The notes under the pieces are model-generated. The model saw only the letters and a program-made list of their open reading frames with translations, did not search any database and had not been told where the DNA came from. Below, piece by piece: positions 1-38,656 of a stretch of DNA of 38,656 bases (position 1 is the first letter of the stretch; every line of letters starts with the position of its first letter). The stretch lies in assembly GCA_017552535.1 (NCBI GenBank), contig JAFZPV010000057.1, positions 1 to 38,656 of the forward strand, read 5' to 3'. The position numbers were made by a program, and so were the translations under genes. The stretch is from Clostridia bacterium (GTDB lineage: Bacteria > Bacillota > Clostridia > Christensenellales > Aristaeellaceae).

Positions 1-608
1 AGACCTCCGTGGAGGTCCACGTGCTCCAGGGCGAGCGGGAGATGGCCCAGTACAACAAGGAGCTGGGCCGCTTCCACCTGGACGGCATCGCTCCCGCTCC
101 CAGAGGCGTGCCGCAGATCGAGGTCACCTTCGATATCGACGCCAACGGCATCGTGCACGTGAGCGCCAAGGACCTGGGCACCGGCAACGAGCAGAACATC
201 ACCATCACCGCTTCCTCCAACATGAGCGAGGCGGACATCAAGAAGGCCGTGGACGACGCCGAGCGCTACGCCTCCGAGGACAAGAAGCGCAAGGAAGAGG
301 TCGAGACCCTGAACCAGGCCGACAACCTCATCTACCAGACCGAAAAGACCATGAAGGAAATGGACGGCAAGCTGGACGCGGCGGACAAGGCCACGCTGGA
401 GACCGAGATCGCCGATTTCAAGAAGGTGCGCGAGGGCAACAACGTGGACGAGATCAAGGCGGCCATGGAGAAGTTCACCCAGAAGACCTACGAGATCTTC
501 GGCAAGGTCTATCAGCAGGCCCAGCCCAACGCCGGCCAGCCCGGTGCGCAGCCCGGCGGCATGAACGACGACGGCACCGTGGACTCCAACTTTACCGACA
601 ACAACTGA
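1..608 (+). CDS. dnaK: Molecular chaperone DnaK (Hsp70), C-terminal part
   Basis: This is the 3' end of an Hsp70 gene cut by the window edge; the frame is open from base 3. The visible part holds the last strands of the substrate-binding beta domain ([12 protein letters not shown], then [15 protein letters not shown]), the helical lid rich in Lys and Glu, and a Gln/Gly/Pro-rich linker. DnaK binds exposed hydrophobic segments of unfolded proteins in the cytosol in an ATP cycle driven by DnaJ and GrpE. The tail ends in TDNN rather than the more usual acidic EEVD-like or DDxK ends, a small oddity. The ATPase domain lies outside the window. Next downstream is dnaJ, the usual Bacillota order. Identity is certain; only length and start cannot be seen. 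Confidence 0.97.
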
Positions 609-620
609 TTTATTGGGTGC

Positions 621-681
621 GCCCGGCCGCGTTTGCGGCCGGGCCTCAGCCCAAATCAGGCGAAAGCCGGGCGGCTTTCGC
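621..681 (+). terminator. Two hairpins between dnaK and dnaJ
   Basis: A perfect 10-bp stem (621-630 with 635-644, loop GTTT) is followed by a second perfect 9-bp stem (660-668 with 673-681, loop GGGC) and then a pyrimidine-rich stretch, TTCTGTCCTGTTTAT. There is no clean T-run, so this may be a partial terminator or an mRNA processing or stability structure that lowers dnaJ expression relative to dnaK. The hairpins are seen directly; the role is inferred. Confidence 0.55.
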
Positions 682-728
682 TTCTGTCCTGTTTATAACG
701 CATTCAGCAGATAAGGAGGTGTTACAGC

Positions 729-1874
729 TTGGCAAAGCGGGACTATTACGAGGTACTGGGCGTGGAGCGCAGCGCCGATGAAGCCGCGATCAAAAAGGCG
801 TACCGCCAGATGGCCAAAAAGTATCACCCTGACATAAACCCCGGCAACAAAGAGGCCGAGGAAAAATTCAAAGAGGTCAACGAAGCCTACAGCGTGCTGT
901 CCGATCCGCAGAAGCGCTCCCGCTACGACCAGTTCGGCTCGGTGGACGGGCCCGAGATGGGCGCGGGCGGCTTCGACGCGGGCGGTTTCGGCTTTGGTGG
1001 CGGCGGTTTCGGCTTTGGGGGCTTTGAAGACATCTTCAATATGTTCACGGGCGGCAGCGCCTCCGGCCAAAGGCGCAACGTGCCCATGCAGGGCGACGAC
1101 ATCCGCATGAACCTGTCCCTCACCTTCGAGGAGGCTGCCAAGGGCTGCCAGAAGGAGATCAACCTCTCCCGCGTGGAAGTCTGCGATGTGTGCGGCGGCA
1201 CGGGCTGCAAGGCGGGCACCAAGCCCCAGACCTGCACCCGCTGCAAGGGCACGGGCGTGGAGACCGTGATCTCCAATACCGCCTTCGGCCGCGTGCAGCG
1301 GCGCATGGAATGCTCCCAGTGCCGCGGGCGCGGGCAGACGGTTTCCGATCCCTGCACCAAGTGCGGCGGCAACGGCAAGATCCGCACCACCAAGCGGCGC
1401 AGCGTGAACATCCCGGCGGGCGTGGACGAAGGAAACGTGGTCAACATCCACGGCCAGGGCCATGCCGGCGAAAACGGCGGACCGGCGGGCGACCTGCAGC
1501 TGGTGATCAGCATCAAGCCCCACAAGCTGTTTACCCGCAAGGGCGCGGATATGTTTATCGAGATCCCCATCTCCTTCTCGCAGGCGGCGCTGGGCACACA
1601 GATTGACGTGCCTACGCTGGACAAGCCCGCCAAGCTCACCATTCCGGAAGGGACCCAACCGGGCGAGAGCTTCCGCATGAAGGGCCTGGGCATCCCCTAC
1701 GTGCGCTCCGGCAACAAGGGCGACCTGTACGTGACCGTGCAGGTGGAGGTGCCCAAGAAGCTCACCGACAAGCAGAAGGAGATCCTGCGCATATTCGAGG
1801 AATCCACCACGGGCCGCGAATACGAAAAAAAGAAGTCCTTCCTGGATAAGCTCAAGGACGCGTTCGGGGGTTAA
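729..1874 (+). CDS. dnaJ: Chaperone protein DnaJ (Hsp40)
   Basis: Class I J-protein co-chaperone, 381 residues, the normal length. An N-terminal J domain carries the HPD motif at residues 33-35 that stimulates DnaK ATPase. A Gly/Phe-rich linker follows at about 77-105. Then come four CxxCxGxG-type zinc motifs ([32 protein letters not shown]) and the two C-terminal substrate-binding beta domains. The start is a TTG codon at 729, chosen because AAGGAGGT lies 8 bases upstream and because [11 protein letters not shown] is the family N-terminus. It is followed after 6 bases by prmA, so the two are probably cotranscribed. No CIRCE or CtsR element is visible between dnaK and dnaJ; regulation would come from upstream of dnaK. 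Confidence 0.98.
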
Positions 1875-1880
1875 ACCGAT

Positions 1881-2822
1881 ATGGACTGGATGCAAATAAC
1901 CGTTCTGACCACCACCCTGGGCAGCGAGCCGGTCAGCCAGGTGCTTCTGGACGCGGGCAGCGCCGGCACGGTGATCGAGGATAAAAACGACGTGCAGCTC
2001 AACCAGCGCCCCGAAGGGCAGTGGGACATCATTGACGAAGAGATTGCCCGCCGCATCGGCGACGACGTGAAGGTGACGGGCTACTATCCCATGGACGAAA
2101 GGGCCAGCGATACCCTGGCTGCCGTGCGCCAGCGCGTTGCCGAACTGCCCCGTCTGGCTCCCGGCGTAGACCTGGGCAAGCTTGAAGTGCTGGCGGGCAG
2201 CGTGGACGACGAGGACTGGGCCGAAAACTGGAAAAAGAGCTATAAGCCCTTCCGCCTGGGCAGGAGCATCGTGATCAAGCCCGGCTGGGAGGAGTATTCC
2301 CCCGAGCCCGGCGACAGGATCATCACCATCGACCCCGGCATGGCTTTCGGCACCGGCACCCACGAGACCACCGGCATGTGCGTGGCGCTGGCCGAAGAGT
2401 ACGTGCGCCCCGGCATGCAGGTGATGGATATCGGCACCGGCACCGGCATACTGGCCATCACCGCCGCCCACATGGGCGCAAAGGAAGTTCTGGCCAGCGA
2501 CATCGACCCCATGGCGGTGCGCGTGGCCCGGGAAAACGTGAAGATCAACGGTTTTGAAAACGTGATTCGCTGCGAGTGCGGCGACCTGATGGAAAAGGCG
2601 CAGGGCAAGGCGGACGTGATCATTGCCAACATCATCGCCGACGTCATCATCCATATCTGCGCCCCCGCGAAGGCGCTTCTGAAGGACCAGGGCGTGTTCA
2701 TATGCTCCGGCATCGCCCGCGAGCGCGAAAACGATACGCTGGATGCCCTGAAAAAGGCGGGCTATACGCGCCTGGACATCCGCCATCAGGGCGAGTGGAC
2801 GGCCATCGCCTGCCGGGAATAA
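1881..2822 (+). CDS. prmA: Ribosomal protein L11 methyltransferase PrmA
   Basis: SAM-dependent methyltransferase that trimethylates ribosomal protein L11; 313 residues, typical for the Bacillota enzyme. The N-terminal L11-recognition domain carries EDWAENWKKSYKPF at about residues 112-125, a family hallmark. The class I methyltransferase fold follows with motif I VMDIGTGTGILAI, the acidic motif ASDIDPMAV, and IIANIIADVI, which matches the NPPY-like position typical of PrmA. It sits 6 bases after dnaJ and 1 base before rsmE. The dnaJ-prmA-rsmE-mtaB order is conserved in many Clostridia and Bacilli and reinforces the assignment. The Shine-Dalgarno is weak (GGGGG overlapping the dnaJ stop), which suggests translational coupling to dnaJ. 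Confidence 0.96.
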   Translation: MDWMQITVLTTTLGSEPVSQVLLDAGSAGTVIEDKNDVQLNQRPEGQWDIIDEEIARRIGDDVKVTGYYPMDERASDTLAAVRQRVAELPRLAPGVDLGKLEVLAGSVDDEDWAENWKKSYKPFRLGRSIVIKPGWEEYSPEPGDRIITIDPGMAFGTGTHETTGMCVALAEEYVRPGMQVMDIGTGTGILAITAAHMGAKEVLASDIDPMAVRVARENVKINGFENVIRCECGDLMEKAQGKADVIIANIIADVIIHICAPAKALLKDQGVFICSGIARERENDTLDALKKAGYTRLDIRHQGEWTAIACRE

Positions 2823-2823
2823 G

Positions 2824-3555
2824 ATGCACAGGTTCCGTATCGCGCCTGAAGACGCGCCCCTGGGCAGAGCCAGGCTCAGCGAAGAAGAAAAGCAGCACGC
2901 CCTGAAGGTGCTGCGCCTTGCATCCGGCGACCCTGTGGAAGCCACGGACGGATGCGGGCGCGCCTGGGAAGGCGTGATGGACATACATGGAGAGGACGCG
3001 TTCATCCTGCTGGGCGCGCCAAAGCCCTCCACCGAGGCGCCGGTGCGCCTCACGGTGTTTATGGGCATCCCCAAAGGCGAGAAGCTGGAGCTGATCGCCC
3101 AGAAGCTCACAGAGCTGGGCTGCGCCCGGCTGGTGCCGGTGCGCATGGAGCGCTCGGTAGCCAAAATCGCCCCCGGCGAGGCGGACAAAAAGCTTTCCCG
3201 CGCCCGGCGCATATCCGCCGAGGCTATCAAACAGTGCGGCCGGCAGGCCGAAATGGAGATCGCCGATCCCATCGATTTCGGTATTCTCAAGAAAGAGCTT
3301 CCTTTGTGCGGGCGCTCGTTTTTCATGTGGGAAAAAGCGTCCGGCGACCGGCTGGCGGACTTTTTTGAGCGCGAACCCCTTTTAAACGACATCGGCTGCG
3401 TGATCGGCCCCGAGGGCGGCATCAGCGATAAAGAAGCCGAGGCGCTTTGCGCTTGCGGCGCCTTGCCCGTCACCATGGGCCCCCGCATACTGCGGGCGGA
3501 GACCGCCGCCATTGCCGCCTGCGCCCAGATCATGACGCTCTGGGGGGATATGTGA
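2824..3555 (+). CDS. rsmE: 16S rRNA m3U1498 methyltransferase RsmE
   Basis: SPOUT-class methyltransferase that makes N3-methyluridine at position 1498 of 16S rRNA; 243 residues, the family length. An N-terminal PUA-like domain (MHRFRIAPEDAP, then HALKVLRLASGDPVEATDG) precedes the trefoil-knot SAM site marked by IGPEGGISDKEAEAL and GPRILRAETAAIAA. QCGRQAEMEI is the conserved substrate-side segment. The start follows the prmA stop by a single base and the TGA stop overlaps the mtaB ATG as TGATG, so the three genes are translated as one unit. Assignment is secure from motifs and gene order. Confidence 0.96.
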   Translation: MHRFRIAPEDAPLGRARLSEEEKQHALKVLRLASGDPVEATDGCGRAWEGVMDIHGEDAFILLGAPKPSTEAPVRLTVFMGIPKGEKLELIAQKLTELGCARLVPVRMERSVAKIAPGEADKKLSRARRISAEAIKQCGRQAEMEIADPIDFGILKKELPLCGRSFFMWEKASGDRLADFFEREPLLNDIGCVIGPEGGISDKEAEALCACGALPVTMGPRILRAETAAIAACAQIMTLWGDM

Positions 3556-4829
3556 TGCCTACTGTCGCCGCGAAGACCCTGGGCTGCAAGGTCAACCAGT
3601 ACGATACCGAGGCGATGCTGGAGATCCTCGAAAGAGCGGGCTACAAGACCGTGCCCTTCGAAAGCAGCGCGGATGTATACCTGATCAACACCTGCACCGT
3701 GACGGGCACGGGAGACCAGAAGTCCCTCAAGCTCATCCGCCGTGTGCATCGGGAGCATCCGGACGCCGCCATCATCGCGGCGGGCTGCCTCACCCAGCGC
3801 ACGCCCCGGGCGCTCTGCCTGCCTGGCGTAAAGCTGCTGATCGGCGTACAGCGCCGGGGCGAAGTGGCCGGACTGCTTGAAAAGGCGCTGGCCTCTGATG
3901 CGCCGATAGACGCCGTTTCGGGCCTTGAAAAAGCGCCTTTCGAGATGCTTTCCGTGTCCCGCCACGAGGGCAGGACCCGGGCCGTGATGAAGATCCAGGA
4001 GGGCTGCGACCGCTACTGCAGCTACTGCGTGATCCCCTATGTGCGCGGCCCCGTGAGGTCCATGCCCCTTTCCGACCTGCGCGCCGAGGCGTTCCGCCTG
4101 GCCGAAGCGGGCTACCGGGAGATCGTGCTCACCGGCATCCACCTGATGAGCTACGGCCTGGACACGGGCGAAAGCCTTTTGGACGCGGTGCGCGCCGCGG
4201 CCTGCGCCGCAAAGCGGGTGCGCCTGGGCTCGCTGGAGCCCAAAAACATCACGGCTGAATTTGCCCGGGACTTGAGCCTCATCCCCGGCGTGTGCCCGCA
4301 GTTCCACCTTTCGCTGCAAAGCGGCAGTGAAACTGTGCTTAAGCGCATGAACCGCCGCTATACCCCGGAAGACTATCTTGCCGCCTGCGAAAACCTGCGC
4401 CGCTTCTTTCCCGGCTGCGCCGTGACCACGGACGTGATCGTGGGCTTTCCCGGTGAAACGGAGGAGGAATTTATCCAGACCCTTTCTTTCGTCCGGCAGG
4501 CCCGCCTCGCCAGGCTCCACGTGTTCCCTTACTCCCGCCGCAGCGGCACCGCCGCCGACCGGCTGAAGGGACAGGTAAGCGAGGATGTAAAAAAAGGCCG
4601 GGCGGAGCGGCTGATCCGCCTGGGTGAAGAACTGGAGGAGCAGTATTGCCTTGACAGCGTCGGTCAGACGCGGCCCGTGCTGTTCGAGGCCTGTACGGAG
4701 GACGGCCTGTGCGAAGGCTATACCGACACCTACGTGCGCGTGCGCGCTGCCGCCCTGCCCGGAGACATCCGCGATGTGCTGATCACCGAAGCTAAGCAAA
4801 CGCTGTGCCTCGGCCAAATAACGAAATGA
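3555..4829 (+). CDS. mtaB: tRNA t6A37 methylthiotransferase MtaB
   Basis: Radical-SAM methylthiotransferase converting t6A37 to ms2t6A in ANN-decoding tRNAs. From the ATG at 3555 it is 424 residues. The UPF0004 domain begins TLGCKVNQYDTEAM, whose Cys is one of three ligands for the auxiliary Fe-S cluster, with NTCTVTG and AAGCLTQ supplying the others. The radical-SAM motif is CDRYCSYC (CxxxCxxC), followed by VIPYVRGP. The C-terminal end forms a TRAM-like segment. The open frame extends upstream to 3447, but the earlier part lies inside rsmE and is not MtaB-like. The ATG at 3555 has GGGGGGAT upstream and overlaps the rsmE stop. The NQYDTEAM signature favours MtaB over MiaB or RimO. Confidence 0.95.
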   Translation: MPTVAAKTLGCKVNQYDTEAMLEILERAGYKTVPFESSADVYLINTCTVTGTGDQKSLKLIRRVHREHPDAAIIAAGCLTQRTPRALCLPGVKLLIGVQRRGEVAGLLEKALASDAPIDAVSGLEKAPFEMLSVSRHEGRTRAVMKIQEGCDRYCSYCVIPYVRGPVRSMPLSDLRAEAFRLAEAGYREIVLTGIHLMSYGLDTGESLLDAVRAAACAAKRVRLGSLEPKNITAEFARDLSLIPGVCPQFHLSLQSGSETVLKRMNRRYTPEDYLAACENLRRFFPGCAVTTDVIVGFPGETEEEFIQTLSFVRQARLARLHVFPYSRRSGTAADRLKGQVSEDVKKGRAERLIRLGEELEEQYCLDSVGQTRPVLFEACTEDGLCEGYTDTYVRVRAAALPGDIRDVLITEAKQTLCLGQITK

Positions 4830-4839
4830 GGTAACGAAA

Positions 4840-5181
4840 ATGGACGATTGCCTGTTCTGCCGCATCATCAGGGGCGAGATCCCTTCCGCGAAGGTATACG
4901 AAGACGACCGGGTGTACGCCTTTCGCGACATCAATCCCCAGGCGCCCGTACACGTGCTGGTGGTGCCCAAGGCCCACTATAAGAACGTGAGCGACTGCGC
5001 CGGCAAAGACCCCGGCCTCACCGGCTATGTGTTCAAGGCCTGCACCGACATCGCCCGCGCCGAAGGCCTGGAAAACGGCTTCCGCCTGACCACTAACAAC
5101 GGCCCGGACGCCTGCCAGAGTGTGGAGCACATGCATGTGCACATCCTGGGCGGAGCGAAGCTCACCGACAAGATGGGTTAA
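4840..5181 (+). CDS. HIT-family purine nucleoside phosphoramidase (HinT-like)
   Basis: Small histidine-triad hydrolase, 113 residues, of the HinT/PKCI branch. It starts with the characteristic CLFCRIIRGEIPSAKVYEDD and contains the triad HMHVH at 97-101 that forms the nucleotidyl-binding site. Family members hydrolyse AMP-lysine and AMP-phosphoramidates, including aminoacyl-adenylates. It is the last gene of the dnaJ to mtaB run, starting 10 bases after mtaB behind a GAGG ribosome binding site. HIT genes at this place are common in Clostridia. A good intrinsic terminator follows at 5197-5236. Confidence 0.93.
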   Translation: MDDCLFCRIIRGEIPSAKVYEDDRVYAFRDINPQAPVHVLVVPKAHYKNVSDCAGKDPGLTGYVFKACTDIARAEGLENGFRLTTNNGPDACQSVEHMHVHILGGAKLTDKMG

Positions 5182-5196
5182 AAAGTGCCTCGGAAC

Positions 5197-5236
5197 GCGC
5201 CGCTGCCCGCCTGCAGACGGGGAACGGCGCTGTTTT
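5197..5236 (+). terminator. Intrinsic terminator after the HIT gene
   Basis: GCGCCG (5197-5202) pairs with CGGCGC (5225-5230), with an inner CCCG/CGGG stem, followed by TGTTTT. It lies just after the HIT stop at 5181 and probably ends the dnaK/dnaJ-HIT transcription unit. Confidence 0.75.
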
Positions 5237-5280
5237 ATCGTATGTGGCCCCAAAAATCTCCCAAAAACTTGAATTTTCTA

Positions 5281-5309
5281 TTGCAAAATCGTGAAAATCA
5301 TGGCATAAT
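5281..5309 (+). promoter_or_regulatory. Sigma-A type promoter for the CNNM pair
   Basis: TTGCAA (5281-5286) and CATAAT (5304-5309) are separated by exactly 17 bases in an AT-rich patch, 40 bases upstream of the first CNNM start codon. It lies after the HIT terminator, which fits the start of a new transcription unit. The likely ribosome binding site is AAAGGAAG near 5327-5333, a rather long distance from the ATG at 5349. Confidence 0.75.
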
Positions 5310-5348
5310 AATGCCATTCTACCCGAAAGGAAGCGAAACGTTCACCCC

Positions 5349-6362
5349 ATGGACGATATCCCCCGAAGTATTCTGCTGATCTTATGCCTTTTGCCCTTTG
5401 CCGGTTTTTTCGCGGGCAGCGAAACGGCCTTTTCCTTCTGCAACGAAGCACGGGTGCGCGCCCTGGCCGAAAACGGTTCACGCCGCGCCAGGCGTCTGGT
5501 TAAGCTGCTGGACGATTTTGACCGCACCATCGTCACGCTACTGATCGTCATCAACATCGTTTATATCCTGATCTCCGCCGTGGCTACCGTTGCGGTGGTG
5601 GAGCTTTTGCGCTCGGACGCCGGTTCCGTGGTCGCCACCGTCGTGGCCACGCTGCTGGTATTCCTGTTCTGCGAAACGATCCCTAAAAACATCGCCAAGG
5701 TGAACGCCGACACCTGGGCGCTTATCGCCGCCTACCCCATCAGCTTTTTCAAGCTCCTGCTCTCGCCGCTGAGCGCCTTTTTCACCTACATCGGCGAGAC
5801 CGCCAAGAAGATGCTGCCCCACAAGGAGTCCCTGCCGGACGTGACCGAGGACGAATTTGAGGAGATGGTGGAAAACGTAGGCGAAGACGGACTGATTGAG
5901 CCCGTGGAAACGGACATCATCAAGTCCACCATCCACTTCGGCGACATCCTTTCCGGCGAGATCATGACGCCCGTGGACCAGGTGGTCATGGTGCCCCTGG
6001 ACGCTAGCGAGGAGGACCTGAGGCAGCTGCTTCTGGAAGAAAAATACTCCCGCATCCCCGTGATGGACGGCTCGGTGGACAACATCGTGGGCGTGCTGCC
6101 CGCGTCCAAGGCCCTTTCCAGGCTCACGGCGGGCACGTTCTCCGGCGTGAGCGACCTGATGGCGCGGCCATATATCATCCGGCCCGACATCCCCGTGAGC
6201 AAGGTGTTCGAAGGTATGAGCGGCCGCCGCACCCACCTGGCGGTGGTGGCAGACAGCGGCAGGACCCTGGGGATCGTGACGATGGAGGACATCCTGGAGG
6301 AGATCGCCGGCGAGATATACGACGAGGACGACGAGAAGGGAGGCCAGACAGATGGCCGTTAA
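5349..6362 (+). CDS. CNNM/HlyC-CorC family membrane transporter (short form)
   Basis: Integral membrane protein of the CNNM (DUF21 plus CBS) family, 337 residues; some members are Mg2+ or Na+/Mg2+ transporters and others carry old haemolysin names. The N-terminal DUF21 region has about four hydrophobic segments, starting ILLILCLLPFAGFFAGSETA and including VATVVATLLVFLFCETIPKN. The CBS pair runs from about residue 200 (MTPVDQVVMVPLD) to VTMEDILEEIAGEI. It ends shortly after this motif, so it lacks the C-terminal CorC/HlyC domain present in the downstream paralogue. The two genes overlap by 11 bases (6352-6362), indicating coupled translation and possibly a heteromer, since CNNM proteins dimerise. 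Substrate is inferred from the family only. Confidence 0.88.
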   Translation: MDDIPRSILLILCLLPFAGFFAGSETAFSFCNEARVRALAENGSRRARRLVKLLDDFDRTIVTLLIVINIVYILISAVATVAVVELLRSDAGSVVATVVATLLVFLFCETIPKNIAKVNADTWALIAAYPISFFKLLLSPLSAFFTYIGETAKKMLPHKESLPDVTEDEFEEMVENVGEDGLIEPVETDIIKSTIHFGDILSGEIMTPVDQVVMVPLDASEEDLRQLLLEEKYSRIPVMDGSVDNIVGVLPASKALSRLTAGTFSGVSDLMARPYIIRPDIPVSKVFEGMSGRRTHLAVVADSGRTLGIVTMEDILEEIAGEIYDEDDEKGGQTDGR

Positions 6363-7620
6363 GCTCATCGTCATCGCGCTGTACGCGCTTCTGATCGGCC
6401 TGAGCGCCTTCTTCTCCAGCTGCGAGATCACCTTCGCCCGCGCTAATAAAAAGCGCGTGGAAAACGACGCGGAAAAGGGCGACCGGCGCGCCGCCGGCGT
6501 TAAATACGTACAGGACAACTACACCCGGTCCCTGAGCACCATCCTTGTGGGCAACAACCTGGTGAACATCGCCGCCTCTTCCGCCGCCACGGTGTTTTTC
6601 GTGCGGCTCCTGAACATGAAGACCACGGGCGAGGTGTACGCCACCGCCCTCACCACGCTTCTGCTCATCATCTTCGGCGAGACCATGCCCAAGATCATCG
6701 CGGCCGACCGGCCGGATCAGCTCTCCCGCCGCTTCGCGCTGCCGCTGAAGGCCGTGATGGGCGTATTCAAGCCCCTGGTGACCGGTGTTGAAAAGCTGGT
6801 AAACAGGCTCGCCCCCATCTGGACGCCCAAGGAAAAGGCGCCCCAGACCACCACGGACGAACTGCGCATCATCCTGGAGGACGCCGAGGAGCAGGGCGTG
6901 TTCACGGAAGAAGAGGGCGAGCTCATCAACAACGCCATCGAATTTTCAGACACCATGGCCATGGAGGTCATGACGCCCCGGGTGGACATGGTGGCGGTGG
7001 ATATCGACAAGCCCCTGGGCAGCCTCACACCGGAAATGCTGCGCCACTCCCGCCTGCCCGTCTACAGGGACACCGTGGACAACATCATCGGCGTCTTGCC
7101 CACCAAGACCTACATGAAGCACCGGCTTCAGGGCGACGACACGCCCCTGTCCGACATGCTGGTGCCTGCCGTGTACGTGCACAAGACCCGCATGATCTCC
7201 TCCATCATCCGCGAATTCCGCCGCCACAGGCTGCAGATGGCCGTGGTGCTGGACGAGTTCGGCGGCACGATGGGCATACTCACCATGGAGGACATCATGG
7301 AGGAGATCGTTGGCGACATCTTCGACGAGCGCGACGACGTGGAAGAGGAGTGCGTGGAAGTGGGCCAGAACACCTGGCAGCTGAGCGGCTCCATGAACAT
7401 ATACGACTTCTTCAATGCCGTGGAGTACGATCCGCCCGCTGATTTTTCCACCCATTACACCACCGTGGGCGGCTGGGCTACCGAAAAGCTGGATCGCTTC
7501 CCCGCAGCCGGCGACACCTTCACCTACGACCGCATCACCCTCACGGTGCTGGAAGCCGGCCCTCACCGGGTAAACACCGTAAAAGCCGAACTGGAGCCCC
7601 TGAAAGAAGAAAATGAATAG
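6352..7620 (+). CDS. CNNM/HlyC-CorC family membrane transporter (full form)
   Basis: Second CNNM paralogue, 422 residues, with the full domain order. The DUF21 membrane domain occupies about 1-180 and begins IVIALYALLIGLSAFFSSCE. The CBS pair follows (EVMTPRVDMVAVDID to TMEDIMEEIVGDIFDE, about 205-330). Last is the CorC/HlyC transporter-associated domain (about 345-415) containing WQLSGSMNIYDF and VGGWATEKL. The predicted role is Mg2+ or divalent-cation transport at the cytoplasmic membrane, by family knowledge only. The ATG at 6352 lies inside the end of the first paralogue in another frame, preceded by GGGAGG. The pair looks like a tandem duplication in which the first copy lacks the last domain. 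A strong terminator follows at 7622-7659. Confidence 0.9.
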   Translation: MAVKLIVIALYALLIGLSAFFSSCEITFARANKKRVENDAEKGDRRAAGVKYVQDNYTRSLSTILVGNNLVNIAASSAATVFFVRLLNMKTTGEVYATALTTLLLIIFGETMPKIIAADRPDQLSRRFALPLKAVMGVFKPLVTGVEKLVNRLAPIWTPKEKAPQTTTDELRIILEDAEEQGVFTEEEGELINNAIEFSDTMAMEVMTPRVDMVAVDIDKPLGSLTPEMLRHSRLPVYRDTVDNIIGVLPTKTYMKHRLQGDDTPLSDMLVPAVYVHKTRMISSIIREFRRHRLQMAVVLDEFGGTMGILTMEDIMEEIVGDIFDERDDVEEECVEVGQNTWQLSGSMNIYDFFNAVEYDPPADFSTHYTTVGGWATEKLDRFPAAGDTFTYDRITLTVLEAGPHRVNTVKAELEPLKEENE

Positions 7621-7621
7621 A

Positions 7622-7659
7622 CAAAAAGCCGGAAATGAAATCCCATTTCCGGCTTTTTG
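7622..7659 (+). terminator. Strong intrinsic terminator after the CNNM pair
   Basis: A perfect 16-bp stem, 7622-7637 with 7644-7659, has a 6-base loop; the descending arm ends in TTTTTG and the ascending arm begins CAAAAA, so it could work in both directions. The core GGAAATGAAAT recurs in the terminal hairpin of the repeat at 19301-19333. Confidence 0.9.
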
Positions 7660-7696
7660 CTCTTTACGGAAAACCAGGGAGTGCTCGTCCAACATC

Positions 7697-7798
7697 CCAC
7701 CTCATCACCGCCTTCGGCGGAGCTTCCCCTCAAGGGGAAGCCTTATATGCCTTCTCCTTGAGGAGAAGGTGGGCCGCGAAGCGGCTCGGATGAGGTGG
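7697..7798. repeat. ~100-bp imperfect inverted repeat, MITE-like
   Basis: The left half runs from CCACCTCATC and the right half ends GATGAGGTGG; the halves are diverged inverted copies of each other around the centre CTTATATG (7742-7749). Each half holds two small hairpins: CCGCCTTCGGCGG and CTTCCCCTCAAGGGGAAG on the left, CCTTCTCCTTGAGGAGAAGG and GCCGCGAAGCGGC on the right. It has no open frame of note. It looks like a short non-autonomous palindromic repeat. I recall similar GATGAGGTGG-type repeats as common in gut Bacillota genomes, but that recollection is not checked. Confidence 0.65.
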
Positions 7799-7820
7799 AA
7801 ATGCGGGTAAATAGGCGCTT

Positions 7821-8071
7821 CCCTCCAACTTCAATCCGCACGGCCGGCTTTGCCGGCCCGAGGAAGAAAAATCACGAAGGGCAGCTTGCCGCCCGGGAGT
7901 GATTTTTCTGTCCTTACAGTTTTTTCGCCCGGAAATGCCCGCGGGCATTTCAGAAAAAACTGAAAACCTGTCACTGGAGGCGGAGAAGCCTGACGTTTCA
8001 GAAAATCAATGATCAAAAGGTCCCAAAAACCAAACCGCCGGGAATGAAACAAAGTTTCATTCCCGGCGGTT
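7821..8071. repeat. ~250-bp multi-hairpin dispersed repeat, copy A
   Basis: This segment matches, as a reverse complement, 19301-19546 over nearly its whole length. In + strand order it contains a GGCCGGC/GCCGGCC hairpin near 7842-7858 and a long stem between AGAAAAATCAC and GTGATTTTTCT (about 7865-7909). Next is a CAGTTTTTT/AAAAAACTG stem enclosing the palindrome GAAATGCCCGCGGGCATTTC (about 7917-7962). A spacer follows, and finally the 16-bp terminator hairpin 8035-8069. The minus-strand ACT gene ends at 8074, so in the direction of that gene the element starts with the terminator and runs away from the gene. No coding potential is evident. Confidence 0.85.
8035..8069 (-). terminator. Bidirectional-type terminator of the paaK-ACT unit
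   Basis: A perfect 16-bp stem (CCGCCGGGAATGAAAC with its complement) has the loop AAA. It lies 5 bases beyond the minus-strand ACT stop at 8074-8076. On the minus strand it is followed by TTTGGTTTTTGG; on the plus strand by TTTTTT at 8070-8075. It is also the terminal hairpin of repeat copy A. Confidence 0.85.
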
Positions 8072-8073
8072 TT

Positions 8074-8505
8074 TTACAGCTCGCTCAGTTCCTCCTGTTC
8101 AACCAAACGGACGCCGGCGATGCGCATGGCCTGCTCGGCCTTTGCGTCGTCCGCCACCTTCAGGATCATGTAAGCACTGTCCTTTCTGCCGCCCACGAAG
8201 GCGTAGATGTATTCCACGTTCACTTCCGCTTCCTTCAGCACCTTCAACACCCCGCTCAGTCCGCCGGGCACGTCCGGGATCGCCACGGCCAGCACGCTGC
8301 TGACGGAATTGATGAAGCCTGCCTCTTTGAGCACGGTGGTGGTCTTGTACACCTCGTCCACGATTACGCGGGCGATGCCGAAATCGCTGGTCTCCGCCAG
8401 GGAGAAGGCGCGCATGTCGATGGCGTTTTCGCCCAGCACGCGGGTCATCTCGCACAGGGCGCCGGGGCGGTTTTCCAGAAATACGGATATCTGCTTTACG
8501 CTCAT
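8074..8505 (-). CDS. Tandem ACT-domain protein, partner of phenylacetate-CoA ligase
   Basis: A 143-residue protein made of two ACT domains. The first runs from QISVFLENRPGALCEMTRVL to about residue 70; the second begins near VLAVAIPDVPGGLSGVLKVL and runs through VEYIYAFVGG. ACT domains bind small ligands, often amino acids, at domain interfaces, and no catalytic domain is attached. It follows the ligase by 12 bases, with its AGGAGGT ribosome binding site overlapping the ligase stop. Such paired ACT proteins beside paaK-like genes are common in anaerobes. The role is probably ligand sensing for, or binding to, aryl-acid metabolism. Direct function is unknown. Confidence 0.88.
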   Translation of the reverse strand: MSVKQISVFLENRPGALCEMTRVLGENAIDMRAFSLAETSDFGIARVIVDEVYKTTTVLKEAGFINSVSSVLAVAIPDVPGGLSGVLKVLKEAEVNVEYIYAFVGGRKDSAYMILKVADDAKAEQAMRIAGVRLVEQEELSEL

Positions 8506-8517
8506 ATCGTTACCTCC

Positions 8518-9819
8518 TCAGATCTTGCGTTTGTCGATCACACGTACGGCCTTGCCTTCGGAGCGCACGATGGACTTGGGCGCTACCAGCGTGACTTTGG
8601 CGGTGAGGCCCAGCATGGAGCGCAGGCCTTCCACCAGCTTCTTCTGGCGCAAGGCGATCTCGCCCATATTGTCGGTGAACATCTCGGGCGTCATCTCCAC
8701 CTGCACGTCCAGGGTGTCGGTGTGGTTCACGCGGTCCACGATGATCTGGTAATTGGCGGGATAGCCCTGGTTGATGAGCACGGTCTCGATCTGGCTGGGG
8801 AACACGTTCACGCCGCGGATGATGAGCATGTCGTCGCTGCGGCCGCGGGGTTTGCACATTTTCACGTGAGTGCGCCCGCAGGGGCACTTTTCGCGCGTGA
8901 GCACGCAGATGTCGCGGGTGCGGTAGCGCAGGAGCGGGAACGCTTCCTTGTCGATGGAAGAAAACACCAGTTCGCCCTCGCTGCCATCCGGCAGCACCTC
9001 TTCGGTAACGGGGTCGATGATCTCGGCGATGAAGTGATCCTCGTTGATGTGCATGCCGCTCTGGGCGGAGCACTCGAAGGCCACGCCGGGTCCGCTGATC
9101 TCGGTCAGGCCGTATATGTCGTAGGCCTTGATGCCCAGGGTCTTTTCGATGTCGCGGCGCATCTCCTCGCTCCAGGCTTCCGCGCCGAAGATGCCCGCCT
9201 TCAGCGGGATCTGCTCAGGCGTCAGGCCCATCTCCTTCATGCTCTCGCCCAGATACGCCGCGTAGGAGGGCGTGCAGCACAGGATGGTGGCCTGCAGGTC
9301 CATGATGAACATGATCTGGCGCTCGGTGTTGCCGGAGGAGGTGGGCACGGTGAGGCAGCCCACCTTGTGGCTGCCGCCGTTCAGGCCAGGGCCGCCCGTG
9401 AACAGGCCGTAGCCGTAAGCCACCTGGCATACGTCCTTGTTGGTGCCGCCTGCCGCGGTGATGGCCCTGGCGCAGCATTCTTCCCACAGGTCCACGTCGT
9501 GCTGGGTGTAAAACGCCACCACGCGCTTGCCCGTGGTGCCGGACGTGGACTGGATGCGCACGCATTTTTCAAGCGGCTCCGCCAGCAGCCCGTAGGGATA
9601 GGCCTCGCGCAGGTCGTACTTGCTCAAAAAAGGCAGCTTGTACAGGTCATCTGTGGAGCGGATGTCGTCCGGGGTGAGGCCCTTTTCTTCCATTTTTTTA
9701 CGGTAGTAGGGCACATTGTCCCATACGTGACGGACCTGCTTTACCAGGCGCTCGTCCTGCCAGGCCTTGATCTGCTCCCGGGATGCGGTCTCGATTTCGG
9801 GCTGATAATAACGTTCCAT
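8518..9819 (-). CDS. paaK: Phenylacetate-CoA ligase (AMP-forming)
   Basis: ANL-superfamily adenylating enzyme, 433 residues, matching the PaaK length. It contains the phosphate-binding loop STSGTTGKRV at about residue 92, the A5-type motif YGLTEISGPG at about 237, and RYRTRDI near residue 301. The chemistry is aryl-acid plus ATP plus CoA to aryl-CoA, AMP and PPi. In anaerobes such enzymes activate phenylacetate or indoleacetate arising from aromatic amino-acid breakdown; the exact acid cannot be read here. The ATG at 9819 has AAAGGA 9 bases upstream. It is flanked by a TrpR-like regulator and a tandem-ACT protein on the same strand, so aromatic amino-acid control is plausible by inference. 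No IOR or other aromatic 2-oxo-acid oxidoreductase lies beside it. Confidence 0.93.
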   Translation of the reverse strand: MERYYQPEIETASREQIKAWQDERLVKQVRHVWDNVPYYRKKMEEKGLTPDDIRSTDDLYKLPFLSKYDLREAYPYGLLAEPLEKCVRIQSTSGTTGKRVVAFYTQHDVDLWEECCARAITAAGGTNKDVCQVAYGYGLFTGGPGLNGGSHKVGCLTVPTSSGNTERQIMFIMDLQATILCCTPSYAAYLGESMKEMGLTPEQIPLKAGIFGAEAWSEEMRRDIEKTLGIKAYDIYGLTEISGPGVAFECSAQSGMHINEDHFIAEIIDPVTEEVLPDGSEGELVFSSIDKEAFPLLRYRTRDICVLTREKCPCGRTHVKMCKPRGRSDDMLIIRGVNVFPSQIETVLINQGYPANYQIIVDRVNHTDTLDVQVEMTPEMFTDNMGEIALRQKKLVEGLRSMLGLTAKVTLVAPKSIVRSEGKAVRVIDKRKI

Positions 9820-9865
9820 GGGTTTTTGTCCTTTCGTAGTCTGTGATTGGAAAAAACGGTTCGGC

Positions 9866-10171
9866 TCAGTCCTTCTTGGCCAGGCCCTCGCGCTCGATCA
9901 CGTCACGCATCGCGCCACCGGTCTCACTGTCCAGGATGTTGCGGCGCACGCGGCTCACCGTGGCGCTGGAAGCGCCCGTTTTTTCCACGATGTCGGTGTA
10001 GACGCTGTCCTGCATCAGGTACACCGCCACGTCGAAGCGCTGCTCCATGCTTTTCTTTTCGCGGGGGGAGCACAGGTCGTCAAAAAAGCGCTTGCATTCG
10101 TCCAGGTCGCGCAAAGCGAGGATCGCCTTGTACATTCCCTCGCTGCACGGTTTTTTGCTGCTTCTCGCCAC
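9866..10171 (-). CDS. YerC/YecD family TrpR-related regulator
   Basis: A 101-residue DNA-binding protein with a Trp-repressor-like helix-turn-helix. The motif LCSPREKKSMEQRFDVAVYL is the TrpR-family helix region, and TGASSATVSRVRRNI is the recognition helix. The start is a GTG at 10169-10171 with AAAGGA upstream. YerC proteins are widespread in Bacillota and their ligand is generally not established; tryptophan binding is not assured. It is first in a minus-strand unit with paaK (46-base gap) and the ACT gene. A matching promoter lies at 10223-10251. Confidence 0.88.
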   Translation of the reverse strand: MARSSKKPCSEGMYKAILALRDLDECKRFFDDLCSPREKKSMEQRFDVAVYLMQDSVYTDIVEKTGASSATVSRVRRNILDSETGGAMRDVIEREGLAKKD

Positions 10172-10222
10172 GCCGATGACCGTCCTTTCCGTTTGGCATA
10201 TGCGGAATCCTCCGCCGTTTTT

Positions 10223-10251
10223 ATTTTAGCACATTAAAGCACGGAAGTAAA
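10223..10251 (-). promoter_or_regulatory. Promoter for the YerC-paaK-ACT unit
   Basis: On the minus strand TTTACT (10246-10251) and TAAAAT (10223-10228) are spaced by 17 bases, about 50 bases before the GTG start at 10171. The -35 is weak. The spacer holds CGTGCTTTAATGTGC, whose GTGC repeats may be an operator; that last point is a guess. Confidence 0.55.
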
Positions 10252-10312
10252 CCGCGTGCCAAAGATTTTTCACAAACTTCGCCGTAACCGACCTGTCGGC
10301 AGGCAGCCGCGC

Positions 10313-10341
10313 TTGCCAAAAAGGCGATTTTGATGTACAAT
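10313..10341 (+). promoter_or_regulatory. Promoter for the gluconate dehydrogenase-like SDR
   Basis: TTGCCA (10313-10318) and TACAAT (10336-10341) are spaced by 17 bases, about 31 bases before the ATG at 10372. The ribosome binding site AAGGAGG lies at 10358-10364. It is divergent from the YerC promoter about 60 bases away. Confidence 0.75.
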
Positions 10342-10371
10342 AGGTTCAGATCACCGCAAGGAGGCACATAC

Positions 10372-11154
10372 ATGATACTGGATAGCTTTTCCCTGAAAGG
10401 CAAGATCGCCTGGATCACCGGCGCCAGCTACGGCATCGGCTTCGCCATCGCCACAGCGTTTTATCAGGCCGGCGCGCAGATCGTGTTCAACGACATCAAT
10501 CAGGAACTGGTGGACAAGGGCCTGGCCTCCTACGCCGAGGCAGGCATTCCGGCCAAAGGCTACGTGTGCGACGTTACCGACGAAGACGCCGTGAAGGCGC
10601 TGGTGGAGCGCATCACCGAAGAGGTAGGCGTGATCGACATACTGGTGAACAACGCCGGCATCATCCGCCGCATTCCCATGTGCGATATGAGCGCGGCGGA
10701 GTTCCGCAAGGTGATTGACGTTGACCTGAACGCGCCTTTCATCTGCGCCAAGACCGTGATTCCCTACATGATCAAAAAAGGCCACGGCAAGATCATCAAC
10801 ATCTGCTCCATGATGAGCGAACTTGGCCGCGAGACCGTGAGCGCCTACGCTTCCGCCAAGGGCGGCCTGAAGATGCTCACCCGCAACATCTGCGCGGAGT
10901 ACGGCGAATACAACATCCAGTGCAACGGCATCGGCCCTGGCTACATCGAAACGCCCCAGACCGCGCCCCTGCGCGTGCCCGGCCATCCCTTCAACAACTT
11001 CATCATCGGCAAGACCCCCGCGGCCCGCTGGGGCACCACGAACGACCTGATGGGCCCCGCCGTGTTCCTGGCCTCCGACGCCAGCAACTTCGTAAACGGC
11101 CACGTGCTCTACGTGGACGGCGGCATCCTGGCCTCCATCGGCAAACAGCCTTAG
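10372..11154 (+). CDS. SDR oxidoreductase, gluconate 5-dehydrogenase-like
   Basis: Classical short-chain dehydrogenase, 260 residues. It has the nucleotide motif TGASYGIG near residue 18, LVNNAGIIRRIP at about 90-100, a catalytic Tyr-x-x-x-Lys in SAYASAKGG, and the C-terminal YVDGG. The NAGIIRRIP signature and overall length fit the gluconate 5-dehydrogenase / 2-deoxy-gluconate 3-dehydrogenase (IdnO/KduD) group, which interconverts sugar acids and their keto forms with NAD(P)H. The start at 10372 was chosen for AAGGAGG 7 bases upstream; an in-frame ATG at 10330 has none. It is a single-gene unit with its own promoter and terminator. A sugar importer lies just downstream on the other strand. 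Substrate specificity is inferred. Confidence 0.85.
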   Translation: MILDSFSLKGKIAWITGASYGIGFAIATAFYQAGAQIVFNDINQELVDKGLASYAEAGIPAKGYVCDVTDEDAVKALVERITEEVGVIDILVNNAGIIRRIPMCDMSAAEFRKVIDVDLNAPFICAKTVIPYMIKKGHGKIINICSMMSELGRETVSAYASAKGGLKMLTRNICAEYGEYNIQCNGIGPGYIETPQTAPLRVPGHPFNNFIIGKTPAARWGTTNDLMGPAVFLASDASNFVNGHVLYVDGGILASIGKQP

Positions 11155-11181
11155 ACATATCAGCACAAACCGGTTACATGG

Positions 11182-11205
11182 CGGCTGCAGAGTATTCTGC
11201 AGCCG
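11182..11205 (+). terminator. Terminator after the SDR gene
   Basis: CGGCTGCAGA pairs with TCTGCAGCCG around a GTAT loop (perfect 10-bp stem), followed by TCAGTTTAT. The T-run is poor. It lies 27 bases after the SDR stop. Confidence 0.6.
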
Positions 11206-11244
11206 TCAGTTTATCGCAGAAACGAATTCATCCCGATATGAAAA

Positions 11245-11266
11245 GCGGCGGGGTCTCCCCCGCCGC
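11245..11266 (-). terminator. Terminator of the sugar ABC transporter operon
   Basis: On the minus strand GCGGCGGGG and CCCCGCCGC form a 9-bp GC stem with a GAGA loop, followed by TTTTCAT. It lies 20 bases beyond the stop of the solute-binding protein gene. Confidence 0.85.
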
Positions 11267-11286
11267 CTTGTTCAGGAAAACAGTGA

Positions 11287-12912
11287 TTACTTGTTGGCGT
11301 ACCAGTCGTTGGCTTCATCGTGGAGGGTCTGTCCGCCGATGGCCATGTACTCGGCCACATAAGCGTCCCAATCCTCTTCCAGGTTCTTCTCACCGTGGAT
11401 CACGGCGTTGAAGTACTCGTCGCGCAGGGTGTTGAGGTCAGTGAGCAGGGTGCCGGCAGAGGGCAGGGTCACGCTCACAGCATCCTGGATGTAGCTGTTG
11501 TACTGGTCGAGCTTGAAGTAGTTCAGGCGGTTGGCGATGGAGGCGTCATTGTAGAAGGCCAGGTTGTAGGCCAGCTCGCTGAACGCGCGGTCCGCGCCGT
11601 AGAGGCTGCGGCAGCCCCATACGCCCACTTCGTTGAAGTCCGCGTTGGTCATTTCGGGATTGCGCACAGGCTTGCCGTCCACCATGGTGTACTGCTCGCC
11701 CTCGATGCCCCAGGCGGCCAGCATGTAAAGCTCGTCGTCGGTGGCAAAGGCGTTCATGATCTGGAAGATCAGCGCCAGCTTGTCGGGGTCCTCTTCCAGC
11801 GCCTTGTTGTACACGGCGCTCTCGCTCACGGCTACCGCGTAGCCCACGGCCCAGCCGTAGTCTCCGTCGGGGCCGGCCGGCCAGGGCGCGTACACGAAGG
11901 TAGCGTCGTCGCCGTTTACTTCCCAATAGGTCTTCGCCACGGGTCCGCCGGCATCATTCAGCACTTCCTTCAGGCGGAAGTGGTCGATGGAGGCGTTGGC
12001 GGAGGCGCCGTACAGGCCGTTGATCAGGCCCGCGGAGGCCGCCCAGTAGGCGCCGTCAGCGGATTCCTTGCCCTTGACGTACTCGGGATCGATGGCGCCG
12101 TTTGCGTACATCTCAGCCAGGATGGAGAGCACTTCCTTGCTCTTCTCGCTCACGTCGGGGCTGACAACTTCGCCGTCGTCCACGTACCAGTAGCTGCTGC
12201 CGCCCAGGAAGCCGCAGCTCATGCCGTAGGCACCGAACAGGGCCTTCATGCCGGTGAGGCTCATGCCGTAGGTGTCGTTCTCGCCGTCGCCGTCGGGATC
12301 GTCGTTGGTGAAGGCATACATGAGGTCAACAAAGTCGTCCACGGTCTTGGGAAGCTCAGTCACGCCCAGCTTCTCGATCCAGTCGCCGCGGTAAATCAGG
12401 GTCTTGTAGGGCATGTTGCCGTCGGGCTTGAGGGAGGGCACGACCACCATCTTGTCACCCTTGGTGGCGTACTCCAGCCACATGTCGAACTGGCTGGCCA
12501 GATCGCCGTTCACGCCGCCGGCCTCCACGAAGGCCCATACGTCGGGAGCGTTCTCCTTGAAGAAGTCGATGTCCCAGGAAGCGATGACGCCCTGATCGTA
12601 GTAGGTGTCCAGGGTGTTGGAGCTCAGCGCCAGGAACACGTCGGGTGCGGTGCCGCCGGCCAGGCGGGGCGCCATGATCTCGGAATAGTTGGCATACTCA
12701 ACGTATTCCACTTCGATGTCCACGTTGATGCCGTGCTTTTCCTTGAGCATTTTCTCGACGGCGGGGGTGACTACGTCCTTCTCGTCGTCAATGGGGCCGA
12801 ACATGTAGCCGGCCACGGTGATCTTGGTGGGCGCTTCCTCAGCCGGGGCGAAGGACATGAGTCCCAGCGCCATCACGACCGCCAGAAGCAGGCACAGAAG
12901 CTTGCGGGTCAT
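11287..12912 (-). CDS. Sugar ABC transporter solute-binding protein (LplA-like, family 1)
   Basis: Large extracellular binding protein of 541 residues, the size typical of the LplA-type proteins that work with LplB/LplC permeases. A clear export signal, MTRKLLCLLLAVVMALGLM, ends at FAPA-EE, a signal peptidase I type site. No lipobox cysteine follows the hydrophobic core, which is unusual for a Bacillota binding protein normally tethered as a lipoprotein. Conserved features include LPKTVDDFVDLMYAFTNDDP, followed by an acidic DGDGENDTYG loop that resembles a calcium-binding DxDxDG loop. It is the last gene of a minus-strand operon, downstream of two permeases, with AAGGAGG before the ATG. The ligand is probably an oligosaccharide or glycoside; it cannot be specified. 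Confidence 0.9.
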   Translation of the reverse strand: MTRKLLCLLLAVVMALGLMSFAPAEEAPTKITVAGYMFGPIDDEKDVVTPAVEKMLKEKHGINVDIEVEYVEYANYSEIMAPRLAGGTAPDVFLALSSNTLDTYYDQGVIASWDIDFFKENAPDVWAFVEAGGVNGDLASQFDMWLEYATKGDKMVVVPSLKPDGNMPYKTLIYRGDWIEKLGVTELPKTVDDFVDLMYAFTNDDPDGDGENDTYGMSLTGMKALFGAYGMSCGFLGGSSYWYVDDGEVVSPDVSEKSKEVLSILAEMYANGAIDPEYVKGKESADGAYWAASAGLINGLYGASANASIDHFRLKEVLNDAGGPVAKTYWEVNGDDATFVYAPWPAGPDGDYGWAVGYAVAVSESAVYNKALEEDPDKLALIFQIMNAFATDDELYMLAAWGIEGEQYTMVDGKPVRNPEMTNADFNEVGVWGCRSLYGADRAFSELAYNLAFYNDASIANRLNYFKLDQYNSYIQDAVSVTLPSAGTLLTDLNTLRDEYFNAVIHGEKNLEEDWDAYVAEYMAIGGQTLHDEANDWYANK

Positions 12913-12954
12913 AAATCTTTCCTCCTTTTTGATATGGTTTAACGCTCTTGGCGC

Positions 12955-13833
12955 CTAACCTTTCAGGGAACCGACCATGATGCCCTTTACGAAATACCGC
13001 TGCAAAAACGGATACACGCAAAGGATGGGTATCGTGGCCACATAGATGCTGGCGGCCTTGAGGCCCTCCGGGCTCACCAGCGGCTCGTCCGCCACGGAAT
13101 GGGCGGAGGCGTCAGTATCCAGCTCCTGGGTGCCGGTGACGATGATGTTTCTGAGCACCACCTGCAGCGTGCGCTTCTCCTTGTCGGAAATGTAGATCAG
13201 CACGTCGAACCAGGCGTTCCAGTGTCCCACCGCCAGCCACAGCGCCACTGTGGCAAGGATGGGCGTGGACAGGGGCAGGATGAATTGCCAGAAGATGCGC
13301 ATGCGGCCCGCGCCGTCGATCATGCAGCTTTCCTCGATCTCCTCCGGCAGGGACTGGAAGTAGTTGCGCATGATGGTCAGGTTGTACGCGCTCACCAGGC
13401 CCGGTATGATCATGGAGGCGTAGGTGTCGATCAGCCCCAGCCGCTTGACCAGAAGGAACGTGGGGATCAGGCCGCCGGAAAAGAACATGGTGAACACGAT
13501 CAGAAGCGTCCAGAAGCTGCGGTGCGGAAAGTACTTTTTGCTCAGCACGTACGCGCCCAGGGCGGTGACGATCAGCTGCAGGCTCGTGCCCGCGAGGGTG
13601 CGGATGAGCGTGTTTTTATAGCCCAGCCAGATGTAGCGGTTTTTGAACACCTTCATGTAGTTGTCGAAGGTGATGTCTTTGGGGAACAGCAGAAGCCCGC
13701 CCTTGGTGGCCACGTAGTTGGGGGAGAGCGATATGCTCAGCAGGTGCATGAAGGCGAATACGATCGTCAGGCACAACAGCGCCAGCAGAACGTAGATGAG
13801 AACGTCGCCCGGGCCGAATCTTTCTCTGCGCAC
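12955..13833 (-). CDS. Sugar ABC transporter permease, LplC-like (second permease)
   Basis: Inner-membrane permease of the carbohydrate-uptake-1 type, 292 residues, with six predicted hydrophobic segments starting VLIYVLLALLCLTIVFAFMH. The EAA loop is EIEESCMIDGAGRMRIFWQF, the site that contacts the ATPase. The C-terminus YFVKGIMVGSLKG is typical of LplC proteins. The frame is open to 13881, but those codons overlap the upstream permease. The GTG at 13833 is preferred because GGGGAGG lies 7 bases upstream, just after the LplB stop. No ATPase gene is present nearby; such systems commonly share an MsmX-like ATPase encoded elsewhere. Confidence 0.92.
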   Translation of the reverse strand: MRRERFGPGDVLIYVLLALLCLTIVFAFMHLLSISLSPNYVATKGGLLLFPKDITFDNYMKVFKNRYIWLGYKNTLIRTLAGTSLQLIVTALGAYVLSKKYFPHRSFWTLLIVFTMFFSGGLIPTFLLVKRLGLIDTYASMIIPGLVSAYNLTIMRNYFQSLPEEIEESCMIDGAGRMRIFWQFILPLSTPILATVALWLAVGHWNAWFDVLIYISDKEKRTLQVVLRNIIVTGTQELDTDASAHSVADEPLVSPEGLKAASIYVATIPILCVYPFLQRYFVKGIMVGSLKG

Positions 13834-13846
13834 GCGATCGCCTCCC

Positions 13847-14800
13847 CTACCAGATGCCGTTGCCGCTGATGCGCTTGGCAATGGCGTTCGTCGTGACGAC
13901 CAGCATAAAGCCGATCAGGTTCTTGAACAGACCGATGGCCGTGGAAAGCTTGTAGTTCCAGTCCACCAGGCCTACGCGGTACACGTAGGTGTCGATGATG
14001 TCGCCGGTCTCGTATACCGCCGAGGAGTACAGGTTCAGGATCTGGTCGAAGCCCGCGTCCAGTATGCTGCCCAGGTTCAGGATCAGCATGATGGTGATGG
14101 TGGGCATGATGCAGGGCAGGGTGATGTAGCGCACGCGCTGCGGGCGGGACGCGCCGTCGCATATGGCGGCCTCGTACAGCGTGGGGTCGATGGAGCTGAT
14201 GGTGGCCAGGTACAGTATCGAACCCCAGCCCACGCCTTTCCACACGTCCGATACCACCGCCGTGCCGCGGAAGTAGCGGTTGTCCAGCAGGAAGGAGATG
14301 CTCTCTTTGCGGCCAAACCAGTTTTTGAGCAGGGCGTTCACCGCGCCGTTGTTGGGCGAGAGCAGCTGGGTGAGGATGCCCGCCATGATGACCCAGCTCA
14401 AAAAGTGGGGCAGGTAGCTGATGGTCTGCACCACGCGCTTGTAGGCGCTGTGGCGCACCTCGTTGAGCAGAAGCGCCAGGACGATGGGCGAGGGAAAGCC
14501 CACCGCCAGCTTGTACAGGCTGATGATCAGGGTGTTGCGGATGGAGCGGATGAAAAACCGCGTCTGGAATGCCTGGATAAAGTTCTCAAAGCCCACCCAC
14601 ATGCTGCCCGATATGCCCAGGCCCAGCTTGTAATCCTTGAAGGCGATCACGATGCCGCCCATGGGGATGTATTTGAAGATGATAAAATAGGCGATAACGG
14701 GCGCAAGCATCAGGCACAGGTCCCAATACTTCACGTACTTTTTGAATTCCGCCAGCGCCGGATGTACCGTCCGCCCGTGTCCGGTCAGACCGGATGTCAC
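13847..14800 (-). CDS. Sugar ABC transporter permease, LplB-like (first permease)
   Basis: Inner-membrane permease, 317 residues, with six hydrophobic segments starting YWDLCLMLAPVIAYFIIF. The motif FKYIPMGGIVIAFKDY is characteristic of LplB proteins, and the EAA loop is LYEAAICDGASRPQRVRYIT. The start is GTG at 14800 with AGGGAGG about 10 bases upstream. It pairs with the downstream LplC-like permease and the large binding protein as one importer. It follows a UroD-like gene by 70 bases. The imported sugar is unknown. Divergent placement opposite a TIM-barrel sugar isomerase supports carbohydrate use. Confidence 0.93.
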   Translation of the reverse strand: MTSGLTGHGRTVHPALAEFKKYVKYWDLCLMLAPVIAYFIIFKYIPMGGIVIAFKDYKLGLGISGSMWVGFENFIQAFQTRFFIRSIRNTLIISLYKLAVGFPSPIVLALLLNEVRHSAYKRVVQTISYLPHFLSWVIMAGILTQLLSPNNGAVNALLKNWFGRKESISFLLDNRYFRGTAVVSDVWKGVGWGSILYLATISSIDPTLYEAAICDGASRPQRVRYITLPCIMPTITIMLILNLGSILDAGFDQILNLYSSAVYETGDIIDTYVYRVGLVDWNYKLSTAIGLFKNLIGFMLVVTTNAIAKRISGNGIW

Positions 14801-14870
14801 TGCCCGCCGCCTCCCTTCTGTAAACGCCGAAAGGAAAAGGAATATCCCCCTTTCCCGCGTGCCCGTCTGG

Positions 14871-16100
14871 TCAGGCTCCCGCTTCCTCCATCGCGATAGC
14901 GCAGAAGCGCTGGAGCCTGCTTACGTCGTATCTCACGGTGGAAACGTCCTTCAGGATCATCTCCAGCGTTTTCCCGTATTTCCGCGCGGTCTCGACGGTA
15001 TAGCGTATGTCCGCGCGCACCGTGTCTTCGTCAAAGCCGTCCCCGGCCAGAAATGCGGGGTTCGGCTTGTTGCTCATGATGATGGAGGCGGGCAGCTTTT
15101 CCGCAAAAGCCTCCCGGTGGCTCCAGGGGCTGCAGGACATCTTTCGCACGTTGGGCAGGGCGCTCACGTATTCCATCCTGTCGTCCAGCCGGTCGCAGCA
15201 GCCGTAATAGATGTTTTTAAAGTACGGAAACACGCGCTTCATGTACGCGCACTCGAATTCCTCCGTCACTTTGGGCGAAACGGACGTAAACGGCTGCGCC
15301 AGCCCGAAGGCCCAGCCGCCGAAGGTGGTGCCTTCCCGGTCGGGATCGTCGCCCGGCATATAGGTCTGGGAGCAGTGGCAGTAGTTTTCGCAGGTATCGT
15401 ACAGGCCGTACTGGTTGAACTGCCTGATCTCGGCGAAGTACGTCCGGGTCATGCGCTCCATGATGGCGTGCATCATCTCCGGGCGGTCGATCAGCTCGAT
15501 GTACAGGTTCTCCACGCCCATCCAGTAGGCGATGTTGTCCCACGCGCCCAGGTGCATCACCGGTCCCGTAAAGCGCCAGGGCAGGATGCCTGAAAACAGC
15601 TCGTCCGCCGTTTCGGAGACCTCGCGGCGCTTTTCGGGCAGCGGCTCGATTACGGGGTCCAGGATCTTCTCCGCGTCTTCCGGTTCGTTTAAGATGCACT
15701 CCATCTTCTGGCTGGCCACGTCGCCCTTGGCGTCCAGCTTGAGCTCCGTCACCCGGCTGGAAATGCCCCGGCCGCTGTGGCGGTAAGGCACGGGCAGCTT
15801 TACGTAAGGGTCCACCACCGCGTCGGTCAGAAGGTTTTCGGCCTTCCAGATCTCGCGCTTCATCCAGATCTCCACGCGCTTCCAGTAATCGTCTCCGATC
15901 ACGGCGTTCGCGCGGTCGCAGGCGGGGTCCAGCTCGTTCCAGGGCAGCTGGTCCGCCAGAAACATCGGGCGTTCGCCCTGAAGCGTATTGTGCTTTTCCC
16001 ACAGGCGTCGCCTGCGGGCATGCTCCGGCCTGGCGGCGATCTCCGCCAGGCGGACGCACAGGGTCTTCAGAAGCTCCTTCTCGTTCGGTTTGAGTGCCAT
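14871..16100 (-). CDS. Uroporphyrinogen decarboxylase (URO-D/MtaA)-fold protein
   Basis: A 409-residue protein that I assign to the URO-D-like superfamily from its overall pattern: an N-terminal segment with RRRRLWEKHNTLQGERPMF, then WRFTGPVMHLGAWDNIAYWM, YYGCCDRLDDRMEYV and MSNKPNPAFLAG. True HemE decarboxylates uroporphyrinogen, but members beside LplABC-type importers are not haem enzymes. Others (MtaA, CmuA, MtbA) transfer methyl groups on zinc and corrinoid. Several Cys and His (CENYCHCSQTY, CCDRL) could bind metal. It is the first gene of the importer operon, with GGAGG before the ATG and a consensus promoter at 16174-16202. A demethylase role on imported methylated sugars or glycosides is a guess. 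Confidence 0.72.
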   Translation of the reverse strand: MALKPNEKELLKTLCVRLAEIAARPEHARRRRLWEKHNTLQGERPMFLADQLPWNELDPACDRANAVIGDDYWKRVEIWMKREIWKAENLLTDAVVDPYVKLPVPYRHSGRGISSRVTELKLDAKGDVASQKMECILNEPEDAEKILDPVIEPLPEKRREVSETADELFSGILPWRFTGPVMHLGAWDNIAYWMGVENLYIELIDRPEMMHAIMERMTRTYFAEIRQFNQYGLYDTCENYCHCSQTYMPGDDPDREGTTFGGWAFGLAQPFTSVSPKVTEEFECAYMKRVFPYFKNIYYGCCDRLDDRMEYVSALPNVRKMSCSPWSHREAFAEKLPASIIMSNKPNPAFLAGDGFDEDTVRADIRYTVETARKYGKTLEMILKDVSTVRYDVSRLQRFCAIAMEEAGA

Positions 16101-16173
16101 ATACGCCTCCGCCGCGGTAACTGCGGCGATCGGATGTTAATTATTCTTATGCAGCTGTTAATTTATTAATTTA

Positions 16174-16202
16174 ATTATAATCGTTCGGCTTCTGAATTGC
16201 AA
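16174..16202 (-). promoter_or_regulatory. Consensus promoter for the UroD-like/ABC importer operon
   Basis: On the minus strand TTGCAA (16197-16202) and a perfect TATAAT (16174-16179) are spaced by 17 bases, in a very AT-rich stretch. It leaves a leader of about 65 bases before the ATG at 16100. The leader and flanks are rich in TTAAT/ATTAA repeats (for example 16138-16177), which may be regulator sites. Confidence 0.8.
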
Positions 16203-16279
16203 TATACGGCCAGTTTTATTAACCTAACGCTAATAAAATAAGTGTTTCCGCGCAGTCCGGAGAAACGGCGGCGCAACGG

Positions 16280-16308
16280 TTGACAATCATTTGGGTTTTG
16301 TGTAGACT
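16280..16308 (+). promoter_or_regulatory. Promoter for the TIM-barrel isomerase gene
   Basis: A perfect TTGACA (16280-16285) and TAGACT (16303-16308) are spaced by 17 bases, about 35 bases before the start codon. It is divergent from the importer promoter 80-100 bases away. The space between (16203-16279) holds TTTTATTAACCTAACGCTAATAAAA, an imperfect inverted repeat that could be a shared operator. Confidence 0.75.
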
Positions 16309-16345
16309 AAACGCAGGAATGACACTGCGATGCGGGGTGAACATG

Positions 16346-17212
16346 ATGAGACCGTCGATATTCGCGTCTTTTTTGCGGGCCGTGAGGGCCGGCGGCCTCC
16401 GGGACGCCGACACCTGCGTCCGGCTGTGCGCCGAAACGGGGTTTGAGTACCTCGATTACTCCCCGGATTTTTCCTCTGAGGACTGGCTGGCGGAGACGCG
16501 CCTGGCTGCGGACGCAGCCGAAAGATACGGCATTCGCATCACCCAGTGCCACGCGCCGTATAATTTCTACAAAAAGGAGCCCGTTGAGCGGTTCCGCCTC
16601 CTTCTGGACAGGGCCGCCGAAGGCGCGCGCATCCTGGGCGTAAAGGACCTGGTGTTCCACTTTGACGAATACCATCCCGCCCCGGGCGAAGCCTTCGACG
16701 CCGAAAAGGGCCTCGCCCGGGCCCGGGAGGTGCTGGAAGATGCCATAAACAAAACCGTTTCCTTCGGCATCAACGCGGCGCTGGAAAACCCCTTCGAGGA
16801 CCATCACCGGGTGGGCCCGGAAGAGCGCTCCCATCTGTGCGCCGAGATCGAAGAGCTCGAAAGCGCCATTCAAATGTTCGGCGACAGCCGCGTGACCTGC
16901 TGCTGGGATTTCGGCCACGCCCACCTGCAGTTCGGCGCCCTTCAGGCGGACATGATCCGGCGCATGGGCAGGCGCATCACCTGCACCCACGCGCACGACA
17001 ACTACTACGGCAAAGACCTGCACCTGATGCCCTTCTACGGCCAGCTGGACTGGGAAACGCTGATCCCCGCCCTTCAAAGCACCGGCTACAGCGGCACCCT
17101 CGCCTTCGAGGCGGGGTACGGGCGCTTTCCGGACGAGATCCTGGGCGAATTCCTTTCCCTGTCCCGGCACGCGATGGAACTGCTCTGCGGGTATGCCGAT
17201 TCCCCCAATTGA
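16346..17212 (+). CDS. Sugar phosphate isomerase/epimerase-type TIM barrel (AP endonuclease 2 fold)
   Basis: A 288-residue TIM-barrel protein of the xylose-isomerase-like / AP endonuclease family 2. Metal-binding residues expected for this fold are visible: Glu in NAALENPFEDH, Asp and His in CCWDFGHAHLQFG, His in THAHDNYYGKDLHLMPFYG, and a terminal Glu in LAFEAGYG. Family members isomerise or epimerise sugars, sugar phosphates or inositol derivatives in the cytosol. The frame is open upstream to 16280, inside the promoter. ATG 16346 (or 16343) follows GGGGTGA. Divergent from a sugar importer and its UroD-like partner, it probably acts on the same carbohydrate; the substrate is not known. Confidence 0.85.
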   Translation: MRPSIFASFLRAVRAGGLRDADTCVRLCAETGFEYLDYSPDFSSEDWLAETRLAADAAERYGIRITQCHAPYNFYKKEPVERFRLLLDRAAEGARILGVKDLVFHFDEYHPAPGEAFDAEKGLARAREVLEDAINKTVSFGINAALENPFEDHHRVGPEERSHLCAEIEELESAIQMFGDSRVTCCWDFGHAHLQFGALQADMIRRMGRRITCTHAHDNYYGKDLHLMPFYGQLDWETLIPALQSTGYSGTLAFEAGYGRFPDEILGEFLSLSRHAMELLCGYADSPN

Positions 17213-17237
17213 TCCGGATGCGACGTTAAGCCAATAA

Positions 17238-17702
17238 ATGTCGGAAAAGGCATCGTATATGGTATCACTCAGGCATTTCCTTCCCGAGGACGCGCGGTCC
17301 GTCCGGGTAAATCTGTATCCGGACATGACCGAATCCCAGATCCGGGATATGATCGACGAATGGAACACCTGTCTGTATAAAGGCCGTTACTTCGAAATGT
17401 TCGCCGTCGTATCCGATCAGCGGATCGTGGGCTGCGTTTCCCTGTACGAACATAGCCGAAGCATGGTGTCCGCCGGCGCGGAGATATACCGCACAGAGCG
17501 GCGAAAGGGATACGCCTCCGAGGCGTATTGCCTGCTGATGGCCCACGCGGCCCGAAAAGGCTACCGGCTGGTCCTGGATCAGGTAAGCACAGACAACCCG
17601 GCCAGCATCCGCCTGCACGAAAAGCTCGGCTTTGAAAAGGACGATCCCGTCTGCGTAAACCGGCGGGGGCACGAGGTGTTCCTGTACCTGAAGCCGCTTT
17701 GA
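17238..17702 (+). CDS. GNAT-family N-acetyltransferase
   Basis: A 154-residue acetyltransferase of the GNAT fold. The acetyl-CoA-binding motif A is seen in EIYRTERRKGYASEAYCLLM, with R-x-x-G-Y/A positions present, and motif B in VSTDNPASIRLHEKLGF. The C-terminal half is the most conserved. ATG 17238 lacks a good ribosome binding site. An in-frame ATG at 17259 follows GGAAAAGG and begins MVSLRHFLPEDARSV, so it is an equally good start (147 residues). It follows the isomerase by 25 bases and may be cotranscribed with it. Substrate is unknown; such stand-alone GNATs modify small amines or proteins. Confidence 0.85.
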   Translation: MSEKASYMVSLRHFLPEDARSVRVNLYPDMTESQIRDMIDEWNTCLYKGRYFEMFAVVSDQRIVGCVSLYEHSRSMVSAGAEIYRTERRKGYASEAYCLLMAHAARKGYRLVLDQVSTDNPASIRLHEKLGFEKDDPVCVNRRGHEVFLYLKPL

Positions 17703-17710
17703 TATGCACA

Positions 17711-17740
17711 GGCCCCGGCACGACCGGGTCCTGATTTTTT
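17711..17740 (+). terminator. Terminator after the GNAT gene
   Basis: GGCCCCGG and CCGGGTCC form an 8-bp stem with one mismatch around CACGA, followed by TGATTTTTT. It lies in the 73-base convergent gap before the Doc toxin gene. Confidence 0.75.
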
Positions 17741-17775
17741 GCCGCCGTTTTGGAAAACAGGTTCGCCTGCAGCGT

Positions 17776-18153
17776 TTATTCTTTATGTTCTATAACCCAT
17801 TCAAGCAGCGCTTCATAGCCCATGCATCCGCCTGCCACAGACAGCCCCACGTGGACCAGCTCTTCGTCCGTACAGCGGATACGGATGCCGTTCATTTCGA
17901 GAAAGGAAAGCATCACATATACGCCGATCCGCTTGTTGCCGTCCACAAAAGCGTGGTTGGAGATCAGCGTGTAACCGAGCCTTGCGCCCTTTTCCTCTTT
18001 GCTGGGATAAAACTCCCGATCGCCGAAGCCCGCGAACGCTCCTTCCAGCGCGGAGTCCAGCAATCCTTCGTCCCGCACGCCCACGCTGCCTCCTGTGGCT
18101 TCCGCCAGGAGCTTATGGAGGAGCAGCACCTTTTCCTTTGAAAACCTGATCAT
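17776..18153 (-). CDS. doc: Doc-type Fic toxin (death-on-curing)
   Basis: A 125-residue Fic-fold protein. The active-site loop is HAFVDGNKR at residues 67-75, close to the Doc consensus HxFxDANKR with Lys in place of the Gly of AMPylating Fic proteins. The characterised P1 Doc phosphorylates EF-Tu and halts translation; whether this one does is inferred. The N-terminal part (KVLLLHKLLAEATGGSVGVRDEGLLDSALE) is typical of Doc. Its ATG overlaps the antitoxin stop as ATGA (18150-18153), the usual translational coupling of a type II toxin-antitoxin pair. The catalytic loop is intact, so it is probably an active toxin. Confidence 0.92.
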   Translation of the reverse strand: MIRFSKEKVLLLHKLLAEATGGSVGVRDEGLLDSALEGAFAGFGDREFYPSKEEKGARLGYTLISNHAFVDGNKRIGVYVMLSFLEMNGIRIRCTDEELVHVGLSVAGGCMGYEALLEWVIEHKE

Positions 18154-18392
18154 TTCGCCAGCTCCTCAAACGCAGCCCTGTGCTCCCGAAGGATACGCGC
18201 CGCCACAAAATCGATCTTTTCGTCCTCCGTCATCTCGATCTGCGGTTCCGTATCCAGATCGATCACGAGCAGCTTGGGCCTGTTGTTCTTGAACACCACC
18301 ACGCGGCCCTTCTTTTCCGCCATTTTCGCCACCTTCGAAAAATTCTGGTTCGCCTCGGTCGCCGTGACGATGGCATTGGTATCTATCTTCAT
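18150..18392 (-). CDS. phd: Phd/YefM-type antitoxin
   Basis: An 80-residue antitoxin. The N-terminal DNA-binding half contains VTATEANQNFSKVAKMAEKKGRVVVFKNNRPKL, with the Phd/YefM fold signature (arm, AEKKG turn and NNRPK). The C-terminal part, FVAARILREHRAAFEELAK, is the likely toxin-binding helix. The ATG at 18392 was chosen because GGAGG lies 7 bases upstream; the longer frame to 18431 runs through the promoter. It is first in the operon and neutralises the Doc toxin by covering its active site, by family knowledge. It is expected to repress its own promoter at 18408-18438, where an inverted repeat overlaps the -10 box. Confidence 0.9.
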   Translation of the reverse strand: MKIDTNAIVTATEANQNFSKVAKMAEKKGRVVVFKNNRPKLLVIDLDTEPQIEMTEDEKIDFVAARILREHRAAFEELAK

Positions 18393-18407
18393 AAAATCGC
18401 CTCCGCC

Positions 18408-18438
18408 GGTATTATACCATATTATAGGCAAATATCAA
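18408..18438 (-). promoter_or_regulatory. phd-doc promoter with operator on the -10 box
   Basis: On the minus strand TTGATA (18433-18438) and TATAAT (18411-18416) are spaced by 16 bases. A perfect inverted repeat, GGTAT-T-ATACC (18408-18418, plus-strand reading), sits on the -10 box, the expected place for autorepression by the antitoxin. A second TATAAT lies nearby at 18420-18425 (minus strand). Confidence 0.7.
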
Positions 18439-18510
18439 CCTATATTTTATCCTACTTCCGGAGATTATTCCGGCAGATCATTGCAAATAACAAAAACCTG
18501 CCGAAAACTG

Positions 18511-18538
18511 TTGGCTTCCGGACAAATCCGGCTATAAT
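18511..18538 (+). promoter_or_regulatory. Promoter for the alpha/beta hydrolase with palindromic spacer
   Basis: TTGGCT (18511-18516) and a perfect TATAAT (18533-18538) are spaced by 16 bases. The spacer is mostly the inverted repeat CCGGA-CAAA-TCCGG (18518-18531), which suggests a repressor or activator site between the promoter boxes. Confidence 0.65.
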
Positions 18539-18631
18539 AGTGGCAGGATGTAAAAGCGGCATACTTTGCCTTTACCGGTGACGCAGCGGGATTTGGAAAA
18601 GCGCGTTCATCCGGATCGAAGGAGGGATCCT

Positions 18632-19312
18632 ATGGAGCTTCTGGACCTGAAAAAACGCGAGGTGTTTTTTCTCGGCCCGCGGGACAGCGAATGGCTCTTC
18701 ATCCAGCCCGTGGACGAGCACGACCGGGCGATGCCGGAAAGCGAAAAGGAGAAGATATCTTCCCTCGCGCCCGGCCTGAGCTTTGCTTTAGCCGCCTTTT
18801 CGGCGGACTGGGACAGCGAGCTCGCGCCCTGGGACGCCGAGCCGGTGTTCCGGGGACAGAAGCCGTTTTCGGGCGGCGCGCGGACTACTTTGACCTATAT
18901 CGAAGAAGAACTGCTGCCCGCCCGTTCCCCCTGCGGCGCACGGGGCGTGATCCTGGGCGGCTATTCGCTGGCGGGCCTGTTCGCCCTGTGGGCAGGATAC
19001 GAGAGCAGCCGTTTCCGGGCCGTCGCCGCCGCGTCGCCGTCCGTTTGGTTTCCCGGCTATACCGATTACGCCGCCGCCCGTTCCTTCCGGGCCGGGGCCG
19101 CGGCGCTGTCGCTGGGAGACAGGGAAGACAGAACGCGCCACCCCCTGATGTGCACGGTGGGCAGCGCGCTGAAAAAGCAATATGAGCTGCTGGCGGCGCA
19201 GGGCATAGCAGCGGACCTTACGCTGCACCCCGGCAACCATTTTGTGAACGCGGACGGGCGCATGGCCGCCGCCTTTGTGAAGGCCACAGAACTCGCCGAT
19301 CGCTGGAAATGA
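18632..19312 (+). CDS. Alpha/beta-hydrolase (putative esterase)
   Basis: A 226-residue alpha/beta-hydrolase. The nucleophile elbow is GGYSLAGLFALWA near residue 111, giving G-Y-S-L-A-G. A later LHPGNHFVN near 205-213 offers the catalytic His, and an Asp lies in SLGDREDRT. It resembles the predicted-esterase group, related to but shorter than esterase D/siderophore esterases. Substrate is unknown. The ATG at 18632 follows AAGGAGGG; the frame opens at 18566 without a site. The last codons (Arg-Trp-Lys-stop) lie in the ascending arm of the hairpin at 19301-19333 that begins a dispersed repeat, so the natural C-terminus may have been changed by the repeat. Confidence 0.85.
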   Translation: MELLDLKKREVFFLGPRDSEWLFIQPVDEHDRAMPESEKEKISSLAPGLSFALAAFSADWDSELAPWDAEPVFRGQKPFSGGARTTLTYIEEELLPARSPCGARGVILGGYSLAGLFALWAGYESSRFRAVAAASPSVWFPGYTDYAAARSFRAGAAALSLGDREDRTRHPLMCTVGSALKKQYELLAAQGIAADLTLHPGNHFVNADGRMAAAFVKATELADRWK

Positions 19313-19333
19313 AATGGGATTTCATTTCCAGCG
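19301..19333 (+). terminator. Terminator overlapping the hydrolase stop codon
   Basis: A perfect 15-bp stem (CGCTGGAAATGAAAT with its complement) and GGG loop is followed by GTTTGGTTTGGGTCC. The TGA stop (19310-19312) lies inside the left arm. It is the terminal hairpin of repeat copy B. Confidence 0.7.
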
Positions 19334-19546
19334 GTTTGGTTTGGGTCCTTTTGATACTTATTTTTTGGAGACGTCAAATTTCTCCAGCTTCAGTGGCAGG
19401 CTTACAGTTTTTTCTGAAATGCCTTCGGGCATTTCCGGGCGAAAAATCTGCAATGTAAGAAAAATCACTCCCGGGCGGCAAGCAGCCCTTCGTGATTTTT
19501 CTTCCTCGGGCCGGCAAAGCTGGCCCTGCGGATTGAAATTGGAGGG
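19301..19546. repeat. ~245-bp multi-hairpin dispersed repeat, copy B
   Basis: Reverse complement of copy A (7821-8071), with the same order of parts: terminator hairpin, GGTTTGG spacer, CAGTTTTTT stem around GAAATGCC/GGCATTTC, GAAAAATC/GATTTTTC stem enclosing CCCGGGCGGCAAGC, then the GGGCCGGC hairpin and TTGGAGGG. Blocks of about 20-35 bases are identical to copy A and hairpin arms carry compensating changes (GGAATG/CATTCC in A, GGAAATG/CATTTCC in B). It fills the 285-base gap between the hydrolase and lplA; nothing coding is seen in it. Confidence 0.85.
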
Positions 19547-19597
19547 GCGCTGCCCCTTCAATCCTCCCCAGATTTCCGCGAGCTGTCATGCGGCTTT

Positions 19598-20548
19598 TCA
19601 GAAAAGCGCGGCGAGCTCTTCCTCTCCGCCGAGGGCAAGCGCCTTTCGAAGGTCCTCTTTTTCGAAGCGCACGCCCTTCAGCAGGGCCGAGATCCTCTCC
19701 GGCGCTTCCGTGTCCAGGCTGTCGCTGTACACGCGGCAGCTCTGCACCGCGCCATGGGCCACATTCAGGCACAGGCGCACGGTGCCCCAGCTCACACGGC
19801 CTTCACAGGTGATATCGAATTCGGGCGTCTCCCCGGCGAGCCAGTCGCGGGAGGCGTGCTTTTGTCTGAGAATAGACAGGCGCGCGAGCTGATCCGCATT
19901 AAGCGCATACGGCTGCGGGCATCCGTATTCCGTCCCGAAGGCAGCTTTGAGCGCCTCCGCGGTCCTTTCCACCGTGAGCCCCGGCACCAGCTCGTTCAGG
20001 TTTCCCACCCGGGCGCGCACGCTTTTGATGCCCTTGGCCTGCAGCTTCGCTTTCGGGGGCGTCAGGTAGCGGCCAAACACGTCCAGCCGGGAGCTGATCA
20101 GAAGCGTGCCGTGGTGCTGGCAGTTGTGCCCGCGTTTGGCAAAGGCGTTGCCGGAAAACTTGAGGCCGTTCACCGTAAGGTCGTTCCGACCGCTGACCTG
20201 GGCGCGTATGCCCAGCGTTTCGAGCGCCTTCAGGATCACGCCCGTCTGGCGCGCCTCGTCGTAGATATCCTCTGAGGCGATAAACGAATAGTTCAGGTTC
20301 CCCGCGTCGTGATACACCGCTCCCCCGCCCGAAACGCGCCTGACCAGCTGCACGCCGTCCTCGTCCATCCGCTCCAGATCGCACTCCATATAGGGATTCT
20401 GGTTCCGGCCGATGATCACCGCGCCGCTATTGACATACAGGTACAGAACGACGCTGTCCAAAGCCAGCTCGTTCAGAATGAGCTCGTCCCTCGCCAGGTT
20501 CTCGTACGCGTCGCCTGAAGGGGCGATCAGAAAATAGCTAACACTCAT
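19598..20548 (-). CDS. lplA: Lipoate-protein ligase A
   Basis: Ligase that attaches free lipoate to the lysine of lipoyl domains through lipoyl-AMP; 316 residues from the ATG at 20548. Key motifs are VIIGRNQNPY at about 44-53, the lipoate-binding RRVSGGGAVYHD at 70-81, NDLTVNGLKFSGNAF carrying the catalytic Lys, and the C-terminal accessory domain. The frame is open upstream to 20677, but that part covers the probable promoter and two leader hairpins and is not family-like. The ribosome binding site is weak (GATAAG region). It follows the E1-E2-E3 genes on the same strand and would charge the E2 lysine. Placement behind a separate promoter (20668-20696) suggests its own control. Confidence 0.93.
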   Translation of the reverse strand: MSVSYFLIAPSGDAYENLARDELILNELALDSVVLYLYVNSGAVIIGRNQNPYMECDLERMDEDGVQLVRRVSGGGAVYHDAGNLNYSFIASEDIYDEARQTGVILKALETLGIRAQVSGRNDLTVNGLKFSGNAFAKRGHNCQHHGTLLISSRLDVFGRYLTPPKAKLQAKGIKSVRARVGNLNELVPGLTVERTAEALKAAFGTEYGCPQPYALNADQLARLSILRQKHASRDWLAGETPEFDITCEGRVSWGTVRLCLNVAHGAVQSCRVYSDSLDTEAPERISALLKGVRFEKEDLRKALALGGEEELAALF

Positions 20549-20585
20549 CTTATCAACCGTCAAATGCAATAATTCCCTGTCTGTG

Positions 20586-20637
20586 CTGCAGAGGAAGCTT
20601 CCTTGCAGTCTGCGCCACGCAGATACCGTGTATCTGC
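20586..20637 (-). other. Hairpins in the lplA leader
   Basis: Two stems lie in the presumed ~110-base untranslated leader: AGGAAGCTTCCT flanked by CTGC/GCAG arms (about 20586-20608), and GCAGATAC-CGT-GTATCTGC (20619-20637, perfect 8-bp stem). They may affect mRNA stability or translation; no known riboswitch was recognised. Confidence 0.45.
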
Positions 20638-20661
20638 AACGTACCAGCACATGTTCTTTCC

Positions 20662-20742
20662 GTGCAAAGCGTATCACATTTGCACTTTCAGGTCAAGGAG
20701 AAGGTGCAAAATTTGCACCCTATCCGCTCGGCAAGGTGCAAA
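20662..20742 (-). promoter_or_regulatory. lplA promoter with a cluster of GTGCAAA operators
   Basis: On the minus strand TTGACC (20691-20696) and TACGCT (20668-20673) are spaced by 17 bases. GTGCAAA/TTTGCAC sites occur five times: 20662-20668 with 20679-20685 inverted around the -10, 20703-20710 with 20712-20719 as a perfect 8-bp-arm palindrome just upstream of the -35, and 20735-20742. This is a typical layout for a repressor or activator; its identity is unknown. Confidence 0.7.
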
Positions 20743-20785
20743 AAATCATAATTGCGCTGATCAGCCTTGGCTTTTCCGCAAATAT

Positions 20786-20821
20786 GCCCGGAACGGCGCT
20801 TTGATGCGGACCGTTCCGGGC
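20786..20821 (-). terminator. Hairpin after the 2-oxo-acid dehydrogenase E1 gene
   Basis: GCCCGGAACGG (20786-20796) pairs with CCGTTCCGGGC (20811-20821), with an inner CGC/GCG pair. On the minus strand it is followed by ATATTTGCGG, a poor T-run. It lies 42 bases past the E1 stop and probably ends the long operon. Confidence 0.6.
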
Positions 20822-20862
20822 GGAGTTTTCCGCGCCCGAATGGGCGCAGGGAAACAGGTCTG

Positions 20863-23340
20863 TTATACGCCTGCCTTCAGCCTGCGCTCCAGCTCCACGT
20901 CGCTGGCGGCGTTCTGGGGCACGTAGCCGGGAATGGGCACGATGCGGGTGTGGATGGCGTCCAGAATCCAGCTGGGCTGCGGGAAGAAGAACTCGTCGAA
21001 CTCGAAGGGCGGGGTGATCCAGTTGCGGGCGCCCACCACAACGCAGGGAGCGTCGAGATCGTCGAAGCACAGCTCGGTGATGTTGGCGGCCACGTCATTG
21101 AGGAAGGAGCCCCTCTGGCAGGCGTCGGACACCAGCACAACGCGGCCGGTCTTCTTCACGGAAGCGATGATCTTCTCGTAGTTCAGCGGCACCAGAGAGT
21201 GCAGGTTGATGATCTCGGCCTCCATGCCGTACTTTTCCTTCAGCTCGTCGGCGGCAGTCACAGCGCGGTACAGCGCGGCGCCCACGGTGAGGATGGTCAC
21301 GTCCTTGCCCTCGCGGATCAGGTTGGTGTCGCCGATCTCGATCTCGTAGCTCTCCTTGGGCACGCCGCCCTCGTGGAACATTTCGCCCATGTCGTAGATG
21401 CGCTGGCTCTCAAAGAACACCACGGGATCGGTGCCGTTGAGGGCGGTCTGCATCAGGCCCTTGGCCTCCCAGGGGGTGGCGGGGAAGCAGACCTTGAGGC
21501 CCGGGATGTGGGCGCACAGGCTGGTCCAGTCCTGAGAGTGCTGGGCACCGTACTTGGAGCCCACGCTCACGCGCAGGATCACGGGCATCTTGAGGATGCC
21601 GGCGCTCATGGCCTGCCACTTGGACATCTGGTTGAAGATCTCGTCGCCGGCGCGGCCGATGAAGTCCGCGTACATCAGCTCTACCACCGCGCGGCCGCCG
21701 CACATGGCGTAGCCAACGGCGCTGCCTACGATGCAGGCCTCGGAAATGGGGGCGTTGAACAGGCGGCTGTGGGGCAGAACGTCCGGCAGTCCGCGGTACA
21801 CGGCGAAAGCGCCGCCCCAGTCGCGCACGTCTTCACCGTAGGCGACCAGCGTGGAGTCTTCATAGAACTTGTCGATCAGGGGGTCGAAGATGGCGTCGCG
21901 GATGTTGAAGGTCTTCATCTTGGAAACGGCCTTGCCTTCCGCGTCGAAAGCGCTGCGGCTCTTGCCCGCGATCTGCTGTACCCTGGGGCACTCCTCCTTG
22001 GGCGCGAGCACGTTGCTCTTCCCGGTTCCGAAGGCGGGCACCTTCTCGTTGGAGAACATCAGGCGCTCCACCACCATGGGATCGGCCTTCATGTCCGCGT
22101 AGGGGCTGAATTCCTTGTCCGCGGCGTGGCGGCAGATGTTGGTCATGCGCTCTTTGGTCTCGGCCAGGATCTCTTCAAACTTGCTGTCGGGAGCCACGCC
22201 GGCGTCCACGAGGCCCGCGCGATAGGTGATGATGGGATCGACGGCCATCCAGTCGTTGATCTCGTCCTTCTCGCGGTAGGCGTTCTGATCGGATACGCTG
22301 TGGCCGCAGAAGCGGTAGGTGAGGGTATCCAGCAGCACCGGGCCGTCGCCGCTCTTCAGGATCTCGAGCTTGCGCTTCATGGCGTCGATCACCGCCAGGG
22401 GGTTGAAGCCGTCCACGCGCTCGGCGTGCATCTGGTTGGGGGTGAAGCCCGCGCCCAGGCGCGCCAGCATGTCGTAGGCCATGGTCTCGCCCTTGGTCTG
22501 GCCGCCCATGCCGTAGCCGTTGTTGAAGATGTTGAACAGGATCGGAAGCCCGGTGGCGGGTCTGCCGTCGTCGGTCCACAGGGTGTGGAACTGGTCCATG
22601 CAGGCAAAGTTCAGCGCTTCCAGCACGGGGCCGCAGCCCAGGGAGCCGTCGCCGATGTTGCACACCACGAAGCCGTTTTTATCGTTGCACTTTTTGTACA
22701 GCGCGGCGCCCGTGGCGATGGGGGCGGAGCCGCCCACGATGGCGTTGTTGGGATATACGCCGAAGGGCAGGAAGAAGGCGTGCATGCTTCCGCCCAGGCC
22801 CATGTGGAAGCCGGTCTTGCGCGCGAAGATCTCGGAAAGTGTGCCGTAGAGGATAAAGCGGATGGCCAGCTCCTTCACGGAGGAGGTGGGGCCCATCTTT
22901 TCCACGGCGCGCAGCGTCTGGCCGCCCAGGAAGCTCTCCATGATCTTCAGCAGTTCTTCGTCCGACAGCTTCTGGATGGAGGACAGCGCCTTGGCCAGGA
23001 TCTCGGAGTGGCTGCGGTGGGAGCCGAACTGGTAGTCGTTGGGGGTCATCAGGTAGGCCTGGCCGACGCAGGCGGCCTCCTGGCCCACGGACAGGTGCGC
23101 GGGGCCGGGATAGGTGGTCTCCACGCCGTTGTAGACTTTCTGGGTCTTGATGGAGGTGAGCATGCTCTCGAACTCGCGCAGGATGGTGATATCGCGGTAG
23201 ATGCGGATCAGGTCCTCGTCCTTGAAGTTCTGGCGCTCTTCGGCAACGGTCTTGTTGTAGGAGTTGACGTCGATGTCGGTAAAGTGGATCGTGCTTTTGG
23301 CGCGGATCTCATTTGGACCGTAGTATAAAGACTTAGGCAT
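20863..23340 (-). CDS. 2-oxo-acid/acetoin dehydrogenase E1, alpha and beta subunits fused
   Basis: Thiamine-diphosphate-dependent E1 of 825 residues in which the alpha subunit (about 1-470) is joined to the beta subunit (about 474-825). The alpha half has the TPP/Mg motif GDG at 230-232 with Asn-Asn at 273-274. The gap between them is about 14 residues longer than usual because of FHTLWTDDGRPATG at 251-264. The beta half has YGEDVRDWGG (catalytic Glu503), PISEACIVGSAVGYAMCGGR and GSKYGAQHSQDW. E1 decarboxylates a 2-oxo acid (or cleaves acetoin) and passes the acyl group to lipoyl-E2. It is last in the E2-E3-E1 order and has AAAGGGG before the ATG. The acyl substrate cannot be determined. Fused E1 forms exist in other phyla, usually shorter (about 650-700). 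Confidence 0.9.
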   Translation of the reverse strand: MPKSLYYGPNEIRAKSTIHFTDIDVNSYNKTVAEERQNFKDEDLIRIYRDITILREFESMLTSIKTQKVYNGVETTYPGPAHLSVGQEAACVGQAYLMTPNDYQFGSHRSHSEILAKALSSIQKLSDEELLKIMESFLGGQTLRAVEKMGPTSSVKELAIRFILYGTLSEIFARKTGFHMGLGGSMHAFFLPFGVYPNNAIVGGSAPIATGAALYKKCNDKNGFVVCNIGDGSLGCGPVLEALNFACMDQFHTLWTDDGRPATGLPILFNIFNNGYGMGGQTKGETMAYDMLARLGAGFTPNQMHAERVDGFNPLAVIDAMKRKLEILKSGDGPVLLDTLTYRFCGHSVSDQNAYREKDEINDWMAVDPIITYRAGLVDAGVAPDSKFEEILAETKERMTNICRHAADKEFSPYADMKADPMVVERLMFSNEKVPAFGTGKSNVLAPKEECPRVQQIAGKSRSAFDAEGKAVSKMKTFNIRDAIFDPLIDKFYEDSTLVAYGEDVRDWGGAFAVYRGLPDVLPHSRLFNAPISEACIVGSAVGYAMCGGRAVVELMYADFIGRAGDEIFNQMSKWQAMSAGILKMPVILRVSVGSKYGAQHSQDWTSLCAHIPGLKVCFPATPWEAKGLMQTALNGTDPVVFFESQRIYDMGEMFHEGGVPKESYEIEIGDTNLIREGKDVTILTVGAALYRAVTAADELKEKYGMEAEIINLHSLVPLNYEKIIASVKKTGRVVLVSDACQRGSFLNDVAANITELCFDDLDAPCVVVGARNWITPPFEFDEFFFPQPSWILDAIHTRIVPIPGYVPQNAASDVELERRLKAGV

Positions 23341-23361
23341 AACAATTTCCCCTTTCCTTGA

Positions 23362-24729
23362 TTACAGCTTGAATATGGCTTCGCGGATGACTTCGCACAC
23401 GGTGGGATGCGGGAACACGAACTTCTTGAGCCTCTCGGGCGGCAGCTCGGTGTCCACCATCATGGCGGCGGACAGGATCATCTCGGAGGCGTAGGAGCCC
23501 ACCAGGTGCACGCCCACCACGCGGTTTTTGTCCTTGTCCAGCACGATCTTGCAGAAGCCCTTGCCGCCGTCCACTTCGGCCACGTAGCGGCCCGCATACA
23601 TCATGGGCACGTTGACTTCCTTTACGCTCAGGCCCGCCTTCTCGGCAGCTTCCTTCGTGTAGCCCACGCTGGCCACCTCGGGATCGGTGTAGATGACCGA
23701 GGGAATGGAATTGTAGTTGATCCTGTCTTTTTTGCCCAGGATGTTGTTTACGGCCACCTCAGCCTCGCGGTAGGCGGTGTGAGCCAGCATGATCTTGCCG
23801 TTGCAGTCGCCCACGGCCCAGACGTTGGGAACGCTGGTGGCCAGGGTGTCGTCGGTGACGATGGCGCCGCGGTTCATTTCGATGTTCAGGCTTTCCAGGC
23901 CCACGCCCTTGGTGGCGGCCCGGCGGCCTACGGACAGGAGCACCTTGTCGCAGGGGCACTCGTGCTGGCCGTCCTTGTCTTCATACACCACCGCGCCGGG
24001 CTTGACGGAAAGCACCTTGGCGGAGAGCTTGAAGATCATGCCGCGCTTTTCGTACTCAGCCTCAAGCACCTTGCAGATGTCGCTGTCGGTGGGGCCGGCG
24101 ATCTTGGGCATCATTTCGATCACGGTGACCTGCACGCCCACGGAGGCGAAGTAGCATGCCATCTCCAGGCCGATCACGCCGCCGCCGATGACCGCCAGGG
24201 TCTTGGGCAGCTGGGTCTCGTCCAGGATCTCGCGATTGGTCATCACGAAGCCGCTCTCCACGCCTTCCTTCACACCGGGGATGGGCGGCACCACGGCTTC
24301 GGAGCCGCAGGCCAGGATCAGCCGGTCGCTGAAGTAGTCCTTGCCTTCGGCGCTGACTTTGAACTTGCCGTCCTGCTTGCCGTTCACCACGGCAGAAGCG
24401 CTGACCACGTTCACCTTGTTGGCGCTCATGGTCATGCCCACGCCGCTTACCAGCGTCTTGACCACCTTGGCCTTGCGCCTGATCACCTGCGCATGGTCGA
24501 AGGTCACGTTTTCGCTCTTGACGCCAAAGTTCTCGCTCTCGGTGGCGTGGCGGTAGAGCTTGGCGGAGTTGAGCAGGGTCTTGGTGGGGATGCAGCCTTC
24601 GTTCAGGCACACGCCGCCCAGCGCCCTCTTCTCGAACAGGCAGACCTTCAGCCCGCCCTGCGCGGCGCGCTCCGCGGCGAGATATCCGCCGGGGCCGCCG
24701 CCGATCACGATGAGATCAAACAAATCCAT
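23362..24729 (-). CDS. lpdA: Dihydrolipoyl dehydrogenase (E3)
   Basis: Flavoprotein disulfide reductase of 455 residues that reoxidises dihydrolipoyl-E2 and reduces NAD+. It has the FAD motif IGGGPGGYLAAERAA (9-23), the redox pair GGVCLNEGCIPTK (Cys41 and Cys46), the NAD-binding VIGGGVIGLEMACYFA, and the C-terminal HPTVCE with catalytic His441 and Glu446. All catalytic residues are present and the length is normal. It lies 21 bases from both the E2 and E1 genes with AGGAGA before the ATG, so it is dedicated to this complex. It carries no N-terminal lipoyl domain. Confidence 0.96.
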   Translation of the reverse strand: MDLFDLIVIGGGPGGYLAAERAAQGGLKVCLFEKRALGGVCLNEGCIPTKTLLNSAKLYRHATESENFGVKSENVTFDHAQVIRRKAKVVKTLVSGVGMTMSANKVNVVSASAVVNGKQDGKFKVSAEGKDYFSDRLILACGSEAVVPPIPGVKEGVESGFVMTNREILDETQLPKTLAVIGGGVIGLEMACYFASVGVQVTVIEMMPKIAGPTDSDICKVLEAEYEKRGMIFKLSAKVLSVKPGAVVYEDKDGQHECPCDKVLLSVGRRAATKGVGLESLNIEMNRGAIVTDDTLATSVPNVWAVGDCNGKIMLAHTAYREAEVAVNNILGKKDRINYNSIPSVIYTDPEVASVGYTKEAAEKAGLSVKEVNVPMMYAGRYVAEVDGGKGFCKIVLDKDKNRVVGVHLVGSYASEMILSAAMMVDTELPPERLKKFVFPHPTVCEVIREAIFKL

Positions 24730-24750
24730 ATCGCTATCTCCTAAAGCAGA

Positions 24751-26016
24751 TTATTTTGCCAGAAGCAGGGTGAACTGTTCCAGGTTCTTGCTCAGCGCCT
24801 GCACGAACTTGCTGGCGGGAGAGCCGTCCACCGCGCGGTGATCGTAGGTGAGGGAAAGGCCCATGGCGGGATAGAGTTTGATCTGGCCGTTCTCCTCGCG
24901 CACCCTCTGGGTGATGCCGCACACGCCCAGGATGGCGGTCTGCGGGGGATTGATGACGGGGGTGAACATTTCAACGCCCGTGCTGCCCAGGTTGGACACG
25001 GTGAAGGAGCCGCCCGTGAGCAGGTCGGGGCTGATGGCGCCGGAGCGCGCCGCCTCGGCCAGGGTCTTCACTTCCCTGCTGATCTCCAGCAGGCTCTTGG
25101 TGTCGGCGTTGAAGATCGTGGGCACCATGAGGCCTCTGGGGGTATCCACCGCCACGCCCAGGTTGACGTGCCTGAAGCGGCGGATGGTGTTTTCGTCGAT
25201 CATATTGGCGTTCAGGTCCGGGAAGTCCAAAAGCGTACGGCTCACGGCGTAAAGCACCATGTCGCCCAGGGTGATGCCGCCCACGTCGCCGCCAGCGGCC
25301 TTGCACTGCTTGCGGAAGGCCTGGATGGAAGTGGCGTCGAAGGTGTGGTGGTTGGTGAGCTGGGCCATGGAGTGCAGGCTGTTCATCATGCTCTTGGCGA
25401 TCGCCTTGCGGATGCCGGAGAACTTCACGTCCTCGTATTCCTGCGCGGGCGCGGCGGCAGTGGGCTGAGCAGCGGCGGCTTCTGCCTTCGGCGCAGCCTC
25501 GGCAGCCGGCATGCCGGTCTCCATGAGCTTGCGCACGTCGCGCTCGATCACACGGCCGTTGGGGCCGGTGGGCTCGGCGTACGCGGGATCGACGCCCGCC
25601 TTTTCGGCGAGATTGCGCGCCCTGGGAGAGACCTTCAGCGCGCCGTCTTCGCTTTTCGTGCTGGGGGCAGCCGCCTTGGGCGCTTCCTTGGCCGCTTCGG
25701 GCTTGGGCGCTTCTTCCGCCTTGGGCGCTTCCGCCGCGGGGGCCGCGCCGCCGGGGATCAGGTCGTCAAATTTTTCGCCCTTGGCGCCGATGGCGCACAC
25801 GTTGGTAAAGCAGGGCACCTCGTCTCCGTCCTTGAAGAAGATGGCCAGGATCTCGCCCTCTTCCGTGCTTTCGCACTCGAACGAAGCCTTGTCGGTCTCG
25901 TAGGTGTAGAGGATGTCCCCCACCTTTACCTGGTCGCCTACTTGCTTGAGCCACTTGCCGATGATGCAGGATTCAACCGTGATGCCCGCCTTCGGCATGA
26001 TCACCGCTTTTGCCAT
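24751..26016 (-). CDS. 2-oxo-acid dehydrogenase E2 (dihydrolipoamide acyltransferase)
   Basis: Core acyltransferase of the complex, 421 residues, with one lipoyl domain (1-80, lipoyl-Lys43 in ETDKAS). An Ala/Pro-rich linker (about 91-125) is followed by a peripheral-subunit-binding domain (128-165, SPRARNLAEKAGVDP and GPNGRVIERDV), a second linker, and the catalytic domain (197-421). The last carries the active-site YDHRAVDGS with His393 and Asp397. It transfers the acyl group from E1-loaded lipoate to CoA; LplA encoded next to E1 would lipoylate it. The gene starts 3 bases after the zinc dehydrogenase stop, with GGAGGAAGAG as ribosome binding site, tightly tying the complex to the sugar enzymes upstream. 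Confidence 0.95.
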   Translation of the reverse strand: MAKAVIMPKAGITVESCIIGKWLKQVGDQVKVGDILYTYETDKASFECESTEEGEILAIFFKDGDEVPCFTNVCAIGAKGEKFDDLIPGGAAPAAEAPKAEEAPKPEAAKEAPKAAAPSTKSEDGALKVSPRARNLAEKAGVDPAYAEPTGPNGRVIERDVRKLMETGMPAAEAAPKAEAAAAQPTAAAPAQEYEDVKFSGIRKAIAKSMMNSLHSMAQLTNHHTFDATSIQAFRKQCKAAGGDVGGITLGDMVLYAVSRTLLDFPDLNANMIDENTIRRFRHVNLGVAVDTPRGLMVPTIFNADTKSLLEISREVKTLAEAARSGAISPDLLTGGSFTVSNLGSTGVEMFTPVINPPQTAILGVCGITQRVREENGQIKLYPAMGLSLTYDHRAVDGSPASKFVQALSKNLEQFTLLLAK

Positions 26017-26019
26017 TTT

Positions 26020-27288
26020 TTACTCTTCCTCCTTCGCGAGCGTACTGAGCAGATAGTCTTCGGCCTCTTTGTTCCACAGGCCGTTGGTTTTGGCGGTCAG
26101 CTCCGCCAGGTGCGCGTACATGGGATCGGTCTTGCCCTTTTCTTCAAAGTCCGCAATGGCGGTCAGGGGCATGTTGATGTGGGTGTAGATCAGCTTTTTG
26201 CCGCCCGGGATCTTGGGCAGGTTCAGCGTGGTGTCGATCACCGCGTCGATGCCGCCGATATGGGTCACCAGCGCCGCGGGCGTGAGCTTGCCCTCGCCCA
26301 TCATCTTCAGGCACTCCGCCATATCGTCGGTGTTGCCGCCGGAGGTGCCGCAGATGTGGGTGGAGCCGTAATGCACGTTGTAGAAGTTCAGTTTGGCGTA
26401 AAAGTCCTTGCGGGCGGGGCCGGCAAAGAAATTCAGGCAGCCGTCCGTGCCCAGGATGGCGTCGGCCTGCTCCACCACGGGGGTGACGGGCGCAAAGCAC
26501 ACCACGTCGTCGTAGCCGGTGCCGCCCGTGAGCTCGCGCAGCGCGGCCACCGGGTCTTCAAACTTGCCGGTGTTCACGTAGTGCAGTTCCACGCCCTGCT
26601 CTTTGGCCTTCTCCACGGTGTGGATGGACGCCGCCCGGTCCAGGCGGGACTGGTCGATATCCGTGATCACCAGAAGCGAAGGACGGCGCTCGGTGTGCAG
26701 GATGTAGTCGATGGCGGCCAGGCCCATGGGGCCGACGGACGCCAGCAGGGCCATCTTGCCCTTTTCACGGATGCCCATGAAGTGCTCGTAGCAGCCGTTC
26801 CTGGTGTGGTACATGGCCTTGAAGGTGCCCGCCACGCAGGACAGCGGCTCAGACAGGGACGCGCCGAAATAGTTGTCGCCTTTGTACTCCAGCAGGCAGC
26901 CGGTCTCCATGAACTCCCGCGGGATCACGATGTAGGTGGCGTCGCCGCCGATGGTGCGGTAGCTGTAGCCGGGGGCCCACATGGTGCCCTTGTAGTTGAT
27001 GTTGGGCTGGATGGCGAAGCGCATGCCCACATGGTATTTGTCCTGCCACTCGCTGCCCACCTTCAGGATCTCGCCGCAGAACTCGTGGCCCATGATCGTG
27101 GGGTTCGTGGCCACGTCCTTGGGCACGCGCTTGTGCTCGGCGCCCTGCTCGGCGCACTTGTAGGTGGACATGCAGATGGAGTCGCAGATGACCTTGGCCA
27201 GGATCTCGCCGTCCTTGATCTCGGGCAGCTCGAAGGATTCCAGCCGCAGGTCTTCCTTTCCGTAGAGTCTTACCGCCTTGGTTTTCAT
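26020..27288 (-). CDS. Zinc-dependent dehydrogenase, L-sorbose-1-phosphate reductase-like
   Basis: Medium-chain dehydrogenase/reductase of 422 residues, longer than typical alcohol dehydrogenases (about 350) and matching the SorE-type sorbose-1-phosphate reductase group. Zinc-site residues are visible in CDSICMSTYKCAEQ (about 35-48) and GHEFCGEIL. The nucleotide-binding region follows at LLASVGPMGLAAIDY, although the usual GxGxxG is degenerate. These enzymes reduce or oxidise phosphorylated ketoses and polyols. PHP ends 1 base upstream and E2 starts 3 bases downstream, so translation is coupled on both sides. Substrate is inferred from family resemblance only; no sorbose PTS genes are in the window. 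Confidence 0.8.
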   Translation of the reverse strand: MKTKAVRLYGKEDLRLESFELPEIKDGEILAKVICDSICMSTYKCAEQGAEHKRVPKDVATNPTIMGHEFCGEILKVGSEWQDKYHVGMRFAIQPNINYKGTMWAPGYSYRTIGGDATYIVIPREFMETGCLLEYKGDNYFGASLSEPLSCVAGTFKAMYHTRNGCYEHFMGIREKGKMALLASVGPMGLAAIDYILHTERRPSLLVITDIDQSRLDRAASIHTVEKAKEQGVELHYVNTGKFEDPVAALRELTGGTGYDDVVCFAPVTPVVEQADAILGTDGCLNFFAGPARKDFYAKLNFYNVHYGSTHICGTSGGNTDDMAECLKMMGEGKLTPAALVTHIGGIDAVIDTTLNLPKIPGGKKLIYTHINMPLTAIADFEEKGKTDPMYAHLAELTAKTNGLWNKEAEDYLLSTLAKEEE

Positions 27289-27289
27289 G

Positions 27290-28459
27290 TCAATCCTCCC
27301 TGATCTCCTGTTTTACCAGTTTCCACGCGGCGTCCACTAAATGATGAAACATGGGCTCCGCCAGTTCCTTGCATATGAAGCTCTGCCGGGAGGAGTTGAT
27401 GTCCTCGCCGGAGATCTGCGTAAAGCCGTATTCGCCGCACAGGCCCATCAGCCTTTCCAGCTGGGCGCGGGTATTGCGGCTGGGCATGAAGGTGACGCCC
27501 TTCACCCCCGCTTTCCTGAGGTAGGAAAGCAGCTCTTCCAGATAATCGTCCTCAAACTTCTGGGCCTTTTTGTCGCCCGTCACGCTGTCGCCCACGTCGC
27601 CCAGGTACGCGTAGCACAGGGTGGCGCCGATGTCGTTTGCAAAAGCGACCGCCTCGGAGAGCGTCATCATCTCCCGGTCCGCGGGGATATAGGTGCGCTG
27701 GTTCAGCTCGCTCTTCATCACGCCCAGCAGGTCGTAGGCGAAGTGCTCGCTTTTTATATCCTTCAGGCGCTGCTGTATCTTTTCGGAGGGCGTGATCTTC
27801 AGTTCGTCCGTGAGGAAGGAAAGCACGTTCTGCGCGCCGACTTTTTCGATGAGCCTGAGGCTCAGCGCGTACAGAAGATGCCTCTCGGTCACGGTGCCGC
27901 CCTGCTCGTACATGCTCAGGGGAAGCACGTCCCGGTCAAAATCCAGGCTGAAGCCGTAGGGGCGCATGACAGAGTTGATCTTATCGGTCATCAGGCGGTT
28001 GCGGTCGTTTCTGAGCGCCGCCAGGGCGTGCAGCTTGCTTTGCGCCTTTTCAAAGCTTTCACAGGGCACGGAGTGGAAAGCCATGTACGCCGCACCGGCC
28101 TGGTCGGGATGGTTGGTGCGCCGGTTTTCAAAGGGCGTGCCCTTCAGGGATACGCGGGCCTCGAAGCCGCAGGTGGTGCCCATGCCCGCGATTTTTCCCG
28201 CCTCGCGGAATTCCTCCGCTCCCGCGATGGAATCGTGGTCCATGATGCCGCAGGTGAGCAGGCCCTCCGCCCGGGCGAAGTACACCGCCGCCGTAGGCGA
28301 ATAGGGCGAGAAGGAATAGGTGGTATGGATGTGGTTGTTGGCGAACTCCGGCCGGGCAACGGGCTTTTCGGTCTCGGCAGAGATGATCTTCCTCAGGTTG
28401 CCGAGCCGCTCCTTGGCCGAAGGCGCGTTCAAAAGCGAAAGGATTTCCTGTTTGTTCAT
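27290..28459 (-). CDS. PHP-domain protein (putative phosphoesterase)
   Basis: A 389-residue protein with an N-terminal PHP domain. Metal ligands are seen in NNHIHTTYSFSPYSP (about 41-55) and IMDHDSIAG (about 72-80), and a later GEDINS near the C-terminus provides another acidic ligand. PHP enzymes use two or three metals to hydrolyse phosphoesters. Similar PHP proteins occur beside SDR, aldolase and sugar kinase genes in Clostridia, so dephosphorylation of a sugar phosphate is likely but not proven. It starts with AAAGGG before the ATG, after a 112-base gap that holds a heptad-repeat element, and abuts the zinc dehydrogenase. Confidence 0.83.
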   Translation of the reverse strand: MNKQEILSLLNAPSAKERLGNLRKIISAETEKPVARPEFANNHIHTTYSFSPYSPTAAVYFARAEGLLTCGIMDHDSIAGAEEFREAGKIAGMGTTCGFEARVSLKGTPFENRRTNHPDQAGAAYMAFHSVPCESFEKAQSKLHALAALRNDRNRLMTDKINSVMRPYGFSLDFDRDVLPLSMYEQGGTVTERHLLYALSLRLIEKVGAQNVLSFLTDELKITPSEKIQQRLKDIKSEHFAYDLLGVMKSELNQRTYIPADREMMTLSEAVAFANDIGATLCYAYLGDVGDSVTGDKKAQKFEDDYLEELLSYLRKAGVKGVTFMPSRNTRAQLERLMGLCGEYGFTQISGEDINSSRQSFICKELAEPMFHHLVDAAWKLVKQEIRED

Positions 28460-28487
28460 ATATGATCCCTTTCAGAAAAGGATTGCT

Positions 28488-28576
28488 GGAGAGTGCGGAG
28501 TGCAGAGTTTTAATGGTTAGTGTGCACCAAAAAGCATTCAAAACTCCCGACTCCTAACTCCCGACTCCAAACTAAT
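28488..28576. repeat. Heptad-repeat element with inverted ends, short copy
   Basis: Three 7-base units ending GAGT (28488-28508) and four or five inverted units ending ACTC (28539-28576) surround an inner segment with TTAATGGTTAG and ATTCAAAAC. The inner segment and heptads match the right part of the element at 31461-31720. It lies between the SDR stop codon (28572-28574, inside the last unit) and the PHP start, within one operon. It could fold as a hairpin in the mRNA. Confidence 0.7.
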
Positions 28577-29444
28577 TCAGCATCACCTGGCCGCCGGTCA
28601 CGGGGATGGCCTGGCCGGTCTCGTACTTCTGCTCCACGCAGTAGGTCAGGGCCAGGGCCACGTCGCTGGGCAGGCAGCCGCGCTTGATCAGGGACTTGGA
28701 AAGGTAGTAGGCCTTCACGTCCTCCACGGTCTTGGCTCCGGGCACCTTGCCCGCGTTCAGATACTGCACGAACAGGCCCTTCACCGGATCGCTCCACAGC
28801 GGCCCGTCGTAGTAGTTGCCGGGGCAGATGGAATTGACCTTGATGTTGAAAGGCGCCAGCTCCAGCGCAAAGGACTGGGTGAGGCCGATGCCGCCGAACT
28901 TGCCGCCCGCGTAGGCGAAGTTGTTCTTGCTGCCCTCCAGGCCGCTCTTGGAGTTGATCTGGATGATGTCGAAAAACAGGCTGCTGTCCGCCTCGAACTG
29001 CGCCTTCATGATGCCGGAAGCGTATTTGGCGCAGAGGAAATAGCCGTTGTAATTGATTTTGGTCACGAAGTCGAACTTGGCGGGGATCATTTCGTCCAGG
29101 CTGCCCGCGATGGCGACGCCCGCATTGGCCACCAGGATGTCCAGGCCGCCGAAGACCTCTACGGTCTTGACCACCATCTGCTCCACGCTCTCGGGATCGC
29201 TCACGTCCACCTTGGCCCAGGTGGCGTGCTCGCCGAATTCCTCGGCCACCTTGGCGGCCAGCTGGTCGTTCAGGTCCGCAACCACGATGGAAGCGCCTTC
29301 CTTCAGCATCTCCTTGGCGATGCCGTAGCCGAAACCCTGGGCCGCGCCCGTGACGATGGCGATCTTTCCGGCCAGGCGTCCGCTGGTCGCCGGGCGGACG
29401 TGCACGTTCTTTGCCGCAAGTACCTTTGCTTCTTCGAAAGTCAT
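28572..29444 (-). CDS. SDR oxidoreductase, sorbitol-6-phosphate dehydrogenase / RhaW-like
   Basis: Classical short-chain dehydrogenase of 290 residues with TGAAQGFGYGIA at about 32-43, NAGVAIAGS, catalytic Tyr/Lys in NFAYAGGKFG, and a C-terminal TGGQVMLN. The end pattern (VPGAKTVEDVKAYYLSK, YETGQAIPVTGGQ) resembles sorbitol-6-phosphate 2-dehydrogenases and the SDR half of class-II-aldolase/SDR fusions of the RhaEW (YuxG) type. It likely oxidises or reduces a polyol or ketose phosphate, or the aldehyde from the aldolase, with NAD(H). It follows the aldolase by 30 bases, GGAGG before the ATG. The aldolase-SDR pair looks like a split version of that fusion. Confidence 0.85.
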   Translation of the reverse strand: MTFEEAKVLAAKNVHVRPATSGRLAGKIAIVTGAAQGFGYGIAKEMLKEGASIVVADLNDQLAAKVAEEFGEHATWAKVDVSDPESVEQMVVKTVEVFGGLDILVANAGVAIAGSLDEMIPAKFDFVTKINYNGYFLCAKYASGIMKAQFEADSSLFFDIIQINSKSGLEGSKNNFAYAGGKFGGIGLTQSFALELAPFNIKVNSICPGNYYDGPLWSDPVKGLFVQYLNAGKVPGAKTVEDVKAYYLSKSLIKRGCLPSDVALALTYCVEQKYETGQAIPVTGGQVMLN

Positions 29445-29474
29445 TTTTCTGCCTCCGTTATATTGGTTCCCGGT

Positions 29475-30524
29475 TTATTTGGTTACCGATTTGCGGTAGC
29501 TTTCCACTTCCCAGCCCACAATGAAGTCCACCAGCTCCTGGTCCATGGGCTTCGCGCCGCCGAAAGCCTCGGCGTACACGACGATCTTCATGGCGTCCTT
29601 CACCAGCGTCATGCAGTTGTCCGCGGCCTTCTGGGTGTCGCCCAGGGCGTAGATGCCCTTGCCGCGCATCACGATCACGTTGGCGTCGATGCTGTTCAGG
29701 CAGTTTTCGCAGTTGGCGAATTTCACGCGGGGGCCGCAGTACACGATCTGATCGGGGTTGAAGGGCTTCATGATGGGCGCGGCAGCCTCGGGGCTGGCGG
29801 CAAAGCGCAGCGCGGTGGGGCTGGCGTTGAAATTGACGTACTGTTTGCCGCTGAAACGGCGGATCTTATCCTCGTAGCCGGGCTCCTCGGCGTCGGATTC
29901 CACGTCCGGCTTTTCCTTCACGCAGGCGTTCAGGGCGTTGAGCATGCCGTTCAGGTGCACGGCCAGGTCTTCCACGGTGTCCGCGCCGAAGAACACGCCG
30001 TGGTTCTCCAGCAGCACGGTCTTGATGGGCCGGGCAGAAGCGTCGAACACGTCCTTCATGATCTTGGCCAGCGTATAGCCCGGCTTGCAGGCGGGAACCC
30101 ACACCACGCTGTCGCCGAACAGGCGGCGGCACTCGCTTTCGCCGTTTTGAGAGCAGGTGAGGCCGTTCACCAGCGCCGGATGCAGGTGCAGAACGAACCT
30201 CTGAGGGAACAGCGCGTGCAGAAGCGCCTCCACGCTGGGCCGCTTGCTCTCCTCGCCGGGCAGCTTGGCCAGGGCGCAGTCGTGCACGAATTTCGCCTCC
30301 CGGGCGGCGTCGTCGGCGGGGTATTCCTCGTCAAGGATGCCCAGGAGCCTGCGCATGTCCATGCCCACGAAGGTATCCGTCACGGCGTCCTTGAGGGCGG
30401 TGCCGGAGCCCTTTACGTACATCAGGCCGTTTTCCTTCATGGAGGTGTTGCCGCCTCCGCAGGTGACCAGTTCGGCGTTGGCGCCGTAGAGCCTTGAAAA
30501 ATAAATGAGCGGTGAAAGATTCAT
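29475..30524 (-). CDS. Class II aldolase/adducin-family protein
   Basis: A 349-residue zinc aldolase-type protein, larger than simple fuculose-phosphate aldolases (about 215). Conserved parts are TCGGGNTSMK, KGSGTALKDA, the metal-binding VLHLHPALVNG, and LLENHGVFFGAD with a further His; a C-terminal extension follows. It would cleave a ketose (phosphate) to DHAP or pyruvate-type products plus an aldehyde, by family knowledge. The ATG at 30524 overlaps the DeoR stop as ATGA and has GGGGAGG upstream; the open frame further up lies within deoR and is not real. It resembles the aldolase half of RhaEW-type fusions. Confidence 0.85.
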   Translation of the reverse strand: MNLSPLIYFSRLYGANAELVTCGGGNTSMKENGLMYVKGSGTALKDAVTDTFVGMDMRRLLGILDEEYPADDAAREAKFVHDCALAKLPGEESKRPSVEALLHALFPQRFVLHLHPALVNGLTCSQNGESECRRLFGDSVVWVPACKPGYTLAKIMKDVFDASARPIKTVLLENHGVFFGADTVEDLAVHLNGMLNALNACVKEKPDVESDAEEPGYEDKIRRFSGKQYVNFNASPTALRFAASPEAAAPIMKPFNPDQIVYCGPRVKFANCENCLNSIDANVIVMRGKGIYALGDTQKAADNCMTLVKDAMKIVVYAEAFGGAKPMDQELVDFIVGWEVESYRKSVTK

Positions 30525-31300
30525 GTTCTTTTCCTCCCCTCGGCGCAGATGAGTCTTACGCCGCATTTGTCGAGAGCCTCGCGCCACTCGGAGCCCGGCT
30601 CGGTGTCCGTTACCAGGTAGTCGATCTGATTGAGTCCGCCGATGCCCGCGAAGGCCACCCGGCCGAACTTGCCGTGATCCGCGGCCAGGATCACCTGCTT
30701 GGCCGAGGCCATCATGGCGCGCTTGATCAGCGCCGTGTCCTCGTGCCGGTCGGTGAAGCCCGCCTCCATGTCGAGGCTGTCGCAGGATATGATCGCCTTG
30801 TCTACATGGTAGGAGCGCACCATGCTCTCCGCCTGATGCCCGGCGAAGGACGGCGCGCTGGGACGCTTGAGCCCGCCTGTGCACAGCACCGTCCAGCCCT
30901 GCGCGTTAGCCAGCTCGCTTACGATCTCCATGGAATTGGTGATCACGGTAATGTCCCTCAGATGCCTGAGAGCGGAGGAAACAAAAAACGAGGTCGAACT
31001 TTCATCCAGCATGATATACTCGCCGTCCGAGATGAGTTCCGCCACGGCCCGCGCAATGGCGGTCTTGGCGTTCACATCCGCGCGTTTGCGGATATCATAC
31101 GGGGTCTCCTTGCGTTCGTCCTCGTTGTACAGCGCGCCTCCGTAGGTGCGGCGCGCGATGCCGTCCTTTTCCAGCCGTTCCAGGTCGCGCCGGACCGTCT
31201 CCTCCGAGACGCCCAGGACGCGGCTGAGCTCGCTTACAGACACGCGCTTTTCGGTCTTCAGCGTTTCCGCCACGCGCTGCCTGCGCTCCAGTGCGAGCAT
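30521..31300 (-). CDS. DeoR-family transcriptional regulator
   Basis: A 259-residue repressor with an N-terminal DeoR helix-turn-helix (VSVSELSRVLGVSEETVRRD, about 20-39, then RRTYGGAL) and a DeoR C-terminal sensor domain of the ribose-5-phosphate-isomerase-like fold (VITNSMEIV, AADHGKFGRVAF). Such proteins usually sense a sugar phosphate made by the pathway they control. It is first in the long minus-strand operon, overlapping the aldolase by 4 bases, which strongly suggests it regulates that operon and itself. The ribosome binding site is GGGGGAGGTGG. Candidate operators are direct repeats at 31350-31378. Confidence 0.92.
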   Translation of the reverse strand: MLALERRQRVAETLKTEKRVSVSELSRVLGVSEETVRRDLERLEKDGIARRTYGGALYNEDERKETPYDIRKRADVNAKTAIARAVAELISDGEYIMLDESSTSFFVSSALRHLRDITVITNSMEIVSELANAQGWTVLCTGGLKRPSAPSFAGHQAESMVRSYHVDKAIISCDSLDMEAGFTDRHEDTALIKRAMMASAKQVILAADHGKFGRVAFAGIGGLNQIDYLVTDTEPGSEWREALDKCGVRLICAEGRKRT

Positions 31301-31320
31301 ACGGCCACCTCCCCCATGAT

Positions 31321-31378
31321 CTGCGCATGAAAGCGCAGTTTCATTCTATCATATCCCCTCCGGAAATGCCATATCCCC
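31321..31378 (-). promoter_or_regulatory. Candidate DeoR operator region
   Basis: CATATCCCCT occurs twice as a direct repeat, at 31350-31359 and 31370-31379, two helical turns apart. TATGAT on the minus strand (about 31347-31352) overlaps the first copy and could be a -10 box, but no good -35 was found. A CTGCGC-ATGAAA-GCGCAG hairpin lies at 31321-31338, in the leader. Confidence 0.45.
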
Positions 31379-31460
31379 TGACCGGTTTTGTGTTATTTTT
31401 TGATGTTTTTTGTGGGATTTTGTGAGATTTGGCCTGTTGCGGCTGCGCAGCAGCCGCAAC

Positions 31461-31720
31461 GGAGTGTGGAGTCGGGAGTTAGGAGGGAGGAGTTTATATA
31501 CTTTGCTGGCGCAGCAAAGTATTGTTTCCCGCTGCTACCTGAAGGTGATATTATAAAAGTAAAGAAGAATCCCCCGGTAATGGGCTGTTTAGCAGCCCCA
31601 ACAAAGTCTGGATTCAGGAGTTAATGGTTGGATGCGTCAGCTACAGTATTCAAAACTCCTCACTCCTAACTCCTCACTCCTACCTCCTCGCTCCTAACTC
31701 CTCGCTCCTCACTCCTCACT
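31461..31720. repeat. Heptad-repeat element with inverted ends, long copy
   Basis: Five units of GGAGNNN (31461-31495) and nine inverted units of the form NCTCCTN (31655-31717) flank about 160 bases. The inside holds a perfect 11-bp hairpin (ATACTTTGCTG-GCG-CAGCAAAGTAT, 31499-31523), a GGGCTG/CAGCCC hairpin (about 31583-31599), and the sequence TTAATGGTT..ATTCAAAAC shared with 28488-28576. Just outside, at 31437-31459, is another 10-bp hairpin of similar make (TTGCGGCTGC/GCAGCCGCAA). With the DeoR leader this fills the 465-base gap between the DeoR and CbiC-like genes; no gene is seen in it. Confidence 0.75.
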
Positions 31721-31769
31721 GAACGAGATCGGCGGTGAAGGCCCTGGCCTTCACCGCCGATCTCGTTCA
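31720..31769 (-). terminator. 24-bp perfect hairpin at the end of the CbiC-like gene
   Basis: Bases 31720-31743 are the exact reverse complement of 31746-31769, with CT between. The TGA stop of the CbiC-like gene (31767-31769) lies in the arm. No T-run follows on the minus strand, so it may act as a roadblock or 3'-end stabiliser instead of a classical terminator. It abuts the heptad-repeat element. Confidence 0.5.
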
Positions 31770-32372
31770 CCTTTTCTCCCGTATCGTTCTCAGCACCGCC
31801 TCGAATATGACCGCGGCTGCCTGTACCCCGCCGCGTTTTCCGCGGGTGACGATGTGCGCCATGTCGCATTCGCGCAGGCGCTCCTTGAGCTGGATCGCAG
31901 CGGCGTAGTTGTTTACGGTGCACAGCAGGCTCACGTCCGTCAGCGGCTCGTGCTGGCGGTGGGCCAGCAGGCGGTTCAGGGCGGCGGGTGCGGAGCCGAT
32001 GATCAAAAGCTTGAGCCCCGGCTCGCTAAGCGCCATGTCCAGCGCCACTTCTGCGCGGGTGGTGTGCATGCTGGTGGCCCGCAGGAGCACCTCCGGGTCG
32101 TCGATAAAGCACTTTACCTGCACGCGCTTTTCCCCGCCCAGCGACTGGGCAACGGAGGAGGCGATGATGCCGGTATCCGTTATGACAGAGCCGCCCTCCG
32201 CAAGGAGGCGGCGGATATTGGAGATGACGGTGGGGCTGAACTGTATGCTCCTGGCGAGCTTTTCGTCCCCCAGCAGCTGGCTGACGCAGGCGACGACCTT
32301 CTCCGTCTCCTCGCTCGTAAAGCTGAGTCCGGAGCGGCGTACATCCGGTACCCGGCGCGTTCTTCTGATCAT
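31767..32372 (-). CDS. CbiC/CobH (precorrin-8X methylmutase)-like protein, apparently lacking the catalytic His
   Basis: A 201-residue protein resembling precorrin-8X methylmutase. Matching parts are GGSVITDTGIIASSV, TTRAEVALDMA (family TRSxAA), LLIIGSAPAALNRLL (family IGNAPTALFRLL), and TRGKRGGVQAAAVIFEAVLR (family GRKGGSxVAAAVxNALL). The family motif VxRRVIHTTGD contains the catalytic His (His43 in CobH). Here the aligned segment is VACVSQLLGD, with Gln32 in place of His. No other cobalamin genes are in the window. It may be a non-catalytic corrinoid-binding or divergent enzyme. ATG 32372 follows GAGGTG. It has its own promoter with 10-bp direct repeats. Confidence 0.72.
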   Translation of the reverse strand: MIRRTRRVPDVRRSGLSFTSEETEKVVACVSQLLGDEKLARSIQFSPTVISNIRRLLAEGGSVITDTGIIASSVAQSLGGEKRVQVKCFIDDPEVLLRATSMHTTRAEVALDMALSEPGLKLLIIGSAPAALNRLLAHRQHEPLTDVSLLCTVNNYAAAIQLKERLRECDMAHIVTRGKRGGVQAAAVIFEAVLRTIREKR

Positions 32373-32410
32373 ATCGTAAACACCTCAGAGGGCAGAAACT
32401 GCACACTTGC

Positions 32411-32451
32411 AAATCATATCAAATCATATCCAAATGTTAATTCACCGTCAA
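32411..32451 (-). promoter_or_regulatory. Promoter of the CbiC-like gene with tandem 10-bp repeat
   Basis: On the minus strand TTGACG (32446-32451) and TATGAT (32423-32428) are spaced by 17 bases, about 50 bases before the ATG. AAATCATATC is repeated in tandem at 32411-32420 and 32421-32430, one copy on the -10 box, as expected for an operator. Confidence 0.65.
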
Positions 32452-32704
32452 GCGACCCGTTCGGCGCCGCGGTTTCATCCCTTCCCGCATATGTAAATTT
32501 GACGTGAGCATTCCATGATATCTGTATAAATTCCGTCAAGCTCCCAAAATGGAACTCTCCAAAAAATACCCCTTTCCGGGGCTTTGGGAAAGCATTTCGC
32601 GCCGATTTTTCAGCGCTTTGCGCGCCGGGAGCCGCGCGTTCCGTCAAGTGGATTTCCGCCGAATTTTAACATGAAATCAAGCGCCGGCACTTGTCTGGGG
32701 CAAG
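32452..32704. other. Intergenic region between the CbiC-like gene and clpB end
   Basis: No gene was found. It contains two more CGTCAAG motifs (32534-32540 and 32642-32648), the same as the -35 region at 32446-32451, and a small CCCCTTTCCGGGG hairpin near 32568-32580. Neither motif is followed by a good -10 box on the minus strand. Confidence 0.4.
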
Positions 32705-32705
32705 C

Positions 32706-32741
32706 AAAAACCCGCGGAGGATGCCGTGATCCCCCGCGGGT
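32706..32741 (-). terminator. Terminator of clpB
   Basis: A 13-bp stem with one mismatch (ACCCGCGGAGGAT with ATCCCCCGCGGGT, loop GCCGTG, plus-strand reading) is followed on the minus strand by TTTTTGC. It is 33 bases past the clpB stop. Confidence 0.9.
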
Positions 32742-32774
32742 GCAAACAGGATATCCGTTTCTTACTCTTGCGGC

Positions 32775-35408
32775 TCAGCGGCCCGTTTCGATCTGCACGG
32801 GCTCGCCGCTCTTCAGGTACAGTCCGCCCTCGTCCGCGTCGATCAGCGCCTCGCCGCCTTCCGCCACGTCGCCCCGGATGAGTGCCTTGGCCAGAAGCGT
32901 TTCGATGTTGCGCTGGATGTAGCGGCGCAGGGGCCTGGCGCCGAACTCCGGCGAATACGCCTCGGCGATCAGTTTGTCCATGGCCGCGGGGGTCAGGCGC
33001 ACGCGCACGCCCTTTTCCTCCAGTCGCCGGTTCACCTCGTCGATCATCAGCTGGGCGATGCCGCTGATCTGCGCGCGGGTGAGGCCCTTGAAGTAGATGA
33101 TCTCGTCCAGGCGGTTCAGGAATTCCGGCCTGAAGCTCTCGTGGAGCATCTCCTCCACTTCTTCCTTCGCCTGGCCGGTAAGCTCGCCGTTTTCGCCGAT
33201 GCCGTTCAGGATCACGTCGCTGCCCAGGTTGGAGGTCATGATTATGATGGTGTTGGCGAAATCCACCGTGTGACCCTGGCTGTCGGTGAGCCGGCCGTCG
33301 TCCAGCAGCTGCAGAAGCACGTTGAACACGTCGGGATGGGCCTTTTCGATCTCGTCGAACAGGATCACCGAGTAGGGCCTTCTGCGCACGGCTTCCGTGA
33401 GCTGGCCGCCCTCGTCGTAGCCCACATAGCCTGGAGGCGCTCCGATCAGGCGGGACACGGAGAACTTCTCCATATACTCGCTCATGTCGATGCGCACCAT
33501 GGCCTTCTCGTCGTCGAACAGCGCCTGGGCGAGGGCCTTGGCCAGCTCCGTCTTGCCTACGCCCGTGGGGCCAAGGAACATGAATGAGCCCACGGGGCGC
33601 CCGGGCGCCTGGATGCCGGCGCGGGAGCGCAGGATGGCTTCGCTCACCAGCGTCACCGCCTCGTCCTGGCCGATCACGCGCTTATGCAGCTGGTCGTCCA
33701 GGTGCAGAAGCTTCTCCCTTTCGCTTTCCATCAGCCGCGTCACCGGGATGCCCGTCCAGCGGGACACGATGCGGGCGATCTCGTCCTCCGTCACCTTGTC
33801 GCGCAGCAGCGTGCGGGCGGACTTGTCCTTCTCGGCGTCGCTCTCGGCCTGCTCCAGCTGCTTCTGCAGCTCGGGCAGCCGACCGTACTTGAGCTCCGCG
33901 GCCTTGTTCAGGTCGTAGTTCCTCTCCGCCATCTGGATGTCCGCGTTCACCTGCTCGATCTGCTCGCGCAGGGCGCGCACCTTGTGGATGCTTTCCTTCT
34001 CATTTTCCCAGCGGGCCTTCATCTCGTTGAACTCGTCCCGCTTTTCGTACAGCTCCTGCCTGAGTTTGCCCAGGCGCTCCACACTGGCCTTTTCGTCCGG
34101 TTCGTTGGCCAGGGCCACCTCTTCGATCTCCATGCGCATGATCGTGCGGCGGATCTCGTCCAGCTCCTGGGGCATGGAATCCATCTCCGTGCGCACCATG
34201 GCGCAGGCTTCGTCCACCAGGTCGATGGCCTTATCCGGCAGGAAGCGGTCGGAGATGTAGCGGTTGGATAGCACCGCCGCCTCCACCAGCGCCTGGTCGG
34301 TGATCTTCACGCCGTGGAAGACCTCGTACCTTTCCTCCAGGCCGCGCAGGATGCTGATGGTGTCCTCCACCGAGGGCTCCTCCACCAGCACGGGCTGGAA
34401 GCGGCGCTCCAGGGCGGCGTCCTTCTCGATATACTTGCGGTATTCGTCCAGGGTGGTTGCGCCCACGCAGTGGAGCTCGCCCCTGGCCAGCATGGGCTTT
34501 AAGAGGTTGCCCGCGTCCATGCTGCCTTCGCCCTTGCCCGCGCCCACGATGTTGTGAAGCTCGTCGATGAACAGGATGATCCTGCCCTCGGCGGAGGTGA
34601 CTTCCTTGAGCACGGCCTTCAGGCGCTCCTCGAACTCTCCCTTATACTTCGCGCCGGCGATCAGCGCGCCCATGTCCAGGGAATACAGCTGCCTGTCCTT
34701 CAGTGAGGAAGGCACGTCCCCCGCCACGATGCGCTGGGCCATGCCCTCGGCGATGGCGGTCTTGCCTACGCCCGGCTCGCCGATCAGCACCGGGTTGTTC
34801 TTGGTCTTTCTGGACAGAATGCGGATCACGTTGCGGATCTCGCTGTCGCGGCCGATTACGGGGTCCAGCTTCTGCTTTCGGGCCATATCGGTCAGATCCT
34901 GGGCGTATTTGCCCAGGGCCTCGTAGGTGTCCTCCGGCGAGTCCGTGGTCACGCGGGTATTGCCCCGCACGCTCTGCAGCGCGCCCAGCAGCTTGTCCTT
35001 CGTCACCCCGTGGTTTTTCACCAGCGCCGCCACCTGGCCCGCCGCGCACTCGATCAGGCCCAGAAGCACATGCTCCACCGACACGTAGTCGTCCTTCATG
35101 CGCTCGGCCTCGCTCTCGGCGGCCATCAGGGCGTTGTTCACGTCCGGCGAGATATACACCTTGTCCATCTCCCGCCCGGAGCCCGACACCCGGGGCGTGC
35201 GCTCGATCACCCGCAGGCATTCCTGGGTGAAGCGGCTCACGTCCACATTGATCTTCTTGAGTATTTCCGGCGTCAGCCCGCCGTCCTGCGTGAGCAGCGC
35301 GTACAAAAGGTGCGCCTGCTCGATCTGCATATTGCCGTATCTGAGGGCGGTCTGCTGAGCCGATTGCAGCGCTTCCAGCGACTTCCTCGTAAATTTCTCA
35401 GCGTTCAT
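32775..35408 (-). CDS. clpB: ATP-dependent disaggregase ClpB (Hsp100)
   Basis: Hexameric AAA+ chaperone of 877 residues that threads aggregated proteins through its pore and works with DnaK. An N-terminal Clp repeat domain (about 1-145) precedes AAA-1 with Walker A GEPGVGKT (near 200). A coiled-coil M-domain rich in Glu, Lys and Arg follows (about 395-520, including [18 protein letters not shown]-like heptads), which separates ClpB from ClpC/ClpA. AAA-2 has Walker A GPTGVGKT near 600 and [15 protein letters not shown] 35408 was chosen for GGAGGGG upstream; the frame opens 8 codons earlier. It is controlled by a CtsR box at 35451-35467. There is no ctsR gene in the window. Confidence 0.96.
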
Positions 35409-35450
35409 GCAATCCCCTCCGTTTCTGATCATATCCGTATGAAGGTCTTG

Positions 35451-35496
35451 TTTGACCTTCTTTGACTATTATATGCAGGCGCGGCGCTTTTGTCAA
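35451..35496 (-). promoter_or_regulatory. Consensus clpB promoter with CtsR operator
   Basis: On the minus strand a perfect TTGACA (35491-35496) and TATAAT (35468-35473) are spaced by 17 bases. Immediately downstream of the -10 lies AGTCAAA-GAA-GGTCAAA (35451-35467), matching the CtsR heptad direct repeat (GGTCAAANNNGGTCAAA) with one mismatch. It covers the transcription start, the classical place for CtsR repression of class III heat-shock genes. Confidence 0.92.
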
Positions 35497-35507
35497 TATG
35501 CCGTATA

Positions 35508-35918
35508 TTAAGCCCGCGTAAATGTTGCCGCCTCCCGGTACGCTTCCGCCAGCCAGATGTCCGTTCCGCGCATATGCATGCGCCGCATGGCCGAGCGGAA
35601 CTGGCGGCGGATCTCCTCCGGCAGGGCGGGCGCGTCCGGCCTTCTCCGCCTCAGGGCGGCGTAGCCCTGGATCTCCTCTTCGATATGCGTGCGGGTGAGA
35701 TAGACGTATTCGACCTTTCCGCCCGGACGGCATACGGCGGCATAGAAGCGGTCGGCCCACAGCCACGCGCCGCCCCGGCGCTTCACCACCGGCTGCGGGA
35801 CCGGATCGGACCAGGCCTCGAACAGTTCCGTCCGCCCCACGCGCTCCACGCCCGTCTCGTCTGCCAGCAGATTCGCCAGGCGCAGAAGCGCCTTAAAATC
35901 AAGCGCCGCGCATTCCAT
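35508..35918 (-). CDS. Hypothetical protein
   Basis: A 136-residue basic protein that I do not recognise. It begins MECAALDFKALLRLANLLAD, has a mid segment VKRRGGAWLWADRFYAAV rich in aromatics, and an Arg-rich C-terminus (RRRRPDAP, RRMHMRGTDIWLAEAYREA). No membrane segment or signal peptide is seen. ATG 35918 has GGAGG 8 bases upstream, and the first 20 bases overlap the end of the sigma-like gene, so the two form a coupled minus-strand pair. The clpB promoter lies immediately downstream. The small size and pairing with a phage-like regulator suggest a prophage remnant or small accessory unit. Confidence 0.65.
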   Translation of the reverse strand: MECAALDFKALLRLANLLADETGVERVGRTELFEAWSDPVPQPVVKRRGGAWLWADRFYAAVCRPGGKVEYVYLTRTHIEEEIQGYAALRRRRPDAPALPEEIRRQFRSAMRRMHMRGTDIWLAEAYREAATFTRA

Positions 35919-36345
35919 CGCCGGCCTCCGATATCACGCGCTGCAGCTCCGCCAGGCCCCGGGCCCTCCGGCTGTGGTAGCCGGACACCGACAGGTTGAG
36001 CATGGCCCGCACCATATCCCGCTCCGCGCCGTCCACATACCTGAGCTTCAGCACCAGCGCGTCCCCCGCCGAGCGGCATCTTTCCAGCAAAAGCGTCATG
36101 CGGCTGCACATTTTGTCGAGCTCCGCCTTTTCACGGTCAGCTTCGGCGCGCATGGTGCCGGCACGTGCCAGCATGTCCTCCCTGAAGGCGCCGTCTTTCC
36201 CTGCAGCCGGGCGTGAGGCCGCCCTCTCGGTCATGCGCGCCCGCTCGTACATCGCCTCCACGTTCATGCGTTTGGCCAGCACGCGCTCCAGCGCGCGGCA
36301 GGCGTCCGGGTATCTTTCCTGCATCACACACATCTCTCCCTTCAT
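35899..36345 (-). CDS. Sigma-like phage-type regulator (DUF1492/ArpU-like)
   Basis: A small protein of about 148 residues. An N-terminal part has charged helices (RALERVLAKRMNVEAMYERA, then EADREKAELDKMCSRMTLLL). The C-terminal helix-turn-helix resembles sigma factor region 4 (VLKLRYVDGAERDMVRAML, then SVSGYHSRRARGLAELQRV). Such proteins are common as late regulators of Bacillota prophages, so this may be a prophage relic, though no other phage genes are seen. Start choice is uncertain: the frame opens at 36387 through a 12-bp hairpin, and ATGs at 36345, 36333 and 36324 lie near AGGAG and GGGAGAG. It is divergent from the XRE-uvrB unit. Confidence 0.65.
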   Translation of the reverse strand: MKGEMCVMQERYPDACRALERVLAKRMNVEAMYERARMTERAASRPAAGKDGAFREDMLARAGTMRAEADREKAELDKMCSRMTLLLERCRSAGDALVLKLRYVDGAERDMVRAMLNLSVSGYHSRRARGLAELQRVISEAGDGMRGA

Positions 36346-36349
36346 CTCC

Positions 36350-36377
36350 TGTTCGCCTGTACGCTTACAGGCGAACA
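36350..36377. other. 12-bp perfect hairpin at the start of the sigma-like gene
   Basis: TGTTCGCCTGTA (36350-36361) pairs with TACAGGCGAACA (36366-36377) around CGCT. It could be an operator for the divergent XRE protein, or an mRNA leader structure hiding the start of the sigma-like gene. Confidence 0.5.
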
Positions 36378-36395
36378 AAACTTCCATAAAAAAGA

Positions 36396-36475
36396 GTTGA
36401 CATCGTCAACGTCCCGGCATATAATGTGAGTCGCAATTCGGTTACGACTCGCAATTATATCGCAATTCAATTGCG
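36396..36475 (+). promoter_or_regulatory. Perfect consensus promoter and CGCAATT operator cluster for XRE-uvrB
   Basis: TTGACA (36397-36402) and TATAAT (36420-36425) have a 17-base spacer, an exact consensus. GTTGAC-ATC-GTCAAC (36396-36410) is an inverted repeat on the -35. Downstream of the -10, CGCAATT occurs at 36432-36438, 36450-36456 and 36461-36467, the last forming a perfect palindrome with AATTGCG (36469-36475). GAGTCG/CGACTC also form an inverted repeat at 36428-36450. Such sites are the expected targets of the XRE repressor encoded next. Confidence 0.8.
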
Positions 36476-36550
36476 GTGTCAACAGCCCTGTGTCGAGATT
36501 ATTTTGCGGCTTTTTTGTGCCGAATCCACAAAAGCCCGGGAGATGAACAA

Positions 36551-36925
36551 ATGAGGTTCTGCGAAAAACTGCGCCTGAAACGCACCCAGGCGCACATGAC
36601 CCAGGAGGAGCTGGCCCGCCGCCTGGGCCTTGCCAAGCGCACGGTGGAAGGCTACGAGTCCGGACAGTTCTACCCCCGCAAGCGCGAGGTCTACACGCTT
36701 TTGAGCGATCTGTTCGGCGTCGACAGGAACTGGTTCCTCACCGAGGACGAGCCCCCGTCTCCGGCAGACGGCAGCCGCGGCGAGGCGGAAGAAGTGCTCA
36801 GCCGGGTCAAAGCCCTGTTCTCCGGCGGAAGCATGAGCGAAAGCGACAAGGACGCCCTGGCCAAGGCCCTGATGGAAGCCTACTGGCTGGCGAAAAAGAA
36901 AAACGCGGAGGACGGCGATGTTTGA
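36551..36925 (+). CDS. XRE-family HTH regulator cotranscribed with uvrB
   Basis: A 124-residue regulator with an N-terminal Cro/CI-type helix-turn-helix ([27 protein letters not shown], about 16-42) followed by [16 protein letters not shown]. An acidic linker and a C-terminal helical tail ([21 protein letters not shown]) complete it. There is no LexA-type peptidase domain (Ala-Gly site or Ser-Lys pair), so RecA-driven cleavage is not expected. ATG 36551 follows GGGAG at 36539-36543; an ORF opening at 36476 runs over the operators and is not real. It overlaps uvrB by 8 bases, so both are translated together from a perfect consensus promoter. It likely represses its own transcript. Confidence 0.88.
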
Positions 36926-38656
36926 ACTGCACTCCGATTTTACGCCCCGGGGCGACCAGCCCGAGGCCATAGACGCGCTGGTGAAGGGCATCGAGAGCGG
37001 CATGAAGGACCAGGTGCTCCTGGGCGTGACCGGCTCCGGAAAGACCTTCACCATGGCCAACGTCATCCAGCGCCTGCAGCGCCCGGCCCTGGTGATCGCC
37101 CACAACAAGACCCTGGCCGCCCAGCTGGCCGCCGAGTTCCGGGACTTTTTTCCGGACAGCGCCGTGGGCTACTTTGTGAGCTATTACGACTATTACCAGC
37201 CGGAGGCCTACATCCCCTCCACCGATACCTTTATCGAAAAGGATTCCTCCATCAACGACGAGATCGACCGCATGCGCCACTCCGCCACCAGCTGGCTGAG
37301 CGAGCGGCGTGACGTGATCATCGTGGCCTCGGTAAGCTGCATCTACGGCATGGGCGACCCGGAGGAGTATCGCGGCCAGAGCGTGAGCCTGCGGGAGGGC
37401 CAGCAGATCGGCCGGGACGAACTGATCCGCCGCCTGGTGGACATCCAGTATACCCGCAACGACTTCGAGCCCAAGCGCGGCTCCTTCCGGGTGCGGGGCG
37501 AGATCGTGGAGATCATCCCCGCCTCCCAGCAGGACAGTGCGCTGCGCATCGAGTTCTTCGGCGACGAGATCGAGCGCATCAGCCAGACCGACGCCCTCAC
37601 GGGCAAGGCGGTAAAGCTGTTCAGCCACGTGATCCTCTACCCCGCCTCCAACTACGTCACCTCCCGCGAGAAGCTGGAAAACGGCATACGCATGATCGAG
37701 CAGGACCGGGACATCCAGGTGAAGGAGCTGGAAGACAACGGGCGGCTGATCGAAGCCCAGAGGCTCAGCCAGCGCACCACCTACGACCTGGAGATGCTCC
37801 GGGAGATCGGCTTTGTGAGCGGCATCGAAAACTACTCCCGCTACTTTGACGGCCGCAGGGAGGGCGAGCCGCCCTTCACGCTGCTGGATTATTTCCCGAA
37901 GGACTTTATCGTTTTCATCGACGAAAGCCACGTGACCATCCCCCAGATCCGCGCCATGTACAACGGCGATTTCGCCCGAAAATCCACCCTGGTGGAATAC
38001 GGCTTCCGCCTGCGCAGCGCCTTCGACAACCGGCCCCTCAAATTCTTCGAGTTCGAAGAGCGCATCGGCCAGACCGTGTACGTTTCCGCCACGCCCGGGC
38101 CCTATGAAAAGGAGCGCGCCTGCCAGACGGTGGAGCAGCTCATCCGCCCCACGGGCCTGCTGGACCCGGAGGTAAGTGTGCGGCCCGCGGTCAATCAGGT
38201 GGACGACCTGCTGGGCGAACTGCGCCTGGTGGCGGAAAAGGGCGGCAGGGCGCTGGTCACAGCGCTTACCAAGCGCACCGCCGAAAGCCTCACGTCCTAC
38301 CTGCGGGACATGGGCGTGAAGGTGGAGTACATGCACTCCGATGTGGAAACGCTGGATAGGATAGAGCTGCTCAAGAACCTAAGACAGGGCGCTTTTGACG
38401 TGCTGGTGGGAATAAACCTGCTAAGAGAGGGCCTGGACCTGCCCGAAGTGGAACTGGTGGCCATCCTGGACGCGGACAAGGAGGGCTTCCTGCGCAGCGA
38501 GACCAGCCTGGTGCAGACCATAGGCCGCGCCGCCCGCAACGTGGACGGGCGGGTCATAATGTACGCGGACAGCGTCACCCCCTCCATGCAGTTCGCCATA
38601 GACGAGACCACCCGCCGGCGGGAGGTGCAGTCCCGCTTCAACGAGGAGCACGGCAT
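36918..38656 (+). CDS. uvrB: Excinuclease ABC subunit UvrB, 5' part
   Basis: Damage-verification helicase of nucleotide excision repair, about 579 of roughly 660 residues visible; the rest is beyond the window. It has Walker A GVTGSGKT (36-43), the beta-hairpin [12 protein letters not shown] (89-100) that probes the strand, DESH at 335-338 (motif II), [10 protein letters not shown] (motif III), and the motif [10 protein letters not shown]. It receives damaged DNA from UvrA and loads UvrC. The ATG at 36918 overlaps the XRE stop and is preceded by GGAGG. Placing uvrB behind an XRE gene and its operators is notable; no LexA box is seen in this promoter. Confidence 0.97.

Follow-up and report, generated by a model that had tools for sequence, protein, structure and literature searches.

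Why does a complete lipoyl-based dehydrogenase complex lie among sugar-catabolic genes in a Clostridia bacterium, and what would it act on? The question is raised by one gene run in the window, as we call the whole stretch of 38,656 nucleotides analysed. An earlier note had listed eight genes there, and all of them are open reading frames on the minus strand with the families as named (ORF list and profile searches, the PHP match lying just under the Pfam cut-off). A ninth, for a lipoate-protein ligase (LplA), had been missed and follows the fused E1 in the same run. In the direction of transcription the features are:

31372-31343, minus strand: promoter-like site before DeoR (consensus match only)
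30521..31300, minus strand: DeoR-family regulator, 259 aa, the operon's first gene (PF00455 1e-48, PF08220 1.9e-16)
29475..30524, minus strand: class II aldolase/epimerase domain protein, RhaE-like (PF00596 9.4e-17; start at 30524 inferred from relatives)
28572..29444, minus strand: SDR dehydrogenase (nearest curated model PRK12384, sorbitol-6-phosphate dehydrogenase, 224 bits against a cut-off of 307)
28460..28571, no strand assigned: SDR-PHP gap containing a GGAGTTAGGAGT-type repeat (sequence inspection)
27290..28459, minus strand: PHP phosphoesterase-fold protein (Pfam PHP 24.5 bits against a cut-off of 26.4)
26020..27288, minus strand: MDR of the SorE/YggP type, putative ketose-1-phosphate reductase (identity 51% to E. 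coli SorE, 53% to E. coli YggP)
24751..26016, minus strand: E2 with lipoyl domain, E3-binding domain and acyltransferase (PF00198 3e-73, PF00364, PF02817)
23362..24729, minus strand: E3 dihydrolipoyl dehydrogenase (TIGR01350 475.8 bits against a cut-off of 408.8)
20863..23340, minus strand: fused alpha/beta E1, TPP enzyme, 825 aa (PF00676, PF02779, PF02780)
20549..20862, minus strand: E1-lplA gap, which contains five TTTGCAC/GTGCAAA heptamers and may control lplA (sequence inspection)
19598..20548, minus strand: lipoate-protein ligase LplA, the ninth gene (TIGR00545 323 bits against a cut-off of 280; start inferred from relatives)

The DeoR and aldolase genes share 4 bases when the ATG at 30524, picked through alignment with the relatives L110 and L111, is taken as the aldolase start; by ORF coordinates the aldolase-SDR, PHP-MDR, MDR-E2, E2-E3 and E3-E1 gaps measure 30, 1, 3, 21 and 21 bases. 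The one larger junction, between SDR and PHP, holds the repeat reported for it and is 112 bases long, not 113; a stretch upstream of DeoR is similar to that repeat. In the window lplA begins 314 bases after E1, and in L110 and L111 its first base is also the final one of the E1 stop codon.

From the 3-base gap between MDR and E2 it had been argued that the complex is no chance neighbour, and related genomes bear this out. Two sheep-gut MAGs (L110 and L111) carry DeoR, aldolase (Ald2), SDR, PHP, MDR, E2, E3, E1 and LplA, all nine in the same order, and a third locus (L121, on a contig shared with G185 and L064) keeps that order without PHP, its E1 being read as two overlapping frames. Among 200 genomes of the order, SDR is present in 25/26 genomes with PHP and MDR in 24/26, while 27 of the 29 MDR genomes have E1 (each Fisher P < 1e-20), shared descent accounting for part of this co-occurrence. 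Matches were accepted at E values of 1e-60 for MDR, 1e-40 for SDR and 1e-15 for Ald2; for PHP, 50 of 76 matching genomes were dropped as having weak matches only (E above 1e-10), and for E1, 3 of 38 were dropped because their best match was unfused (G058, G022 and G152), four distant fused E1s (43-52%) being kept. A first labelling of loci told SDR from Ald2 by length alone, and the counts given do not rest on it. By hand count, MDR and fused E1 lie within 10 kb of each other in 7 of the 27 genomes of the order that have both, against about 0.25 genomes expected under random placement (Poisson P ~9e-9, assuming 2.2 Mb genomes and ignoring shared ancestry). Chance neighbourhood is thus ruled out by the order kept in the three relatives together with the co-occurrence.

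The gene order is kept in near relatives. The earlier note had taken separate halves in most related genomes as a sign against the linkage, and this is partly what we found: in 20/27 genomes MDR and E1 do not lie within 10 kb of each other, and the link there is the co-occurrence. In 14 of these 20, a DeoR gene either adjoins MDR or is separated from it by one gene (L086, L087, L090, L092-L100 except second copies, L103 and L107; hand reading, some loci ending at contig ends), and the stand-alone complex has an adjoining DeoR gene in 1/20 (L055; again with some loci ending at contig ends). Both the separation and the DeoR gene beside MDR favour a rather improbable explanation. On that view the cell would make an ordinary dehydrogenase for pyruvate, or for mixed 2-oxo acids, alongside its deoxyhexose enzymes to keep redox in balance, and the MDR would be an NADH-recycling side reductase (e.g., of DHAP or ketose-1-phosphate to glycerol or hexitol phosphate). 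GlpABC-looking genes adjoin MDR in L124, L127 and L174 (judged by eye) and PFK does so in L139, both also in its favour, but SDR and PHP co-occur near-perfectly with MDR, and the alphaproteobacterial E1 relatives described below also speak against it.

Wider sampling was made through named MDR loci, the best 80 of at least 561 and hence biased to close relatives. Complex genes are found in 41 of these 80, which their record titles place in five phyla (mostly MAGs, Bacillota being the remainder), and 17 of the 80 lack SDR, PHP and complex genes altogether. A lipoyl complex tied to a sugar pathway, which had been called unusual, may fairly be so termed for gut Clostridia, but the module occurs in at least five phyla on those same record titles.

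The neighbours in relatives indicate the sugar. An L-rhamnose or L-fucose isomerase gene accompanies the complex genes in 11 of the best 80 of at least 561 named MDR loci, that is, in 11/41 of those bearing the complex; eight RhaA from these loci align to the RhaA of the source genome at 47-55%, and three further FucI align at 63-72% to that of an uncultured Draconibacterium (L176). In the latter, E2-E3-E1-PHP-fused aldolase/SDR-MDR is followed by fucI and fucK (548 bits, cut-off 471), and Draconibacterium mangrovi (L185) has the same run from E2 to MDR. In G129, a gene resembling that for rhamnulokinase (TIGR02627 402 bits, cut-off 528) precedes SDR-PHP-MDR-E2-E3-E1, with an L-rhamnose isomerase on the same contig. 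Because RhaA, rhamnulokinase-like, FucI and FucK genes adjoin the module in relatives, the sugar class can be narrowed to 6-deoxyhexoses, and the substrates are probably L-rhamnose and L-fucose. The source genome carries RhaA and a FucI-family gene; none of three scanned FGGY kinase hits out of six in this MAG, which is 77% complete, reached the rhamnulokinase or fuculokinase cut-off, and RhaA is loosely linked, being missing from 6/26 PHP genomes. Gene content, gene order, co-occurrence and neighbours are direct observations; with a probability of roughly 0.9, we regard the operon as one copy of a conserved, widely distributed module for the breakdown of 6-deoxyhexoses (L-rhamnose, L-fucose and possibly further ones).

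How the module would work is suggested by its two dehydrogenases. In L-sorbose catabolism a pair of the SorE/SorD kind (ketose-1-phosphate reductase and sorbitol-6-phosphate dehydrogenase) moves the keto group, and the sor genes are found together. Judged by sequence, the MDR is a SorE/YggP-type dehydrogenase (49% identical to Klebsiella SorE, thus 49-51% to SorE) and a putative ketose-1-phosphate reductase, and the SDR in the same operon is nearest PRK12384 (224.2 bits, and 304.4 bits for the G070 SDR, both under the cut-off). Since these are the pair type of L-sorbose catabolism, a keto-group shift by MDR and SDR can be proposed. The module differs from the sorbose pathway in that its substrate is expected to lack the C6 hydroxyl, in that the operon has no PTS genes, and in that the SDR encoded in the true E. 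coli sor operon falls under a different model, PRK06171, and shares just 29% identity with that of the window. The best NCBIfam match of the DeoR protein is AgaR (202 bits, under the cut-off of 260). The same two dehydrogenases bear on classical acetoin/2,3-butanediol catabolism, in which both would be butanediol dehydrogenases and E1 would split acetoin into acetyl-CoA and acetaldehyde. The SDR reaches 139 bits with the meso-butanediol dehydrogenase model (cut-off 270) and a genuine aco cluster, carried by a Paracoccus plasmid, encodes a 2,3-butanediol dehydrogenase as well as an SDR, but that locus lacks aldolase and PHP, the MDR is only ~24% identical to annotated butanediol dehydrogenases against 49-53% to SorE/YggP, and the relatives' neighbours are deoxyhexose genes, which together make this reading very improbable despite the E1 motif discussed next.

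HR instead of YR in the TPP segment of E1 alpha was compared as a possible mark of acetoin dehydrogenase. It was found in 18/18 fused E1 rows printed and in 3/3 Aco rows, YR occupying the two PDH rows, the one BCKDH row and human PDH; HR is also present in one non-fused Azospirillum row of unknown function, so the motif is not exclusive. The complex resembles AcoABCL in combining a TPP E1 with lipoyl E2 and E3, and differs from it in the fusion of E1 alpha and beta, in a segment of ~45 residues after HR that is missing from the Aco rows and human PDH, in its sugar neighbours, and in its E2, the sole full-length PF00198 match of the source genome, which is of the ordinary PDH/SucB type and not AcoC (lipoyl plus alpha/beta hydrolase). 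In the tree, the fused E1s form their own branch (support 100/100), which, with branches as long as these, is not placed nearer to acetoin dehydrogenase than to PDH. Relatives of the fused E1 at 51-53% in Rhizobium, Agrobacterium and Pleomorphomonas adjoin split AcoC-like E2 genes. The same loci also encode a regulator, sugar-binding or of DeoR type, along with kinases or transporters for sugars, and their annotation shows no SorE-like MDR in the vicinity; such ties to sugar uptake or phosphorylation argue against a complex made merely for redox balance. For pRL8, genes induced specifically by pea have been reported, and the fused E1 goes unmentioned in the part of that source considered here (PMC3333776).

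With the pyruvate dehydrogenase complex the module shares the set of E1, E2, E3 and LplA, but E1 and E2 score under the equivalog cut-offs (E1: TIGR03182 197/394 and PRK11892 230/454, both models being of single subunits; E2: TIGR01349 285/445), and the source genome also has a pyruvate:ferredoxin oxidoreductase (PFOR). Both facts weaken the idea that the complex serves general pyruvate oxidation and nothing else. Because of PFOR and of the acetoin-dehydrogenase-type E2 partners of the fused-E1 relatives, acetoin-type compounds have at least as strong a claim as pyruvate to be the substrate; the 2-oxo acid that had also been suggested is a candidate only. The product is probably acetyl-CoA.

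We tentatively prefer, at somewhat less than even odds, a mechanism in which MDR and SDR carry the keto function of a 6-deoxyketose-1-phosphate over to its methyl end, after which E1/E2/E3 cleave the product to acetyl-CoA and a tetrose-4-phosphate. An isomerase and a kinase encoded elsewhere would supply rhamnulose-1-P or fuculose-1-P. We infer that the SorE-like MDR would then reduce the C2 keto group to a 1-deoxyhexitol-6-phosphate (numbered from the methyl end), that the sorbitol-6-phosphate-dehydrogenase-like SDR would oxidise the hydroxyl next to the methyl to a 1-deoxyketose-6-phosphate, CH3-CO-CHOH-R, an analogue of acetoin, and that the TPP-lipoyl E1/E2/E3 would cut C2-C3 in the fashion of acetoin dehydrogenase, releasing acetyl-CoA, NADH and tetrose-4-phosphate. 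In a stereochemical bookkeeping that reproduced the L-sorbose route as a control, reduction on the SorE face would give D-threose-4-P from both rhamnose and fucose; the class II aldolase, acting as a 4-epimerase on the 1-deoxyketose-phosphate, could yield D-erythrose-4-P from both sugars. No threose-4-P isomerase was found in the operon. LplA would lipoylate E2, DeoR would sense a sugar phosphate, and PHP may be a phosphatase for a phosphorylated intermediate: the protein has the PHP fold with its metal motif, and the fold search matched phosphoesterases with no hint of substrate.

The aldolase brings in the main rival, in which it splits rhamnulose-1-P or fuculose-1-P into DHAP and L-lactaldehyde, the SDR (as RhaW) forms L-lactate, the MDR makes pyruvate and the complex, as pyruvate dehydrogenase, makes acetyl-CoA. 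The gene order suits such a linear pathway, and the catalytic residues are intact, E113, H127, H129 and H189 (numbered from 30566) being invariant in 22/22 aligned rows; by FucA/RhaD, we take E113 to be the catalytic Glu and the three His to bind the metal. As in the RhaEW L-rhamnose pathway (Bacillus subtilis YuxG, Chloroflexus), a class II aldolase goes with an SDR, fused in many relatives of the module (19 of the best 80 of at least 561 named MDR loci), and rhamnose isomerase and kinase lie near the module in relatives. According to PMC3870299, RhaEW gives DHAP and lactate in vitro and some RhaR regulons contain lactate dehydrogenases; neither 'dehydrogenase complex' nor 'PHP' occurs in its main text. 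The module, unlike RhaEW, adds PHP, the SorE-like MDR and E1-E2-E3-LplA, and three fused relatives (L027, L185 and L128) match the RhaEW model TIGR02632 at 263, 256 and 245 bits, far under its cut-off of 567.75, which is out of reach for the split genes of the window.

Furthermore, nothing indicates lactate specificity in the MDR, whose family is one of hexitol-phosphate dehydrogenases, PFOR is already present, and the PDH scores fall short as given above. Fifteen loci (among the best 80 of at least 561) combine PHP with MDR and lack complex genes. Seven of them have SDR-PHP-MDR or PHP-MDR, six with a separate SDR; searched with five class II aldolase probes, these seven (L115, L117, L131, L149, L152, L172 and L177, some ending at contig ends) yielded no similar gene, which weighs against the lactaldehyde route, with the aldolase possibly elsewhere in those genomes. 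Absence of the aldolase failed, however, as a separator of the two routes at the genome level: close Ald2 occurs in 15 genomes, all among the 26 PHP genomes, and 9/9 MDR/SDR/PHP genomes without it keep some class II aldolase (a few ORFs judged by eye), both of which favour lactaldehyde. On balance we consider the lactaldehyde route unlikely, if a serious contender.

For the carbonyl shift followed by lipoyl cleavage we count the co-occurrence, the deoxyhexose genes at the module, the MDR and SDR families, the AcoC-like neighbours, HR, PFOR and the seven aldolase-free loci. Against it we count the likeness of aldolase and SDR to RhaEW, whose fusion implies that both domains act in one series of steps, and also the differing sor-operon SDR, the non-exclusive HR, the E1 tree, the PDH/SucB-type E2, a PHP without an assigned step, the lack of a threose-4-P isomerase gene in the operon, the scanned FGGY kinases below cut-off, the lone MDR loci, the loose RhaA link and the share of the co-occurrence that comes from common descent.

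Our literature searches found no description of this gene set, in agreement with the earlier note, and a set recurring across several phyla appears to represent an undescribed sugar pathway. It is possible, and we put it forward with some doubt, that this is a second general 6-deoxyhexose route, in which a SorE/SorD-like carbonyl flip is followed by an acetoin-dehydrogenase-like complex that takes the two terminal carbons of a 1-deoxyketose phosphate as acetyl-CoA and leaves tetrose phosphate. If so, aldol cleavage, lactaldehyde and 1,2-propanediol would be bypassed, and the fused E1 family, whose carriers range from gut anaerobes to rhizobia, would form a class of 1-deoxyketose(-phosphate) dehydrogenase complexes. 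Automatic annotation would call the complex a pyruvate or general alpha-keto acid type, leaving many genomes with a mis-named catabolic complex. Rhamnose and fucose are common in the plant and host glycans of the gut, where the handling of the methyl end by anaerobes sets the output of propanediol, propionate, lactate or acetyl-CoA, and lipoate supply may limit the use of deoxy sugars.

The window makes up contig C9 of a genome of 62 contigs, 77% complete, and family profile matches identify the following genes in it:

31300-30521, minus strand, DeoR
30524-29475, minus strand, class II aldolase (Ald2)
29444-28572, minus strand, SDR
28459-27290, minus strand, PHP
27288-26020, minus strand, MDR
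26016-24751, minus strand, E2
24729-23362, minus strand, E3
23340-20863, minus strand, fused alpha/beta E1
20548-19598, minus strand, lipoate-protein ligase (lplA)

The run of eight genes on one strand, from DeoR to the fused E1, described in the earlier note is present; the ligase, a ninth gene, had been overlooked there. The operon's E2 is the sole full-length 2-oxo-acid acyltransferase in this 77% complete genome. Of the seven TTTGCAC/GTGCAAA heptamers in the window, five lie in the gap between E1 and lplA (20549-20862) and form a cluster that is possibly a lipoate-responsive operator; none of the upstream regions of 11 other lplA genes, from named loci, contains any. Intergenic repeats with GGAGTTAGGAGT-type arms, alike in both places, occur inside the operon (28460-28571) and upstream of it (31480-31720).

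Named genomes were scanned with an MDR alignment, and the best 80 of 561 confirmed loci were analysed. Two Clostridia MAGs from sheep rumen and rectum (L110 and L111) carry all nine genes in the order of the window, with the lplA start lying on the E1 stop codon, and a third locus (L121, its contig identical with that of G185/L064) retains all but PHP, its E1 running over two overlapping frames. Within these best 80 of 561 loci, MDR was accompanied by SDR in 53, PHP in 42, E1 in 40 and any complex gene in 41, and by no SDR, PHP or complex gene in 17; by record title, complex genes were present in 20/43 loci of Bacillota, 10/20 of Bacteroidota, 6/10 of Spirochaetota, 4/5 of Lentisphaerota, 1/1 of Abditibacteriota and 0/1 of Planctomycetota.

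Six proteins were each searched in one common set of 200 genomes of the order, and after cuts on match strength PHP was retained in 26, MDR in 29, fused E1 in 35, SDR in 25, Ald2 in 15 and L-rhamnose isomerase (RhaA) in 69. PHP shared 25 genomes with SDR, 24 with MDR and 22 with E1, MDR shared 27 with E1 and 23 with SDR, and all 15 Ald2 genomes were nested in those with PHP. The link of RhaA to PHP is loose (20 of 26 PHP genomes have it, and 49 RhaA genomes lack PHP). Among the 27 genomes that have MDR as well as E1, 20 carry the two on different contigs or separated by over 10 kb; reading these 20 by hand, we found a DeoR gene immediately beside MDR, or one gene further off, in 14 and adjoining the complex in one (L055). 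The earlier note had held that its linkage would fail if most relatives carried the sugar half and the complex half separately: they do so in position, but not in partnership, since 27 of 29 MDR genomes have E1, and in one of the two others (G060, locus L091) E2 and E3 adjoin MDR at a contig edge.

As for the sugar, one genome of the order (G129) has a row of class II aldolase, rhamnulokinase-like gene (TIGR02627, 402 bits against a cut-off of 528), SDR, PHP, MDR, E2, E3 and E1, upstream of which stand a sugar ABC transporter, recognised by eye, and an L-rhamnose isomerase (PF06134). An uncultured Draconibacterium (L176) has E2-E3-E1-PHP-fused aldolase/SDR-MDR followed by L-fucose isomerase (FucI) and L-fuculokinase (548 bits against 471). 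Complex genes occur with a RhaA or FucI cluster member in 11 of the best 80 of 561 loci, and these members align to Pfam-confirmed RhaA or FucI. The window's genome has RhaA on contig C52 and a FucI-family gene on C49; of the six FGGY_N matches in this 77% complete genome three were scanned, and none reached a rhamnulokinase or fuculokinase cut-off. At one of its loci (L194, 2643-5468) the L-rhamnose isomerase gene lies downstream of a GH38 alpha-mannosidase-like gene.

In the E1 tree a branch (100/100) sets the 49 fused E1s apart, at a long distance from the acetoin, pyruvate and branched-chain rows; the placement favours none of these three as nearest. The TPP segment reads HR in all 18 fused rows printed, in 3/3 acetoin rows and in one Azospirillum row of unknown function, and YR in two PDH rows and one BCKDH row. 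Beyond this segment, about 45 residues of the fused family have no counterpart in the human PDH and acetoin rows. Beside relatives on alphaproteobacterial plasmids (51-53%) are genes for a small lipoyl protein and for an alpha/beta hydrolase; in the Rhizobium pair both score best, among curated models, with acetoin dehydrogenase E2 (63 and 154 bits, respectively, against a cut-off of 307). Further neighbours in Rhizobium are PfkB kinase, RbsD/FucU and sugar ABC genes; Agrobacterium likewise has sugar ABC genes there, along with mannitol dehydrogenase and lipA, and Pleomorphomonas has an annotated xylulose kinase. Judging by these genes, what the fused-E1 settings have in common is a predicted sugar or sugar-derived substrate and putative acetoin-type chemistry. 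The plasmid module (L190 14001-19649, L195 9001-13494, L196 8001-12534) comprises fused E1, small lipoyl protein, AcoC-like hydrolase and a sugar-binding or DeoR-type regulator, with differing sugar kinases and transporters. A second fused-E1 subclade (L073-L076) lies in a stretch without PHP or a close MDR, near SorC/DeoR-type regulators (tested for L074 and L076), xylulokinase (L075) and, by eye, sugar transporter genes.

Acting together on L-sorbose-1-P, SorE and sorbitol-6-phosphate dehydrogenase transfer its keto group to the opposite end, and the sor genes are grouped together in genome data. By analogy, the SorE-like MDR and the sorbitol-6-phosphate-dehydrogenase-like SDR would convert a 6-deoxyketose-1-P into a 1-deoxyketose-6-P, an acetoin analogue, which the TPP-lipoyl complex could cleave to acetyl-CoA and tetrose-4-P. 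We give this reading, drawn from sequence, a probability of roughly 40%. Stereochemical bookkeeping, which as a control yielded fructose-6-P from L-sorbose, takes both rhamnulose and fuculose to D-threose-4-P by the same face and to D-erythrose-4-P if C4 is epimerised first; the class II aldolase superfamily includes such an epimerisation (AraD). MDR, SDR, E1-E3, LplA and possibly the aldolase would thereby have roles, and PHP would be left without a step. The RhaEW-like aldolase/SDR fusion found in 19 of the best 80 of 561 loci leans instead to a route from lactaldehyde through lactate and pyruvate to acetyl-CoA, which draws on in vitro work on RhaEW (PMC3870299) and would have the MDR act on lactate. 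We regard this route as somewhat less likely than the shift of the keto group. In seven named loci that hold both PHP and MDR, a search with five probes turned up no similar class II aldolase, which leans towards the shift.

MDR and PHP also have other neighbours. A diverged MDR paralogue (49-51%) behind a DeoR gene (L108 4071-9447, L109 8213-13538) adjoins, by eye, a glycyl radical enzyme and its activase; three clostridial GlpABC-like genes, by eye, directly follow MDR at L124, L127 and L174; and at L031 and L035, whose genomes have MDR and E1 elsewhere, PHP and Ald2 adjoin an iron-type alcohol dehydrogenase (FucO-like by eye), with several microcompartment-shell-sized genes nearby. Every part of the module is a member of a known family. 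No description of the gene combination and its spread was found in the openly licensed literature, and the module is possibly a new pathway.
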